From: Phycisphaeraceae bacterium
GTDB lineage: Bacteria; Planctomycetota; Phycisphaerae; Phycisphaerales; SM1A02
Assembly: GCA_019636735.1 (NCBI GenBank)
Contig: JAHBWY010000005.1
Span: forward strand, 216,117-280,116
DNA length: 64,000 nucleotides
Direction: 5' to 3'
In this document: in pieces, positions 1 to 64,000 of the stretch
Layout: every line of letters starts with the position of its first letter
How positions within the stretch are numbered: the first letter of the stretch is position 1
Translations under genes and position numbers: made by a program
The notes under the pieces: model-generated
What the model saw: only the letters and a program-made list of their open reading frames with translations
Database searches by the model: none
Told to the model about the DNA's origin: nothing

Positions 1-72
1 AAGACGAAAGTGCGGGCCGCACCAAGAGCGGCGCGAACTCCTGCGCGGCGCGGCGCGCGAGGCACTTCATGA
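1..72 (+). CDS. C-terminal end of an upstream ORF (partial, possibly a cas gene)
   Basis: Frame 1 is open from the window edge and ends at a TGA at 70-72. That stop overlaps the ATG of csx17 at 69 in an ATGA arrangement. The 23 visible residues are basic and Ala/Arg-rich and carry no recognisable motif. The 4-nt overlap matches the csx17-csb1 junction downstream, so this is probably the end of the preceding operon gene. In type I-G loci that position is often cas3, but nothing here identifies it. It could also be chance open frame in GC-rich DNA. Confidence 0.35.
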   Translation, partial: KTKVRAAPRAARTPARRGARGTS

Positions 73-2828
73 CGAAGCCTCACGTCCACGAACTGACAGG
101 CCTGAAGCCTGACGCGCTCGCGACGTATCTCGCAGCCCTTGGCGTCATCCGCCTCTTGGCGGAACAGAGGGACGCGTCCGCACGCGGCTTCTGGCGCGAC
201 GAGCATTTCGTCCTAGTTACCGAACTCTCCTGGGAAGAGGTGCAGCGGTTCTTCCTGGAGGACTACGAGCCAACGCCGATCTTGGCGCCGTGGAACTTGG
301 AAAGCGGATTCTTCTCGTTGAAGGGACCGGACGGCAGTGTGGGCACAGATGAAGCGGCGCCAGGAACATCCGGCAGCGACGAGGAGGAAATCGACAACGC
401 CGCGACCGGCGATTCGGAGACCGACGATGGCGATGAGGGAGAGGACGATGCGGAACGGGCGGTCGGCGATCCAGTACTGGATGCCTTCGCGGCGTCGTCT
501 GCGCCTCGCCTGGCCCCTTTTCGAAGTGCGATTGAGATCGCGAGGGCGGCCATCCCGGAAGAGGTTCTCAAGGCGGAGGAGGACGCGCGGAATGTTCATG
601 CCGACATCCGCGAGCGAGTGGACGCAGAGTGCTCGGCACACCAGGACGCATCGCGGAAGCTCGAAGATGCGAGTTCACTCGTCTCGCGGTTGAAGGCAGA
701 CGAAGAAGTGAAGAAGTCTGCAGCCAAGGGCTCGGCGAAGTCGTCGCCCGCTCGCGAGGAACTCACCCACGTTCAGGAGCTGCTCAAGAAGGCGAGAGAG
801 GAGGAAAGGAACGCTCGCGCGGAGCTGAAGGCCTGCGAGAAGCAACTCAAGGCTGCCGAGAAGCAAATCAAGAAGGATGTCGAACTGCGGGCGCGTATCG
901 TCGACGCGAAGAAGCGATTTACGGCCGTCCAGAAGTCCACGAAGGCACGGCTGATAGCCGGCCTTCGCGCGCGCTGGAGTGAGCACGGGCAGCAATGGGT
1001 GGACGCAGCCGTCGCGCTTGACGAGAGACAGAAGAAGGGGTTCGAGTTCACGTCTCTCTTTGGCTCCGGCGGTAACGATGGCCGCATGGAGTTCACGAAG
1101 AACTTTCGTCAGCACCTCCACGCGCTCTTCAATCTGAACACAGGTGAGCCCTTGGATGCCGCTGGCGATAGACTGCTCGCCGCGGTTTTCGGGGCGACGA
1201 CGAATCTCCTGCTGAACAAGGCCGTCGGCCAGTTCTTTCCGGGACGAGCCGGAGGCACGAACATGGGCGCGGGTTTCTTCGGCGGCGCTGCGGTGAACCC
1301 CTGGGAATTCGTGCTTATGCTCGAGGGGGCCATCGCGCTCGTTGCGGGCATGAGCCGTCGCGGGGACGTGGGCCGGGCCCGCGTCTCGTCGCCCTTCTGG
1401 GTGGAAGCTGCCTCGGCTGGCTTCGGAAGCGCGTCGGAGCTTGAAGGGTCCCCTCGAGGCGAGCAGTGGCTGCCGCTTTGGGGGCATCCACTCGAGTATG
1501 GCGAGCTGGTCGAGTTGATCCGCGAAGGTCGTGCTCAAGTCGGGCACCTTCAGACGACGAAAGCCGGCGATCTCGTGCGCGCCGCCGCGCGACTTGGGCT
1601 TGCGCGTGGCATTGAGGCGTTGCAGCGTTTCGCGTACCTCGAACGCAATGGCCAGTCGAATCTCGCCGTATCGGCGGGTCGCTTCCGGGTCGCATCTCGC
1701 TCTCATCAAGCCCTGCTGGAGGAGGTCGCACCTTGGATCGATCGCCTTGTCAGGTACTCCAGGCGGACGAAGGACAACAACGTGCCGCTCAGCCTCGGCG
1801 CAGTCGCTCGCCGAGCTCAGGAGGCCCTCTTCGCGGTATGTCGGCACGATGCGACCCCGACGGAATGGCGGGAGTTGCTCGTCGCACTTGGTGAAGCGGA
1901 GTTCGCGCTACTGCGTTCAGGAAAGAGTCCGGCGCGGCGACCTCTGCCTAGGTTGAGCTGGGCTTGGATAACAGCCGCGGATGACGGCTCCTCGATCGGC
2001 CGAACGGTGCTCCGTCTGGCGCTCTCACTCGCATCGCAGCACCGCCCTCCCGGAAACGATGGCACCGCGATCCAGGACTCGATACGGGGGCACTTCCTCC
2101 CGGTCGACGAGACTAACCGGGATTGGCCTCGATTTCGGCTCGATGCGCGTGGGCGAGCCGAGCGCGATCCCGAGCTCGTGTGCCTGGGCCGCGATCTGGT
2201 CACTGACGCGATCGCGCTGGTACGACGCCGCTCGATCTGGGCCCGCACGTCAGATCTTGAGCGGGACAGGGCCCCGCAGCTTCCGCTTTGGGCGGCCGGC
2301 GCGTGCGAGGTAACTCTTGAGGAGGTCGGAGCGTGGGTCCGAGGTGAGGTGGCTGACGCTGCCGTGTACGCGCTCGCGCGCCCGCTGCTCGCCCTGGACT
2401 GGGATGCGATTCACAAGGAACAGTTGGGCTCCCAGCTGCCCGCCGTCCCCGGTGGAGTGCCCGAGCCGCTTCACATGTTGCTCCGCCTCGCTCACCTCCC
2501 CTTCGACATCCCCATCGAGGGACCAAACGGTCGACCTGAGGTCGCGGTCACGGTCCGCCTCGACCCGGAGCCACTGCGGCGGCTCGCGGCAGGAGATCTA
2601 GACGGCGCGTTGAGAGTCGTCGTTCGACGCCTCGGCGCGAGCGGGCTTCGGCCCGTCTTCCGACGCGGTGTCGCGCGGCCCGGACTGGTGCGTCGCCTGG
2701 CAGCCAGTCTGGCATTTCCGATCTCACAAGCTGGTGTGTCGCGTGCAGCTAGGCTCGTGTGCAAGCCCTACGAAAAACTGAAACCTGAGGAACACTTGGC
2801 TGCCCAAGCCGGAGGAGCATCATCATGA
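69..2828 (+). CDS. csx17: Type I-G CRISPR effector large subunit Csx17 (Cas8-like)
   Basis: 919 residues. Csx17 is the putative large subunit (Cas8 equivalent) of the type I-G/I-U Cascade, acting with Csb1 and Csb2 in target binding. The N-terminus (ELTGLKPDALATYLAALGVIRLL) and the block FGSGGNDGRMEF near residues 330-341 fit the family. Between them the protein carries a very acidic stretch (about residues 93-134) and a charged Lys/Glu/Ala-rich predicted coiled coil (about 160-290). The usual family length, from memory, is near 700 residues, so this looks like a lineage-specific insertion. A GAGG element at 59-62 lies 6 nt before the ATG. The ATG overlaps the stop of an upstream frame, and the TGA overlaps the csb1 ATG. 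Identity is inferred from sequence style plus the very clear csb1/csb2 neighbours. Confidence 0.85.
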   Translation: MTKPHVHELTGLKPDALATYLAALGVIRLLAEQRDASARGFWRDEHFVLVTELSWEEVQRFFLEDYEPTPILAPWNLESGFFSLKGPDGSVGTDEAAPGTSGSDEEEIDNAATGDSETDDGDEGEDDAERAVGDPVLDAFAASSAPRLAPFRSAIEIARAAIPEEVLKAEEDARNVHADIRERVDAECSAHQDASRKLEDASSLVSRLKADEEVKKSAAKGSAKSSPAREELTHVQELLKKAREEERNARAELKACEKQLKAAEKQIKKDVELRARIVDAKKRFTAVQKSTKARLIAGLRARWSEHGQQWVDAAVALDERQKKGFEFTSLFGSGGNDGRMEFTKNFRQHLHALFNLNTGEPLDAAGDRLLAAVFGATTNLLLNKAVGQFFPGRAGGTNMGAGFFGGAAVNPWEFVLMLEGAIALVAGMSRRGDVGRARVSSPFWVEAASAGFGSASELEGSPRGEQWLPLWGHPLEYGELVELIREGRAQVGHLQTTKAGDLVRAAARLGLARGIEALQRFAYLERNGQSNLAVSAGRFRVASRSHQALLEEVAPWIDRLVRYSRRTKDNNVPLSLGAVARRAQEALFAVCRHDATPTEWRELLVALGEAEFALLRSGKSPARRPLPRLSWAWITAADDGSSIGRTVLRLALSLASQHRPPGNDGTAIQDSIRGHFLPVDETNRDWPRFRLDARGRAERDPELVCLGRDLVTDAIALVRRRSIWARTSDLERDRAPQLPLWAAGACEVTLEEVGAWVRGEVADAAVYALARPLLALDWDAIHKEQLGSQLPAVPGGVPEPLHMLLRLAHLPFDIPIEGPNGRPEVAVTVRLDPEPLRRLAAGDLDGALRVVVRRLGASGLRPVFRRGVARPGLVRRLAASLAFPISQAGVSRAARLVCKPYEKLKPEEHLAAQAGGASS

Positions 2829-3841
2829 GCATCGATCTCACATCACTCGACAACCATCACGATCTGCTGTTCGAAGTCGCGCTCAAGGTTCGGCAGGGGC
2901 ATCGGTTCCAGCCCACGGGCTTTCCAGACCTCGGGGCGGCCGAGTTCGAAACTCCGAACGGCAGATCGCTACTCGTCGAGTCTGCGCAGAGCATGGCGAA
3001 CTGGCTGGAGAAAACCTGCTGGGAGGACGATGTCAACGATCTGAAGGAGGAGCTACGCGGCCTCAGTTATGTGAAGGTGATGCGGGAGGGCAAGTACCTC
3101 ACTAGTTCCATCACCGATTCGCATCGGCTCAACAGCCCGTATATCCTCGAGAGCAAGGACAAGACATTCTTCAACGCACTTAAAGGGGAGCTCGGCGCAC
3201 TCGACAAGGGGCCGATCGACCGCAAGTTGCTGGCACAGAAGCTCCTCAAGTATGATGCCAGCTCGCTTGTTCATGGTGTCTTCCTGGCCAAGGAGCAGCT
3301 CGCGGGCGGACGACTGCGAGTCGCGCGGGCGCTGATGGCCTTCATCGAAGCAGACGGTGTGAAGGTCGCCCCCTCAGGTGGATCGAAGCAGGATCATGTC
3401 GATCCGACCGGCAAGGCATTCGGGCAAGGCGGCGCCGAGAAGGGGTTCGGGCATGTGCCATTTCCTCGTGACGAGTACACCGCGGAGAAGATCACGCTCT
3501 ACGCGAGCATCGACCTCGCGCAGATCCGCGGCTACGGCCTCGACGCGGACGCCACCAAGATGCTGGTGCTGCTGGCCCTCTTTAAGTTGCGCGCCTTCGT
3601 GGACAGCCCGATGCGGCTCCGCACAGCCTGCAGCTTCGAACTCAAGGACGTCGGTCCCATCGCCAGCAAGAACGTGACGGGGTTCCGTCTGCCGGAGCGG
3701 AAGGAGATCGTCGGAGAGGGGAAGGACGGGACCTGGTCGGGTGAACTGCCCGAGCTGATCCGCAAGCTCGGGGTCGGCAAGGATGACAAGCCGGAGAATG
3801 CGGAGAAGATGCGGATGACACCGGTTGTTTTCACGGTCTGA
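2825..3841 (+). CDS. csb1: Type I-G Cascade backbone protein Csb1 (Cas7 family, GSU0053-like)
   Basis: 338 residues. Csb1 is the Cas7-type backbone subunit that polymerises along the crRNA spacer in type I-G complexes. Family features are the N-terminal RFQPTGFPDLGAAEF and LLVESAQSMANWLE blocks, the AKEQLAGGRLRVARAL helix and the central glycine-rich GQGGAEKGFGHVPFPRDEYTA segment. Length is normal for the family. The ATG at 2825 overlaps the csx17 stop (ATGA), which indicates translational coupling. The next gene, csb2, starts 13 nt after the stop. The three genes therefore form one operon encoding the effector complex. Confidence 0.93.
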   Translation: MSIDLTSLDNHHDLLFEVALKVRQGHRFQPTGFPDLGAAEFETPNGRSLLVESAQSMANWLEKTCWEDDVNDLKEELRGLSYVKVMREGKYLTSSITDSHRLNSPYILESKDKTFFNALKGELGALDKGPIDRKLLAQKLLKYDASSLVHGVFLAKEQLAGGRLRVARALMAFIEADGVKVAPSGGSKQDHVDPTGKAFGQGGAEKGFGHVPFPRDEYTAEKITLYASIDLAQIRGYGLDADATKMLVLLALFKLRAFVDSPMRLRTACSFELKDVGPIASKNVTGFRLPERKEIVGEGKDGTWSGELPELIRKLGVGKDDKPENAEKMRMTPVVFTV

Positions 3842-3854
3842 GCGAGTGGAGACG

Positions 3855-5387
3855 ATGCTGCGCCTCCGTTTCGACTTCCCCGCTGGCCGCTACCACGCGA
3901 CGCCATGGGGGCACCATGTGAACGAAGGGCTCGTGGAATGGCCACCGAGCCCTTGGCGCATCTTGCGTGCACTGCTCGCGACGGGGTACACAAAGCTGGG
4001 CTGGCAGCAGGTTCCCGCTGAGATGCGGCGGCTGGTCGAGGCGCTCGCCGCGAGCGAGCCGACCTATTGGCTGCCCCGCGCAACGAGCGGCCACACTCGC
4101 CACTACATGCCGGTCAAAGGCTGGAAGAAAGGCGTCCAAAAGACGAGCCTCGTGATCGACGCCTTCGTTAAACCTGCCGGCCCGCTATGCATGGTGTGGC
4201 CCGCAGCGCTAACGGAGGATCAGCGCGCCCTTCTCGCGCAGCTGCTGTCTCGTCTCGGCTATCTTGGCCGCGCCGAATCTCGAGTCACAGCTAGACTGTC
4301 GTCCGGTGATGAAGACCTCCCTGACCTAAAAGTGTCGACGCGACGCGTGGACGCCGACGACGAGCCAGTGCGGTTGCTTGCGCCCGTCGCTAGCAACGAG
4401 TACGACGCCTGGCGCCGTGACTCGCCCAGCGCGCCCAACGATGTTATTGCTGCGCTGCAAGTCGATACGACCACGCTCCAGCGTGAGGGATGGAACTTCC
4501 CGCCCGGCGCCCGCGAGCTCATCTATTGGCGTCCAGCGTCCGCACTTTCTTTCGCTTCCGCTGCAGACATGCCGGCCAGCGCGACGCGAGATCGCGATGA
4601 TACGGCGCTGTTTGCACTCTCGACCGACAAGAGGCGCGATGTCCTTCCGCTCATGGAGCGAGCACTCCCGACGATGGCTCTCTTCAGGCGTGCCCTGTTG
4701 AGCCAGGTCGGCGATGAACAGCAACTTGGCCGATGCCCAGAACTCACAGGGAAGGATGGCGAGGGGCAGCCTCTGCGGTGCGAGCATCGCCATGCCCACT
4801 TCATCCCGGTGGCGTTCGACGCTCGAAGCCCGCGGCGCATCGATCATGTGCTGGTCCATGCCCCGATGGGTTTTGGTCCGGTTGCAGAATCTGCGCTCCG
4901 TCAGCTACGAAGGACTTGGGCTAAGGGAATGGATGACATTGCGGTCACTCTCATCGGTATCGGGACGCGATGCTCATTCCGAACCGTGGGGCGTGAGCCG
5001 ATAGCGGAGCTCGGATCGGGCGCGACATGGGTAAGCCGTACGCCCTTCGTGCCACCACGCTTCCTCAAGTCCCGCGGGAGGGACTCCTTGGAAGAGCAGA
5101 TACGCTCCGAACTAGAGCACCGCGGCCTTCCCCGTCTCATTGCGGCCCCCACTATCGCCGCGCCATCCGACACGAGCCGAGCCGGGAAAGATGCACGATG
5201 GTTCAGAGCCTTCGCTCGCACGCGCCAAGGCAACGGTGGGACGGCACCGGCTGGAGTGTTCCATGTGACGCTGACGCTAACGCGTCCGGTTGAAGGTCCG
5301 CTCTGTCTTGGATGGGGCAGTCACTTCGGCCTTGGTGTGTTTGCGCCGGCGGCGGATGGCATAGACCCGCAACGGACGGCTTCGTGA
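3855..5387 (+). CDS. csb2: Type I-G Cascade protein Csb2 (Cas5-Cas6 fusion, GSU0054-like)
   Basis: 510 residues from the ATG at 3855. An in-frame upstream start at 3825 would overlap csb1, but the family N-terminus is MLRLRFDFPAGRYHATPWG, followed by the EWPPSPWRILRALLA block. A purine-rich GTGGAGACG precedes this ATG. Csb2 proteins combine a Cas5-like N-terminal half with a Cas6-like C-terminal half that processes crRNA. The C-terminal GWGSHFGLGVFAP matches the glycine-rich end of RAMP/Cas6 folds, so the gene appears complete. It is the last recognisable cas gene of the operon. Beyond the stop there is only transposase debris, where cas4-cas1 and cas2 are commonly found in this subtype. Confidence 0.93.
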   Translation: MLRLRFDFPAGRYHATPWGHHVNEGLVEWPPSPWRILRALLATGYTKLGWQQVPAEMRRLVEALAASEPTYWLPRATSGHTRHYMPVKGWKKGVQKTSLVIDAFVKPAGPLCMVWPAALTEDQRALLAQLLSRLGYLGRAESRVTARLSSGDEDLPDLKVSTRRVDADDEPVRLLAPVASNEYDAWRRDSPSAPNDVIAALQVDTTTLQREGWNFPPGARELIYWRPASALSFASAADMPASATRDRDDTALFALSTDKRRDVLPLMERALPTMALFRRALLSQVGDEQQLGRCPELTGKDGEGQPLRCEHRHAHFIPVAFDARSPRRIDHVLVHAPMGFGPVAESALRQLRRTWAKGMDDIAVTLIGIGTRCSFRTVGREPIAELGSGATWVSRTPFVPPRFLKSRGRDSLEEQIRSELEHRGLPRLIAAPTIAAPSDTSRAGKDARWFRAFARTRQGNGGTAPAGVFHVTLTLTRPVEGPLCLGWGSHFGLGVFAPAADGIDPQRTAS

Positions 5388-5391
5388 CGAA

Positions 5392-5598
5392 TGTCTGAAC
5401 CAGGAGCTGTTCGGAGATGTGCGGGAGGCGCGGGTGGTGATCGGAGACTTCCGGGCTGACTACAACCTGCGGCTCCCGCACTCGTCGCTTGGCTACCTGA
5501 CTCCGGCGGAGTTCGCGGCGTGTTCGCGTGGGGAGTCGTCGCTGCGGCTCGCTTCGCTCGCCTGCGCTCCGCCTCCCCACGCGACGGCAACGGAGTAA
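5392..5598 (+). pseudogene. C-terminal remnant of an IS3-family transposase (OrfB integrase)
   Basis: This stretch translates in one frame to about 68 residues. It contains REARVVIGDFRADYNLRLPH followed by SSLGYLTPAEFAA, the hallmark end of IS3-family (IS2/IS407-like) OrfB integrases, and ends at TAA 5596. The remainder of the transposase, the DDE core and both IS ends are missing. It starts a few bases after the csb2 stop. It is therefore the scar of an insertion and deletion at the distal boundary of the effector operon. I see no clear terminal inverted repeats or target duplication. Confidence 0.85.
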
Positions 5599-5646
5599 TC
5601 TGACCCCTGGACCCTCACTCGACCTGGTACGAAGAACCCCGGCAGG

Positions 5647-6762
5647 TCACTTTACATCCTCGGCCTCGCCGAGCCTGTAACTGGTGCTCCTACCGCCGCC
5701 GGGGTTCTGGACCAGGATGCCGCGCTCCAGCAGTTCCCGGATATCGCGCAGAGCGGTATCCGGCGAGCATTTTGCCAGCTTCGCGTACTTCGAGGTCGAG
5801 AGGAACCCCTCGAATCCGTTCAGCATCCGGTTGATCACCAGCCGCTGCCGGTCATTGACAGGTCGCCGGTTGATCCGCTGCCACATGCGGGCCTTGTTGA
5901 GGACGGCGCCAAGCGTCCCATCCGCGCCGTCGATGGCGCGATCAAGACAGCCCAGGAACCACTCCAGCCAACTCGTGATGTTCGCGTCGCCGCGCTGCGC
6001 CGACTCCAGCCGCAGGTAGTAGTCCTTTCGATCCGCCTCAATCTGCGACGACATGCTGTAGAAGCGGTCCCGCGTACCGTCGGCGCGCGTGAGCGCCATG
6101 TCGGCGATGGCCCTGGCGATGCGCCCGTTGCCGTCCTCGAACGGGTGGATCGTCACGAACCAGAAATGGGCAATCCCGGCTTTCAGCACCGGGTCTATCG
6201 CCGGCGACGCATTGAACCACTTGATGAGGCGTGACATTTCTGCTTCAAGACTGTCCGCCGCCGGCGCCTCGAAGTGCACCTTCTCCCGGCCCGTCGGCCC
6301 GGAGACGACCTGCATCGCCCCGGATTCCCTTTTCCTCCACGCCCCAACGGTGATGCGGTTCATGCCGCTTCGGCCGGTTGGAAAGAGCGATGCGTGCCAA
6401 TCGAAGAGCCGCTTCTTCGTCAGTGGCTTTTCATAGTTCCGCGTGCCGTCGAGCATCATCTCGACGACGCCCTCGACATCGCGGCCCGCCTTCGGCAGTC
6501 CCGCCACATCGAGCCCCAGCCGCAGCGCGATCGACGAACGGACCTCATCCGGGTTCAGCTTCTCGCCCTCGATGGCGGAGGACTTCACCACATCGCTGGT
6601 CAGGACGGCAAGGCTTGCTTCGGCTCGCAGGTCGAACCCCAGGGCCTCCATCTTGCCGAGCAGGCGGCCCTGCTTGTGCCGCACGGCCGCCAACTGGCTG
6701 GCGAGGGCCTCGCCGTCCCAGGTGAACTCGGGCCAACCCGGCTTCTCGTGGATGTACGCCAT
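5647..6762 (-). CDS. Fic-domain AMPylase-like protein with DUF4172 N-terminus and winged-helix C-terminus
   Basis: 371 residues from the ATG at 6762. A GGAG lies 4 nt upstream, and an open frame extends further upstream without a better RBS. The N-terminal part (AYIHEKPGWPEFTWDGEAL) is of DUF4172 type. It is followed by SSAIEGE, a class II inhibitory helix motif (S/T-x-x-x-E-G/N), then the catalytic HPFEDGNGRIARA (His, Asp/Gly/Asn and Arg of the Fic motif intact). The C-terminal 80 residues resemble a winged helix (KYAKLAKCSPDTALRDIREL). Proteins of this build transfer AMP to Ser/Thr/Tyr of target proteins. The bound targets cannot be read from sequence. The gene lies between the cas operon and the CRISPR array and is transcribed away from the array. 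Two identical dyads in its 5' region suggest autoregulation by the winged helix. Confidence 0.92.
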   Translation of the reverse strand: MAYIHEKPGWPEFTWDGEALASQLAAVRHKQGRLLGKMEALGFDLRAEASLAVLTSDVVKSSAIEGEKLNPDEVRSSIALRLGLDVAGLPKAGRDVEGVVEMMLDGTRNYEKPLTKKRLFDWHASLFPTGRSGMNRITVGAWRKRESGAMQVVSGPTGREKVHFEAPAADSLEAEMSRLIKWFNASPAIDPVLKAGIAHFWFVTIHPFEDGNGRIARAIADMALTRADGTRDRFYSMSSQIEADRKDYYLRLESAQRGDANITSWLEWFLGCLDRAIDGADGTLGAVLNKARMWQRINRRPVNDRQRLVINRMLNGFEGFLSTSKYAKLAKCSPDTALRDIRELLERGILVQNPGGGRSTSYRLGEAEDVK

Positions 6763-6768
6763 GTTTCT

Positions 6769-6783
6769 CCGCATATCGTGCGG
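6769..6783. promoter_or_regulatory. Inverted repeat CCGCA-N5-TGCGG overlapping the fic leader
   Basis: A perfect 5-bp dyad with a 5-nt centre (TATCG) lies just upstream of the fic ribosome binding site. The same half-sites with the same spacing recur 54 bp further upstream. A pair of matching dyads around a start region is a common operator layout. The DNA-binding C-terminus of the adjacent Fic protein is the obvious candidate ligand, but this is inference. Confidence 0.55.
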
Positions 6784-6822
6784 TGATTGTACCGCCCAAT
6801 CGCCGCAAGGGCAAGTCATTTG

Positions 6823-6837
6823 CCGCAACATGTGCGG
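6823..6837. promoter_or_regulatory. Second CCGCA-N5-TGCGG inverted repeat upstream of fic
   Basis: This has the same CCGCA/TGCGG half-sites as the dyad at 6769-6783, with centre ACATG, and is followed by the shared TGA. Its position, 61-75 bp before the fic ATG, would fit a promoter-overlapping operator. It also lies only 130 bp before the first CRISPR repeat, so a protein bound here could influence transcription of both fic and the array. Confidence 0.55.
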
Positions 6838-6966
6838 TGAATATGGCCCTAATTCGCCGCAGCAGCCCCTGACCGCGTTGATTGAGCTGGAGACGCGGGC
6901 CCTCTCCCGCTCCAGGCCTCACCCTCTACCCCGCCCGGTGCTCTTCATGGGCGAGCCCGGCTCGGG

Positions 6967-9900
6967 GCTTCAATGGGGCCGCTGCTTTGCAGCAGCGGAA
7001 AGAGCCCAATCGCGGCAAGCTGCTGCGACATGAGTTGGCTTCAATGGGGCCGCTGCTTTGCAGCAGCGGAAAGTACCTCGACCTCATCACGCCGGACAAC
7101 AACCCGAAGCTTCAATGGGGCCGCTGCTTTGCAGCAGCGGAAAGAGGTCGAGCGGCTCACCGAATCGAACGAGACGAGGGGGCTTCAATGGGGCCGCTGC
7201 TTTGCAGCAGCGGAAAGGCCGAACTGCATGTGCTCCGTGCGTCACGCGCCGAGCTTCAATGGGGCCGCTGCTTTGCAGCAGCGGAAAGAATCGGCTTGGA
7301 GGCCCATCCATGTCCAATCAGGCGCTTCAATGGGGCCGCTGCTTTGCAGCAGCGGAAAGCACATCGCAGACTCCGACCCGCACCCGCAGTACCGCGCTTC
7401 AATGGGGCCGCTGCTTTGCAGCAGCGGAAAGAGCCCATTGGCCATTGCTGCCACCTGAATGAGCCGCTTCAATGGGGCCGCTGCTTTGCAGCAGCGGAAA
7501 GCAGAACCGCGACGGCCGATCGTGACGCCGTGATTACTCCTTCAATGGGGCCGCTGCTTTGCAGCAGCGGAAAGCATGAGCGTCCGCCCGATGGCCAGAT
7601 CGAGGTCACGCCCTTCAATGGGGCCGCTGCTTTGCAGCAGCGGAAAGGACGACAGCGATCTGACGCACCCGATCTCTGACGCTCCTTCAATGGGGCCGCT
7701 GCTTTGCAGCAGCGGAAAGGACGACAGCGATCTGACGCACCCGATCTCTGACGCTCCTTCAATGGGGCCGCTGCTTTGCAGCAGCGGAAAGCTTTTCGCC
7801 GCCGATGTCGTCGGCGAACCGGGAGGCCTTCAATGGGGCCGCTGCTTTGCAGCAGCGGAAAGGATACTGCTTCGTTCACCTTCCGGGCGTCCAGTCCACC
7901 TTCAATGGGGCCGCTGCTTTGCAGCAGCGGAAAGGAAAGCTGTGGGGTGCTATCGGAGGGTGGGATGAGCCCTTCAATGGGGCCGCTGCTTTGCAGCAGC
8001 GGAAAGCTCATTCCGCCACCCTAACGCTACCTTCGCCGCGCGTCCTTCAATGGGGCCGCTGCTTTGCAGCAGCGGAAAGCACTCCATCTCGTAAGCGTCG
8101 CCGCCCGTGTCACCCCTTCAATGGGGCCGCTGCTTTGCAGCAGCGGAAAGCGTTCGCGCGGCAGACCGTCACCCGCGGCTGGTACCTTCAATGGGGCCGC
8201 TGCTTTGCAGCAGCGGAAAGGGAAAGAACGCGGAATCAATGCGGAATCAACGCGGCCTTCAATGGGGCCGCTGCTTTGCAGCAGCGGAAAGGTCCCAGCC
8301 CTCCGTCGCAATGCCCACGTTGCACAAGCTTCAATGGGGCCGCTGCTTTGCAGCAGCGGAAAGGCTCGCGGACGTCGAGCGGTCGATGGACGAGTTGACG
8401 CTTCAATGGGGCCGCTGCTTTGCAGCAGCGGAAAGGCCATGAAGATCACGAACCAGAATCGGACGCCCGCAGCTTCAATGGGGCCGCTGCTTTGCAGCAG
8501 CGGAAAGAAGAACTGACCGGGAAAGAAGGAAAGAAGGTAGAGAGCTTCAATGGGGCCGCTGCTTTGCAGCAGCGGAAAGGCCACCAACTCCTGAACCGGG
8601 ATCTTGAGCGAGTGCTTCAATGGGGCCGCTGCTTTGCAGCAGCGGAAAGCGGGCCACTGGCCGATCGTCGTACTTGACATTGGCGCTTCAATGGGGCCGC
8701 TGCTTTGCAGCAGCGGAAAGTGAGCCGGGCATCCGGCTGCGGCTCATCGAGGCCGAGGCTTCAATGGGGCCGCTGCTTTGCAGCAGCGGAAAGGCACACG
8801 GAGCCGCGCTTGCATCCATCGAGCGGACGCTTCAATGGGGCCGCTGCTTTGCAGCAGCGGAAAGGCCGAACTGGTGCGCGAGTTGAAGCCGCGGTTGCCG
8901 CTTCAATGGGGCCGCTGCTTTGCAGCAGCGGAAAGCCGTTCACGGTTGACGATACGACGCTGGCCGATGCCGCGCTTCAATGGGGCCGCTGCTTTGCAGC
9001 AGCGGAAAGACTACCTCGACTGGTGCGAGCCTGACGAGCCCGACGGCTTCAATGGGGCCGCTGCTTTGCAGCAGCGGAAAGCCCCCGGACCGACACGGGG
9101 GCAGAGGGGAGCACGATCGCTTCAATGGGGCCGCTGCTTTGCAGCAGCGGAAAGCGGAAGGGGGGCGGGGCGTGACTGAGCGACCACAACGCTTCAATGG
9201 GGCCGCTGCTTTGCAGCAGCGGAAAGCCGTTCGCATCACCAGCCGCTGGGATGCGGTTTGGCACGCTTCAATGGGGCCGCTGCTTTGCAGCAGCGGAAAG
9301 GCGCGAGAACAGCGGTGCACCCCGCGAGCATGCCGCCGCTTCAATGGGGCCGCTGCTTTGCAGCAGCGGAAAGCCAGCCGTGGGCGGACGCTGAGATCCC
9401 CGATGAATCGCTTCAATGGGGCCGCTGCTTTGCAGCAGCGGAAAGCCAGGAAGCGGCGGTACATACCCTCGCCGCTGTCGGGCTTCAATGGGGCCGCTGC
9501 TTTGCAGCAGCGGAAAGCAGACAGATTCGCGGTGTGGTGTCTGTCACACCCAGCTTCAATGGGGCCGCTGCTTTGCAGCAGCGGAAAGGCCACTCGAGGA
9601 GGCGATCTCCGTGAGCGTCACGCTGCTTCAATGGGGCCGCTGCTTTGCAGCAGCGGAAAGCGGCGGCGTTCAAAGTGCCGGTGAGCATGCTCAAGGCGCT
9701 TCAATGGGGCCGCTGCTTTGCAGCAGCGGAAAGGCTGTGTTCGTGGAACAAGTGGCATCCGCGGAAACGCTTCAATGGGGCCGCTGCTTTGCAGCAGCGG
9801 AAAGTCGTCCAGAATGAGTACGGCGGGCTCGCGCGACGACGCTTCAATGGGGCCGCTGCTTTGCAGCAGCGGAAAGGTGGTCGTCATGACTGCGCCACCC

Positions 9901-10665
9901 TCATATACAAGGCGCTTCAATGGGGCCGCTGCTTTGCAGCAGCGGAAAGTGGATGTTGACCCGGACAGTGCCGCAAGGATGGCCGCTTCAATGGGGCCGC
10001 TGCTTTGCAGCAGCGGAAAGTCGATGCCGGCGGCACCTTGCGCCAGGAGCGGGATGCTTCAATGGGGCCGCTGCTTTGCAGCAGCGGAAAGGGTCCGTCA
10101 CGATCGGCGATGGGGTGGCGCGATAACGCTTCAATGGGGCCGCTGCTTTGCAGCAGCGGAAAGGAACCCCGTCTCGACCTGATCGTAGCCCACGACCGTT
10201 GCTTCAATGGGGCCGCTGCTTTGCAGCAGCGGAAAGCGGGACTGGACGGGGAGCCCACGCCTCGCGCCGCATGCTTCAATGGGGCCGCTGCTTTGCAGCA
10301 GCGGAAAGTCGTCGAATGCGTAGGGTTTGGCGGTTGTCATCGCGCTTCAATGGGGCCGCTGCTTTGCAGCAGCGGAAAGGGGCGCGTACAGTGCGCGAAT
10401 GCCTGATGTCACAGATGCTTCAATGGGGCCGCTGCTTTGCAGCAGCGGAAAGCATCATCTCGACCGTGCCGCCGTCGCCCTCGTAGGGCTTCAATGGGGC
10501 CGCTGCTTTGCAGCAGCGGAAAGCGCCCCTGAACCGCCCCCTCGATCACGGCGCCCTGGCTTCAATGGGGCCGCTGCTTTGCAGCAGCGGAAAGTGAGTA
10601 CTCCTAGCCTCCCGAACGGCGTCTATCACGCTTCAATGGGGCCGCTGCTTTGCAGCAGCGGAAAG
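6967..10665 (+). CRISPR. CRISPR array, 52 repeats of 36 bp and 51 spacers (type I-G)
   Basis: A 36-bp repeat recurs 52 times, from 6967 to the last copy at 10630-10665. It begins G/C-CTTCAATGGGG, contains an 8-bp stem (CCGCTGCT/AGCAGCGG, TTGC loop) and ends GGAAAG. Start-to-start distances are 70-74 bp, so spacers are 34-38 bp. Apart from the first base the repeats appear identical. There is no degenerate terminal repeat, which suggests recent activity or homogenisation. Repeats 1-8 and 20-52 start with G, while repeats 9-19 (7539-8291) start with C. Spacers at 7648-7683 and 7720-7755 are identical. The array is on the strand of the csx17-csb1-csb2 operon and is presumably processed by Csb2. 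I counted the repeats by hand. Confidence 0.98.
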
Positions 10666-11271
10666 GCCGCACTCGCTACGCTCGGGAAAATACGGCATTC
10701 CCGAGCACTTTGCGAGCGTGGCAGGTCGGTTGGGGTGCGAAGTTCACTTGGGACCAGGTCGGAGGGTCAAAAAACGCCACTGGCGCGATCCCATGGCCGA
10801 TCGAGCGTGCCCCGGCCCCCCCTGCATCACCGTCGCACTCGCGGGCCGATCTGCACGCGATCGCCGTGGTCAGCCAACGGGCCACGCGGACAGGACCAAG
10901 GGGCGGGCCGGAGCTGCCCTCATGCCGCATCTCCAAGCCCGCGCGGACCCTCACCCGAGGGCGATGCGCCGACCTTCAACTCAGTCTTCTCACTTGCCAA
11001 AGACCTTGGGTCAAGGCGGCAGTGTAGACAGTCCTCCAGTCGGCGCCGATAGCGCACCCAGGCCTTCCCGCCCCGCGTGCACCGGTCTCGAATCCAATCC
11101 CACCTCCCGGCCCGATGAGGGTGAGGCACTCCGCGCCAGCGGGCCCCCGGTGGCGACACACCCGGCAATCCCGCAGATCTCGCGACCGATTCTCCCGTGC
11201 GGCGTCGTTCCATTGAGAACGCCCCATCGGATCAGGTGGGGTGTGAGCTCCAGAACTACGAGGCCCCAACC
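10666..11271. other. 606-bp region without a recognisable gene
   Basis: Apart from the inverted repeat next to the array I see no supported gene here. Several overlapping open frames of 80-180 codons occur on both strands, as expected at this GC content. None gives a recognisable protein or has a convincing ribosome binding site. The right-hand part presumably holds the promoter of the exported protein that starts at 11272. Confidence 0.5.
10672..10716. terminator. Large inverted repeat immediately after the last CRISPR repeat
   Basis: GCTCGGGAA (10680-10688) pairs perfectly with TTCCCGAGC (10698-10706) across a 9-nt loop. An outer CTCGC (10672-10676) can pair with GCGAG (10712-10716). The structure starts 7 bp after the final repeat. 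There is no following T-run, so it is not a classical intrinsic terminator. Its position suggests that it ends or stabilises the pre-crRNA transcript. Confidence 0.5.
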
Positions 11272-12651
11272 ATGATGACCGCCCTTCTCGTCTGTGTTGC
11301 GTTCGCATTGCCGCAGCAGGCTGGCTACATCCTCAACGATCCAGGTCATGAGCCTGGTCTCAGTGGTCTGCAATTCGTGAAGTGGGGAGAGCGGACCACG
11401 GATGGGTTCCTTGTCGCTCACTATCGGGGTTCCATCACCGATAGCGCCATGCTTGCACAGCGGCGCAGCCTGAGTGCGCCCCGTGGCGCCGATCTTGAGC
11501 AGGCGACCCATGCCTACCGCACCCATGCCCGGCAGATCGCCGCCGCCACTGGCGAATACCTGCGAACCTCGCTCGGACCCGCATGGCGTGTGACCCCGAT
11601 CCACAACGCGTCGAGCATCGAGTTCGCGGGGCCGGCCGATGACCGGAACGGGCGCATGGCGATTCTCGCCGAGGCCATCGAAGCGATCGGCGACCAGATT
11701 CGGAGCAAGGAGCGGGCCGACACCCTCACCGACGATCGCGAGAGAGACGAAGCGATCGCCAAGTCGAACGCCGCCGCCAGCCGCGCTGAGCAGGCGCTCT
11801 CGCAGGTTCGGATCATGACGCGCGTACTCCAGATCCAGCATGCCGTGGGTGAAGATGCGGCGCGGGCGCTCAAGTTGGCACTCCCTTGGGGATCATTCTC
11901 CGCCGTGGGTGGAACCCAGATCGTGGCGAGCGGCACCATGGATGAGCTGGACGCCGCGACACTGCTGATCGCCCAACTCGACCGGGTGGCCATGGTGGAG
12001 GCAGCGGAGACGGCCGAGGCCTCTGCCGCGCGCCGCCGAGACACTCCATCGGGTCGACTCCTGGCGAACCCGATCAACATCAACTTCCCCGGAGGTGCGC
12101 TGCCGGAGTACCTCGGAATGGTCGGAGGCGCAGCCGGTGCCCAGAGCTGGGTGCTCGAAGATCCGCGCCTTGCGAGGGCCTATGTTCCGGAGATCAAGCT
12201 CACCGGTGTCACCGCCGACAGCGCCTTGCGCATGCTCGATGGCCTGACCTTTCCGAGTGCAGACAAGGCGTTTCCGGTGAATGCACGACTCGCCGTGCAG
12301 CGCATCGACGCCGCGCCAGGCAGTGAAAGTCCTCCCATCTATCGGATCGGCGCCAACTTCCCGGGGGCAGCCGACCCGGAGTCCGGCAAGTCACCGTCGC
12401 CTCGAACGGTCACGGGCGTCTTCGAGGTCGGCTTGCAGCACCTGGGTGACTCCGACGAGGACCTGCAGCGCATTGCCAAGGAGCAGGCGGAGCTGCTGGC
12501 CACCATCGAGATCGGCATTGAACTGAACGGCCCAAGCGAGAGCTTCCGTCTGAAACTCCACTCCCCCACCGGCATGCTGTTCGTCTCAGGCACGGGGGAG
12601 GAGTTGGCCCTCGTGCGTACCATCATCGAGAAGTGGGCCAGCCAGCGCTGA
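11272..12651 (+). CDS. Exported protein with secretin-N/STN-like domains, upstream of a sigma factor
   Basis: 459 residues from the ATG at 11272 (a second ATG follows at 11275). A short signal peptide (TALLVCVAFALPQQA) points to export. A middle helical region (about 130-190) is followed by VASGTMDELDAATLLIAQLD. A second copy of that pattern near the C-terminus is FVSGTGEELALVRTIIEKW. Both resemble the NolW-type secretin N domain. The segment INFPGGALPEYLGMV to TADSALRMLDGL resembles the STN fold of secretins and TonB receptors. No beta-barrel domain is present, so it is not itself a secretin. The sigma/anti-sigma pair lies 152 bp downstream on the same strand. A sensing or scaffold role in the envelope is possible but unproven. 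Confidence 0.6.
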   Translation: MMTALLVCVAFALPQQAGYILNDPGHEPGLSGLQFVKWGERTTDGFLVAHYRGSITDSAMLAQRRSLSAPRGADLEQATHAYRTHARQIAAATGEYLRTSLGPAWRVTPIHNASSIEFAGPADDRNGRMAILAEAIEAIGDQIRSKERADTLTDDRERDEAIAKSNAAASRAEQALSQVRIMTRVLQIQHAVGEDAARALKLALPWGSFSAVGGTQIVASGTMDELDAATLLIAQLDRVAMVEAAETAEASAARRRDTPSGRLLANPININFPGGALPEYLGMVGGAAGAQSWVLEDPRLARAYVPEIKLTGVTADSALRMLDGLTFPSADKAFPVNARLAVQRIDAAPGSESPPIYRIGANFPGAADPESGKSPSPRTVTGVFEVGLQHLGDSDEDLQRIAKEQAELLATIEIGIELNGPSESFRLKLHSPTGMLFVSGTGEELALVRTIIEKWASQR

Positions 12652-12803
12652 CATGCATTGCTCCGCCGCCTCGCGCCCGAGGTGTGGCCTCTGAGCCCAC
12701 ACCGACGCCGACCCCCACGAGAGGTCACGGAACACGCGTCGTTGGAGCGACGAGCACGCTGCGGATGACTCGCGAGACCGCGAGACCTGCCGGTGTTGCC
12801 CCC

Positions 12804-13352
12804 ATGCGGATTCTCAGTGATGAGGATGCGAAGCGACTCTGCCAGGGGATGCTGGCGGGCACCCCCTCCGCACTCGCTGACCTCTATGGCGCACGCTTCG
12901 ACTGGATGGTGTCGTTCATCTCATCGACCACTCGGCGCGACGAGGCGTTCGCGCTCGACTGCGTGCAGGACGCATGGCTGCGCATTGCCGGTGCTCCCGC
13001 GTCCTGCGAGAGCGCCGCGTCGCTCGATGCATGGCTGCGCCGCGTGGCGCTCTCGGCGGCGCTCGATCGGCTGCGAAGCGATGCCTCGCGTCGTCTTCGC
13101 GAGTCGCGCGCCGCGGTCACGGAGCTGCGGGATTCGCTTCGCACCATCGAATCGGTCCGCGCGGCGCTCGACTCGGCGATGGACCAGTGCGCTCCCGATG
13201 AGCGCGGACTGCTCCTGATGCGCTTCCGTGCGGGCATGACCGTCCGTCAGATCGCGGCCGCGTGCGGGCTTGGCGCCGCGGCCATCGAGAGTCGGCTGCG
13301 GCGTACGATTGCTTCGATGCGCGAGGCGATCGATCAGGAGAATCGGCGATGA
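12804..13352 (+). CDS. ECF-type RNA polymerase sigma factor
   Basis: 182 residues from the ATG at 12804. Longer in-frame starts at 12633 and 12765 would add a low-complexity tail, and MRILSDEDAKRLCQGMLAG matches the usual ECF N-terminus. Region 2 runs from ALADLYGARFDWM through ALDCVQDAWLRI (residues about 25-60). Region 4 contains DERGLLLMRFRAGMTVRQIA and LGAAAIESRLRRTIASMRE, the helix-turn-helix that reads the -35 element. The TGA overlaps the ATG of the next gene, a membrane protein of anti-sigma layout, so the two are translationally coupled. The stimulus is unknown. Confidence 0.85.
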   Translation: MRILSDEDAKRLCQGMLAGTPSALADLYGARFDWMVSFISSTTRRDEAFALDCVQDAWLRIAGAPASCESAASLDAWLRRVALSAALDRLRSDASRRLRESRAAVTELRDSLRTIESVRAALDSAMDQCAPDERGLLLMRFRAGMTVRQIAAACGLGAAAIESRLRRTIASMREAIDQENRR

Positions 13353-13864
13353 TCTGTCGGCGTGATGAGATTCTCGCCGCGGCGCAGCTCGAGCTTCAGA
13401 GGTCACATCGGCGCCGGGTCATGCATCGGCGAGTGCGGAGCTCCGGCGCTGCGCTGGTGACCGTGGCCGCGTTGACGGCGACCATGATGTGGCTGATCCG
13501 GCCGACGACTCCATCCGATCCGATGTTCGGCGCCGAGCGCGCCCACGGAGCCGGCGCGCTCGTGTTAGCTCCCGGTGAGCCCTCCGCGTCACCCGACGAC
13601 GCCGCGACCTCCGCGCAGGCTGCGGCCGCTTCCCCCGAGCCGGGTGAGATCGCAGCGACTGAGACACCCACGCCCGTCCGCCGCGTCAGGATCGAGATCG
13701 TGACCTCAGTTGAACCCGCGTCGGGGTTCGTGGAGGTGCTCGATGATCGCGGCCTCGAGCGCGCCCTGAGTCAGCTCCCGACCCCTATGGGAGTCGCCGT
13801 GATCGGCGGCCGTACGCACCTGGTGGCGAATCCATTCATCGATGCCAGCGAACGCCTTCGCTGA
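13349..13864 (+). CDS. Small single-pass membrane protein, probable anti-sigma partner
   Basis: 171 residues. The ATG overlaps the sigma-factor stop (ATGA at 13349-13352). The first 30 residues are charged and cytoplasmic in character, ICRRDEILAAAQLELQRSHR. They are followed by one hydrophobic helix (about residues 31-49), an Ala/Pro-rich linker and a C-terminal domain of about 60 residues. This topology is typical of membrane anti-sigma factors, but I see no zinc-binding HxxxCxxC motif. The call rests on position and topology. The C-terminal domain was not recognised. Confidence 0.55.
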   Translation: MICRRDEILAAAQLELQRSHRRRVMHRRVRSSGAALVTVAALTATMMWLIRPTTPSDPMFGAERAHGAGALVLAPGEPSASPDDAATSAQAAAASPEPGEIAATETPTPVRRVRIEIVTSVEPASGFVEVLDDRGLERALSQLPTPMGVAVIGGRTHLVANPFIDASERLR

Positions 13865-13883
13865 GCCGCGTAGGCTTCCACTC

Positions 13884-14513
13884 ATGCGTCGCTTCATCAT
13901 CGGCATCACAGGCGCCAGTGGCGCCATCTACGCTCGGCGCGTGATCCAGGCGATCACCGCGGCGGAGTGTCGCGTTGAACTGGTCGCCAGCCCCAACGGC
14001 CGGCGACTCGTCTTCGACGAGCTCGACATGAAGCGTCTCGACGCCGATGCCCTGAGCGACGGTCGCGGTGAACTGGTGACCATTCACGCCGACAACGATG
14101 TCGGCGGTGCCCTCGGTTCTGGCAGCTTCATGCACGACGGCATGGCAATCGTGCCGTGTTCGGCGAACACGCTGGCACGCGTCTCCGTGGGCGTGACTGA
14201 CAACCAGCTTCAGCGCGCCGCGTGCGTGGCACTCAAGGAGCGGCGCCCACTGATCCTGGCCCATCGTGAGAGTCCGCTCTCGCTCACTGAGATCGAGGCG
14301 ATGCGCACGGTCACGCTGGCGGGTGCCGTCGTGCTGCCGCTTGCCCCGGGTTTCTATCTCAAGCCAAGGACGATCGACGAACTCGTCGACTTCATGGCCG
14401 CGCGCATCCTCGACCTGCTGAAGGTGCCGCACTCGCTCAGCCGGCGGTGGGATGAGCACCGCGACGCCGAGCGCGCGGAGCGCTCGGCCGCTCGCACGCT
14501 GCCGCTTCAGTGA
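13884..14513 (+). CDS. ubiX: Flavin prenyltransferase UbiX
   Basis: 209 residues from the ATG at 13884. An upstream in-frame ATG overlaps the preceding gene and is unlikely. UbiX makes prenylated FMN, the cofactor of UbiD-type decarboxylases used in ubiquinone or menaquinone synthesis. Diagnostic segments are the FMN-binding IGITGASGAIYARRVIQ at the N-terminus, PCSANTLARVSVGVTDN and RRPLILAHRESPLSLTEIE. Length is normal. A UbiA-family prenyltransferase lies 7 kb away at 20954-21922, and both could serve the same quinone pathway. Confidence 0.93.
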   Translation: MRRFIIGITGASGAIYARRVIQAITAAECRVELVASPNGRRLVFDELDMKRLDADALSDGRGELVTIHADNDVGGALGSGSFMHDGMAIVPCSANTLARVSVGVTDNQLQRAACVALKERRPLILAHRESPLSLTEIEAMRTVTLAGAVVLPLAPGFYLKPRTIDELVDFMAARILDLLKVPHSLSRRWDEHRDAERAERSAARTLPLQ

Positions 14514-14574
14514 ACGGTCGTCCGAGCTCGATGCTCAATCTACTGCCCGCGCCCCCTCTTGGCGATTACCGCCA

Positions 14575-16119
14575 TCAATACGCCTTCGCGAAGATGACGC
14601 GCTTCTGTGCAGGCTGCCCAGTAATGACACACGGTCCGGGATCATCCGCGCCCTCGAGCGGAATGCAGCGCACGGTCACGCCGAGCCGCTCCTTCACCTC
14701 GGCCTCCACCTTGGGGTCGAGGCAGAATCGGGCGAGCGCAAAGCCGCCGTGTATGTCCGGGGGCGAGTTCTCATCGGCCTGCCTCTTCGGCGTGAAGAAC
14801 GCCTCGAACTCGGTGCGGTCGTCGATCTTCCGCGTGTGCTGATCGCGGAATGCGCTCGCCCGAGCCATCAGGCTGTACTGGATCTCGTCGAGAATCTCGG
14901 CGCAGCGCTCGATGAACTCGGCGCGCTTCACGCCCACCTTTTCCTTGGGACCCTTGTCGCGCCGCGCCATGAAGACCGAGTCCTGCTCCATGTCGCGCGG
15001 CCCCACTTCGAGACGGATCGGTGCGCCGCGCTTGATCCACTGCCACGCCTTGTCGCCGCCGGGAAGGTCGCGCGCATCAACTTCGACCTCGATATCACGA
15101 TCGCCATGGCGCCGCCTCCGCAACTCCGCCGCGAGTTCGTGACACCACTTCAGAATCTGCTCGCGCAGCTCGGGCTTGTGCAGCACCGGCAGGATCACCA
15201 CATGCGTCGGCGCGAGCTTCGGCGGCACGATCATGCCGTCATCATCGCCGTGGGTCATGATCAAGCCGCCGACCAGGCGCGTGCTCACACCCCAGCTCGT
15301 GGTCCAGGCGTGTTGCAACTGCCCCTGCGTGTCGAGGAATCTGATTTCACTCGCCTTGGCGAAGTTCTGGCCGAGGAAGTGGCTCGTGCCCGCCTGCAGC
15401 GCCTTGCGGTCCTGCATCATCGACTCGATGCAGAAGGTCTCGACGGCCCCCGGGAACCGCTCGGCGGGAGTCTTGACGCCCTTGATGACCGGCATCGCCA
15501 TGAAATCGCGTGCGAAAGTCTCATAGACATCGAGCATGCGGCGCGTGTGCTCCATCGCCTCTTCGGCGCTCGCGTGGGCGGTGTGTCCCTCCTGCCAGAG
15601 GAACTCGGCCGTTCTCAGGAACAGTCGCGTGCGCATCTCCCAGCGGACCACATTGGCCCATTGATTGATGAGCAGCGGCAGATCGCGCCAGCTCTGCACC
15701 CACTTGGCGAAGGTGGCGCCGATGATCGTCTCGCTCGTCGGCCGCACCACGAGCGGCTCCTCGAGTTCACCCGTGGGAACAAGCTTGCCGTCCTTGCCCG
15801 CTTCCAGCCGATGGTGCGTGACCACCGCGCACTCCTTGGCGAATCCTTCCACATGCTCCGCCTCCTTCTCGAGGAACGAGAGCGGAATGAAGAGCGGGAA
15901 GTAGGCGTTCTTGTGGCCCGTGTCCTTGAACATCCGGTCGAGCGCCCGCTGGATGTTCTCCCAGATCGCATAGCCCCACGGCTTGATGACCATGCAGCCG
16001 CGCACGGGCGACGGCTCGGCGAGTTCCGCCGCGCGAACGACCTGCTGGTACCACTCCGCGTAGTTCTCCTCGCGCGTGGGGGAAATAGCTGTCTGCGGCT
16101 TGCCGCCCTTCTGGCTCAT
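14575..16119 (-). CDS. proS: Proline-tRNA ligase, archaeal/eukaryotic-like class
   Basis: 514 residues. It is a class II aminoacyl-tRNA synthetase charging tRNA-Pro. Class II motifs are visible: motif 2 in LLINQWANVVRWEMR, the PTSETIIGATFAKWV segment and the C-terminal anticodon-binding region from THVVILPVL. There is no editing (INS) insertion between motifs 2 and 3. The protein ends in an aromatic IFAKAY like the short eukaryotic-type enzymes, so this belongs to the ProS type 3 group rather than the long bacterial type. It lies 5 nt downstream of the CHAD gene on the same strand, which suggests co-transcription. Confidence 0.95.
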   Translation of the reverse strand: MSQKGGKPQTAISPTREENYAEWYQQVVRAAELAEPSPVRGCMVIKPWGYAIWENIQRALDRMFKDTGHKNAYFPLFIPLSFLEKEAEHVEGFAKECAVVTHHRLEAGKDGKLVPTGELEEPLVVRPTSETIIGATFAKWVQSWRDLPLLINQWANVVRWEMRTRLFLRTAEFLWQEGHTAHASAEEAMEHTRRMLDVYETFARDFMAMPVIKGVKTPAERFPGAVETFCIESMMQDRKALQAGTSHFLGQNFAKASEIRFLDTQGQLQHAWTTSWGVSTRLVGGLIMTHGDDDGMIVPPKLAPTHVVILPVLHKPELREQILKWCHELAAELRRRRHGDRDIEVEVDARDLPGGDKAWQWIKRGAPIRLEVGPRDMEQDSVFMARRDKGPKEKVGVKRAEFIERCAEILDEIQYSLMARASAFRDQHTRKIDDRTEFEAFFTPKRQADENSPPDIHGGFALARFCLDPKVEAEVKERLGVTVRCIPLEGADDPGPCVITGQPAQKRVIFAKAY

Positions 16120-16124
16120 GTCGG

Positions 16125-17078
16125 TCAGCTCCTCAAGTCCGCCACCGCAGCCGCTGGCCGCGAATGAGCGGATCGACGAGCGTACTCGGAAGCGGTGCGC
16201 TCGATGAGGCGGCGAACTTCGCTCCCAGGCATGCGCAGCGCCCGCCGTCCGGCCTTCCGCGCCTGGGCCAGAGCCGCACGATGTTCGCGCTCAAGCAGCC
16301 TGCGAAGAGTCTTGAGCTTCGCCTCCGGCGGTGCGATCACGCCACCGGTGCGGGCGAGGAGAAGTCCCGTGTCCCTCGCCATGCCGAGCGCTTCGCCAGC
16401 GTCCGCCAGGCCCTCGCGGACCTTCCCGAACCGCTTCGGTCGCCACGACTCCAACAGCATCACCTGGTAGTGAAGACGCTGGCATCGCTTGCGCGTTTCA
16501 TGAAGCCACTCCGCATTCTTCCGCTGCCACGCGCCCTGAAAGCGCCGACGCGCTCGCTCCCAACTGCGTTCGAAGCCCTCTGCGAGGACGGCCGGAGTGA
16601 GTCGAGCGAGCCGGACATGGCTCCAGAGCCTGCGGATTGCCAGCAACCTCGACTTGATGTCCGCGACCGCGCGCTCCGGTCGCCCAGCCGTGCGGCTGAC
16701 CGCAGACGGCAGGAGCAGCGCCCGCCACTTGGCGAGCACCGAAGCGCGCGTCGCCTTCGGCAACTTCCGCGCCACTTGCGCCAGGACCGCGCTCAGTGCG
16801 TCGCGGTCCCGCACACGGGAGAGCGCCCGCGATGACTCGCGGAAGGCATTGCGCAGCAGGATGACGGCGCCTGAGTCCCCACCATGCCGCGCGAGATCGA
16901 GCGCCGCGCGGACCCGCTTGGTCGCCTTCCTGAAGCCATGCACCGCCGAGCCGCGCCGTTCACTCGGCCACGCGAGCGCAGCTTCAAGCACCGCCAGCGC
17001 CAACTCCACCTGCTCAGCGGAGGCATGCTGAAGGGCAGCCCCGGGAGCCTGCCGCGGGTCCAGCCGGAAGGGAGCCAT
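16125..17078 (-). CDS. CHAD-domain protein
   Basis: 317 residues. CHAD domains are helical bundles rich in conserved His and basic residues and are linked to polyphosphate binding. Here the pattern is VHGFRKATKRVRAALDLAR near residue 46 and WLHETRKRCQRLHYQVMLLE near residue 210. These are the two H-x-x-R-(K/V)-x-x-(K/R)-R repeats. No CYTH triphosphatase domain is attached. The predicted protein is soluble and very basic. It precedes proS by 5 nt. Upstream lies a divergent region with a 69-bp direct repeat. Confidence 0.85.
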   Translation of the reverse strand: MAPFRLDPRQAPGAALQHASAEQVELALAVLEAALAWPSERRGSAVHGFRKATKRVRAALDLARHGGDSGAVILLRNAFRESSRALSRVRDRDALSAVLAQVARKLPKATRASVLAKWRALLLPSAVSRTAGRPERAVADIKSRLLAIRRLWSHVRLARLTPAVLAEGFERSWERARRRFQGAWQRKNAEWLHETRKRCQRLHYQVMLLESWRPKRFGKVREGLADAGEALGMARDTGLLLARTGGVIAPPEAKLKTLRRLLEREHRAALAQARKAGRRALRMPGSEVRRLIERTASEYARRSAHSRPAAAVADLRS

Positions 17079-17117
17079 GCCTCGATGCTACCGCTCCGGG
17101 CCCGCACCACACGCCGC

Positions 17118-17286
17118 GGAATCCGCATGGGATGCAGCGCCACTCAGCAGCACGGTCACGCTCGCCGGACCGGCTGCAATGGGCAGGGAATCCGCACGCG
17201 ACGCAGAGCTGCTCCGGGGCACGGTCACGCTCGCCGAACCGGCTGCAATGAGCCGGGACTCCACACGGGATGCAGCACCACTCCGA
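17118..17286. repeat. 69-bp direct repeat, two full copies and a partial third
   Basis: Copies begin with GGAATCCGC at 17118 and 17187, and GGACTCCAC at 17256. The exact period is 69 bp. The best conserved core in copies 1 and 2 is CACGGTCACGCTCGCC followed by CGGCTGCAATG. The third copy is truncated after about 31 bp. The repeat fills the region between the divergent CHAD and ion-channel genes. The period is a multiple of three, so all frames give 23-residue repeats, but none continues into a recognised protein. A regulatory or minisatellite origin is more likely. Confidence 0.9.
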
Positions 17287-17330
17287 GGCCTCCGCAGTCG
17301 GCATCGATCGGCGAAGATAGCTCGCTGATC

Positions 17331-18257
17331 ATGCTCGCCCACCACCTTCATCGAATCGTCGAATCCCACTGGTTCCAACGGACCATCCTCGGGGTCATCC
17401 TTCTGGCCGCGATCGTCGTCGGTCTCGAGACCTACCCGGCCGTGATGGCGGAGTGGGGCGGGCTGCTCCACGCTCTTGATCGAATCATCATCGGAATCTT
17501 CGTCATCGAGGCGCTCATGAAGATGGGTGCGCTCCTTCCGAGGCCGTGGCGCTACTTCCGCGACCCGTGGAATTGCTTCGACTTCACCATCGTGGTGCTC
17601 TGCCTCATTCCGGCGGTGGGTCCCTATGCGGCGATTGCGCGACTCGCGCGAGTGCTGCGAGCGCTGCGGCTCATCACCACGGTGCCGAAGCTTCAGATCA
17701 TCGTCAGCAGCCTGCTGAAGGGTCTCCCCTCGATGGGCTATGTGGGTCTGCTGCTGCTTCTGCTCTTCTATGTCTATGGAGTCCTCGGGGTCTTCCTCTT
17801 CCGGAGCAACGATCCCCTGCACTTCCGCGACCTTCAGACTTCGCTCATCACGATGTTCCGCGTGGTCACGCTCGAGGACTGGACCGATGTCCTCTACATC
17901 CAGATGCACGGCTCGGCGCTCTATGTCGGCTATGACGAGCTGAATCACACCGGGCTCACCGCCATCTCGAAGGCGCAGCCGCTTGCCGCGGTTCTCTTCT
18001 TCGTGAGCTTCGTGCTGCTCGGGACCATCGTGATTCTCAACCTCGTGATCGGCGTCATCATCTCCTCGATGGACGAGGCGCAGCATGAACGGGAGCAGGC
18101 GATGCTCAAGGCGCAGCGCGAGAAGGGCGTCGCGATGTCCGCGGCGGAGGAGCTTCGCCTGCTCGAACACGAGCTTGGAACGCTCATGAACTCCCTCTCG
18201 GCGATCCGGCGGCGCGTGGGCGATGAGCGCCCACCGCCCCCGTCACGCGAGGCGTGA
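17331..18257 (+). CDS. Voltage-gated cation channel of the bacterial NaChBac/BacNaV family
   Basis: 308 residues from the ATG at 17331. A longer open frame upstream runs through the 69-bp repeats and is not credible. It has six membrane segments. S4 carries arginines every third residue (R104, R107, R110, R113 in ARLARVLRALRLI). The pore loop contains the selectivity filter TLEDWTD (180-186). S6 (LLGTIVILNLVIGVIIS) is followed by a charged C-terminal helix (about 245-295), as in tetrameric BacNaV channels. The family conducts Na+ or, with extra acidic filter residues, Ca2+. The Asp residues at the fourth and seventh filter positions match the engineered Ca2+-selective CavAb filter more than the NavAb TLESWSM. 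The 3' end overlaps the convergent next gene by 15 bp. Confidence 0.9.
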   Translation: MLAHHLHRIVESHWFQRTILGVILLAAIVVGLETYPAVMAEWGGLLHALDRIIIGIFVIEALMKMGALLPRPWRYFRDPWNCFDFTIVVLCLIPAVGPYAAIARLARVLRALRLITTVPKLQIIVSSLLKGLPSMGYVGLLLLLLFYVYGVLGVFLFRSNDPLHFRDLQTSLITMFRVVTLEDWTDVLYIQMHGSALYVGYDELNHTGLTAISKAQPLAAVLFFVSFVLLGTIVILNLVIGVIISSMDEAQHEREQAMLKAQREKGVAMSAAEELRLLEHELGTLMNSLSAIRRRVGDERPPPPSREA

Positions 18258-20162
18258 GAAACGCCGGCTCGATGCCGGAAAGTCAACCCCCATGGCGAAG
18301 GCGTGCAGCACGAATGCGACCAGCGCCACAGCCACCACGCCGGCGGTGAGGCGCGGCGTGGGCCAGGGCGCACCATCGGCCGGAAGCATCATGACCATGG
18401 CCCCGATCAGCACCATGCCGATCGAGAGCCATTGATAGAGCCGAAGGCCGCCAATGACCGGCGTGTGCGGCTCGCCTCGAAAGGCCTCTTCGACGAAACG
18501 GCTCATGCCCGCGAGCACGAAGTACGCGCCGATGATGATGACGATCGGCGCCCTCAGGAGCGCCAGGCGCAGCAGCATGGCGCCAAGCAAGGCATTGGCC
18601 ACCATCGAATAGAACGGCGTGGCGTGAATCGGCACCGCGCGAAGTGATGAGAGTCGAACGACACGCGACTGTTCATTCACACAGCGGATCCCGAGCCACG
18701 CGCGATCACTCGGAACGGGAGCGCCGTGGCAACACCCCTGGACCAGACAGCGTTTGCGCCCGATGAGTTGCACCCATGGAGCCGCGACGGCGGCGGCTGC
18801 GGCGAGCGTCCCAATCTCCACGCCAGTCGCCCACGCCACGAGCGCCACACTTCCCACACCCACCACACTTCCGAAGTACCCGAAGGGCCGAAGCGAGGTC
18901 GGCCTTCCCACCACCATCTGCCCCCAGATGGCAGCACCCACGAGTGACGCGATCATGAGCGCCGCGATCCATGCAAGGTCTCCGCCAGCCACGAGCGTGC
19001 CCGTGATGAGAACTCCGACGGCCGCCGCCACTCCCGCGAAGACACCGTGATTGATGATTCGAACGGGTCCGACCTGCCACGCACGCCAACTGTTGGCGAG
19101 GCGCTCCACTGATCGACGCAACAGGCTCCACACTCGATCGATGCGCCACGACACGAAGAAGAGGAGCGCTCCTGCGACGAGGTCGACCACGGCGTGCATG
19201 CCCGTCATGACACACGCGATCACGGCGATGGTGGCCCACGCGCCGACAAGGAGTCGCGGCCAGCGCGACGCAAGCAGCGCCGCCGTCAACAGCGTCCAGA
19301 AGACATGGAACGATGGGAACGCCGCCCTGCCGTCGAGACCATCAGCTCGCTCCCACATGAGCAAGTGTCCAGCCACCGACGAAGGCTCAAAGTCGCGCGG
19401 CGGGGCGATGAACGGAACGACGAGGTACGCCGTCATACCGAGCGCAGTCCCCCACCACCCGGTCACCATGAAGCGACGAAGCGCTGCCGATGACGGCGCC
19501 ACGAACGGCGCGACGATCGCGGCGAGGTAGACGCTCGCATAGGGCCACTCGGCCCACTCAAAGACCGGCCAGTGGCGCTCCGGGCCAAGGCGCACATCGA
19601 TGCCATCGGGCACTGGCAGATGCCCGATCCACTCATAGAGCACCAGCCACGGCAGGTAGAGTCGGAAGAAGACCGCCGCACGGTGTCGCGGGCGCGGCGG
19701 GCCGGCGGAGTCCGGCGGAAGCGCCCAGAGTGACGGCTCGCGATTGCGACCGAAGCGACGATCGAGATCGGCGGCTTCATAGCCCATGACGATCGCGATG
19801 CAGCCGAGCGACGCGAGCGGCGTGATGATCCAGAAGCCCGCGGCCGAACTCGACGCGATCGCCACACCCGCCGTCGCCATGACGAACCCGAGATAGATCG
19901 GATGATCGAGCGCTCGGTACGGCCCGCGCCGCATGAAGCGCGGCGGCGGAAAGGCGTTCATCGGAAGACCGCCACCGAGACGCCAGAGCACGAGCATCGA
20001 CCACGCCATGAGCGTCACACCGGCCGCGATCAGCGATCCGCCGGCGAGCGGCGAACAGAGCGCCGGGAGTTGCACGATCGCATCGAGTCGTTGCGCCAAC
20101 ACCACGAGCAGCAGCGGAATCGCCACGACGAAGAGGGCGCCGTAGAGCACGCGCGCCATCAC
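18243..20162 (-). CDS. Three-part membrane lipid enzyme: ICMT/PEMT-like, PAP2-like and Lgt-like domains
   Basis: 639 residues, very hydrophobic throughout. Residues 1-150 resemble isoprenylcysteine/phospholipid methyltransferases (GPYRALDHPIYLGF at 80-93). Residues 165-345 resemble the PAP2/inositolphosphotransferase superfamily (AFPSFHVFW at 281-289 and TGMHAVVDLVAG at 320-331 supply the two phosphatase histidines and Asp). Residues 365-639 resemble prolipoprotein diacylglyceryl transferase (GCCHGAP at 476, HATPFYSM at 513 and RFVEEAFRGEP at 555). Each unit acts on membrane lipids or lipidated substrates. The combined reaction is unknown. The start overlaps the stop of the upstream gene by 4 nt (20159-20162), so the two are coupled. 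Domain boundaries are estimates. Confidence 0.75.
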   Translation of the reverse strand: MMARVLYGALFVVAIPLLLVVLAQRLDAIVQLPALCSPLAGGSLIAAGVTLMAWSMLVLWRLGGGLPMNAFPPPRFMRRGPYRALDHPIYLGFVMATAGVAIASSSAAGFWIITPLASLGCIAIVMGYEAADLDRRFGRNREPSLWALPPDSAGPPRPRHRAAVFFRLYLPWLVLYEWIGHLPVPDGIDVRLGPERHWPVFEWAEWPYASVYLAAIVAPFVAPSSAALRRFMVTGWWGTALGMTAYLVVPFIAPPRDFEPSSVAGHLLMWERADGLDGRAAFPSFHVFWTLLTAALLASRWPRLLVGAWATIAVIACVMTGMHAVVDLVAGALLFFVSWRIDRVWSLLRRSVERLANSWRAWQVGPVRIINHGVFAGVAAAVGVLITGTLVAGGDLAWIAALMIASLVGAAIWGQMVVGRPTSLRPFGYFGSVVGVGSVALVAWATGVEIGTLAAAAAVAAPWVQLIGRKRCLVQGCCHGAPVPSDRAWLGIRCVNEQSRVVRLSSLRAVPIHATPFYSMVANALLGAMLLRLALLRAPIVIIIGAYFVLAGMSRFVEEAFRGEPHTPVIGGLRLYQWLSIGMVLIGAMVMMLPADGAPWPTPRLTAGVVAVALVAFVLHAFAMGVDFPASSRRFSRLA

Positions 20163-20944
20163 CGTGCGGTCTCACTGCGCATGATGACGCGCTCATGCAC
20201 GGCCCAGCCGGGTGTCGCGCGCCCACCGCCCTGCATCAGGCGCCCCGCGCTCAGCCACTTCGTCTCCTCGACGCTTCGAAGACTCGCAGGCAAGACGCAG
20301 CGCAGAAGCGGCGTCGAGCGAAGCACCGTCGTACCAAGCGTGCCGCTCCGCAATGTCGTCGGGGCATCAAGGTCGAGCACGCATCGAGCCGACTCGACTC
20401 GATCGAGTCCGATGTCGGCGCCCCGCGTCACTTCACCATCGAGCACGAGGAGTGAGAGCGGACTCTGGCCCGACCAGCGGATCCACACCGCGCCCGCGCC
20501 ATCGCCGCAGAAGCGCCCCCATTGCAGTTCATCGATCGGCAGCTTCCACGGCGGAATGGAGAGCTCCAGGCGCTCGGCATATCCCCAGCCCTCGATGCGC
20601 TCATCGCCGACCTCGACCACCGCCCTTGACCGTGGATGCACACAATGCCAGCGGACCGCGCCGGGCGCCGAGGGAAGAAGATCACACTCAACGGCGGGCG
20701 CGGCGCGGTCCCACTCGCCGCGCACCTGCAAGTGCGGATGCGTCCAAGCGAGCGTTGTCCCCTGCTCCTGCGGTGCCGAACTCCTGCGGCGTGAGCGCCA
20801 TTCGCGAGGCGCTCCCTCGGGTCCGACCGTGAGCACGCTCGACCACCGAAAGTGACAGCCCATCCAGTTGAGTGACGCCCAGTAAAGGAGCGCACAGCGC
20901 CCGTCGATGCTGGTCGCGTCCATGTACCACTTGGTGAGATGCAT
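20159..20944 (-). CDS. Conserved-looking hypothetical protein, not recognised
   Basis: 261 residues, soluble, rich in Trp and beta-forming residues, with no signal peptide or membrane segment. Visible blocks are HLTKWYMDATSIDGRCALLY at the start, RWHCVHPRSRAVVEV, and LQWGRFCGDGAGAVWIRWSG in the middle. The repeated Trp-rich strands suggest a lipocalin or carotenoid-hydratase-like beta fold, but I do not recognise a family. It lies between a UbiA prenyltransferase (9 nt upstream) and the lipid-enzyme fusion (4-nt overlap downstream). A role with isoprenoid or lipid chemistry is therefore a reasonable guess only. Confidence 0.6.
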   Translation of the reverse strand: MHLTKWYMDATSIDGRCALLYWASLNWMGCHFRWSSVLTVGPEGAPREWRSRRRSSAPQEQGTTLAWTHPHLQVRGEWDRAAPAVECDLLPSAPGAVRWHCVHPRSRAVVEVGDERIEGWGYAERLELSIPPWKLPIDELQWGRFCGDGAGAVWIRWSGQSPLSLLVLDGEVTRGADIGLDRVESARCVLDLDAPTTLRSGTLGTTVLRSTPLLRCVLPASLRSVEETKWLSAGRLMQGGGRATPGWAVHERVIMRSETAR

Positions 20945-20953
20945 GGAGTGAGC

Positions 20954-21922
20954 TCAGCCAGCCAGCAGCACGCCCACAATGCCTGCCGCTCCCAGCAGCA
21001 GTGAGACGCACCCATTGATGGTGAAGAAGGTGAGCGCCATGCGCGAGGTGCCCCAGCGTCGCACCGTGGCGTGCTCGACAAGCAGGAGCAGCGACGCAGC
21101 CACGACTGCGGCCGCGAAGATGACTCCGAGCCGCACATCGCTCCACCACGCCATCACGAGCGACGCGACCGCCACCGCATGGAGCGAGCGGCTCATGGCG
21201 AGTGCGCCGCCCCATCCGAAGCGCGCCGGCACGCTGTGCAGCCGCTCCGCCCGGTCAACCTCGATGTCCTGCAGCGCGTAAATCACATCGAACCCCGCCA
21301 CCCACGCGAGCACCGCCAGCGCCAGCCACCAGATCGATGGCATGGCGAGTGCCGCGGGATCGACCGCGAGCGCAGCGGCGGGCACACTCAGGGCGAGACT
21401 CGCTCCGAGCCACAAGTGGCACGCCCAGGTGAAGCGCTTGAAGAGCCCGTACAGCGTGATCCACGCGAGCACCGGCAGCGAGAGGAGCAGCGGCCACCAG
21501 TTGTCGCGCAGCACGCCGAACGCTCCGCAGACCGCGATGAACCCCGCCGACGAGAGCACAAGAAGGAGCGCCGCATCGCGCTTCGACACCCGGCCTGCGG
21601 GAATCGCGCGCCCCTTCGTGCGCGGGTTTCGTGCATCGAGGTCGGCGTCGAGCAGCCGATTGGCGATCATCGCCGCGGTGCGCGCGGTGACCATCGCCGC
21701 AACGACCAGCGCCACCAGCGTGAGCGCATCGACCCAGGTGTTCGACGCTGCGGTGAGCGCGGGAATTGCATCGCTGGCCGCAGCGCGCGAGTCAGGAGCG
21801 TGACCCGCGGGCGGTCGCAGTGCCATCACCGCGCCGAGCAACGCGAACGGCAGTGCAAAGACACTGTGCGCCAGCTTGATGTCCCCCGCGACAACCCGAA
21901 CTCGATGGATGATCGTCGTCAC
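20954..21922 (-). CDS. UbiA-family polyprenyltransferase (MqnP-like)
   Basis: 322 residues with about eight membrane helices. It would start with GTG at 21922. UbiA enzymes attach polyprenyl chains to aromatic rings. The first Asp-rich motif is NRLLDADLDARNPRTKGR and the second is DVIYALQDIEVDRAERLHSVP, both intact. The FxVIYALQDxExDR form of the second motif is common in the UbiA-like enzymes of organisms using the futalosine menaquinone route. Quinone synthesis is therefore the likely job, with UbiX at 13884 possibly in the same pathway. The downstream genes follow closely on the same strand. Confidence 0.88.
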   Translation of the reverse strand: MTTIIHRVRVVAGDIKLAHSVFALPFALLGAVMALRPPAGHAPDSRAAASDAIPALTAASNTWVDALTLVALVVAAMVTARTAAMIANRLLDADLDARNPRTKGRAIPAGRVSKRDAALLLVLSSAGFIAVCGAFGVLRDNWWPLLLSLPVLAWITLYGLFKRFTWACHLWLGASLALSVPAAALAVDPAALAMPSIWWLALAVLAWVAGFDVIYALQDIEVDRAERLHSVPARFGWGGALAMSRSLHAVAVASLVMAWWSDVRLGVIFAAAVVAASLLLLVEHATVRRWGTSRMALTFFTINGCVSLLLGAAGIVGVLLAG

Positions 21923-21946
21923 GACGGACCGGGTACCCGTCGCGGC

Positions 21947-22543
21947 TCAGGCCTCAGCCGCGGCGCCGACTCGGGCGCCAGCGGCGGTCTCGGCCTGCGG
22001 CCACGCAGGCCCGCGCGGTGGAGGCGGCGGTGCCGGTGGCGGCGGAGAAGGCGTGTTGCAGACCGGCGGATCGATCGGCAGCAGCCAATGCTGGAAGTAG
22101 GTGGGCCGGTAGTTGCTGCCGAAGGCACCCGTGAAGTGCACGGTGGCCATCTGCCAGACGCCATCGGGAGTCAGGTAGACCACATCCACTTGCGCCCTTC
22201 CGCCATCGAGGCGCACTTGGCGAACATCGAAGACGGGTGAATCGCCGGGTTGCATCATGCGCGCATCGGGACCAAGGCGACCCGCGACCTCGCTCCAGAC
22301 CTTCCACTCCGTGCCCGGCGGAAGGTTGAAGATGAGCGGTGCCGACGGCGAGATGTTCGATCGCGTGAACGACACGGCCGTTGCCATCAACTGCGGGCAT
22401 GGCGGAGCGGCGGGTGCCAGGATCGCCTTCCCTTCAACCGGTGGCCATGTGGCGATCGCTGCGCAGCCCCCTGACATGCAGGACATGCACGCCACCGCCA
22501 ACACCAGCGCAATGCGAATCACATGAACCGACCAGCTGGGCAT
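21947..22543 (-). CDS. Lipoprotein with proline-rich C-terminus; start region is a 9-bp microsatellite
   Basis: 198 residues from the ATG at 22543 (PSWSVHVIRIALVLAVACMS). In-frame ATGs also occur at 22561 and, through a tandem 9-bp repeat, up to 22651, so the real start is uncertain. The hydrophobic helix is followed by MSGGC, a lipobox-like sequence suggesting acylation of the Cys. The mature part contains YLTPDGVWQMATVHFTG and TYFQHWLLPID, and ends in a run of prolines. I do not recognise the family. It lies between nusG and the UbiA gene on the same strand. Confidence 0.65.
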   Translation of the reverse strand: MPSWSVHVIRIALVLAVACMSCMSGGCAAIATWPPVEGKAILAPAAPPCPQLMATAVSFTRSNISPSAPLIFNLPPGTEWKVWSEVAGRLGPDARMMQPGDSPVFDVRQVRLDGGRAQVDVVYLTPDGVWQMATVHFTGAFGSNYRPTYFQHWLLPIDPPVCNTPSPPPPAPPPPPRGPAWPQAETAAGARVGAAAEA

Positions 22544-22560
22544 GTCTGCCGGTCCGATCA

Positions 22561-22650
22561 TCGCGTTCCTCGCGTTCCTCGCGTTCATCGCGTTCATCGC
22601 GTTCATCGCGTTCATCCCGAACATCGCGTGCGTCGCGTGCTTCGCGTTCA
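22561..22650 (-). repeat. Ten tandem 9-bp units carrying in-frame start codons
   Basis: The plus strand shows ten consecutive 9-bp units of TCGCGTTCA and close variants. Read on the minus strand they are ATGAACGCG-type units, encoding MNA repeats with variants KHA, THA, MFG and RNA. Six in-frame ATGs occur from 22651 to 22561. The unit length keeps the frame of the downstream lipoprotein. Slippage would therefore change the number of start codons and the length of the N-terminus but not the frame. Confidence 0.9.
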
Positions 22651-22679
22651 TGAGCGCCAGTGTACGCCGTCGATCGCGG

Positions 22680-23741
22680 CTACTTTTCAGCCTTGGCAAG
22701 CTGGAGATACTCAAGCTCGATGGGCGCCTGGCGGCCGAAGATGGTGACCAGCACGCGCACCAGGCCCTTGTCAGGCAGTACTTCGTCGACCGTGCCCTCG
22801 TAGCTCTGGAACGGGCCTTCCTTGATAAGGACGGCATCGCCCTTCTGGAAGTCCATCTTGAGCTGCGGAGCCTCCTCGGGGCGCCGGCTGTCAAAGAGCA
22901 TCTTCTGCACTTCAGGCGGCGCCATCGGCGTGGGCCGACCTGCCGTGCCGACGAAGTCGCCAACGCCGGTCGTCTCCTTGATGAGGAAGAAGACATCCTG
23001 CGGAATACGGCCATCGGGCTCGAGCTTCATCTCCACGAAGACATAGCCCGGATAGAGCTTGTTCTCGGTGATGCGTGGCTTGCCGCCGCCCTTCATGACA
23101 TAGGACTTCTCCGTGGGCACCATGATGCGGCCCACGAGGTGGTCCATGCCTTCGATCTGCACCTTGCGGAGGAGCGTTTCGCGCACGCTGCTCTCCTTGT
23201 TGCTGGCCACGCGGAGCACGAACCAGTTCATGCCCTCGCGATACATGGGAAGGTCGGTCGCTGGATCGAAGTGACCGGCTTCTTCCTTTGGGGCCTCGGT
23301 CTCTGCGCGCTTCGGAGACACGGCGGTCGAAGCTCCACCACCCTGCAAGCCGGCACTATCGCTCTCCTGAGCGCCGGCGCTGGCGGCCGCCTTGCCCTTG
23401 CCGCGCTTTGGTGCGGTGAGCGGGTCGAGAGCCCGGTGCGTGGCGACGCCGCTGCGCAGCGTTCCGCCGAGCGACGAGGTCGCCGCCCGGGCGATCGACA
23501 GGTTCCTCGGCTTCGGCGCCGCAGCCGGCTCCTCGGCAACCTTCTTCTTGCGGCTGCGCGGCTTCTTCGCGGGGGGTGCCGCGTCGCCAGAGGCGCCCTC
23601 GGCGGCCTCCGTTGATGCGTTGTCGCCTGCGGATGGTTCAGTCGACTCCGCAGCCCCCTCCCGGGGAGTTGCAGCCGAGCCAGCGTCCGAATGGGACGCC
23701 GGGTGCTCGGCAGAATCGGGTTGCTCGCGATGCTCGATCAT
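22680..23741 (-). CDS. nusG: Transcription termination/antitermination factor NusG with a long N-terminal extension
   Basis: 353 residues. The conserved NusG core begins at about residue 171 (MNWFVLRVASNKE), continues through KLYPGYVFVEM, and ends with the KOW domain (FQKGDAVLIKEGPFQSYEGT at about 297-316, then VRVLVTIFGRQAPIELEY). NusG binds RNA polymerase and links it to Rho or to the ribosome. The first 170 residues are Ala/Glu/Ser/Pro-rich with basic patches (KKPRSRKKK) and look disordered. They roughly double the usual length of about 180. The gene starts 15 nt after secE, the classical secE-nusG order. The usual rplK-rplA genes do not follow. Confidence 0.95.
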   Translation of the reverse strand: MIEHREQPDSAEHPASHSDAGSAATPREGAAESTEPSAGDNASTEAAEGASGDAAPPAKKPRSRKKKVAEEPAAAPKPRNLSIARAATSSLGGTLRSGVATHRALDPLTAPKRGKGKAAASAGAQESDSAGLQGGGASTAVSPKRAETEAPKEEAGHFDPATDLPMYREGMNWFVLRVASNKESSVRETLLRKVQIEGMDHLVGRIMVPTEKSYVMKGGGKPRITENKLYPGYVFVEMKLEPDGRIPQDVFFLIKETTGVGDFVGTAGRPTPMAPPEVQKMLFDSRRPEEAPQLKMDFQKGDAVLIKEGPFQSYEGTVDEVLPDKGLVRVLVTIFGRQAPIELEYLQLAKAEK

Positions 23742-23756
23742 TCGACGCTCGACTCC

Positions 23757-24167
23757 TCAGGTCGCCTGCAACACACCGGCCTGACCCATGATGAATGCCC
23801 AGACCACATCGAGCAGTGCGCACACTGTCGCGATGACGAACGAGATGATGAGAACAAGAATGGTGAACCCGACGATCTCTCGGCGAGTGGACCAGTTCAC
23901 CTTCTTCATCTCGCCTTCGGTGGCGACCAGGAAGTCAACGGTCTTGGGCTTGACGCCAATCAGGTAGTAGACCGTCGCTCCGCCGATTACCGCGAAGAGC
24001 AATCCCACCACGAAGGCCACATACTGCACCGTGACGCTGGCGCCGCCGCCGTCGTGGATCTGGCGGTAGAGCCAGACGGCGCCGAGCAGCACCATGAGAC
24101 CGAAGCCGCAACCGGACATGATCCGCGTCCAGTAGCCCTGACCGCTCTTGTAGACTGCCAGTGACAC
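23757..24167 (-). CDS. secE: Preprotein translocase subunit SecE
   Basis: 136 residues from the GTG at 24167, which has AGGAG 9 nt upstream. Longer frames run into the tRNA-Trp spacer. The C-terminal part is the SecE signature: TEGEMKKVNWSTRREIVGFT followed by a membrane helix (ILVLIISFVIATVCALLDVV). Two further hydrophobic segments precede it, so this is a three-helix form rather than the minimal one-helix form. SecE clamps SecY in the translocon. It sits between tRNA-Trp and nusG, as is common in bacteria. Confidence 0.92.
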   Translation of the reverse strand: MSLAVYKSGQGYWTRIMSGCGFGLMVLLGAVWLYRQIHDGGGASVTVQYVAFVVGLLFAVIGGATVYYLIGVKPKTVDFLVATEGEMKKVNWSTRREIVGFTILVLIISFVIATVCALLDVVWAFIMGQAGVLQAT

Positions 24168-24245
24168 GAGGCAAACTCCTGTGCTGGGCTTTGGGGGAAC
24201 TGCGGCGGATGAGCCCAAGGTGATCCTGAGGTCGTCCGAACGCAA

Positions 24246-24318
24246 CACGCCGGGAGGGAATCGAACCCACGACCTGCGGATTTGGAATCCGCTGCTCTAC
24301 CAACTGAGCTACCGGCGT
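24246..24318 (-). tRNA. tRNA-Trp (CCA anticodon)
   Basis: On the minus strand the cloverleaf reads acceptor ACGCCGG/CCGGCGT, D-stem GCTC/GAGC, anticodon stem GCGGA/TCCGC with loop TTCCAAA (anticodon CCA), and T-arm GTGGG-TTCGATT-CCCTC with one T-T mismatch. The discriminator base is G, as usual for tRNA-Trp. No CCA tail is encoded. It lies between rpmG and secE, a common bacterial position. Confidence 0.95.
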
Positions 24319-24325
24319 TCTCTCG

Positions 24326-24346
24326 CGCGGCGGGCCCACCGCCGCG
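24326..24346 (-). promoter_or_regulatory. GC-rich hairpin between rpmG and tRNA-Trp
   Basis: An 8-bp perfect stem (CGCGGCGG/CCGCCGCG) with a 5-nt loop lies 7 nt before the tRNA-Trp 5' end. No T-run follows. It could mark an RNA processing site or a weak attenuator in the tuf-rpmG-tRNA-secE-nusG transcript. Confidence 0.45.
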
Positions 24347-24362
24347 GTCGACTTCGGAAGCC

Positions 24363-24542
24363 TTACTTCCGCTTGATCTTGTGGAGCGTGTGCTTGCGGA
24401 GGCGCGGGCTGTACTTCATGAAACCTTCCTTGACGCGCTCCGAGATGCCGCCCTTGACGCGGATCTCAGTGCGGTAGTTCAGGTCGCCCGTCTCCGAGCA
24501 CTGGAGCCACACATATTCGCGATCCAGTGATTTCTTGGCCAT
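24363..24542 (-). CDS. rpmG: Large ribosomal subunit protein bL33
   Basis: 59 residues from the ATG at 24542 to a TAA at 24363. The sequence AKKSLDREYVWLQCSETGD, then KYSPRLRKHTLHKIKRK, matches L33. Only one cysteine remains (WLQCSETGD). The second Cys pair that forms the zinc ribbon in C+ paralogues is replaced by YSPRL, so this is a zinc-independent (C-) type. It lies between tuf and tRNA-Trp, as expected for this ribosomal and translocation cluster. Confidence 0.95.
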   Translation of the reverse strand: MAKKSLDREYVWLQCSETGDLNYRTEIRVKGGISERVKEGFMKYSPRLRKHTLHKIKRK

Positions 24543-24561
24543 GCTGCTCTCCGGCAGAAGG

Positions 24562-24594
24562 CCTCCGGGCGCCGCGTGAAACGGCGCCCGGAGG
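24562..24594 (-). promoter_or_regulatory. Strong hairpin between tuf and rpmG
   Basis: A perfect 13-bp inverted repeat (CCTCCGGGCGCCG and its complement) with a 7-nt loop begins 8 bp after the tuf stop. It is not followed by a T-tract, so intrinsic termination is doubtful. It may protect the abundant tuf message at its 3' end or lower read-through into rpmG. Confidence 0.6.
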
Positions 24595-24602
24595 GGATTC
24601 GA

Positions 24603-25814
<1,212 letters not shown>

Positions 25815-25931
25815 GTCGAATCTCCAACGGTGCGGCGCCTGGTGGCGCCATGACTTCTCGAAAACGGCTTCGTCGAGTACGGCGACTCGACGAACCAACG
25901 GCCTCCGAAGACCGAACGCCGGTCTTCGGGA

Positions 25932-26003
25932 AGCCACCGAAGGGGATTGAACCCTCGACCTCACCCTTACCAAGGGTGTGCTCTACCACTGAGCTACGGT
26001 GGC
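25932..26003 (-). tRNA. tRNA-Thr (GGT anticodon)
   Basis: The minus-strand cloverleaf has acceptor GCCACCG/CGGTGGC, D-stem GCTC/GAGC, anticodon stem CACCC/GGGTG with loop TTGGTAA (anticodon GGT), and T-arm GAGGG-TTCAATC-CCCTT. The last T pair is non-canonical. The 3' CCA is not encoded. It lies directly upstream of tuf. Confidence 0.96.
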
Positions 26004-26013
26004 GGTGGACCGA

Positions 26014-26038
26014 AGAAAAACCGCCCGAAGCGGGCGGT
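26014..26038 (-). terminator. Intrinsic terminator upstream of tRNA-Thr
   Basis: On the minus strand ACCGCCCG, a CTT loop and CGGGCGGT form an 8-bp GC-rich stem followed directly by TTTTT. It lies between the prepilin-like gene and tRNA-Thr and would stop read-through into the tRNA-tuf transcript. Confidence 0.85.
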
Positions 26039-26143
26039 GAGTCGGGCATATTAGCCGAACGGCCCCTCCGGTCAAGAGGCCACCTCGGGCCGGTTTTCCA
26101 AGCAGATTCGAAGGCGACCGACCCGGTCAGCCCCCGTTCACCC

Positions 26144-27070
26144 TCAGGTCCCCGAGCGGTCCAGGTTCGTCACCCGGACATTCCTGCCGTTGTCCTGCGG
26201 GTTGCCGTCGTCACCCTGAAGCTCCTCGAGGTCGTCCCACTTCGGCTGGGCGTCGGTGTGACCGTCGAAGAAGAGGATGGCCGCCACGCCGCCGATGTAC
26301 CGGAAGTCGACCTGCCCCAGTTCGGAGCTGTTGCCGCGCCACGGCGCCACGGTGCTGGTTTCGACCGGATCGATGGTCTCGCCGGCGAACGAATCCACCA
26401 GCATCAGCCCGCGCGCCGGGTGGCGGATCTGGTGCGTCGAGAACCAGTTGCCGCCGCGGCTGTCGAAGAAGTTGTTCATGGCGAACATGCCCGGCTGCGG
26501 GACATGCTCGGGAAGCGCTCGCGAGCCGAGATCATTGGCGTTGATCGCGGAGTCGGTGCTCATCGATGATCCCTCGAAGACGCGGTACATCGGCTGCGTC
26601 GATCGGAAGGGGTTCCCCTCGAAATCCGGGTTCAACGAGTAGAAGTAGCCATCGGGTGCGTCGAACTCCCAGCGGTAGTTGCCATCGGTCGACGCTGGCC
26701 CGAGACCAGCGGTGGTCCAGAGAATGTCAGCCCAGGTGCCCTTGCGGAGCATGCCCGCCGGCGGAGGTGGCTCGGTGCCGTCGGGCCGCCGATTCGAGCG
26801 GACCTTTCCAGGCGTCGCCGCCTGCGAGTAGTCGAACGCGCTCGGCACGATCGTCTCGCGATTGTCCTTCGAGTAGGCGGCCGAATAGTTCGCGACCTGA
26901 CGGAGGTTGTTGTAGCTCTTCATGAGCACCGCGTTCCCGCGCACCGTGGCAAGACTCGGGAGCAGGATGGCCATGAGGATGACGAGCACGCCGATGACGG
27001 CGAGGATCTCGACCAGTGTGACACCACGACGATGGCCTCGGTTCCCGACGGCCCTGGAGACGGTCTTCAT
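26144..27070 (-). CDS. Prepilin-like (type IV pilin/pseudopilin N-terminus) protein
   Basis: 308 residues from the ATG at 27070, with GGAGG upstream. The N-terminus shows a prepilin peptidase site: a basic leader (GNRGHRRG) followed by VTLVEILAVIGVLVILMAIL with Glu at +5, as in type II pseudopilins. The remaining globular part has NNLRQVANYSAAYSKDNRET and a late ILFFDGHTD. Both are typical of the large planctomycete family of secreted prepilin-like proteins whose roles are mostly unknown. It is a single gene between rho and tRNA-Thr with its own terminator. Confidence 0.85.
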   Translation of the reverse strand: MKTVSRAVGNRGHRRGVTLVEILAVIGVLVILMAILLPSLATVRGNAVLMKSYNNLRQVANYSAAYSKDNRETIVPSAFDYSQAATPGKVRSNRRPDGTEPPPPAGMLRKGTWADILWTTAGLGPASTDGNYRWEFDAPDGYFYSLNPDFEGNPFRSTQPMYRVFEGSSMSTDSAINANDLGSRALPEHVPQPGMFAMNNFFDSRGGNWFSTHQIRHPARGLMLVDSFAGETIDPVETSTVAPWRGNSSELGQVDFRYIGGVAAILFFDGHTDAQPKWDDLEELQGDDGNPQDNGRNVRVTNLDRSGT

Positions 27071-27185
27071 GAGGAGAACCTCCGTGGGAAGGATAGTGGG
27101 GTCCGGGGCCGATCGGTTCCAGTTGACTTGTGGGAAAAGGACCCAGAATGTCGATTTGGGCCACTCCGACCGCCCCATACCGGGG

Positions 27186-28634
27186 TCAGCCCATGTTCAT
27201 GGTCATCAGGAACTCGGCATTGGACTTGGTCTTGGAGAGCCGGCTCTTCAGGAGTTCCATGGCCTCGACCACATTCATGTCGGAAACGACCTTGCGCAAT
27301 CGGATGATGAGCTCATGCTCCTTGGCATCGAGCAGCAGCTCCTCGCGGCGCGTGCCGCTCGCGGCGACATCGATGGCCGGATAGATGCGCTTCTCGACAA
27401 GCTTGCGGTCGAGGTGCAGCTCCGCGTTGCCGGTGCCCTTGAACTCCTCGAAGATGACCTCGTCAGCGCGGCTGCCGGTATCGACGAGCGCCGTCCCGAT
27501 GATCGTCAGTGAGCCGCCGTGCTCGATGTTGCGAGCAGAGCCGAAGAACTTCTTGGGCTTGATGAGCGCCGCGTTGTCGACACCACCCGAGCCGATCTTG
27601 CCCGAGTTCGGCATGGCGTTGTTGTAGCCGCGCGCGAGTCGCGTGATCGAGTCGAGCAGGATGACGACATGCTCGCCGAACTCGACCATTCGGCGCGCCT
27701 TCTCCGAAACCATCTCCGCCACCTGGATGTGGCGCGATGCCTCCTCGTCGAAGGTGCTCGCGACGACTTCAACGGACTCCGGCGTGTTGCGTCGGAAGTC
27801 CGTCACCTCCTCGGGGCGTTCGTCGATGAGCAGCACGATGACATGCACATCGGGGTGATTCGCGCAGATCGCATTGGCGAGCTGCTGCAGAATGACCGTC
27901 TTGCCGGTGCGCGGCGGGGCCACGATGAGGGCGCGCTGCCCGAAGCCGAGCGGCGTCACCATGTCGATCACGCGGGTCTCCAGCTTCTGCGGCTGGCCGA
28001 GCATTTCGAGGTGAATGCGCTTGTTCGGGTGGAGCGGCGTCAGGTTCTCGAAGGTGGGGAGATCGGCGAGGATCTTCGGCTCGCGCCCATTCACCTTGTC
28101 GACGCGCAGGAGCGCGAAGTAGATCTCGGTGTCCTTCGGAGGACGCACGAGTCCGGTGACGACCTGACCCTTGCGGAGGCCGAAGCGACGGATCTGCGAT
28201 GGACTCACATAGATGTCGTCGGGGCTCGCGAGGTAGGAGTACTCGGGGCTGCGCAGGAAGCCGTAGCCGTCGGGCAGCACTTCGAGCGTGCCGGTCGCCG
28301 TCATCAGCCCATGCTTCTGAGCGCGGGCCTTCAGGATCTCAAAGACGAGCTTCTGCTTGGGCAGCCCCGCCTGCTCCTCGAGGCCTTCCTTCTTCGCGAG
28401 CTTGATGAGCTCCTCGCCGGTCTTCTTCTGAAGCTCCGCGAGGTCGAGGTCATCCTTGCTCGCCAGGTCGTACTTGCCCTGGATCTCGGCTTCGAGCGCC
28501 GCGATCTCCTGTTCGAGCTGCTCGTCCGAAGGGATGGCACCCGGCGTGAGAACCACGGTCGGGGCCGACGGTGCGAAAGATCCATACGATCCGGGAGAGC
28601 CTCCGCCCTTACGGCGGCGACGACGCTTGCTCAT
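27186..28634 (-). CDS. rho: Transcription termination factor Rho
   Basis: 482 residues from the ATG at 28634. Rho is the hexameric RNA helicase that terminates untranslated transcripts. It begins with a basic [10 protein letters not shown] tail and a linker. The RNA-binding N-domain follows ([21 protein letters not shown] at about residue 120), then the P-loop [15 protein letters not shown], Walker [14 protein letters not shown] and the [18 protein letters not shown] loop region. It ends with the R-loop and C-terminal [10 protein letters not shown]. coaE lies 99 bp upstream on the same strand. Confidence 0.97.
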
Positions 28635-28733
28635 GTTCGATGTCCAGGGGGAGTGGGAAAGGGACGGTGGGCCAAACGCCAAGGGACGCCTGCCTGCCGA
28701 TTGTCCGCGGGGTTGACTCGGGACCAAGCGCTG

Positions 28734-29348
28734 TCAGCCGACGCGGCCGATTCCGGCCAGCACCTGCTCAAGCGCCCGGACAACTTGAATTCGCAGCGAC
28801 GCCGGGTCTCCGTCGTTGCTGAGAACAGTATCGGCGGCCTGCCGCTTCCGGTCAAGCGGCCATTGGGCCGTCTCGCGGCGCGAGACCTCCTCGGCACTCC
28901 AACCCCGGGTTTCCGCCACGCGGGCCAATCTGGTCGTTCTCGGAGCATCCACGAAGAAGATCGCGTCGCACTTCTCCTTGAGCCCCGCTTCGAGGAGCAA
29001 AGGGGCGTCGATGACCAAGGCCCGAGTGCCCGAAGGCGGGTTTGCAAAGATCGCCTCGCGACGCGCCTCGACCAGGGGGTGGATCAGGCCCTCGAGTCGA
29101 AGGCGCTCCTCTGGTCGTGCAAAGACCACCGAGGCGACCTGGCCGCGGTCAATCTCCCCATCCCGATCGAGAACTCCGGAGCCCCACCACTCCACAAGCT
29201 GGCGATGGACCCTGGGATCGCGCATCAGATCCCGCGTCATCGCATCGGAATCGCAGACGAGGCACCCCTCCTGGCGGAGGATGCTGGCCACCAGCGACTT
29301 TCCGCTGCCGATTCCACCCACGAGCCCGATGACGGGAAGGCCATTCAC
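28734..29348 (-). CDS. coaE: Dephospho-CoA kinase
   Basis: 204 residues. CoaE phosphorylates dephospho-CoA in the last step of coenzyme A synthesis. The P-loop GLVGGIGSGKS is at the N-terminus, followed by DSDAMTRDL, HPLVEARREAIF, VIDAPLLLEAGL and a C-terminal SNDGDPASL element, all typical of the family. Length is normal. It is followed by rho after 99 bp. Upstream, the divergent secreted PTPGA-signal gene starts at 29573. Confidence 0.95.
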   Translation of the reverse strand: MNGLPVIGLVGGIGSGKSLVASILRQEGCLVCDSDAMTRDLMRDPRVHRQLVEWWGSGVLDRDGEIDRGQVASVVFARPEERLRLEGLIHPLVEARREAIFANPPSGTRALVIDAPLLLEAGLKEKCDAIFFVDAPRTTRLARVAETRGWSAEEVSRRETAQWPLDRKRQAADTVLSNDGDPASLRIQVVRALEQVLAGIGRVG

Positions 29349-29572
29349 TCGGCTGGGATTTTAGCGTCAGGAGTTGCCCCGCTGGCTGGAAGACCGCATT
29401 GGCCCGACCTTTGAAACCGGCCGTGGCGCTCTGAATCCGCCTCCTGAGGTCAGAGTCGGTCGTGGAGCCGAATCGTGAACTTCCAGCTTGCATCAGCTTC
29501 CAACATAGCTAGCGTTTAGGAGTCAAGGCCCCACGCCGGGCTCGAACTTGTGCTTCATCCAGGAGAGGGAAC

Positions 29573-30346
29573 ATGTCACTCAAGCCCGCTTTCGTTCTGA
29601 CCGCCGCACTTGCGACCGCTTCATCGGCGAGCGCGACGATCCTGTACTCGACCGGCTTTGAGAGCCCGCCCTTCACGGTCGGCTCGAGCGTCAATGGCAT
29701 CGACGGCTGGTTGAACGGCTCCGGCGGCGGCGTCAGTCAAAGTGTGTCGACCGCGCAGGCGGCCAGCGGTTCAAACAGCCTGCTCTTCGACAACTCGTCA
29801 CTGTTCAGCTTCTACTCCGTGCGCCACAACCTCGGTGGCTGGAACGGCCAGGACATCCTGAAGGTGAGCACCAAGCTTTATGTCGATGGCTCGACGCAGG
29901 CAAACCGCCTGTACGGGCTCTACCTGACCAATGTCGCGGCGGGCACGCTCGGAAGCACCACGCTCGGTCTTTCGATCGGCGGCGATGGCATTGTGCGCGC
30001 CGGCAAGAACTGGGCGGCCACCTACGAGAACCCCGGCATCATCGGGACCGCAGGCGCGGGCACCTTCACTGATCGCTGGCTGACGATTGAGTTCCTTATG
30101 AATGCCACGACCGGCAACGCCGATGTGACGATCTCCGGGTTCTCCGATGCCAGCAGCATCAACTCCTCATTCTCGGGAGTCTCCATTCCGCTGAACCTGA
30201 ATCTGGGCAGCGATTACTTCGACACGACCAACCGCGCGGGCAAGGGCTACTTCGACGATCTCTCGATCGAGTACATCCCCACGCCCGGTGCGATCGCGCT
30301 GCTCAGCATGGGTGCGCTCGCCGGACTCCGTCGCCGGCGCGACTGA
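29573..30346 (+). CDS. Secreted protein with a PEP-CTERM-like (PTPGA) sorting signal
   Basis: 257 residues. An RBS-like GGAGAGG precedes the ATG. There is an N-terminal signal peptide (TAALATASSASA). The mature domain is Ser/Gly/Asn-rich and predicted beta-sandwich, with TGFESPPFTVGSSVNG and KGYFDDLSIEYI blocks as in concanavalin-like secreted proteins. The C-terminus is TPGAIALLSMGALAGLRRRR followed by Asp: a short PTP motif, a hydrophobic helix and an Arg cluster. This is the tripartite form of PEP-CTERM-like exosortase substrates in Phycisphaerae. It is probably processed and surface-attached. The function of the domain is not known. Confidence 0.85.
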   Translation: MSLKPAFVLTAALATASSASATILYSTGFESPPFTVGSSVNGIDGWLNGSGGGVSQSVSTAQAASGSNSLLFDNSSLFSFYSVRHNLGGWNGQDILKVSTKLYVDGSTQANRLYGLYLTNVAAGTLGSTTLGLSIGGDGIVRAGKNWAATYENPGIIGTAGAGTFTDRWLTIEFLMNATTGNADVTISGFSDASSINSSFSGVSIPLNLNLGSDYFDTTNRAGKGYFDDLSIEYIPTPGAIALLSMGALAGLRRRRD

Positions 30347-30379
30347 GGACGGACTTCGAGTTCGCTCGACAGACACAAG

Positions 30380-30415
30380 GACGCTGCGGGTTTCGGCCCG
30401 CAGCGTCTTGTTCTT
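30380..30415 (+). terminator. Intrinsic terminator after the PTPGA-signal protein
   Basis: An 11-bp perfect stem (GACGCTGCGGG/CCCGCAGCGTC) with a TTTCGG loop is followed by TTGTTCTTG. It begins 34 bp after the stop codon of the upstream gene. Confidence 0.88.
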
Positions 30416-30556
30416 GCGCAAGGGCGGCCTCAGGCGTTCACGCACGCTTCAGCGTTCCGACGCGGCCTTCAGCGATTCGATCTCTCCCCGGGATTCGCCA
30501 GCGCCTCTCCGCCTGCATTGGGTGGCGGCGGCCCGGTCGAGTACCCTTCGCTCGAC

Positions 30557-31012
30557 ATGAACCTGAATCTCCCTCGCTTCGTTGCTGCTCGCGCCACGGC
30601 ACCCCGCTCCATCACGCTGAAGCCGGTGCTCGCCGCATCCGTCATTCTGCTCAGCGCGCTCGCGAGCGCGGGTTGCCAGTCCACCGCGCCCGCCACAGCC
30701 GCTGCGTGCGGAGATGCCACCGCCTCAACTGAAGCCAGGACCGCCGATGGCAAGATCATTCGTGTGGCCGATGACGGCACGCTTGAAGAGTGCAATCCAG
30801 CGCCCGCCGGGGGCAACCGCCCGGGCTTCAAGGCCGTGAACACCGTCTGCCCGATCGTCGACGCCGACGGTGCCGATGAGAGTGTCACCGCCGAGTGGCG
30901 AGGCAAGACGATCGCCTTCTGCTGCCCCACCTGCCTGCGGCAGTTCAATCGCATGAGCGACCCGCAGAAGGATGCGATGCTCGTGAAGGCGACGACCTAC
31001 GCCACACCGTGA
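30557..31012 (+). CDS. Lipoprotein with a YHS-like metal-binding domain
   Basis: 151 residues from the ATG at 30557. The signal sequence ends in a lipobox (SALASAGC), so the mature protein is probably anchored by a lipidated Cys. The C-terminal part, NTVCPIVDADG, then WRGKTIAFCCPTCLRQFNR, has the C-P-x-x plus C-C-x-x-C pattern of YHS-type or heavy-metal-associated domains. Copper or another soft metal is the usual ligand in such domains. It is encoded alone. The convergent cysS ends 41 bp downstream. Confidence 0.75.
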   Translation: MNLNLPRFVAARATAPRSITLKPVLAASVILLSALASAGCQSTAPATAAACGDATASTEARTADGKIIRVADDGTLEECNPAPAGGNRPGFKAVNTVCPIVDADGADESVTAEWRGKTIAFCCPTCLRQFNRMSDPQKDAMLVKATTYATP

Positions 31013-31053
31013 CAATGCCGCCAGGCGCTTCGGCGCTCGTGGTGGCCCCGGTG

Positions 31054-32706
31054 CTACCGCACGATTCGCGTCCAAGTGGTGCCCTGGGGGCCATCCTTGA
31101 TGGCCACGCCAAGCGCCAGCAGTTCGTCACGAATCCGATCGCTCTCGGCGAAGTTCTTTGACGCGCGAGCCTGGGTCCGGGCGGCGAGAAGCTCCGCGAC
31201 TTTGGTGTCGAGCGGGTCCGCTGCGCCGCCCGAGGCCGCACCCGCCTCGCGCCGCACGGGCTGATTGCGATCAAAGACGCCGAGCACCGAGTCCATGCGC
31301 CGAAGTGCGAGCAACTCGCGGGCGGGGTGCGCGGCGGCGAGCGCAGCGCCATCGCCGACCGCCTCGTTCAGCGCCGCAAGGGCCTTCGCGACATTGAGAT
31401 CTTCGGCGAGCGCCATTGCAAAGCCGGGCAGGGCGCGCTCGATCGGTCCGGCGGCGTTGGCGACGCTCTGCGCGACCGGCGCGTTGAACCCGGGACCGCC
31501 CGCCTGCTTCGCCGCGGCTTCGACCTTCGCCGCGTGCGGCAGGCCACCTTCATCCGCGGCGGCTTCCGCAGGCACGCCAGCGCGCTCGGCGAGCTGCGTC
31601 GCGACGCGCCACCAGCGGTCGATCTGCTTCTGGCAGTCGGAAAGCCCCTGGATCGTGAAGTTCGAGTTGATCCGATAGTGCGCTCGCGTGATCTCAAGCC
31701 GCAGCGCCGCAGGCGTGGCACCCTTCGCGAAGATGTCCCTTGCGGTGAAGAAGTTGCCGCGGCTCTTCGACATCTTCTCCCCCTCGACGAAGAGATGCCG
31801 CGTGTGGAACCAGGTCCTTGAGAAGCTCGGGCGATCGAAGGCGCAGCGGCTCTGGGCGATTTCACACTCGTGGTGCGGGAAGATGTTGTCCTCGCCGCCT
31901 GAGTGGATGTCGATCTCTTCGCCGAGGAGCGCCGCGGCCATCACACTGCACTCGAGATGCCAGCCCGGGTAGCCCTCGCCCCACGGGCTCGGCCAGCGCA
32001 TGAGGTGGCTGGCGTCGGGCTTCCAGAGCATGAAGTCGGCCGGATGCTTCTTGTTCGCCTGGTGCTCGGCGCTGATGCGCTCCCCTGCACCTTCGCGCAG
32101 CGCGTCGAGCGAGTTGCCGCTCAACCGTCCATACTCGGGAAAGCTGCGCACATCGAAGTACACGACGCCGTCGCGCCCGACATAGGCGTGGCCCCGCTCG
32201 ATGAGGCGCTCGACCAGCGCGACCATCTCGGGAATGAGCCGAGTCGGTCGCGGCATGAGCGAGGGATCGCGCTCGGACTCGAGGGCCACCTTGAGCCCCA
32301 GCCGCTTCGCATCCTCGAGAAAGCGCGCCGCATAGAAATCGGCGATGGCCAACGGGTCGCGCGGATCGATCTCGACTCCCGCCGGGAGCGTGCCCGACTT
32401 CTTCGCCTCGGCGAGCCGACGACCGGCCACGGCCATCTTGTCCTCTCCGCCACCATCGGCGTTGGAGTCATCGGTCATGTGACCGACATCGGTGATGTTC
32501 ATCACATGCCGCACCCGGTGTCCCGCGAGTTCGAGGGTGCGCCGGAGCATGTCGGCGTTCAGAAACGCTCGAAAGTTGCCCACATGAGCGTCGTCGTAGA
32601 CGGTGGGGCCGCAGGAGTAGAAGAGAAGCGGCGCCCCGGGACCGCCGAGGGGCACGATGGGCTCAAGCTGTCGCGTGAGCGTGTTGGTGATTCGAACCGT
32701 GAGCAT
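31054..32706 (-). CDS. cysS: Cysteine-tRNA ligase
   Basis: 550 residues. It is a class I synthetase with SCGPTVYDDAHVGNFRAFL (HIGH motif as HVGN, with the zinc-ligand Cys) and GEKMSKSRGNFF (KMSKS). Zinc site residues are also seen in YPGWHLECSVMA and FPHHECEIAQ. It has a DALR-type C-terminal domain with an Ala-rich stretch around residues 395-440, somewhat longer than average, and ends in the usual SDRIRDELLALGVAIKDGPQ. The methyltransferase gene starts 27 bp upstream on the same strand. Confidence 0.97.
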   Translation of the reverse strand: MLTVRITNTLTRQLEPIVPLGGPGAPLLFYSCGPTVYDDAHVGNFRAFLNADMLRRTLELAGHRVRHVMNITDVGHMTDDSNADGGGEDKMAVAGRRLAEAKKSGTLPAGVEIDPRDPLAIADFYAARFLEDAKRLGLKVALESERDPSLMPRPTRLIPEMVALVERLIERGHAYVGRDGVVYFDVRSFPEYGRLSGNSLDALREGAGERISAEHQANKKHPADFMLWKPDASHLMRWPSPWGEGYPGWHLECSVMAAALLGEEIDIHSGGEDNIFPHHECEIAQSRCAFDRPSFSRTWFHTRHLFVEGEKMSKSRGNFFTARDIFAKGATPAALRLEITRAHYRINSNFTIQGLSDCQKQIDRWWRVATQLAERAGVPAEAAADEGGLPHAAKVEAAAKQAGGPGFNAPVAQSVANAAGPIERALPGFAMALAEDLNVAKALAALNEAVGDGAALAAAHPARELLALRRMDSVLGVFDRNQPVRREAGAASGGAADPLDTKVAELLAARTQARASKNFAESDRIRDELLALGVAIKDGPQGTTWTRIVR

Positions 32707-32733
32707 GCGGCGGGTGTGGTGGCGCGATGAGGG

Positions 32734-33753
32734 TCAGTCAGGTGTCGGATGCGCGGCAGCGGCCTTCGGAAGCGTCGAGGGAGACTCCGGGCGCCGACCA
32801 CTGCATGCTCCCTCGTGCACCTTCACATCGACGAAGCCCTCTTCGGCGTACCACCGCGCCATGGTTGCATCGGTCTGCGGAAAGTCGTAGGTCGCCGAGA
32901 GCGCGTCGTAGGTGTCAAGGATGGTCCACTCCCGGTTGTACTTGAGATCGACGCCAAGGTTCGATTGCTCGAGAATCGGCACCAGTCGAGCGCCGCCGCG
33001 ACCGGCAATCGAGCGCATGAACCTCGCGAGAGGAATGAGCTTGGGGGCGTACCACTCGACGAAGCGGTAGAGCTTCTCCGGCTTCATGCGGGTGGTGATA
33101 GGCCGCATCACATACTTCCAGTGCAGCATGGTCCGCAGCATCTTCGGATAGACATCGACCGAGAGAGAGCCGCCCGGTCGAACCATGCGCGCCAGCGCCG
33201 CGAAGCTCTTCCGCACATCGGGCGTGTGCTGGAGCACGCCGAGACAGAAGACGCGATCGAAGCTCCCCGCCGGGAATGGAATGCGATAGATGTCGCCCTG
33301 GAAGATGCAGAAGTTCGGATGCTCGCCGTTGTTGGCGTAGTTGGCCTGCACGGCCTGACTGAAGTCGAAGGTGGAGAGCCGGGCGCCGGTCGAGAGCATG
33401 ATCTCGCTGAATCGCCCCGCGCCAGAACCCGCTTCGAGAATCCGGTCGCCATCCATGCGCTCCGGCCATCCGGTGGTTCGGAAGAAGCGCTCGCGCGTGA
33501 GCGTGGAGCCGTTGTAGCTGTCCAGTTGGAGCTTCGCGTGCTTCTGCCACTGGAGGCCGAAGTTGCCGGCATAGTTGTCCGCTCCGACGAACCGTGGAAT
33601 GCCGCGCACAATCGGAAAGGAAGTGGAGCCATCCTCCGTCACGAGGCGCCCCTCGCGGACATGGGCCCCGTCCATGGAGAGCGCGTGCTGGTCCAGGCGA
33701 AGCGGACGGCCGGTCTCCGGATCGATGAACTCATTGAGCTGTTCGGGGCGCAT
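32734..33753 (-). CDS. SAM-dependent methyltransferase with an N-terminal Trm112-like segment
   Basis: 339 residues from the ATG at 33753. An earlier open frame has an Arg-rich, unlikely N-terminus. Residues 1-60 (EFIDPETGRPLRLDQHAL, then FPIVRGIPRFV) resemble the Trm112-like domain often fused to class I methyltransferases in glycan clusters. The Rossmann motif is ILEAGSGAGRFSEIM, with later YRIPFPAGSFDRVFCLGVLQ and VRPGGSLSVDVYP. The substrate cannot be inferred. It is adjacent to the surface-glycan cluster and transcribed away from it, towards cysS. Confidence 0.85.
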   Translation of the reverse strand: MRPEQLNEFIDPETGRPLRLDQHALSMDGAHVREGRLVTEDGSTSFPIVRGIPRFVGADNYAGNFGLQWQKHAKLQLDSYNGSTLTRERFFRTTGWPERMDGDRILEAGSGAGRFSEIMLSTGARLSTFDFSQAVQANYANNGEHPNFCIFQGDIYRIPFPAGSFDRVFCLGVLQHTPDVRKSFAALARMVRPGGSLSVDVYPKMLRTMLHWKYVMRPITTRMKPEKLYRFVEWYAPKLIPLARFMRSIAGRGGARLVPILEQSNLGVDLKYNREWTILDTYDALSATYDFPQTDATMARWYAEEGFVDVKVHEGACSGRRPESPSTLPKAAAAHPTPD

Positions 33754-34048
33754 GAAGGTGTCTTTCCGAGGGCGGAGCGTAGATTCTGCCCGCGCGCGGT
33801 GCTGGCGCGGCTGCGGGCGCCAAGGCACCCTCAGCCACGCCCCTCTCGAGGCGATGGAGTGCCGGGCGAGAGAGTTCATCGGCCACTGTGAACGGGAACT
33901 TCACGGACCCAGGCAAGGTCCCCGGTGCGATCCGCCGATGTAGACAGGCAGTGCGGCGGACGACCGTCGCGTTTGCCCCGGCGCATCCCGCGGGGGAGAA
34001 TGCTCCTCCGGGGCTCGCAGTAACCCACGACCCTCCCCGTCCATCACC
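33754..34048. other. Divergent intergenic region before the glycan cluster
   Basis: These 295 bp separate the methyltransferase gene and the Wzy-like gene, which point away from each other. The region must contain promoters for both. I see a GC-rich dyad near 33980-34015 (CCCGCGGGGG, then CCTCCGGGG), but no -35/-10 pair or RNA gene that I can support. Confidence 0.4.
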
Positions 34049-35446
34049 ATGACCCTCGACGGCGCCTTCTTCATCTTCGGCTGGTTCTATGTGATCTTCG
34101 GATCGGCGCTGGTGCTCTTGCCCTGGCTGCGGGGCCGTGAAGATCTCTTCACCTCGAAGAACCTCTTCATGGCGGGCACGGTGAACTTCGTCGGTGTCGC
34201 CAGCATCTCGACGGGCTCGTCAGGCTTCTACATCGTGCAGCCCGAGGCGGGCGACTTCCTTCGGATCGTCTTCGGCGTCGGCCTTCTGCTCGTCGCCTTC
34301 TACACCACCTACCACTTCTGGCAGTACCCGAGGCGCCTCGCCGATCGGGTGGCGTTGCTCATGCCCGACACGAGCGGATCGGCCGTGCTTGTCCTGAGCG
34401 TGCTCGGCGCCTGCATTGCGGTTCTTGGCCGAACGCAGCTTCTCGCCATTCCGCTGCTCGGACACCTGCTCGCCGGCTTCTCGGTACCGATCAGCACCAT
34501 CTGCTTCGGCGTCGTCTTCTGGAAGTGGTGGAACGCGAAGCACAATGGCTTCTTCCTGCTGCTGGCGATTCTCATGGGCCTCATCATGATGGTCATCGCC
34601 ATGACCGCGGGCACCAGCCGGCGTCCGCTGCTTGGTCTCTTCACGACCATGCTGATCGTGATGTACTGGAGCAACCTGCGCTATCGATCGCCACTGCGAG
34701 CGCTTGGCGGACTCGTGCTGCCCGTCGCCGCCGCGTCCGTGATCATCAGCGGTTACAGCGTCATTCGCCATCAGATTCTGAACCCGCACGAGCGCAACCC
34801 CATCGAGGTCTTCACCGACCGTCTCTTCAGCATGACCTCGGCGATCCGCGAGGGCGAGGCGACGGGCAGCATCATCGAAGGCGAGTCAACCATCTCCTGC
34901 ACGCTCGCGTGCATCGATCAGTACTCGAGGAACGGCTCACCGAACTGGTTCCACACCTTCCGCTTCGTCTTCTCGAATCCCGTCCCTCGAGTCTGGTGGC
35001 CCGAGGGAGTGCTCGGCGAGAAACCGGTGGCGCTGGGCGAAGTTCTGCCGCGTGATCTGGGCGAGTGGGAAACGGGCTACATCAACTGGGGTGTGGGCAT
35101 CGTCGGGCACGCCTATTACGACGGCGGCGTGTGGGTCGTCATCATCTATGGCGTCATTCTCGGCTTCTTCTTCAGGTACTACGACGACAAGATGTCGCAT
35201 CAGCCCGAGAACGGCTTCATCCTCGGGACCCTCGGCGCCATGTCGTCGAACATCATCACCTTCAGTCGTGGCGATATCGCGACCTTCGCGGTGGACATTC
35301 TGGCTTGCATGGTCGCTGGATGGCTGCTGATGCGGGTGTCTCGCTTCATCTGGGGCACGGTGGTGCTGGAGCCCGTGGACGAGGAAGCCGATCCCTACGA
35401 CATCGAGCAGGAATCACTGCCCGTCGCCGGAGTCCCACAGACATGA
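34049..35446 (+). CDS. Wzy-like O-antigen/oligosaccharide polymerase, integral membrane
   Basis: 465 residues with about ten to twelve hydrophobic segments. It has a large periplasmic loop (about 255-345: RFVFSNPVPRVWWPEGVLGE and related), as in Wzy-type polymerases. It belongs by shape to the oligosaccharide repeat unit polymerase group. No catalytic motif is strictly diagnostic, so the call rests on topology and on the neighbouring Wzx, glycosyltransferase and carbamoyltransferase genes. The TGA overlaps the ATG of the next gene (ATGA at 35443). Confidence 0.7.
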   Translation: MTLDGAFFIFGWFYVIFGSALVLLPWLRGREDLFTSKNLFMAGTVNFVGVASISTGSSGFYIVQPEAGDFLRIVFGVGLLLVAFYTTYHFWQYPRRLADRVALLMPDTSGSAVLVLSVLGACIAVLGRTQLLAIPLLGHLLAGFSVPISTICFGVVFWKWWNAKHNGFFLLLAILMGLIMMVIAMTAGTSRRPLLGLFTTMLIVMYWSNLRYRSPLRALGGLVLPVAAASVIISGYSVIRHQILNPHERNPIEVFTDRLFSMTSAIREGEATGSIIEGESTISCTLACIDQYSRNGSPNWFHTFRFVFSNPVPRVWWPEGVLGEKPVALGEVLPRDLGEWETGYINWGVGIVGHAYYDGGVWVVIIYGVILGFFFRYYDDKMSHQPENGFILGTLGAMSSNIITFSRGDIATFAVDILACMVAGWLLMRVSRFIWGTVVLEPVDEEADPYDIEQESLPVAGVPQT

Positions 35447-36459
35447 TGCCGCACCTGCCAAGACGGAACTTTCTCGCCGCATCGGGGCTGCCGCTTGCGG
35501 CACTGCTTGCCTCCCTGCCGCGCGAGGTGCTCGCGGCGCTGCCGCAAGCGCAGGATGTTCCGCCTCCGCCGACACCGCCAGCGCCTCGAGCGCTTCCGAA
35601 CCCCGGCACGCAGCCGACCAACCCGCGTCAGCGCGTCATCAGCTACTTCCTGATCGGCGGCTCGTGCAGCACCATCGCCACTCGGCGCATCAGCACGGTG
35701 ACGCGCGAGGATGGCTGGGCGGGCTTCATCCAGCGCTGGGCCAAGCCTGCGTTTGAATGGGGTTCGCGTCGCTTCTGGCTCCAGTGGCCCTTCGGTACCA
35801 GCGGCACGGTGAACAACACCGACTGGGACCAGTTCATGGACGCGAAGGATGCCGGACTCGACTGGCTGACGAAGGACTTCGTCGATCGTTGGAGGCCGAT
35901 TCGAGAGGGCTCGCTCGGCGTGCCGGTGGACATCACGGCCTACATCGGGAGCGCCCTCGACGACCCGACGATGATGCCGCTGCTGCTCAAGGAGCGCTAC
36001 GCCGAGTGGCTCGTTCGCGCCGTCTCAAGCGTGGTGCCCTACCTCATGTGCCGCATGAACATCGGCGTCGACGCATCGGTCCGCGTGCCGCAGGATCAGC
36101 CGGACCTGCACCTGTGCAGCCTGCTGAGTTCACTCGGGACCAAGATCTTCGTCGAGACAAGGCCGCAGGTCAGCCACCCGTACTGGAATCAGTTCAATGT
36201 CGTGGTCGACGCGGACTTCTGGTACACCTCCGACCCCAAGCAAAACCCCGGTGCGACATGGGCCATTCCGAACGACCAGCTCAAGGGTGAGATCGTGCGG
36301 GGCATCATGTTCCCGCCGAAGGGCAAGAACTGGGACGACATTGGTTGGATGGTGCAGGAAGCGCGAAAGATTCTGCGCGAAGGACACACGGTTCTCCTGA
36401 ACACCAATCATTTGCAGGCGAAGGGCGTGTCAATGGACGATCTGGTGGCGGGGATCTGA
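35443..36459 (+). CDS. Tat-signal exported protein of unknown function in the glycan cluster
   Basis: 338 residues. The N-terminus has a twin-arginine signal (PRRNFLAASGLPLAALLASL). It is followed by a Pro-rich linker and a globular domain rich in Trp and Asp, with FLIGGSCSTIATRRIS, FEWGSRRFWLQWPFGTSG and VDITAYIGSALDD. The spacing of acidic residues and the overall feel suggest a TIM-barrel, possibly glycoside-related enzyme, but I recognise no family. It is translationally coupled to the Wzy-like gene, and the carbamoyltransferase starts 83 bp later. It probably acts on the polymer outside the cytoplasmic membrane. Confidence 0.65.
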   Translation: MMPHLPRRNFLAASGLPLAALLASLPREVLAALPQAQDVPPPPTPPAPRALPNPGTQPTNPRQRVISYFLIGGSCSTIATRRISTVTREDGWAGFIQRWAKPAFEWGSRRFWLQWPFGTSGTVNNTDWDQFMDAKDAGLDWLTKDFVDRWRPIREGSLGVPVDITAYIGSALDDPTMMPLLLKERYAEWLVRAVSSVVPYLMCRMNIGVDASVRVPQDQPDLHLCSLLSSLGTKIFVETRPQVSHPYWNQFNVVVDADFWYTSDPKQNPGATWAIPNDQLKGEIVRGIMFPPKGKNWDDIGWMVQEARKILREGHTVLLNTNHLQAKGVSMDDLVAGI

Positions 36460-36542
36460 ACCAGCCCCTTCCGCGCGCGTGTTATGCTGCTTGGCCCTGT
36501 TTCGCGGCGCGGCCTCGATTCCACTGACTGAACGCCTTCACC

Positions 36543-38345
36543 ATGACCGCCATTCTCGGCCTCAACGCCCAGCACGCCGACTCCGCCGCCTGCCTCGTGG
36601 TGGACGGGCAACTTGTCGCCGCCGTCGCAGAGGAGCGGCTCGGACCTCGAATCAAGCACTCGCCAGCCTTTCCTGAACTGGCCATCCGCGCCGTCATGGA
36701 GATCGGCGGCGTGCGGTTCAAGGACCTCTCCCATGTGGTCATCGGGCGCGATGCAAAGTCGAACCAGAGCCAGAAGATCAAGTATGTCCTGACGCATCCG
36801 ATCCAGGGCGGAGCGGCCGCGTTCGAACACTTCCGGCGCCGCCGGGCCAGCCGCGGGCTGCTCGAGCGCGTGGCTGACGCCTGCGGCGAGGATCCGACCA
36901 GCAGCCGTGCGCAGCTTGTGAATCTTGAGCACCACCTCGGGCATATCGCGAGCGCGTACTACTGCTCGCCCTTCGAGCAGCTCACGGCGGGGCTCTCCTA
37001 CGACGGCTCGGGCGACTTCGTCAGCATGATGGCCGCGCGCTGCGAAGGCACTTCCATCGAAGTGCTCGATCGCGTCTATCTGCCGCACAGTCTCGGCTTC
37101 TTCTACACCGCGGTCTGTCAGCTCATCGGCTTCGACGGATTTGGCGAGGAGTACAAGGTCATGGGCCTGGCCGCCTATGGCGAGGATCGCTGGGCGGAAC
37201 TGATGCGCAGCGTGATGGAGCTTCCCGACAACGGCTGGTTCCGCCTGCGACAGGGCTACTTCGGCATGCACCAGGGTGGCCAGAGCGATCAGGTCGACGC
37301 GCAGGGCCGATTGGTCATGGGTCGCTTCTACGGCGACGCCTTCGCCCGAGCGATCGGCCATGTGCGCCGGCGCGACGAGGAGATTGGCCAGCTCCAGAAG
37401 GACCTCGCCAAGAGCTGCCAGGTGCGCTTCGAGGAAGCGGCGATGCATTGCGCGAAGCGGCTCCACGCGATGGTGCCCACGGAGCGCATCGCCTACGCGG
37501 GCGGCTGTGCGCTCAACGGCGTGGCCAACGCACGGTTGCTTCGGGACACTCCATTCAAGACTCCCTATCTCCAATGCGCCGCGAGCGACGATGGCATCTG
37601 CGTGGGCGCCGCGTTGTGGGTGTGGCACAACCTCCTCGGCCGGAAGGAGCGCTTCCACATGAAGCACGCCTACTGGGGGCCCGAGCACTCCGATCGAGAC
37701 ATGGAAGCGGCCGCGCGGACCTGCGGCACGCGCGTGGTGGAATTGCCGCGCGAGTCAGTCGCTCGCGTGGCGGCTCACCTGATCCGCTCGGGCCTCGTCC
37801 TCGGCTGGTACCAGGGGCGGAGCGAATGGGGACCGCGAGCGCTCGGCAATCGGAGCATTCTCGCCGATCCGACCTTCCCCGACACCAAGGACAAGATCAA
37901 CGCCAAGATCAAGCGCCGCGAGATGTTCCGGCCATTTGCGCCGACGGTGCTCACGCCCCGCATGGGCGAGTACTTCGAGCAGAAGGTGCACAGCCCCTTC
38001 ATGATGCATGTCGTGAAGATCCGCCCGGAGTGGCAACCCAAGCTGCCGGCGGTCACCCATGTCGACGGCACGGGGCGCGTGCAGAGCATCGAGCGTGAGA
38101 CGAACGCGCTCTACTACGACCTGATCGATGAGTTCTCGAAGCTCTCCGGTGTGGCGATCGTGCTGAACACGAGCTTCAACGAGAACGAGCCGATCGTCGA
38201 TACGCCTCAGCAGGCGGCGGATTGCTTCAAGCGCACCGGCCTCGACGGCCTGATGCTGGGCCGTTGGGTGACGGTGAAGGCGGAGCATGTCCCAGCGCTT
38301 GAGAAGGCGCTGGAGGCCTCGGGCGTCGCGCAGGGCGCGGCCTGA
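36543..38345 (+). CDS. NodU/CmcH-type carbamoyltransferase
   Basis: 600 residues. These enzymes transfer a carbamoyl group from carbamoyl phosphate, through an adenylate, to sugar or antibiotic hydroxyls. Visible signatures are ILGLNAQHADSAACLV at the N-terminus, NLEHHLGHIASAYY (metal-binding histidines) and YDGSGDF. They continue with GGCALNGVANARLL in the Kae1-like half and GRSEWGPRALGNRSILADP in the C-terminal YrdC-like part. Length is standard. In this setting it most likely decorates the surface polysaccharide. Confidence 0.92.
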   Translation: MTAILGLNAQHADSAACLVVDGQLVAAVAEERLGPRIKHSPAFPELAIRAVMEIGGVRFKDLSHVVIGRDAKSNQSQKIKYVLTHPIQGGAAAFEHFRRRRASRGLLERVADACGEDPTSSRAQLVNLEHHLGHIASAYYCSPFEQLTAGLSYDGSGDFVSMMAARCEGTSIEVLDRVYLPHSLGFFYTAVCQLIGFDGFGEEYKVMGLAAYGEDRWAELMRSVMELPDNGWFRLRQGYFGMHQGGQSDQVDAQGRLVMGRFYGDAFARAIGHVRRRDEEIGQLQKDLAKSCQVRFEEAAMHCAKRLHAMVPTERIAYAGGCALNGVANARLLRDTPFKTPYLQCAASDDGICVGAALWVWHNLLGRKERFHMKHAYWGPEHSDRDMEAAARTCGTRVVELPRESVARVAAHLIRSGLVLGWYQGRSEWGPRALGNRSILADPTFPDTKDKINAKIKRREMFRPFAPTVLTPRMGEYFEQKVHSPFMMHVVKIRPEWQPKLPAVTHVDGTGRVQSIERETNALYYDLIDEFSKLSGVAIVLNTSFNENEPIVDTPQQAADCFKRTGLDGLMLGRWVTVKAEHVPALEKALEASGVAQGAA

Positions 38346-38503
38346 ACTCGCGCAAGCATTGGTGCCCGCTTCCCCGGTCGTCATTCAGCGAGCGAAGTCC
38401 GCTCTGCGAAGAAACACCGATCCGTCGAGGTTCGTCGCTCCCTTGACATCGAGATGACCACTCCGGCTCTGAGGGTCGCGTGGGACTTTGGTTCCAATTC
38501 GGA

Positions 38504-40027
38504 TCACTCCTGCGACACCGAGACCGAGGCTTCGGATCGCCCTCGGAAGGTGCGAATGATCTCGTTGTAGCGCTTCGGCGTGAAGAACCGGAAGAGCACC
38601 CACATCGCGGCGACGCTGCCGAAGCCGGTGATCATGAGCGCCGCCAGAGCGCCGAGCCGCGTCGCTGGGAAGAGCGTGGAGGACCACCACGCGGCCACGC
38701 CGAGGCCGAGGCCGATCAGCGCCGGTCGGACATGCATGAAGGCGACCTCGGACCAGCCGTACTTCGGCGACACCCTGATGGCGAGCCAGATCCCGATTGG
38801 GCCGAAGACAGTGAACTGCACGAGCATGGCGACCGAGGCACCCATCGCCCCGCCCATCGGGCAAAGCACGACCAGCAGCGTGATGTACGCAAGCGTCTGC
38901 GCGCCCTGCCAGAGACAGAGAATTCGGAAGCGGCGCTGTGCCTTCAGCATGGCCAGCGTGGGACCCTGTGAGATGGCCATCGCCTGCGCCGCACTCAGAA
39001 TCAGCAGCGGCCACGCCGAGGGAAGCCATCGCTCCGGGAATGCGAATCGCAGCAGCGGCTCCGAGAGCGCCGCCTGAATCAGGCAGAGCGGAATCGCCAG
39101 CAGCAGGATGACGCCGCTGGCGCGGATGAATGCGCCAGCCTGTCGATCGGAGTCGGAGGAGAGCACTCCGAGCACCGGCTGAAGCACCTGCCCCAGGCCG
39201 AATGAGAAGAGCACCGTCACCTGGTAGCTGAGGTTGAATGCCACCGCGTAAATGCCGACCTCACTCGCGTCGGCGTAGAGGCCGAGGATCAACACGCCCG
39301 AAGTGGCCGCCACCGTCGCGATGTACTGCGCAGCGAGCAGCCAGCCGAGCCCGCTGAAGAGAAGCTTGACCGGCGGACTCCGCGGCGCCTGCTTCACCTT
39401 CGCACCCGCGAACCACCAGAAGCCGATCCAGCGCACGACGGCGCCGATCGTCAGGCCGCCCACAAGCGCAAAGCTCCCTGCGTCGAGCAGGGCGAGCAGG
39501 AGCGACCCCCCCGCCAGAAAGACATTCGACAGGAAGTGAACGAGTGAGATTGCGCGGAATCGGAAGTCAACTCGAAGTTGTGCGTGGGTCGCGCAGGCGA
39601 GGGTGTAGAAGAGCATCCGCAGCGCCGCCACGGCGAGCAGCGAGAGGTACCAGGTGAGCGTCTGGTCCTCTGGTGCATAAAGCATGGCCACCAACGGCCC
39701 AAGCGCCATGACGAGCAGGAATGAGCCGAGCCCGGAGTAGAGTGAGAGTTGATTGCCCACCCGGGCCCAGCGTCGAAACCCCTTGGTGCGCGCCGTGAGC
39801 AGGTCCGACACCGCCGCGGCATTCGCGAGAAACAGAAACGACGCCGCCATGACCGCCTGGTTGGCGACGCCCATCTCGCTTTCACTGAGCTCCCACGCGA
39901 GGATGAGTTGGGCCGTCAGCGAGAGCACCTTGCTCGACAGGCTCTCCGCGAGGGTCCACATGGAGCCGCGTGAAGCGATCCGACGGAGCGACGAGGCATC
40001 GGGAGGTGGTGTCGGGGCGCTGGTCAT
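38504..40027 (-). CDS. Wzx-type lipid-linked oligosaccharide flippase
   Basis: 507 residues from the ATG at 40027. A slightly longer frame starts at 40051. There are about 12-14 transmembrane helices in the MOP/polysaccharide transporter layout. The N-terminal SLRRIASRGSMWTLAESLSS and LILAWELSESEMGVANQAVM blocks are usual. It would flip undecaprenyl-linked repeat units for the Wzy-like polymerase encoded at 34049. It is transcribed towards the carbamoyltransferase (convergent, 158 bp apart). Confidence 0.85.
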   Translation of the reverse strand: MTSAPTPPPDASSLRRIASRGSMWTLAESLSSKVLSLTAQLILAWELSESEMGVANQAVMAASFLFLANAAAVSDLLTARTKGFRRWARVGNQLSLYSGLGSFLLVMALGPLVAMLYAPEDQTLTWYLSLLAVAALRMLFYTLACATHAQLRVDFRFRAISLVHFLSNVFLAGGSLLLALLDAGSFALVGGLTIGAVVRWIGFWWFAGAKVKQAPRSPPVKLLFSGLGWLLAAQYIATVAATSGVLILGLYADASEVGIYAVAFNLSYQVTVLFSFGLGQVLQPVLGVLSSDSDRQAGAFIRASGVILLLAIPLCLIQAALSEPLLRFAFPERWLPSAWPLLILSAAQAMAISQGPTLAMLKAQRRFRILCLWQGAQTLAYITLLVVLCPMGGAMGASVAMLVQFTVFGPIGIWLAIRVSPKYGWSEVAFMHVRPALIGLGLGVAAWWSSTLFPATRLGALAALMITGFGSVAAMWVLFRFFTPKRYNEIIRTFRGRSEASVSVSQE

Positions 40028-40136
40028 CAGAAGGTCGCGGCTACCATGCAACCCCGGTCATCTGTCCCCGCCGAGCAGGAGCCTCGATCAACGGCTCAAT
40101 GCAGGGTCGGAATCGTACGATGAAGACGCGGATCGT

Positions 40137-41315
40137 ATGCAGATTGTTCATGTCATTCGCTCTCTCGACCCGCGTTATGGGGGACCGCCGCGCGTCGTGA
40201 CGCGACTGGCTGCGGCCCATGCGGGACTCGGGCATCAAGTCACGGTGGTCTCGACCGAGCTCGACGCCGAGAGATCGTCGCTGGCCCGCAGTGCGCTTGA
40301 AGAAGTCCCCGGTTCCGAGCGACTCGCGCAGGTCACCATCCCGGAGAAGACCGTCACACCTCTCGGGTCGCTTCGGCGCGGAGGCCGTGAGAGGATGCCA
40401 TCGGGCGATCTCGTCTATCTCCATGGCGTCTGGGATCCGCTTCTCCGGGCTGCGGCGAGAGTCGCCCACGCACGCGGCGTGCCGTATGTCATTCGGCCCG
40501 CAGGCATGTTGACACCATGGTCGCTGCGGCATCGGCGCTGGAAGAAGCGGCTGGCGCTCGCGGCGGGTTGGAAACGCATGCTCGACCAGTCGCTCTATGT
40601 TCACGCGCTCAACCGCGACGAGGCCGAGACGATGGCGCCAGTTCGTCTTCGCGCGCCGATCGAGATCATTCCGAACGGCATCTTTCTCGAGGAAGTTGGC
40701 GCCTTGCCGCCGCGAGGCGCGTTCCGTCGGGAGCATCCCGAGCTGGGCCAGGACCCATTCGTGCTCTTCCTCTCCCGCCTGCACTGGGGCAAGGGGCTCG
40801 ATCTCCTCGGCGAGGCGTTTGCGCAAGTCGTCGCCAGGAAGCCCGACCTCCGGCTGGTGGTGGCCGGGCCTGATGCGGGAGTCGGCGCCGAGTTCGAAGC
40901 GCAGACCAAGCGGCTCGGAATCGAGTCGCGCGTGCACCGCGTGGGGGCCATCTACGGCCCGCACAAGATCGCGGCGCTCGTCGATGCACTCGCGTTCTGC
41001 CTGCCGTCGGAGCATGAGGCATTCAGCGTCGCCATCACCGAGGCCCTCGCCTGCGGCTGCCCCGTGGTGATCTCGCCGGAGTGTCACTTCCCCGAGGTGA
41101 CCGAGGTGGGCGCGGGTCTCATCGTGCCGAGGAACCCTGAGAAGATCGCCGACGCGATCGAACGCGTGCTCGCCGATTCCGCGGCCGCCGCGCGCATGGG
41201 TGAAGCGGGCCGGACGCTCGTGCGCGAGCGATTCACCTGGCCTGAGATTGCCGCGCGGAGTCTCGAACTCGTGCAGATTCACATGGCGCGACGATCGGCC
41301 GTCGCCGGCTCATGA
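40137..41315 (+). CDS. Glycosyltransferase family 4 protein
   Basis: 392 residues from the ATG at 40137. The N-terminal acceptor domain begins QIVHVIRSLDPRYGGPPRVV. The C-terminal donor domain has FLSRLHWGKGLDLLGEAFAQ, VAGPDAG and the E-x7-E site in PSEHEAFSVAITEALACGCP. It would transfer a sugar nucleotide (GDP- or UDP-linked) to a growing glycan. The gene ends 7 bp before the convergent deacetylase gene. Confidence 0.93.
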   Translation: MQIVHVIRSLDPRYGGPPRVVTRLAAAHAGLGHQVTVVSTELDAERSSLARSALEEVPGSERLAQVTIPEKTVTPLGSLRRGGRERMPSGDLVYLHGVWDPLLRAAARVAHARGVPYVIRPAGMLTPWSLRHRRWKKRLALAAGWKRMLDQSLYVHALNRDEAETMAPVRLRAPIEIIPNGIFLEEVGALPPRGAFRREHPELGQDPFVLFLSRLHWGKGLDLLGEAFAQVVARKPDLRLVVAGPDAGVGAEFEAQTKRLGIESRVHRVGAIYGPHKIAALVDALAFCLPSEHEAFSVAITEALACGCPVVISPECHFPEVTEVGAGLIVPRNPEKIADAIERVLADSAAAARMGEAGRTLVRERFTWPEIAARSLELVQIHMARRSAVAGS

Positions 41316-41322
41316 TGCAGTC

Positions 41323-42210
41323 TCACGACCGCGTGGCGCCGTGCGGTGCTTGCGACGGTTCGACCGTCGCGTCGGCCGAGGCCTCGACACCCAGCACTGC
41401 GGCGCAGGTATCAAAGCGATAGCGGCCGAGCAGCATCTCGAGTTTCGGCTGGGTGGTCCGCAGACCGACATAACACTTGAAGCGCCGCGACAGCGGCATC
41501 GGGACGCGCGGGCAATCTGGAGCGAAGTCGCGCGGGTGGAGATAGACCACCACCGGCAGGCCCTTCGCGTGCACCTGCGAAAACCCGCGACGAATGAGCC
41601 ATGGCGGCAGAAGGCGAAGGTACCCGCCACCAGAGAAGGCGAGCCTTCGTCCGAAGAGCGACATGGTGCTCATGGGCAGCTCTGGCATTCCTCGGAAGTG
41701 ATGAGGTCCCGGCTCGCACGGGTACCCGCCATCGCCGCGCGGCACGGGGAAGAGGCTGGCGTCGTAGCGAAGCCCCCGCTTGAGGAGCGCGTCGATGGCC
41801 CACTCCGAACCGGGCGTGATCGAGAAGGACGGCGCTCGATAGCCGATCACGCGCCGACCCGAGGCGCTCTCAATCGCGTCAATCGAGCGCGCGAGGTCCT
41901 CGTCGAACTCCTGCGGCGAGAGGTCGAAGACCCGGCGGTGCCAGTACGAGTGACTGGCCAGTTCATGGCCCTGATCACCGATACGGCGCACCAGCGCCGG
42001 ATAGCGCTCCGCGATCCAGCCGAGGATGAAGAAGGTGGCGCGCACGCGCCGCGCCGCGAGAGTCTCGAGGATCCCGTCGGTGCAGCGCTCGACCAGGGTC
42101 GGCAGCGTTGGCCATCGCTCGGGCTCATCGAGCCCCTCGATGCCAACGATGTGGAACCAATCCTCGATATCGAAGGAGAGAGCGTTCGTGATGGTCTGAT
42201 CATCGCTCAT
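41323..42210 (-). CDS. Polysaccharide deacetylase of the DUF3473 (exosortase-associated) type
   Basis: 295 residues. The NodB-fold motifs are present: LSFDIEDWFH at the start (metal Asp), HELASHSYWHR (metal His pair) and GYRAPSFSI. The C-terminal YLHPRDFAPDCPRVPMPL region belongs to DUF3473, which marks deacetylases of exopolysaccharide clusters linked to PEP-CTERM/exosortase systems. It would remove N-acetyl groups from the polymer. It is the last gene of a minus-strand operon running from the WbuB-like gene. Confidence 0.9.
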   Translation of the reverse strand: MSDDQTITNALSFDIEDWFHIVGIEGLDEPERWPTLPTLVERCTDGILETLAARRVRATFFILGWIAERYPALVRRIGDQGHELASHSYWHRRVFDLSPQEFDEDLARSIDAIESASGRRVIGYRAPSFSITPGSEWAIDALLKRGLRYDASLFPVPRGDGGYPCEPGPHHFRGMPELPMSTMSLFGRRLAFSGGGYLRLLPPWLIRRGFSQVHAKGLPVVVYLHPRDFAPDCPRVPMPLSRRFKCYVGLRTTQPKLEMLLGRYRFDTCAAVLGVEASADATVEPSQAPHGATRS

Positions 42211-42252
42211 GAATGGAACGCACGCGGCCGAATCGCCGCTGGCCGAAGCGCC

Positions 42253-43410
42253 CTAGAAGGCGTCGTGATCGGCGAAGCTGAGACGCCATCGGGAGAGATC
42301 GGCGAGATCGGGGTCGCTCGTGAGGATGGCCTTCGGCCAGACGATGAGATCGTAGGTCTCAGGCGAAGGGCGATAGCCCCGGCGGCGAAGGAGCGATCCG
42401 ACGCCCGGCCCGAGGCCATCCATGAAGAGCATCAGCACGGCGCCGTCAGCGACGGCGCGGCGCTCCGCATCGGCAAGAAGAGCCGCGATCGCGGCGGACT
42501 CACCCGCGAGCGTCATGACGACGGCGGCCTTCACAGCGGCGCCGCGCTCGGCGTAGCGCATCAGGAGCGCGGCATCGATCGAGTCGCGTCGTCGGGCGAT
42601 GCGAAGGTCGTAGTGCCCGCCTTCGCGGGTGCGCTCGAAGCGGGCGCGAAAGCCCTCGGTGGTCCACTTCTGAAGGATGGCACCGGAGTCGCCGGGCGCA
42701 CCGCGCTCAAGGAGCGCCACCACATGAGCCAGCCGTGGATCGTCGAGCCCAAGTGACTCGATCGACAGACCTGCGGGAGTCGCGGGCCTTCGCGCGGCCA
42801 GCCAGAGTCGCCAGAGGGCATCGAGCGGCAGCCCGAGGAGTTCCGCCCAGCGCCCCATGCCTCGATGGCGCGCCAGGAGACGCGCGGGGCGCAACGGCTT
42901 GAAGAGCACCGCCATTCGTCCGATGCGCGCAAAGCCGATGCGCAGATGCGTCTCAGCGAGATCACGCTGCCGAACGGCGGCATAGAGGAACGACGCGCCA
43001 GCCGGTCGCAGCGCCTGCGCCATGGTGAGCGGCAAGCGCGGGTAGAGCATCTGGTCGCGGAACGCCGGGTCCACATAGAGATTGGCCCAGTAGGCGGCGC
43101 GCCGCTCCGTGCCCCGTGCGCCGGACGCCTCACTCGTCACCAGCGTGCGCAGGTACATCGACGAGAGGCCGACGGGGCGCTCGCCTGCGAACGCCATCCA
43201 CGCAAGGCACTGTGCAGGATCGAGTCGGCAGACGAACCAGTCGACGGACGGCTGATCCCACTCGCGGTGATCGCGCTCCGAAAGAAGCACGCGCAGCGCC
43301 GGCAGGTCCCTCTCCTCGGCGCGACGAATGGCCGCGGCCACTCGAGGCGCGGCCGCATCAGGTGCTTCCGATGACTCCTGCGGGGCGGAAGGATATGCGT
43401 GCTCGCCCAT
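42253..43410 (-). CDS. GNAT-family N-acyltransferase (two-domain)
   Basis: 385 residues. The N-terminal half contains the GNAT core (IRRAEERDLPALRVLLSERD, WANLYVDPAFRDQMLYPRL). The C-terminal half repeats a similar fold (AAVVMTLAGESAAIAALLAD, VGSLLRRRGYRP). GNAT proteins transfer acyl groups from CoA or ACP to amines. It lies 12 bp after an AMP-dependent ligase and just before a sugar deacetylase, so a sugar amine is a plausible acceptor. The exact acyl donor is unknown. Confidence 0.75.
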   Translation of the reverse strand: MGEHAYPSAPQESSEAPDAAAPRVAAAIRRAEERDLPALRVLLSERDHREWDQPSVDWFVCRLDPAQCLAWMAFAGERPVGLSSMYLRTLVTSEASGARGTERRAAYWANLYVDPAFRDQMLYPRLPLTMAQALRPAGASFLYAAVRQRDLAETHLRIGFARIGRMAVLFKPLRPARLLARHRGMGRWAELLGLPLDALWRLWLAARRPATPAGLSIESLGLDDPRLAHVVALLERGAPGDSGAILQKWTTEGFRARFERTREGGHYDLRIARRRDSIDAALLMRYAERGAAVKAAVVMTLAGESAAIAALLADAERRAVADGAVLMLFMDGLGPGVGSLLRRRGYRPSPETYDLIVWPKAILTSDPDLADLSRWRLSFADHDAF

Positions 43411-43422
43411 GCGCTCTGACCC

Positions 43423-44763
43423 TCAGCTTCGCTTCTTCTTGAAGCGCTCCAGCACGCGATCGTCACTCATGGGCCGGACCTTGACCGGAACCTTGAAGCT
43501 GGGCAGCTTCGAGAAGCAGTGGGTGCGGATGCGACGGGTGACCTCCTTGAGGTCCTCGGGCTCGGCCAGGCTGACCTCGGCGACCACGATGTTGCCCGTG
43601 AACGGATGAGGCTCCTTCACGACCACCGCGTCGACGACATTTGGGACTTCGAGGATCACCGCTTCAACTTCCTCGGGATAGACCTTCTCGCCGCCGACAT
43701 TGATGAGGCTGCTGCGGCGCCCCTTGAAGCGCAGCCACTCGCCATCGACTTCGACCTCGTCCTGCGTGTCGAACCAGCCATCCTCGGTGAAGGGCGAGGG
43801 GGCGTTCAGGTAACCGAGCAGCGAGCTCTTCGCCTTGATCTGGAGAATGCCGTCGACGACGCGCGTCTCGTAGCCTTCGCCACCGACGCGCACCCAGAGC
43901 GAGTCGTTTCCGCGCGACTGCGATCGCAAGATGCCGAGTTCGGAGAGACCGTACGACTGTCGCAATTCCGCCTGCGGAAAGTCGCGGCGCAGGCCATCGA
44001 GCGTCGCCTGCGGCATGACCTCGGTGGCGTAGTTGATCACCTGAAGCGAGGAGCAGTTGTGGCGTCGATGCGCGCCGCTCATCAGCATCAGCCGCAGAAA
44101 GGTCGGGGATGTCGGCAGGACCTCGGCGCGGTGGCGCTCGATCGCACGGCAGACCGACTCAGGGTCGCGCGCCTGGAGCGTGATGACGCATCCGTGGTTC
44201 GCGAGCGTGTACATCAGCGTGTTGAAGCCGCCGATGTGGTCGAAGAGGAGGAAGGTGATCATCCGCTGCGTGTGGCGCGGCACCTGGAACTTCTCAAGCA
44301 GCGGAACGAGATCGTGGAGCGTGGCCTTCGGCGCTCCTGTCGCCCCCGAACTGAAGAGCACCAGCCCCGGGTGTCCGAGGGCCTGCACCTGCTTCAGAAG
44401 CGGATGGGTGACCTGGTGCGGAAGTTGCGTCACTTCACAGCGATCTTCGCCATCGACCGAGAGGAGCCAGCCAGCCTGGGCAATCTCGGCAAGCTGCGGC
44501 CGATCCGCACGGACATGCGACGCGACCGGCACCGCCACCGTGCGCTCCGCCATCAGCGCGAGCAGCGTGGCAATCGAGTTGGGCGAGAAGTCGCCATCGA
44601 GCATGACGACCTGGCCCGCGCCGATCCCATGCGACCGCAGCCGCGCCCGGGCCGCCTCGATCAACTCGAGCAGCTCGCGATAGCTCGTCGCGCGATCGTG
44701 CCAGATGATGGCATCGTCCCCGGCGTGTCGCTCAAAGCGCTCGAGGAGCCACGAGAGCGGCAT
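43423..44763 (-). CDS. AMP-dependent acyl-CoA/acyl-ACP ligase (ANL superfamily)
   Basis: 446 residues from the ATG at 44763, which overlaps the SDR stop as TGATG. A GTG at 44766 is an alternative. The phosphate-binding loop is VLFSSGATGAPKATLHD. Later motifs are RQSYGLSELG, GWFDTQDEVEVDGEW and FKGRRSSLINVGGEKVYPEE. The C-terminal segment that normally carries the catalytic Lys (xGKixR) is altered to ERFKKKR. It is shorter than the usual 500 or more residues. It would activate an acid as its adenylate, presumably loading the ACP encoded two genes upstream. Confidence 0.88.
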   Translation of the reverse strand: MPLSWLLERFERHAGDDAIIWHDRATSYRELLELIEAARARLRSHGIGAGQVVMLDGDFSPNSIATLLALMAERTVAVPVASHVRADRPQLAEIAQAGWLLSVDGEDRCEVTQLPHQVTHPLLKQVQALGHPGLVLFSSGATGAPKATLHDLVPLLEKFQVPRHTQRMITFLLFDHIGGFNTLMYTLANHGCVITLQARDPESVCRAIERHRAEVLPTSPTFLRLMLMSGAHRRHNCSSLQVINYATEVMPQATLDGLRRDFPQAELRQSYGLSELGILRSQSRGNDSLWVRVGGEGYETRVVDGILQIKAKSSLLGYLNAPSPFTEDGWFDTQDEVEVDGEWLRFKGRRSSLINVGGEKVYPEEVEAVILEVPNVVDAVVVKEPHPFTGNIVVAEVSLAEPEDLKEVTRRIRTHCFSKLPSFKVPVKVRPMSDDRVLERFKKKRS

Positions 44764-45458
44764 CACGGCCCCCCGAGGTAGATCACCTGTCCCGTGGTGA
44801 AGGTCGTCCGATCATCGAGAAGGAAGTCCACCACCTGAAGGATGTCCTGATACTCGCCGTAGCGCTTGATCGATTGTCGATTGACCAGCGCCGTCATCTT
44901 CGCCTGCGGCACGCCGGCGATGAGGTCGGTCTTCACAGGATTCGGAGAGATGGCGTTCACGGTGACGCCGTAGTCGCCCAGCTCCCGCGCGACGACGCGC
45001 GTGTAGGCCTCGACCGCGGCCTTCGTCGCGACATAGACCGCCTCGCCTTCGAGCGCGTAGGAGCAGGCCACCGACCCGAAGTTGATGATGCGCCCCTGGC
45101 GCCGCAGAACCATCATCTTCGCGGCTTCGCGCGTGCAGAGCATGGTGCCGAGCGTGTTCACCCGGAAGAGCTTCTCCATGGTCTCGACCGGCGTCGTCAG
45201 CACATGGTTCATGCTGGCGCTGCCGGCGTTGTTCAGGAGCGCGGCAAGGGGCACGCCGCTGCGGCGAACAGCCCCGAACATGTTGACGACGGCCTTTTCA
45301 TCTCCGACATCGACCTCGAAGTGCTCGTAGCGCTCATGCTTGAGATCCGACGGACCGCGCGAGCAGCCAAAGACCCGCCAGCCCCGCTCGAGGAAGGTTT
45401 CGACGAGCTGGAGGCCGATGCCCCGGCTCGTCCCCGTGATGACCATGGCGCGGCTCAC
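44763..45458 (-). CDS. Short-chain dehydrogenase/reductase (FabG-like)
   Basis: 231 residues from a GTG at 45458 that overlaps the ACP stop (GTGA). ATG 45446 is an alternative. The cofactor loop is TGTSRGIG, followed by LLNNAG and the active-site YVATKAA (Tyr and Lys four apart), with the catalytic Ser in FGSVACSY. It resembles 3-oxoacyl-ACP reductases, and the coupling to an acyl carrier protein supports an acyl-thioester substrate. A role in sugar reduction cannot be excluded. Confidence 0.88.
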   Translation of the reverse strand: MSRAMVITGTSRGIGLQLVETFLERGWRVFGCSRGPSDLKHERYEHFEVDVGDEKAVVNMFGAVRRSGVPLAALLNNAGSASMNHVLTTPVETMEKLFRVNTLGTMLCTREAAKMMVLRRQGRIINFGSVACSYALEGEAVYVATKAAVEAYTRVVARELGDYGVTVNAISPNPVKTDLIAGVPQAKMTALVNRQSIKRYGEYQDILQVVDFLLDDRTTFTTGQVIYLGGP

Positions 45459-45757
45459 TGGATCTTCGCCTCGGCGAGGAGCTGCTCGGCGTATTCGACC
45501 AGTGCACCGACCGAGCGGAATGGACTTCGCCGCATGGACATGGCCGCTTCGCTCGCGAGCACCAGTCCTGCGTCAAAGGTCTCATTCAGTTTCGCTTCGA
45601 AGGCCGTCACGATCATGACGAGGCCGAGCGAGTCGACCGCGGCCTGCGGTCCGAGGAGCGGAGTGTCGGGCGTGACGGCAATGGTGGTGCCGACCTGGGC
45701 GGCGTAGTCATTGACGCACTCGACGAGCATGGAGGTGAGTTGGTCTCGTGACGGCAT
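45455..45757 (-). CDS. Acyl carrier protein
   Basis: 100 residues. The phosphopantetheine attachment site is VDSLGLVMI (Ser43) in a helical bundle of normal ACP size, with a slightly extended C-terminus. It lies 9 bp after the WbuB-like glycosyltransferase, and its stop overlaps the SDR start. It is a dedicated carrier for the acyl module in this glycan operon and unlikely to be the housekeeping AcpP, which is usually next to fabF. Confidence 0.88.
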   Translation of the reverse strand: MPSRDQLTSMLVECVNDYAAQVGTTIAVTPDTPLLGPQAAVDSLGLVMIVTAFEAKLNETFDAGLVLASEAAMSMRRSPFRSVGALVEYAEQLLAEAKIQ

Positions 45758-45766
45758 GGTGCAGAT

Positions 45767-47161
45767 TCAGCGGTGAGGGGTTGGGGGCGAAGTATAACGG
45801 TCGCGCGCGACTGGTCCGACAGCCACGCGCTGCGCCGCTTCCGAGGCGCTATTCGACTCGATCAGCTCGTGCCACTGCCTGCAACCGTCGGCGCGGCTGT
45901 AGTGGAGTGCGAGTGCGTCGCGCCCCCGCTCTCCTGCGGATCGGCAGCGCTCGGGGTCAGCCGCCAACTCGCGCAGGAGCGACGCGAGCCCTACGGCATC
46001 GCCGGGCGCAATGACCCAGCCGCAGCCCGATTCACCAAGAACAAGAGCATTCTCCGCATCGGCATTGCCGACGAAGATCGCGGGGCGCGCCGCAGCCATG
46101 ATTCCGAACAGCTTGGAAGGCACGAAGAGTCCCGCCATGTCCGCAGCCTGGCTCGCGAGATGCACATCGGCCGCCGACAGGAGCTCCCCCAGTCGCTCGC
46201 GCGGCTGGTAGGGCTGCGACTGCGCATTCGTGAGCTGGTGCTCGCTGATGAAGCCCTCGACCTCTCGCTTGCGGGCCCCGCCGCCGGCGAAGACGAAGCG
46301 GATGTCCTCGCGATCTCGCAGGATCTTCGCCGCGCCAAGCATGGTGGCGACATCGTGCCCGACGCCGTAGTTCCCCGCATACATCACGGTGAAGGCGCCG
46401 TCGAGCGCCCACTCGCGCCGGAAGGCGTTGTCCCGGTGCGGCGTGGTTCCGAGCTCCTCGCTGTCCGACCAGACATGAATGATCCTGACGCGCGATGGGT
46501 CGATGCCCTTCTCGAGCACGCGGCGCTGCATGCAGCGGCCGAGGACGACCACGGCATCGGCGGAGCGCAGGATCCCGCGATGCACGCGCTCGAAGAAGCG
46601 TGCGGCGAGCCCGCCTCGGCGCAGGACGCCGCAGGCGACCGGAAGGTCGGGATAGAGGTCCATCACCCAGTAGATGAAGCGCACGCCGCGCAGCGCCCGG
46701 AGCATGCGGCCCACCAGACCGATGAGCGGCGGTGTCGTGAAGCAGATGACGACATCGGGGCGCTTCACAAAGAGCGCTCGCGTCATGGCCGCCACATAGA
46801 AGAGCGCGAAGTCCGCAGCGCGCGCCAGGTTGCTCCGCCGCCCGAAGATGCTCCGCCCCACGCGCGTGATCTCGATGCCCTCGTGCTCCTCGCGCGCCGG
46901 AAGCAGACTCCGATGTCCGCTGCCAGCCCAGTAGATGGAGCGGGAGGCAATCACCTGCACCTGGTGACCGCGGGCCACGAGATGACGCGCAAGGTCATCG
47001 GCGTGCTGCGCGGTCGCCGCGACATCGGGCCAGAAGACCTGGTTGACAAGAAGAATCCGAAGCGGTCGCGTCGGTCGATCCGCGTGCCGATCAGGGCCGG
47101 GCCGATCCGCCGGTGACCGTTCGGACGGCGGTGCACGCCCCGCGCTCCTCCCCTCGCTCAT
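45767..47161 (-). CDS. WbuB-like family 4 glycosyltransferase
   Basis: 464 residues from the ATG at 47161. Alternative starts extend to 47236 and overlap gmd. The N-terminal LRILLVNQVFWPDVAATAQH and VIASRSIYWAGSG blocks are typical of WbuB/CapM-like enzymes that add N-acetyl-6-deoxy sugars. The donor site contains VMYAGNYGVGHDVATML and FVPSKLFGIMAAARPAIFVG. It follows gmd after 31 bp. The downstream acyl genes continue the operon. Confidence 0.88.
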   Translation of the reverse strand: MSEGRSAGRAPPSERSPADRPGPDRHADRPTRPLRILLVNQVFWPDVAATAQHADDLARHLVARGHQVQVIASRSIYWAGSGHRSLLPAREEHEGIEITRVGRSIFGRRSNLARAADFALFYVAAMTRALFVKRPDVVICFTTPPLIGLVGRMLRALRGVRFIYWVMDLYPDLPVACGVLRRGGLAARFFERVHRGILRSADAVVVLGRCMQRRVLEKGIDPSRVRIIHVWSDSEELGTTPHRDNAFRREWALDGAFTVMYAGNYGVGHDVATMLGAAKILRDREDIRFVFAGGGARKREVEGFISEHQLTNAQSQPYQPRERLGELLSAADVHLASQAADMAGLFVPSKLFGIMAAARPAIFVGNADAENALVLGESGCGWVIAPGDAVGLASLLRELAADPERCRSAGERGRDALALHYSRADGCRQWHELIESNSASEAAQRVAVGPVARDRYTSPPTPHR

Positions 47162-47192
47162 GGCGGTGCGCCCCTCGCGCGTGTCCCTTCGC

Positions 47193-48248
47193 TCATTGAT
47201 CGTGGCCGACAAAGGCGGGCAGGACATGACCGGCATCTCGCAGCGTCTTCTCGCGCCGCGCGAGCTCCATGTCCGACTCCACCATCATCTTCGCGAGCTC
47301 TTCCACGGTCGTGCGCGGATTCCAGCCAAGCTGCTTCTTCGCCTTGGATGGATCGCCAAGGAGTTGCTCCACCTCGGCCGGTCGGAAGTAGCGCGGATCG
47401 ACTTCCACGAAGTCCTTGTAGTCGAGGCCAGCCTCGCCGAAGGCGAGTTCGCAGAAGCGCCGCACGGGGATCATCACCCCCGTCGCGATGACATAGTCAT
47501 CGGGCTGCGGCTGCTGGAGCATCATCCACATGGCTTCGACATAGTCGCCCGCGAAACCCCAGTCGCGCTGGGCATCGAGGTTGCCAAGGAAGAGCTTCTT
47601 CTGAAGGCCGAGCTTGATGCGTCCGACGGCGCGCGTGATCTTGCGCGTGACGAAGGTCTCGCCGCGGCGCGGGCTCTCGTGATTGAAGAGGATGCCGCAA
47701 CTGGCGTGCATGCCGTAGCTCTCGCGGTAGTTCACGGTGACCCAGTGCGCGAAGACCTTGGCGCAGCCATAGGGCGAGCGCGGATAGAACGGCGTGCTCT
47801 CCTTCTGCGGAACCTCCTGCACCTTGCCGTACATCTCGCTGCTCGACGCCTGGTAGTAGCGCACCTTCGCGCCGGAGCGATCCTGGTAGTCACGAACCGC
47901 TTCGAGCAGCTTGATGGCGCCGGTCGCCACGCAATCGACGGTGTAGATGGGCTGGTCGAAGCTCACGCGCACATGGCTCTGCGCACCGAGGTTGTAGACC
48001 TCGTCGGGACGAAGCTCGTGCAGGAGCCGATGAAGCCCGTTGCCGTCGGTCAGGTCTCCATAATGAAGCCGAAGCCTGGCGCCGCGCTCATGCGGGTCCT
48101 GATAGATGTGGTCGATCCGCTCGGTGTTGAAGGAGCTGGCCCGGCGGATGACGCCGTGGACCGTGTAGCCCTTGGCCAGCAAGAGCTCGGTGAGATAACT
48201 GCCGTCCTGCCCGGTGATGCCGGTGATGAGCGCCGTCTTGGCCGCCAT
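47193..48248 (-). CDS. gmd: GDP-mannose 4,6-dehydratase
   Basis: 351 residues from the ATG at 48248, with a strong GGAGG 6-10 nt upstream. It converts GDP-mannose to GDP-4-keto-6-deoxymannose using bound NADP. Motifs are [24 protein letters not shown], the catalytic [11 protein letters not shown] and [10 protein letters not shown], and [14 protein letters not shown]. Length is normal. It is divergent from the fcl gene (43-bp gap), which uses its product. Confidence 0.96.
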
Positions 48249-48291
48249 GGGTTCGCCTCCGTTGGGTCGCTCATGGTATATCGGGTCGCCC

Positions 48292-49239
48292 ATGCTCGAC
48301 CTTTCCACGAAGCGCGTGCTGGTCACCGGTGGTGCCGGTTTTCTCGGTCGTGCCGTGCTGGAGCGGCTGGCCGCCCGCGGGTGTCGCGACCCCTTTGTTC
48401 CGCGGCGCAGGGATTTCGACCTGACCGACGCCTCGGCGGTCGATCGACTCTATCGCGAGGCCCGCCCCGAAGTGGTGCTCCACCTTGCCGCCGAAGTGGG
48501 CGGCATCGGCGCGAACATGCGTCACCCGGGTCGCTACTTCTTCGCCAACATGGCCATGGCGCTCCACCTCATCGAAGGCGCGCGCGTGCATGGCCTCGAG
48601 AAGTTCGTGCAGGTCGGGACCATCTGCGCGTATCCGAAGTTCACACCGGTGCCCTTCCGTGAAGAGGAGCTCTGGAACGGTTATCCCGAGGAGACCAACG
48701 CGCCCTACGGAGTCGCCAAGAAGGCGGCCATGGTCATGCTCGACGGCTATCACCGCGAGTATGGATTGCGCGGCGCCTATGTCCTTCCCGTGAATCTCTA
48801 CGGACCGTGGGACAACTTCGACCTTGAGAGTTCGCATGTGATTCCGGCGCTCATCCGCAAGTGCATCGAGGCGCAGGCGCGAGGCGAGCGCACGCTGCCG
48901 GTGTGGGGCAGCGGATCGCCCAGCCGCGAGTTCCTTTATGTCGAGGATGCCGCCGAAGGCATTGTCCGCGCCGCCGAGGTGATGGATGAGCCGACGCCGA
49001 TCAACCTCGGCACGGGCATGGAGATTCGCATCAGGGACCTGGTGGAGCTCATCGCGAAGCTCACCGGGTTCAAGGGCGACATCGCGTGGGATGCGAGCCG
49101 ACCCGATGGCCAGCCGCGCCGCTGCCTCGACACGACCAGGGCGTTGAAGCTCCTCGGCTGGCAGGCGAAGGTCGACTTCGAAGATGGCCTGAGTCGCACG
49201 ATCGAGTGGTATCGCGCTCATCATGCGAAGGCCCGCTGA
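48292..49239 (+). CDS. fcl: GDP-L-fucose synthase
   Basis: 315 residues from the ATG at 48292. It epimerises and reduces GDP-4-keto-6-deoxymannose to GDP-L-fucose. Motifs are [35 protein letters not shown] and the catalytic [12 protein letters not shown]. It ends with [12 protein letters not shown]. With gmd in the facing operon it supplies GDP-fucose, or a related 6-deoxyhexose, to the glycan. The GT2 gene follows after 29 bp. Confidence 0.94.
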
Positions 49240-49268
49240 CGCGCCGCGGCTCCTATACTCGCCGCCCC

Positions 49269-50168
49269 ATGTCGCGCGTGCCCGTGACGGTGGTCCTCCC
49301 CGTCAAGAATGAGGAACGACAGCTCGCTGCCTGCCTCGAGCGACTTCGCCGTTTTCACAGCGTGATGGTGGTGGACAGCAGTTCCACCGATCGCACGCCG
49401 CAGATTGCGCGAGACTTCGGCGCCCGCTATGTGAACTTCCAGTGGAACGGGCAGTTCCCGAAGAAGCGCAACTGGGTCCTTCGCACGCAGACCTTCGAGA
49501 CGCCTTGGGTGCTCTTTCTCGATGCCGACGAGTTCGTCTCCGAGGAGTTCTGCGACGAGCTGGAGCGGATCCTCGCCACCACGACCCATGTCGGTTTCTG
49601 GCTCGTGTACCGGAATCACTTCATGGGGCGTCCCATCCGCCACGGGGCCAAGTTCAGGAAGCTGAGCCTCTTCAAGATCGGCTCGGGCGAGTATGAGCGC
49701 GTCGATGAGCAGAACTGGAGCGCGCTGGACATCGAGGTGCACGAACACCCGATCGTGGATGGAACCACGGGCGAGATTCACGCGGCGATCGACCATCACG
49801 ACTACCGCGGGCTGGCCCACTACATCGCCAAGCACAACGACTACTCCTCATGGGAGGCGCGGCGCTATCACCAGCTCCGCGATGAAGGTCGCCTGGATGA
49901 CCCGAAGCTCACCCCCCGGCAGCGCACGAAGTACCGGATGCTGCCGAAGTGGTGGTGTGGGCCGGCGTACTTCATCGACAACTACTTCCGTCGCCTGGGG
50001 CTGCTCGATGGCGGCATCGGCTTCATCTTCTCGACGATGAAGGCGATCTACTTCTGGCAGATCTGGCTGAAGATTCGGGAGATCGACCGTGAGGACCAGC
50101 TCACGAAGTCGCAGGCCGTGCCGAAGGCGCCCGCAAGTGGATCATCCGCGCAGCGTGCGGGGAAGTGA
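49269..50168 (+). CDS. Family 2 glycosyltransferase (WaaE/KdtX-like)
   Basis: 299 residues from the ATG at 49269. The GT-A core is visible: TVVLPVKNEERQLAACLERL, VVDSSSTDRTPQIA, WNGQFPKKRNWVL and the metal-binding LFLDADEFV. The later FSTMKAIYFWQIWLKI segment is typical of the WaaE-type subgroup that adds beta-linked sugars to lipopolysaccharide cores. It is co-directional with fcl. Its 3' end overlaps the convergent FkbM gene by 27 bp. Confidence 0.9.
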   Translation: MSRVPVTVVLPVKNEERQLAACLERLRRFHSVMVVDSSSTDRTPQIARDFGARYVNFQWNGQFPKKRNWVLRTQTFETPWVLFLDADEFVSEEFCDELERILATTTHVGFWLVYRNHFMGRPIRHGAKFRKLSLFKIGSGEYERVDEQNWSALDIEVHEHPIVDGTTGEIHAAIDHHDYRGLAHYIAKHNDYSSWEARRYHQLRDEGRLDDPKLTPRQRTKYRMLPKWWCGPAYFIDNYFRRLGLLDGGIGFIFSTMKAIYFWQIWLKIREIDREDQLTKSQAVPKAPASGSSAQRAGK

Positions 50169-50930
50169 TTCAACCTTCTCCGCGGGAATCGCGAGCGTGT
50201 TGAAGACGCACGACGCGATCGGATTGGGCGACTCGCCATCGAACAACTGGTAGCCATGACCCCGGAGCAGGTCCGTCGCCTCGGCGCGCTGGGCGTCGCC
50301 CACCTCGATGTAGAGCACGGGGCGGACGCTTCGCAGGAGCGACTCGGCACCGCGCAGCACGGGAAGCTCCGCCCCTTCGACATCGATCTTGACCACATCA
50401 GGCCGAGGAAACGAGCCAAGCAGCGCATCGAGCGTGGTCGTCGGCACATGCACGCGCTCACGGACTCCACCCATCTGCGTGCGCCCCGTGGTCGACTCGA
50501 GCGCGTTCGACGCGCGCCCCCGCGCGGCGATGAGAAAGGATGCCACGCCAATCTCTGACGAGACTGCGACGGGCAGCACGCTCACGGGCAGATTGACATT
50601 CTGAGGCAGAGCCGCCGAGCGTCGCAGGAGCTGCGCCAACCAGATGTCCGCCTCGACGGCGAGCACTCCGCCCTCCTTCGCACGACTCGCCGCCGCGAAG
50701 GTGAAGACTCCGACATTCGCGCCGATGTCCCACACCTGCGACCTGGCGCCCACGAAGCGGCGGGCGAGATCGAGCAGCTCCGGGTGGAACGCGGAGAACC
50801 CCGGCTTCAGGTACTTGAGTTCCGCGTCGGGCGAAACGAAGAGCGGCGTCGAACCGAAATCGGGCGGCAGGTGCCGTTTGATGGCGCGCCCGCGAGAGAG
50901 TCTTTCAACAAGTGTGCGGATGAGCGGCAT
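50142..50930 (-). CDS. FkbM-family methyltransferase
   Basis: 262 residues from the ATG at 50930. Longer frames have a Ser/Arg-rich, unlikely N-terminus. The SAM site is WDIGANVGVFTFAAASR, and the family signature near the C-terminus is VVKIDVEGAELPVLRGAE, followed by LYIEVGD. Such enzymes often O-methylate sugars in surface glycans. It overlaps the end of the GT2 gene by 27 bp on the other strand. Confidence 0.9.
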   Translation of the reverse strand: MPLIRTLVERLSRGRAIKRHLPPDFGSTPLFVSPDAELKYLKPGFSAFHPELLDLARRFVGARSQVWDIGANVGVFTFAAASRAKEGGVLAVEADIWLAQLLRRSAALPQNVNLPVSVLPVAVSSEIGVASFLIAARGRASNALESTTGRTQMGGVRERVHVPTTTLDALLGSFPRPDVVKIDVEGAELPVLRGAESLLRSVRPVLYIEVGDAQRAEATDLLRGHGYQLFDGESPNPIASCVFNTLAIPAEKVESLPRTLRG

Positions 50931-51055
50931 GCGCGGGGATGACCGGGAAGTCGCGAAGCCTAACCGCCCCGGGTCGATCCGGTGTTCAGGGGAGGCGCTC
51001 GGAGAAGGTGTTCGCCGCCGAGGCGCGTCGGCTCGGCGATCGTCTGGTCCGGCAC

Positions 51056-51340
51056 TCAGAAGAGACGCTCGGAGAAGCTTCCCTCCCGGAAGCGCGGCGT
51101 CTCCGGCCACGCCTCGTAGTCGGCGTTCGGATGAGCGTCGATCCACTCGATGAATCGCTCGACACTCGCCGGATCGGCCCGCACACGCCACTCCACGCCG
51201 AAGATCACCTGCACGCCGAGCCAGAGGTGCGCCGGCGCATTCCGACGCGCGAGCCCAGCCACCGGCTCAAGCAACGGCTGGATGCGCTCCGCCACGCGCC
51301 GGACCTGCTCTCGAATGCGTCGAAGTTCCTCTGGGGTCAT
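51056..51340 (-). CDS. Small conserved-looking protein of unknown function
   Basis: 94 residues: MTPEELRRIREQVRRVAERI, then LARRNAPAHLWLGVQVIFG and FIEWIDAHPNADYEAWPE. It is amphipathic at the N-terminus and has no signal peptide. The codon choice and the absence of a competing gene on the other strand make it credible, but I do not recognise a family. It is divergent from the PVC-type haem protein (51 bp apart). Confidence 0.6.
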   Translation of the reverse strand: MTPEELRRIREQVRRVAERIQPLLEPVAGLARRNAPAHLWLGVQVIFGVEWRVRADPASVERFIEWIDAHPNADYEAWPETPRFREGSFSERLF

Positions 51341-51391
51341 GGCTGAACGACACGACTATTCTCCACGAAGCGATCACATCGCTCCAGACGC

Positions 51392-54300
51392 ATGAACGCC
51401 CTCATTTCGATCGTGCTTCTCTCGCTCGCCCAGCATGGCGGAAGCGCCGCCGCGCCTGATGCAGGCCCGCCCGGCGGGGCACCATCGCCTGACGCGTCAC
51501 CTGCGGCAACTTCTGCGGCCGCTCTGCCCGCTCCGGCGTCCCCGACGGCGGCGCCCGCCGGCCCTCGCCCCATTCAAGTTCCGCCGGGTTTCGAGTGGGA
51601 TCTCTTCGCGATGGAGCCGCTCGTCTCGGACCCCGTCGCCTTCTCGATCGACGAACTTGGTCGCGTCTTCGTCGCCGAGAGCGCTCGCCAGGAGCGCGGC
51701 GTGGAAGACAACCGCCACCAATCGTTCTGGCTCATTGACGATCTCTCGAACAGGACCAACGACGATCGGTTGCGCATGTACGAGAAGTGGGCCCATCGCT
51801 TCGAGGGCGGCATGGCGCACTTCACGCGCTGGGCCGATCGGGTGCGCGTCCTTGTCGACCCCGACGACTCCGGGCGCCCCACTCGCGCGATCAACTTTTC
51901 CGGTGACTTCAACGAACCGCTCGACGGCACCAACGCCGGGGTGCTCACCTACGAAGGCACGGTCTGGGTGACCTGCATTCCCACGCTCTGGCGATTCCGC
52001 GACACGACCTTCGATGGCGTGGCCGATGAGCGCGAGCGCGTGTTCGATGGCTTCGGTGTGCGAATCGCGCTACGCGGCCACGACATGCATGGGCTGGTGA
52101 TGGGCCCCGATGGACGCCTCTACTGGTCGATCGGCGACCGCGGTTATCACCTTGAACTGCCGGACGGGCGCGTGCTCGCCGATCCCAAGTCCGGTGCCAT
52201 CTTCCGTTGTGAACTCGACGGATCGAACCTTGAAGTCTTCTGCACCGGCCTTCGAAATCCGCAGGAACTGGCCTTCAATCGCTTCGGCGATCTCTTCACG
52301 GGTGAGAACAACTCCGATGCCGGAGATCGGGCCCGCATCGTCTGGTGCGTCGATGGCGCCGAGATCGGCTGGGAGATGAACTACCAGACGCTCGAAGGCG
52401 CGAATCAGCGCGGACCGTGGAACCAGGAGCGCATCTGGAGGCTGTGGGAGGCGGGCGATGCGACCGATCCGCGGCGCGCCGCGTGGGCACTGCCGCCGCT
52501 TGCGCATATCGGCAGCGGTCCCTCGGGGCTTGTTGCCTACCCCGGCGTCGGCCTTGATTCGAAGTACGACGACGCCTTGTTCATGTGTGACTTCCTTGGG
52601 GATCGGCGCTCGAGCCGTGTGCTCGCGATGACTCTCGAGCGCGACGGCGCCGGCTACGAAGTCCGCAATGTGCATCCCTTCGTGAGCGATGTGCTCCCCA
52701 CCGATGTGGACTTCGACTTTGCCGGCCGCATGATGATCAGCGACTGGGACGCGGGCTGGGAGAGCAACGGAAAGGGTCAGCTCTATCGCGTGTGGGACCC
52801 GCGCTTCGTGAACTCCGACGAGGTGCAGGCTGTGACGCGACTTGTCGGCGAGGGATTCAAAGGACGCTCGGAGGGGGAGTTGGCAGCGCTGCTCCAGAAC
52901 CCCGACATGCGGGTGCGCCTGCGCGCACAATGGGAACTCGCCTCAAGAGGCGAGGGGGGCGCGGGTGAATTGCTGATGGCGGCCGGGGAGGCACCGCATC
53001 TCATCGCGAGGCTGCACGGAATCTGGGGATGCGGGCAGTTCCTCCGCACCGCTCGCGCGACCACGGAGGATCAGCGAGAGGCGATCGAGTTCGTCGGTGG
53101 TTCGCTCACGGAGTTGCTCGAGGACGAGGAGCCGGAGATCCGAGCGCAAGTGGCCAAGGTGCTCGGCGAGGCCGCATGGATGCCCGCGCTCGAACCACTC
53201 ATTGCGATCGCCACCGACGAGGACCCTCGAGTGCGCTTCTTCGCCGCCGGGGCGCTTGGTCGGCTTGGCTCGAAGGAGGCGATTCCCGCACTCACGGCGA
53301 TTCTCTGGGAAAACCAAGATGAGAACCCCTACCTGCGACATGCGGCGAGTCTTGCCCTCGCGCGGATCGGAGATCGCGAGGCGCTCCTTGAACTCGCGGC
53401 GGATCAGTTCCCGCAGGTGCGCCTGGGCGCCGTCCTCGCGCTCCGTCGACTGCGCGATCCAGCGCTCGCTCGCTCACTCTTCGACCCGGAGCGCCGAGTG
53501 GCGACCGAGGCGGCCCGCGCCATTCACGACATGGAGATCGACGAGGCGTTCCCCGCGCTCATTGAGGTGGCTGAAGGCTGGTCCGACACGGCGAGCGCGG
53601 AGAGCACGAGATCGGGTCTCGCACCAGGCGATGTGACGGTGCACCGCGAAGTGTGGCGACCTATTCCGAACACGACTCAGCTCGATCTCGCGGCGCATCC
53701 CGTCTTCGATCGCGAGCCGACCGCGGTCGAGACTCTGTCCGAGTTCGCATCGCCAGCCAACGACGGCTCGCTCTATGCAGCTCGGCTTACAACCACCTTC
53801 GTGCCGTCGATGAGCGGCCCCCATCACTTCGACCTTGCGAGTGACGACCACTCGCTGCTCTACCTCGTCTTTCCGGGCGATGATGGGGAACGGCGCCTTC
53901 TTGCCCGGGTGCAGGGGTTCGTGCAGGCGGGGCACTACGACGCGCAGCCGTCGCAGCGCTCCGGTCCCGTTCGACTTGAGGCTGGCGTGCCCTATCGGCT
54001 CGAGGTGCGCCATGCGCAGGGCGGCGGTATCGCCCACTGTTCACTTCGAGTGACCTATCCCGATGGCCGAGTGGAGGATCCGCTTGGCCGTCGCCCCGAG
54101 CCCAATCTTGATGCGGTGCCGCTGCTGCGGCGGGCGATCGACGCCGCATTGCGCTCAGGCTCAGCGCGCGGCGCCGAGGCGCTCATGGGCATTGCTTCGA
54201 GTTCCGCCGTGCCGATGGCCATGCGACTCGAGGCACTCGAGGCCCTTCGGCTCTTCGCCGATCCGGTCGCTCGGAGACCGGGAGTGAACAGCCCCGCGCT

Positions 54301-55318
54301 CGTGCCGAGCGATCCTCCTGTGATGCGCGATCGTGTGCATGGCCGAGTGCATGCCGTCAATCTCGCCTCGCGGGACATCGAGGGCCTGCGGCGTGTGCTT
54401 TCCACGCGACTTCCGGCGCTCGCGGCCGATGCCCCCGACGCGATTCGCGCGCTCGCCCGGACCCTCGCCGAGGAACAGTCGATTGCGCTTGACCCGGCGG
54501 CGGCGCTCGCCACCGCGCGTGACACCTCGGCGCCGCCACGCGAGCGGGCGCAGTGTCTTCTGCTTCTTGTGCGCCTTCAGCATCCGGAGGCTGGCTCGCT
54601 GGTCGCCGATGCCCTGGTCTCGGCTGAACCGCTGCTCCGCATGGCGGCGCGCGAAGCGCTCGTTCGACGGCGCGATCCCTCGGTGACCGGCGAACTTCGT
54701 CAAGCGCTGGCCCAAGGTTCACTCAAGGAGCAACAGGTCGCGCTCGCGCAGCTCGCTTCGTTGGCCACACCCGCCGCCGATGCATCGCTCATCGAAGTGC
54801 TCCGCGCCGGGCGAAGTGACTCCGGTTCGTCCGAGTCAATGGCGCCAGCCAGTGGCGGCGAACTCGGCGGGATCGCGCTGATGGGTTCGATCGCGTCGAG
54901 TCCATCCCTTCGCCTCGATCTTCTCGATGCGGCGGAGCAGCGTCGCGCGGAAGTCCCGGAGATCGCGGCTGCCCTCGCGGCGTGGCAGCACGCCTTGCCC
55001 GCCGAGGGCGTCGAGCGACTCATGGAACTCTCGCTCGAAGGAGGCGATGCCGATCGGGGCGCCGCCCTCGTGAACTTCCATTCCGCCAGCGCGTGCCTGA
55101 GATGCCATGCGCTCGACGGCCACGGTGGCAACGCCGCGCCGGCCCTCGATGGAGTCGGCGCGCGTCTCTCGCGTCGCGGTCTCCTCGAGTCGCTCATCGA
55201 TCCGAACGCCGCGATCGCCGAGGGCTACACCGCTCCGAGCGCGATGCCGGAGATGTCCACGCTCCTCACCCCGCGCGAGCTGCGCGACATTGTCGAGTAT
55301 CTGCACTCCCTGCGCTGA
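51392..55318 (+). CDS. PVC-type haem protein: sorbosone-dehydrogenase-like propeller, HEAT repeats, PA14 and cytochrome c
   Basis: 1308 residues. A signal-like N-terminus is followed by an Ala/Pro linker (20-60). The beta-propeller part (about 60-430) has GFEWDLFAMEPLVSDPVAF and GLRNPQELAFNRFGDLFTG, as in membrane-bound glucose/sorbosone dehydrogenases. HEAT repeats follow (about 470-730 and again 900-1190; AAGALGRLGSKEAIPALTAI). A PA14-like carbohydrate-binding unit lies between them (about 745-890; YAARLTTTFVPSMSGPHHFD). The C-terminal cytochrome c has one haem site, CLRCH (1235-1239). This architecture is characteristic of Planctomycetes and relatives. Extracellular or periplasmic sugar oxidation with electron transfer to the haem is the likely role. 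Confidence 0.9.
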   Translation: MNALISIVLLSLAQHGGSAAAPDAGPPGGAPSPDASPAATSAAALPAPASPTAAPAGPRPIQVPPGFEWDLFAMEPLVSDPVAFSIDELGRVFVAESARQERGVEDNRHQSFWLIDDLSNRTNDDRLRMYEKWAHRFEGGMAHFTRWADRVRVLVDPDDSGRPTRAINFSGDFNEPLDGTNAGVLTYEGTVWVTCIPTLWRFRDTTFDGVADERERVFDGFGVRIALRGHDMHGLVMGPDGRLYWSIGDRGYHLELPDGRVLADPKSGAIFRCELDGSNLEVFCTGLRNPQELAFNRFGDLFTGENNSDAGDRARIVWCVDGAEIGWEMNYQTLEGANQRGPWNQERIWRLWEAGDATDPRRAAWALPPLAHIGSGPSGLVAYPGVGLDSKYDDALFMCDFLGDRRSSRVLAMTLERDGAGYEVRNVHPFVSDVLPTDVDFDFAGRMMISDWDAGWESNGKGQLYRVWDPRFVNSDEVQAVTRLVGEGFKGRSEGELAALLQNPDMRVRLRAQWELASRGEGGAGELLMAAGEAPHLIARLHGIWGCGQFLRTARATTEDQREAIEFVGGSLTELLEDEEPEIRAQVAKVLGEAAWMPALEPLIAIATDEDPRVRFFAAGALGRLGSKEAIPALTAILWENQDENPYLRHAASLALARIGDREALLELAADQFPQVRLGAVLALRRLRDPALARSLFDPERRVATEAARAIHDMEIDEAFPALIEVAEGWSDTASAESTRSGLAPGDVTVHREVWRPIPNTTQLDLAAHPVFDREPTAVETLSEFASPANDGSLYAARLTTTFVPSMSGPHHFDLASDDHSLLYLVFPGDDGERRLLARVQGFVQAGHYDAQPSQRSGPVRLEAGVPYRLEVRHAQGGGIAHCSLRVTYPDGRVEDPLGRRPEPNLDAVPLLRRAIDAALRSGSARGAEALMGIASSSAVPMAMRLEALEALRLFADPVARRPGVNSPALVPSDPPVMRDRVHGRVHAVNLASRDIEGLRRVLSTRLPALAADAPDAIRALARTLAEEQSIALDPAAALATARDTSAPPRERAQCLLLLVRLQHPEAGSLVADALVSAEPLLRMAAREALVRRRDPSVTGELRQALAQGSLKEQQVALAQLASLATPAADASLIEVLRAGRSDSGSSESMAPASGGELGGIALMGSIASSPSLRLDLLDAAEQRRAEVPEIAAALAAWQHALPAEGVERLMELSLEGGDADRGAALVNFHSASACLRCHALDGHGGNAAPALDGVGARLSRRGLLESLIDPNAAIAEGYTAPSAMPEMSTLLTPRELRDIVEYLHSLR

Positions 55319-55531
55319 ATGACGCGCACCGCGTTGCGCACCCTTGGGCGCATCAACCTCGAGACACGCGCCCCTCGAGACCGTCAATCGCTGCCGATCG
55401 CAGATCACGAGATCACTGCATTGGCGAGAGACGCTCTCGCGCTCGCCGTCTCCAGTTCCGTGCATTGCGCCCGTTGCTGAAGCCAGCCCGCGATCTCTCG
55501 CTTCAGCCGCCCCACGATGACACCGGCCACC

Positions 55532-55789
55532 TCAGCGCGTGGCAGGCGGCCGGAGGTCTTGAGCCTTTGCGCTCTCCGACCCTGGCCTCTCATTGGTGTG
55601 CGTTGGCGGCACGAGATGGGTGCTGCCAGCCCTCGCCTGCGGGGGCAGCGGTACATCGTCATGCAGCATTCGTCGCGCAGGGGAATCGAGATCCTCGAAC
55701 TGGTCGTCACGGGTTGCCCAGATGAACGCCGCGAGGAATCCTGCGGCCACCACGAGCGAGATCGGCAGGGCGAAGAAGAGAAGTTCCAT
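55532..55789 (-). CDS. ccoS: cbb3 oxidase assembly protein CcoS
   Basis: 85 residues. One N-terminal membrane helix (LLFFALPISLVVAAGFLAAF) is followed by WATRDDQFEDLDSPARRMLH, the short acidic/LDSP motif of CcoS/FixS. The C-terminal tail is longer than usual and disordered. CcoS is needed to insert cofactors into the cbb3 oxidase. It is the last gene of the cco operon, 21 bp after ccoI. Confidence 0.9.
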   Translation of the reverse strand: MELLFFALPISLVVAAGFLAAFIWATRDDQFEDLDSPARRMLHDDVPLPPQARAGSTHLVPPTHTNERPGSESAKAQDLRPPATR

Positions 55790-55810
55790 GGTGCACCTTC
55801 GAGCGTTTGC

Positions 55811-58336
55811 TCACTCCCTTGTCCGCGTTGAGTGGCTCGCGCCGCCCGGTGCGAAGCGAGTCGCACGAATCGCCACGGCCGTCACGGTCAGCCCGGAGAT
55901 CGGCATGATGATGGCGGCAAGCAGCGGGTTCATCAGACCCGCGATGGCCAGTGAAGCACCGAGCAGGTTGTAGCCGAGGCTGAGCCCGAAGTTGAGTCGG
56001 ATGACTCGCCTCGTGCGCTGCGCACCGGCAAGGAGCGACGGAAGCGCGCCAAGTCCATGGCGCGCGAGGCAGACATCGCCCACTTCGAGCGAGGCGCGCG
56101 TGCCCGTGCCGAGGGCCACGCCGACATCCGATGCGGCCATGGCCGCCACATCGTTCACGCCGTCGCCCACCATGAGCGTCGGGCCGTCGCCGCTCTCCTT
56201 GAGCCGCTCGATCAGCTCGAGCTTCTGCTCGGGGGAGAGGCCGCCCCGCGCCGCGGACTCATCGAGTGACAAGCGCTGCGCCATGCCCCGAACGATCTCC
56301 GGGTCGTCACCCGAGGCGATGACCACGCGCCACCCCCGACGCTCCAGCTCGCGCATGACCGGCTCCGCATCGGGCCGAAGAGGATCTCCCACGCCGGCCA
56401 CGGCCACCACCTCGCCGTTCACCGCGACGGCCACCGGCGTCCACCCACGCTGGGCGATGGACCTGGCTACCTTGCGCCACCGCTCGGCATCGCGAGAGCT
56501 GACGGTCCAGTCTGCATAGACGAAGTCCAGACGACCGATCACCACCCTGGCATCGCCGACCCTGCCGAGCATGCCTGAACCTGGAACTTCGCGCTCATGC
56601 GTGACGGGCGGTTCATGCCGCGCCGCGCGCGCAGGCGAATCCAAGCTCCACTCGACAATGGCCGCGGCGATGGGATGCGCACTCAGGCGCTCGAGCGACG
56701 CGGCGAGCATGAGCGCCTCGGTCGAGCCTTCCACGCACTCCACGCGCATGCGCCCCTCGGTGAGTGTGCCGGTCTTGTCCACCACCAGCGTGCCGCGGCC
56801 TGACAATCGCTCAAGCACATCGCCACCCTTGATGAGCATGCCAACTCGCGCCGCCTTGGCGAGCGACGCGACGATCGCGAGCGGCGTCGCGAGCCCCAAC
56901 GCACAGGGGCAAGTCACGACCAGCAGGGCCACCGTGTGCTCAAGCGCCGCGGCCGGGTCATGCGGCACCCAGAGAACGAAGGTCGCGATCGCGAGCACGA
57001 CGACTGCGAGCAGAAACCATCCGGCAATTCGATTCGCGTACTCGACGACCGGAGCTCGATGCGATGACGCCTCCTCGACCATCGCGCGGATGCGACCCAT
57101 GCGGCTCTCGGCTCCGGCAGCCTCGACCGCGACTTCGACCGGGCCCTGGAGCAGTCGCGTTCCGGCCCAGCAGCGATCTCCATCGGCAAGCTCCACCGGA
57201 CGACTTTCGCCGGTCAGCGCCTGAAGGTCGGCCCACACGCGCGATGTTCCCGCTGGCACGCGAAGTGAACCATCGGCGGGCACCACCTCGCCCGCGGGGA
57301 CCACCACGATGTCGCCGGCGTGGAGCGCTTCGAGCGGAACCATCTCGACGGTGCCGTCGAGCTTGAGCCGTCGTGCGGCGCCTGGCAGAAGCGCGGCGAT
57401 CAACTCGACCTGCTCCCGTGCCCGCTTCTGGCTTCGGAACTGCACGAAGCGCCCGGCAAGAAGGAGCATGACGAGCATCGAGAGACTCTCGGCATAGACG
57501 CCATCGCCCCCGCGCCAGGTGCTCCACGCACCACCGGCGAGCGCCGCAACCAGCGCCAGCGAAATGGGGAGATCCACATGCGGCACGCGGCTGCGCAGGG
57601 CGAACCATGCATTGCGAAGGAGGATCCGCCCCGGAACGAAGACGCTCACGGCCGCAAGACCCAGCGAGATCCACTGGAGATAGGCGCGCGTCGCGGGGTC
57701 CATGCCATGGAACGACCCGCCATAGAGGGCGAAGGCGATGCCCATGGTGTTGGCTGAGATGACCGCCGAAGTACCCAGCCTGATGAGCCACGCGCGATCG
57801 GCGCGGCGCTGATCAAGTCGTTCGCGGCGATCCCGAAGCGGCAGCACTTCGTAACCGAGGCGGGAGAGCAGCTCCGCGATTGCCGAGAGTTCGATCAGGT
57901 GCGGATCCCAGTCGATCTCGATCGCAGATCGCCCCGCATCGACGCGTGCCGAGATCACCCCCGGCCGAAGGCGCGGAAGCGACTCGATGAGCCAGAGACA
58001 CGCGCCGCATCGAAGGCCGTCGAGGCCGAGCACGACGCGCCGACGCCGATCGTCGACCGCCTCGCTCTGCGCTTCGAGAAACGATGCGGAATCGAGCTCG
58101 AGGCGGCGCCGAGGCATCTCACGCGCCGGCGTGCCCACGGCCCCCTCGGCGTCTCGCAGCCGGTAGTAGTCACCGAGCCCGCAGCCGCGAATCAGGCCCC
58201 ACACGGTGCGGCAGCCGGAGCAGCAGAAGCGTTCACCATTCGCACCGGCGGGAGCGCCGGCTGGGCATGGCTCGCCACAGTGAGCGCAAGGATGCTCCGT
58301 GACCTTCGCGTCGGTCATCTCGCTCCGCGCGATCAT
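55811..58336 (-). CDS. ccoI: Copper-translocating P-type ATPase CcoI/FixI
   Basis: 841 residues. It supplies copper for the cbb3 oxidase. An N-terminal zinc-finger-like segment (CAHCGEPCP, then FCCSGC) precedes a heavy-metal domain (GLRCGACLWLIE). Eight membrane helices include the ion-binding VTCPCALGLATPLAI. The P domain has DKTGTLTEG, the N domain SAHPIAAAI, and the hinge is MVGDGVNDVAAMAASDVG. All catalytic motifs are intact. Its ATG overlaps the stop of the SafE-like gene (58333-58336). Confidence 0.95.
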   Translation of the reverse strand: MIARSEMTDAKVTEHPCAHCGEPCPAGAPAGANGERFCCSGCRTVWGLIRGCGLGDYYRLRDAEGAVGTPAREMPRRRLELDSASFLEAQSEAVDDRRRRVVLGLDGLRCGACLWLIESLPRLRPGVISARVDAGRSAIEIDWDPHLIELSAIAELLSRLGYEVLPLRDRRERLDQRRADRAWLIRLGTSAVISANTMGIAFALYGGSFHGMDPATRAYLQWISLGLAAVSVFVPGRILLRNAWFALRSRVPHVDLPISLALVAALAGGAWSTWRGGDGVYAESLSMLVMLLLAGRFVQFRSQKRAREQVELIAALLPGAARRLKLDGTVEMVPLEALHAGDIVVVPAGEVVPADGSLRVPAGTSRVWADLQALTGESRPVELADGDRCWAGTRLLQGPVEVAVEAAGAESRMGRIRAMVEEASSHRAPVVEYANRIAGWFLLAVVVLAIATFVLWVPHDPAAALEHTVALLVVTCPCALGLATPLAIVASLAKAARVGMLIKGGDVLERLSGRGTLVVDKTGTLTEGRMRVECVEGSTEALMLAASLERLSAHPIAAAIVEWSLDSPARAARHEPPVTHEREVPGSGMLGRVGDARVVIGRLDFVYADWTVSSRDAERWRKVARSIAQRGWTPVAVAVNGEVVAVAGVGDPLRPDAEPVMRELERRGWRVVIASGDDPEIVRGMAQRLSLDESAARGGLSPEQKLELIERLKESGDGPTLMVGDGVNDVAAMAASDVGVALGTGTRASLEVGDVCLARHGLGALPSLLAGAQRTRRVIRLNFGLSLGYNLLGASLAIAGLMNPLLAAIIMPISGLTVTAVAIRATRFAPGGASHSTRTRE

Positions 58337-59154
58337 GGCCCTTCCACCTCTCGGCAGCAGGCGGGAATCTCCTCGGTGGCCTCATCGAGGCTGCGACGCG
58401 CGGCGCTGAATGGCTGCTGCCGTGCATCGGCTCCGTGCTCCATGCGATGCGCGGCACGAATCGCCTCGACGCCATGAAGGGCGACCCGCTCGCTCCGCTG
58501 CACGGACACCGACACCGTGTGCAGGCCGATGACCACCATCGCCACACCCATCAGTGCCGCAACGCTGCCTCGCCCCATCGAGGCGAGTCGTCCCGCGCCG
58601 AGCCCCACCGCGCTCAGGATGGGCACACTGCCCGCCCAGAACGCCACCATGGCCAGCCCTCCGCCGAGCGATGAACCCATGCCTGCGGCCACGGCCAGAA
58701 ATGCCCAAAGCCATCCGCATGGAAGGGCGACCGAGAGCGCACCGATCATCATGGCTCGAGGCCACGGCTGCACGCGCAGCGCCGCGCGGTGACCCGCTTG
58801 AAGAGCCTCGCTCAGCCATCGAGGAGTGCGCGCCTGCGACGCGAATCCGCCGTAGCGCATGAGTAGCGCGACACCGGTGAGGATGACCGCGACACCGGCC
58901 AGAATGCCCGCCAGGCGCTGGATCCCGACGAGTTCGCCGCTCAGGTTCAGGATCGCGCCGACGGAGCCCGCGGCCACGCCAGCCAGCGCGTACGCCACTC
59001 CACGCGAGAGGTGGTAGCACGCGATCGCGCCCGCTCCCACCGCCGCCCTCGGGCACCCCGCGCAGGACACCGTGGCAAGCGCTCCGCACATGCCCGCGCA
59101 GTGGAGGCTTCCCGCGAGGCTCGCGATGAAAATCGCCAGCAGCACTGCGGTCAT
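58333..59154 (-). CDS. Sulfite exporter TauE/SafE-like membrane protein in the cco operon
   Basis: 273 residues from the ATG at 59154, which overlaps the ccoH stop. Six or more hydrophobic segments are present, with SLAGSLHCAGMCGALATVSC at the N-terminus and a later ALPCGWLWAFLAVAAGMG. The MCG and PCGW motifs mark the SafE/DsbD-like transporters often found in cco operons (also called CcoI-associated HTM proteins). A role in copper or redox supply during oxidase assembly is likely, while the transported species is unknown. The C-terminal 40 residues are hydrophilic. Confidence 0.88.
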   Translation of the reverse strand: MTAVLLAIFIASLAGSLHCAGMCGALATVSCAGCPRAAVGAGAIACYHLSRGVAYALAGVAAGSVGAILNLSGELVGIQRLAGILAGVAVILTGVALLMRYGGFASQARTPRWLSEALQAGHRAALRVQPWPRAMMIGALSVALPCGWLWAFLAVAAGMGSSLGGGLAMVAFWAGSVPILSAVGLGAGRLASMGRGSVAALMGVAMVVIGLHTVSVSVQRSERVALHGVEAIRAAHRMEHGADARQQPFSAARRSLDEATEEIPACCREVEGP

Positions 59155-59666
59155 GACGACCCCGCCTCCGCGGGTGCGTGGAATGCGGCGGGCGCAAGCA
59201 TTCGTCGAAAGCGCTCCTCCAGGCGATCCTCGCCGCGCTCGATCTCGACGCGGATCTCCCACTGACCGCCGACGCGCACCGGGAAGGCCGTCGTATAACG
59301 ACCTTCCTCTGACTCGACGCACGCTCGGCGGATCGCAAGATCCGCAGCGCGAACCGGAATCAGTTCCACGCGAACCATCGCCTCGCTGATGGGAATCCCC
59401 CACTTGTCGGCAATGGACAGGTCGAGGGTGATCTCGCCCGTCGCTGACGCCACCAGAGACGGAGACACCGTCCAGCGCAGCCGCTCGCCCGCGGTGCGTG
59501 CCGCGTGCGACTCATCCCAGTTGAGCGCGCGACGGTAGTAGTCGGGCTCCGCCGCCGTGCCATGATCGCTGAGGGCAAGGCGCACGGCGGTGAACGCGAA
59601 GAGCGCATTGCCCAGGAGAAGGATCACCGGCACGAACATCCAGCGATTGACGAGAAGCGACTTCAT
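59151..59666 (-). CDS. ccoH: cbb3 oxidase assembly protein CcoH/FixH
   Basis: 171 residues. One N-terminal helix (MFVPVILLLGNALFAFTAVR) precedes a periplasmic domain with EPDYYRRALNWDESHAAR, the conserved YY-K/R-x-x-x-W-D region of FixH, and EEGRYTTAFPVRVGGQWEIR. It helps assembly of the cbb3 oxidase. The start overlaps ccoG (59663-59666), and its stop overlaps the next gene. Confidence 0.92.
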   Translation of the reverse strand: MKSLLVNRWMFVPVILLLGNALFAFTAVRLALSDHGTAAEPDYYRRALNWDESHAARTAGERLRWTVSPSLVASATGEITLDLSIADKWGIPISEAMVRVELIPVRAADLAIRRACVESEEGRYTTAFPVRVGGQWEIRVEIERGEDRLEERFRRMLAPAAFHAPAEAGSS

Positions 59667-61117
59667 GGACGACCTCCCAGGGGTTGTTCATCGAGAGGAC
59701 CGATGAGGCGCAGTTCGGCGTCGAACGAGCGACCTTCGGCATCACGGATCTGCACCAGCAGGGTGCGATGGCCGCGCGCAAACGACGCGCGCGGCGCCAC
59801 GGCACGGAAGGAGACTTCAGCCGAGTCATGGCCCGGAACTGTGGCGGACAGATCGCCTTCGATCCGAACGGCGGGGTCGAGTGATGCGAGTTCGAAGTGA
59901 CGCGTTGCGTCGAGTCGATTGTCGATGCGCATGCGCACGGGTGAGGCGACCATGCCGTCGGCGAGCAGCGCATAGGCCACACCCGGCGTGCGCATCTGCA
60001 CCGCTGCTCCATCGCGCCGCGTGGCAAGAAGGAGCACGAACGCGACCACGAAGGTGACCAGCAGCAGCGGGTAGACCACCAGACGCAGACGGAAGCCGCC
60101 CCGCCCCTCTCCTTCCAGCCGGCGCTGGGACGAGTACCGGATGAGCCCGCGGTCGCGACCGACCTTGTCCATCACTTCGTCGCAGGCGTCAATGCACTGC
60201 GTGCAGTTGATGCACTCCATCTGCAACCCGTTCCTGATGTCGATCCCCGTCGGGCAGACCTGCACGCACATGGTGCAGTCGATGCAATCCCCCTGCCGAT
60301 CGGGCACGGCCTGCGCCGTTCCCACTGTCGTGGATGCGGGCGCCACCGCCGCCATCGCGCGCTCCGCGCGACGGATTGGCCCGCGCGGCTCGCCGCGCAC
60401 GCGGTCATAGCCGACCACGAGCGAATCCCGATCGAGAAGCACGGATTGAAAGCGGCCGTAGGGACACGCGAGTGTGCAGAGCTGCTCACGGAAGAAGCAG
60501 AAATCAAAGAGCATCAACCCGGTGGTCGCCGCAAAGACCATGAACGCCGTCGGATGTTCGAGGGGCGAGCCGAGCGTCCAGCCGACCAGTTGATCGGTGC
60601 CCACGAAGTAGGCGAGGAAGGTGTTCGCCAGGTGAGCGCTGAGCACCACGAAGGCTGCGTACATCGCGACCATGCGCCACGCTGGCACGGTGGCACCCTT
60701 GCGCCCCCACGCCTTGCCCATGAAGAAGCGCTCGATCGGCCGGAAGACGAACTCCAGGTAGACCGTTTGCGGACAACCCCAGCCGCACCACACTCGGCCG
60801 AAGATCGCCGTGGCCAGGAAGACCGCGGTGAAGATCGAGAGCATCAGGAGCGCCAGCAGCAGCGTATCTGTGGGGCGGAAAATGCCTCCGAAGAAGACGA
60901 AACGCCTCGACACCAGGTCGAGCAGGATCGGAGGTTGCCCATGTATGCGAAGCCACGGAAGGATGGTGAAGAGCGCGATCAACGCCCACGCCACCACAAG
61001 GCGCGCCTTCCAGTAGCGACCGCTGGCGGGGCGCGGCGTCAACCAGCGCCGTGAGCCGTCGGCGTTCATGGTCGGAAGGACCCGACCGTCGATCATGGGG
61101 AGCGAGATGTCACCCAT
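59663..61117 (-). CDS. ccoG: cbb3 oxidase accessory protein CcoG/RdxA
   Basis: 484 residues from the ATG at 61117, which overlaps the ccoP stop as ATGGGTGA. Longer frames start at 61147 and beyond. CcoG is a membrane Fe-S protein implicated in copper reduction during assembly. It has GRVWCGWGCPQTVYLEFVFR in the membrane part, then DCIDCTMCVQVCPTGIDIR and ECINCTQCIDACDEVMDKVG, two 4Fe-4S clusters with all cysteines. The C-terminal immunoglobulin-like FixG domain follows. Length is normal. Confidence 0.94.
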   Translation of the reverse strand: MGDISLPMIDGRVLPTMNADGSRRWLTPRPASGRYWKARLVVAWALIALFTILPWLRIHGQPPILLDLVSRRFVFFGGIFRPTDTLLLALLMLSIFTAVFLATAIFGRVWCGWGCPQTVYLEFVFRPIERFFMGKAWGRKGATVPAWRMVAMYAAFVVLSAHLANTFLAYFVGTDQLVGWTLGSPLEHPTAFMVFAATTGLMLFDFCFFREQLCTLACPYGRFQSVLLDRDSLVVGYDRVRGEPRGPIRRAERAMAAVAPASTTVGTAQAVPDRQGDCIDCTMCVQVCPTGIDIRNGLQMECINCTQCIDACDEVMDKVGRDRGLIRYSSQRRLEGEGRGGFRLRLVVYPLLLVTFVVAFVLLLATRRDGAAVQMRTPGVAYALLADGMVASPVRMRIDNRLDATRHFELASLDPAVRIEGDLSATVPGHDSAEVSFRAVAPRASFARGHRTLLVQIRDAEGRSFDAELRLIGPLDEQPLGGRP

Positions 61118-61814
61118 TGGCGGTGCGGTCTGCCGATACGGCTCCATCCGGTGGCGAAGTCGGCCCACTCTCGTGGCGAGCTGCGGGCTGACCTGCCGCA
61201 GGCTTCTCCACCGGCACTGGCGCCGGCCATGGCGCAATGACCTGCCCTTCAGGGGCCTTCGGCGCCGAAGGCGTGGTGCCGCGCAAACTGGCGACATACG
61301 CGGAGAGCACCACCATCTGCGGCTGGCTGAAGTTCCTGTTCCACGCAGGCATGCCCTTGTTGATCACGCCATCGTGAATCACTCGGTAGAGGTCGGTCAC
61401 CTGCTTCACATTGATGAAGCTGTCATCGGTCAGGTTCGGCCCGGTGCCGCCGCCGCCATCCGGTCCGTGGCAGACGCTGCAATTGGCGCGAAAGAGCACG
61501 CGACCGATCGACATGAAGGTGTCATCCTTGCTCAGTCGGACAAGCGTCTGTTCATCGGGCTGAATGTCACCGAGGCGCCGTGCCAGCACCGTGAAGAACG
61601 CCGCCGTCTCCGAGTCGTAGGACTGTTCCAGCGTCTCACCGGTGCCGAAGGTGTAGAAGACGAAGTACGGCACGCTGAACAGCACCGTCCCCCACATCAG
61701 CCAGGTCCACCACTGCGGAAGCGGGTTGTCGTACTCGCGGATCCCGTCGTACTCGTGATCGAGGATCTTCGAGTTCCGCTTGTTCATGTCGTTCATGTCG
61801 TTCATGTCGTTCAT
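61110..61814 (-). CDS. ccoP: cbb3 oxidase subunit CcoP, single-haem form
   Basis: 234 residues from the ATG at 61814. The N-terminus is MNDMNDMNDMNKRNS, encoded by a 9-bp tandem repeat. It is followed by the usual YDGIREYDNPLPQWWTWLMW and one membrane helix. Only one haem site is present (ANCSVCHGPDGGGG, with the methionine ligand likely in KGMPAW). Canonical CcoP has two. The C-terminus is a Pro/Ala-rich tail. CcoP passes electrons into the oxidase. The ATG overlaps the ccoQ stop by 4 nt, so the first ATG of the repeat is the coupled start. Confidence 0.93.
   Translation of the reverse strand: MNDMNDMNDMNKRNSKILDHEYDGIREYDNPLPQWWTWLMWGTVLFSVPYFVFYTFGTGETLEQSYDSETAAFFTVLARRLGDIQPDEQTLVRLSKDDTFMSIGRVLFRANCSVCHGPDGGGGTGPNLTDDSFINVKQVTDLYRVIHDGVINKGMPAWNRNFSQPQMVVLSAYVASLRGTTPSAPKAPEGQVIAPWPAPVPVEKPAAGQPAARHESGPTSPPDGAVSADRTANG
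61782..61814 (-). repeat. 9-bp tandem repeat at the ccoP start codon
   Basis: On the minus strand ATGAACGAC is repeated three times and followed by ATGAACAAG. This gives four in-frame start codons 9 nt apart. The first overlaps the ccoQ stop. Repeat-number changes would lengthen or shorten the N-terminus by MND units without shifting frame. It resembles the ten-unit repeat at 22561-22650. Confidence 0.9.
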
Positions 61815-62023
61815 GGGCGTCGATCTCCCTGGTTCGAAGGCGGAACCCCGCCCGCCGAGTCTGCGTCGTCGTAGTTCTGCGGCTCGTCATCGATGGGAAT
61901 GCGAGCGTCCTTGTCCCAGCGCCTCTTCGGTGTGAGCCAGATCCACAGGACCACGCCGATGAAGAAGGTCATGGCGACCACGAGGGCGATCTGCGCCCCG
62001 ATGGAGGTGAAGGCGAGGGTCAT
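61811..62023 (-). CDS. ccoQ: cbb3 oxidase subunit CcoQ-like
   Basis: 70 residues. One membrane helix (ALVVAMTFFIGVVLWIWLTP) is followed by a charged tail with KRRWDKDARIPIDDE, the usual form of CcoQ/FixQ. It stabilises the oxidase. Both ends overlap neighbours by 4 nt (ccoNO upstream, ccoP downstream). Confidence 0.88.
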   Translation of the reverse strand: MTLAFTSIGAQIALVVAMTFFIGVVLWIWLTPKRRWDKDARIPIDDEPQNYDDADSAGGVPPSNQGDRRP

Positions 62024-64000
62024 GGCCGCTGCTCCAGGCTGCGAGGTTGTTCATCGCTGGGCGACGCGGCCGCCACGGCCGCGGGCGGCGACTCGGGTGG
62101 ACGATCGAGGTCGGTGCCGAGTCGCAGCATGTAGGCGATCAACGCGATGACTTCGCGATCGTGGTAGCCGGCGCTGCCGCCCTCGTCGACGATGCGGGCC
62201 GCGACCTGCTCCGCCTGCACTCGCGCGAGCGTCGCCGCATTCCGCACTGTCTCGTCGCCGTAGGGCACGCCCAGTCGTTGCATGGCTCGCGTCGACTTGA
62301 CGGCCTGCTCGAAGTCGAGTGGCTTGGTGAGCATCCACGCATAGGCCGGCATGATCGAACCGGGACTCGTGTCGTTCGGATCGTTGAAGTGGCGCAGGTG
62401 CCAGAGCGGCGACGGCACGCGCTTGCCCTCGCGGGCGAGATCTGGGCCGATGCGCCGCGATCCCCAGAGGAACGGGTGGTCATAGACGAACTCGCCCGGC
62501 TTGCTGTACTCACCGAAGCGCTCTGTCTCCGCGCGAAGCGGGCGGATCATTTGCGAGTGGCAGTTGTTGCAGCCGTTCGCGATGTAGATGTCCCGACCGA
62601 CCAGTTCGAGCGGCGTGTAGGGCTGGACCGTCGCGATGCGCGGGATGTCGCGCTTGAGCGCAAAGAGCGGCACGATCTCAAAGAGCGACGCGACAATGAC
62701 CGCGATCGCGACCATGATCGTGAAGAAGAACCCCTTCGCCTCCCAGTTGCGGTGCCAGCGCATCTGGGCGAAGACATCCAGCGTCCGTGCGAAGTTGACG
62801 ACGCTGCCCTTGGGAAGCGCGGGACCGGGCACCGGCGCCGGCGTCCATCCGCGCGCCAGCGGCGCGGCCTCATAGATGGGCTCTTCGTAGCGGGCTGGAG
62901 CGCTGCGCCAGGTGAGAATTACATTGACCAGACAGAGCCCCGCGCCGAAGAGATACAGCGAGCCGCCCACCGCGCGGAACCAGTAGTACGGAATGAGCAC
63001 GCGCACCGTCTCGAGGAAGTCGGGGTACTGAAGGAAGCCCTCGGCGTTGAAGGCGCGCCACATGAGCCCCTGCGTCAGACCGGCCGCGTAGATCGGAATG
63101 ATGTAGAGGAGAATGCCGATGGTCGCGATCCAGAAGTGCAGGCCGACCCAACTCGGCTTCGCGATCGGCGTCTGGAAGAGGCGCGGCATGAGCCAGTACG
63201 CCATGCCGAAGGTCATGAAGCCGACCCAGCCGAGCGCGCCGCCATGCACATGGGCGATTGTCCAGTCGGTGTAGTGACTCAGCGCATTCACGCTCTTGAC
63301 CGAGAGGAGCGGTCCTTCGAAGGTGGCCATGCCATAGAAGGTGATGCCCACCACGAAGAACTTGAGGACGGGATCCGACGCGACGCGGTGCCAGGCGCCG
63401 CGCAGCGTGAGCAGGCCGTTGATCATGCCGCCCCAGCTCGGCATCCACAGCATGACGCTGAAGAGCATGCCGAGGGTGCTCGCCCACTCGGGCAGCGCCG
63501 TGTAGTGCAGGTGATGAGGGCCGGCCCAGATGTAGAGGAAGACGATCGTCCAGAAGTGGACGATGCTCAGGCGGTAGCTGAACACCGGCCGCTCCGCCGC
63601 CTTCGGAAGGAAGTAGTACATGAGCCCCAGGAATGGCGTGGTCAGGAAGAAGGCCACGGCGTTGTGGCCGTACCACCACTGCATGAAGGCATCCTGCGTG
63701 CCCGCGTAGACCGAGTAGCTGCGAAGCCAATCGGCGGGCATCACGAGGTTGTTGAAGATGTAGAGAATCGCGATGGTCACCACCGTGGCGATGTAGAACC
63801 AGATCGCCACATAGAGGTGCCGCTCGCGGCGACGCATGATCGTCCCGAAGAAGTTGATCGCGAAGACCACCCAGACGAGCACCACCGCGATGTCGATGGG
63901 CCACTCGAGCTCCGCGTACTCCTTCGACTGCGAGTAGCCCAGCGGAAGCGTGATGGCCGCCGCGGCGATGATCGCCTGCCACCCCCAGAAGTGAATCTTC
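62020..64000 (-). CDS. ccoNO: cbb3 oxidase catalytic subunits CcoN and CcoO fused (N-terminus outside the window)
   Basis: About 659 residues are visible. The frame stays open to the window edge (its first residues there read KIHFWGWQAIIAAAAITLPL), so the start is missing. The CcoN part has the haem-copper ligands in WWYGHNAVAFFLT, WAGPHHLHYTALPEW and TIAHVHGGALGWVGFM. The CcoO part starts around the NWEAKGFFFTIMVAIAV helix and carries one haem site, GCNNCHSQM, then YDHPFLWGSRRIGPDLAREG. A fused CcoNO replaces two separate genes and fixes a one-to-one ratio. It leads the cco operon. Confidence 0.95.
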   Translation of the reverse strand, partial: KIHFWGWQAIIAAAAITLPLGYSQSKEYAELEWPIDIAVVLVWVVFAINFFGTIMRRRERHLYVAIWFYIATVVTIAILYIFNNLVMPADWLRSYSVYAGTQDAFMQWWYGHNAVAFFLTTPFLGLMYYFLPKAAERPVFSYRLSIVHFWTIVFLYIWAGPHHLHYTALPEWASTLGMLFSVMLWMPSWGGMINGLLTLRGAWHRVASDPVLKFFVVGITFYGMATFEGPLLSVKSVNALSHYTDWTIAHVHGGALGWVGFMTFGMAYWLMPRLFQTPIAKPSWVGLHFWIATIGILLYIIPIYAAGLTQGLMWRAFNAEGFLQYPDFLETVRVLIPYYWFRAVGGSLYLFGAGLCLVNVILTWRSAPARYEEPIYEAAPLARGWTPAPVPGPALPKGSVVNFARTLDVFAQMRWHRNWEAKGFFFTIMVAIAVIVASLFEIVPLFALKRDIPRIATVQPYTPLELVGRDIYIANGCNNCHSQMIRPLRAETERFGEYSKPGEFVYDHPFLWGSRRIGPDLAREGKRVPSPLWHLRHFNDPNDTSPGSIMPAYAWMLTKPLDFEQAVKSTRAMQRLGVPYGDETVRNAATLARVQAEQVAARIVDEGGSAGYHDREVIALIAYMLRLGTDLDRPPESPPAAVAAASPSDEQPRSLEQRP

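Follow-up and report, generated by a model that had tools for sequence, protein, structure and literature searches.

A conserved pair of genes in the window, the whole 64,000-nucleotide stretch of DNA analysed here, encodes a membrane protein composed of three well-conserved enzyme domains and its obligate partner. The two genes probably belong together in function, and the reading that we favour, with a probability of about 45%, is that they form a conserved module for tailoring a small-molecule membrane lipid. A multi-phylum, strongly conserved two-gene unit with three active sites points to an unrecognised membrane lipid or lipid modification.

Domain architecture and distribution of the fusion protein

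The fusion gene lies on the minus strand at 18243..20162, starts with GTG and encodes 639 residues; the plus strand of this interval is interrupted by stops. The methyltransferase domain (residues 40-135; 19758..20045, minus strand) is defined by Pfam PEMT and conservation, the PAP2_3 domain (residues 203-340; 19143..19556, minus strand) by Pfam, conservation and a fold match, and the Lgt-like domain (residues 363-592; 18387..19076, minus strand), with a predicted inverted topology, by Pfam and by profile and fold comparison. The view of the earlier note that three membrane-lipid enzyme types are joined in one chain is borne out by Pfam-A, in which the PEMT (33.8 bits against a cut-off of 25), PAP2_3 (PF14378; 50.9 against 27) and LGT (PF01790; 52.4 against 24.9) matches do not overlap one another and all exceed the gathering score. 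LGT and PEMT are matched in 41 of 41 aligned fusion members and PAP2_3 in 39 of 41. The AlphaFold2 model, built from 41 locus sequences, has a mean pLDDT of 91 and a pTM of 0.91. A Foldseek search of the PDB with this model returned Lgt 5azb first (E=3e-5), together with the membrane IPC synthase 9vj4 (probability 1.0), the SMS-related protein (SMSr) 8ijq (0.99) and Aur1 9ivc (0.97). No solved structure similar to the fusion was found by sequence alone, and no characterised relative was found in the PDB, NCBIfam or the literature searched, in agreement with the remark of the earlier note that no characterised protein is known to have such a domain set. Literature searches for the triple-domain architecture yielded no description of it or of what the fusion makes; Lgt and PAP2 both appear in the lipocone paper, but each separately only.

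A scan of the genome collection confirmed 115 relatives, and 80 loci were kept. These loci encode the same three domains, and nearly all of them match the fusion over its full length with 33-52% identity. They are distributed over about ten phyla, including Planctomycetota, Acidobacteriota, Bacteroidota, Gemmatimonadota, Myxococcota, Verrucomicrobiota and Pseudomonadota, and the cultured, non-pathogenic Minicystis rosea and Actibacterium atlanticum are among the carriers. Since near-full-length relatives occur at 80 loci of many phyla, a chance fusion or an assembly artefact is ruled out. The distribution is wide but patchy: a full-length fusion is present in 5 of 61 genomes in a sample of relatives, and among the best matches in 246 sampled Planctomycetota genomes a full-length match comes from the window's own genome only. 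The fusion tree follows the phyla for the most part, suggesting that the family is old and has undergone losses and a degree of transfer; a few rows are misplaced, and MAG binning errors may lie behind them. A search for plasmid-borne copies of the fusion found no match. At one locus (L023), an in-frame stop at 5688-5690 splits the fusion gene within the PAP2 domain, indicating either a pseudogene or an assembly error.

Active sites and predicted membrane topology

The active-site motifs seen by the earlier note in each domain consist of catalytic-type residues that are kept at 89-100% across 82 sequences, including the key His and Cys residues on whose conservation among homologues that note had made its proposal depend (H87, 89%; H286, 97%; H323, 98%; C472, C477 and C478, 100%). 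Since about ten phyla have retained all three sites, all three domains are under selection, and degenerate domains are ruled out by this conservation.

The methyltransferase domain contains the conserved motifs GLPMNxxPP and HPIYxG (H87) and the residue E129, and P88, Y90, G92 and E129 are kept at 98% in the same 82 sequences. It belongs to PEMT (PF04191) both by profile and by the SAM-site His-Pro-x-Tyr-x-Gly plus Glu. A methyltransferase is thus present as predicted earlier, but PEMT rather than ICMT is the scoring family, because the window protein reaches only 14.9 bits against the ICMT (PF04140) cut-off of 24; ICMT is matched in 31 of 41 fusion members at the lax threshold of E<=0.1. Four helices, HPxYxG, a late Glu and a predicted cytosolic site are common to this domain and the PEMT/ICMT membrane SAM methyltransferases (PF04191, PF04140), although here the domain makes up the N-terminus of a fusion protein. 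Methyltransferases acting on many substrates share the PEMT/ICMT fold, and the identity of the substrate therefore does not follow from the family match.

The PAP2 domain carries the motifs FPSFH (H286) and TGMHxxxD (H323 and D327), with P283 kept at 100% and D327 at 98% (82 sequences), and it belongs to the PAP2/IPC synthase type (PF14378) by profile and by its His-His-Asp triad. The model suggests that it is closest in fold to the ceramide phosphotransferases (inositol-phosphorylceramide synthase, SMS-related protein and Aur1) and not to a simple phosphatase. The PAP2-type assignment of the earlier note thus holds, with ceramide/inositol phosphotransferases rather than phosphatases as the nearest folds. 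The likeness to IPC synthase, Aur1 and SMS-related protein is one of fold and motifs: all have the six-helix PAP2 fold, with PS(F/L)H and HxxxD located on the periplasmic/lumenal face, whereas the domain here is embedded between two other enzymes.

The Lgt-like domain reads GRKRCLVQGCCHG at residues 468-480 and RFVEEAFRGE at residues 555-564. R469, R471, C472, C477, C478 and H479 in the former and R555, E558, E559, R562 and E564 in the latter are kept at 100% in 82 sequences, and the signature GRxRCLVQGCCHG is essentially invariant. In agreement with its PF01790 match, hhalign against canonical Lgts gives a probability of 96.8. The domain shares its fold with E. coli Lgt (5azb), and R469, R555, E559 and R562 align with R143, R239, E243 and R246 of true Lgts, so that the signature Arg and the TM6 Arg/Glu pair are invariantly present; R143 and R239 are essential in E. 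coli Lgt (PMC4728403). C472 and C477 occupy the places of N146 and E151, and a Tyr/Phe/Gly region stands at the place of E. coli H103. The domain also differs from Lgt in having GRxRC in place of GRxGN or GRxGC, in missing most of the periplasmic head region, in its shortened GGLxF(Y/H)GG motif and in its fusion to two further enzyme domains. Its score for the Lgt equivalog NF000778 (NCBIfam) is 39.6 bits against a cut-off of 334, and the window's genome encodes a classical Lgt elsewhere, which reads GRLANWVNGELLG and has HGG. By sequence comparison, the Cys motif GRxxCxxxGCCxG is an ordinary one, since this GCC-type signature is also that of many planctomycete Lgts. The loss of H103 together with the gain of Cys is rejected as a mark of a dead Lgt, because the sole detected Lgt of many planctomycete genomes shows the same pattern, reading GRxGCFLNGCCYG without H103. 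How this GCC-type Lgt, alone in many planctomycete genomes (L093-L121), works with H103 replaced seems worth study.

Membrane topology was predicted from the helices of the model and the mean number of Lys and Arg per loop in 41 sequences, and it rests on the positive-inside rule. The loop charges alternate as expected for an N-in, C-in protein with 18 helices, so that the methyltransferase and Lgt-like motifs are predicted to face the cytosol and the PAP2 motifs the periplasm. The control consisted of 19 true Lgts, scored at the equivalent Lgt loops. Loops 1-2, 3-4 and 5-6, which are cytosolic in Lgt, have net charges of +1.3, +3.2 and +2.7 in true Lgts and -0.4, -0.5 and -0.1 in the fusion, whereas loops 2-3 and 6-7, which are periplasmic in Lgt, have -0.6 and -1.6 in true Lgts and +0.9 and +0.1 in the fusion. 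The active site of E. coli Lgt is on the periplasmic face (PMC4728403); because of the consistent charge reversal, that of the Lgt-like domain is predicted to face the cytosol, the domain being inverted relative to Lgt. Such a topology, with two sites cytosolic and the PAP2 site periplasmic, complicates the simple form of the substrate channelling proposed earlier.

The partner gene and its genomic neighbourhood

The partner gene, absent from the earlier note, is the strongest lead to function. It lies upstream of the fusion gene at 20159..20944 on the minus strand, overlaps it by 4 nt (GTGA) and encodes 261 residues with a predicted AttH/CrtC-like lipocalin fold. Wherever a fusion locus has sufficient flanking DNA, a partner homologue is found directly upstream and on the same strand; the three loci that lack it lie at contig ends. 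Among 61 related genomes, the partner profile matches the 5 that contain the fusion and no others, a coincidence with odds of 1 in 5.9 million if the genomes are treated as independent. In one Ignavibacteria locus (L042, 2839-4948), the partner gene is present only in a strongly diverged form, and the gene before it contains a Cys motif like that of radical-SAM proteins (CNRQCVHC).

The motif core of the partner begins a few residues after the start codon and no signal peptide is apparent, suggesting that the protein is probably cytosolic. It belongs to no Pfam family, and no meaningful Pfam match was found among 36 members. Its model (pLDDT 95.7) matches AttH NE1406 (2ich) in Foldseek with E=1.6e-9, a probability of 1.0, a TM score of 0.57 and an rmsd of 7.3, and it also matches fungal pericyclases, kievitone hydratase and 25-phosphosteroid lyase. 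The predicted fold is thus common to the partner and the AttH/CrtC superfamily (NE1406 2ich, kievitone hydratase, Fsa2 and 25-phosphosteroid lyase; PF07143), but sequence-profile similarity is not detectable and the partner has invariant residues of its own, namely K5, D9, W99, G121, Y122, E124, W142, G143, W154 and W157. Membership of the CrtC family by sequence is not supported, as none of the 36 members matches PF07143 and the hhalign probability is 9%. In carotenoid hydratase, one Asp and three Trp residues carry out acid and cation-pi chemistry (PMC12402844). In the partner, Glu124 and Trp99, 142, 154 and 157 are invariant. Since the partner and CrtC-family profiles cannot be aligned, an equal chemistry is only a lead.

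A UbiA-family prenyltransferase gene (TIGR01475, MqnP-like; 20954..21922, minus strand) lies 9 nt upstream of the partner gene and is probably on the same transcript as the pair. Both the window and several Bryobacterales have a UbiA gene ahead of the partner; it is rejected as a fixed member of the module, because it occurs at few loci only and those of the window and of Bryobacterales belong to different subfamilies, and for the latter reason prenyl chemistry is only weakly suggested. The outer neighbours of the pair vary, and no gene for a substrate, product or pathway besides the partner is constantly linked. On the other side, an Ion_trans voltage-gated-type ion channel gene (16884-18257, plus strand; 160 bits) lies tail-to-tail with the fusion gene, with a 15-nt overlap. 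The first ~150 residues of the channel are Arg/His/Gly-rich near-repeats (GHARRTGCN...), suggesting that its true start is probably further in. A prolyl-tRNA synthetase-like ORF (14575-16119, minus strand) and then a CHAD-domain protein (16125-17078, minus strand) are ordinary.

Proposed function of the module and its alternatives

The most economical reading would be a self-sufficient two-gene lipid-tailoring module that acts on both faces of the inner membrane. The soluble, lipocalin-like partner would bind or chemically prime a hydrophobic substrate in the cytosol. The Lgt-like domain would hold an anionic phospholipid with R469, R555 and R562 and may move a glycerolipid moiety onto the substrate at the inner leaflet, and the PEMT/ICMT-like domain would cap the substrate through SAM methylation. 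The IPC-synthase-type domain (H286, H323 and D327) would then exchange or remove a phospho-headgroup on the outer leaflet, thereby trapping the finished lipid there. On present evidence, the module combines known enzyme kinds anew and is not a lipoprotein-lipidating Lgt. A more tentative proposal is that a flipped Lgt-fold enzyme for small-molecule chemistry on the cytosolic face makes up, with the methyltransferase and the trans-side phosphotransferase of the same chain and a dedicated lipocalin-like partner on which it would depend, an undescribed two-gene lipid pathway. If the Lgt-like domain is truly inverted, it shows that the Lgt fold can be put to new use in the cytosol, for reactions other than those of lipoprotein biogenesis. 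Because of its small size, the entire module could be expressed in E. coli and the product looked for directly.

Two alternatives start from the nearest families of single domains. In phospholipid head-group remodelling, the PEMT-like domain would N-methylate an amino head group, the SMS/IPC-type domain would pass the methylated phospho-head group to another lipid, and the Lgt-like domain would only bind the donor. PEMT is indeed the best Pfam match of the N-terminal domain, and the PAP2 domain is nearest in fold to sphingomyelin/IPC synthases, but the lipocalin-like partner and the fully invariant Lgt-like site are left unexplained and the breadth of the PEMT/ICMT fold also weighs against it, so that we give it a minor but appreciable chance. 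It is rather unlikely that the fusion is a second, specialised lipoprotein lipidation enzyme whose Lgt-like domain diacylglycerylates a protein cysteine, with its other domains serving to modify the lipid by-product or to recycle it. The LGT score above the Pfam cut-off speaks for it, as does the GCC-type signature in the sole detected Lgt of many planctomycetes, such sites being presumed active. Nevertheless, the reversed loop charges place the site on the cytosolic face, the periplasmic head region is largely absent and GGLxF(Y/H)GG is shortened, a canonical Lgt is already encoded in the genome, and the constant partner shows neither a lipobox nor a signal peptide; lipid transfer to a lipoprotein, one form of the transfer to a protein envisaged in the earlier note, is unlikely.

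The other two alternatives draw on the partner. A non-catalytic lipid transporter or scaffold made of enzyme folds would fit a protein of 18 predicted helices whose sites lie on the two faces of the membrane, and a lipocalin-like partner could serve as a carrier; the conservation of catalytic-type residues in all three domains is unlike that of a scaffold and makes this quite improbable. In the last alternative, the module would act on a lipid derived from squalene or phytoene (a hopanoid or carotenoid), with the partner as a CrtC-type hydratase, which would fit the carotenoid- and steroid-acting enzymes in the fold group of the partner and the UbiA neighbour at some loci. This is the least probable of the alternatives: the partner profile does not match CrtC sequences, and one genome that is 99% complete (G019) carries the fusion and the partner with no squalene/phytoene synthase match, which argues against a C30/C40 isoprenoid substrate.
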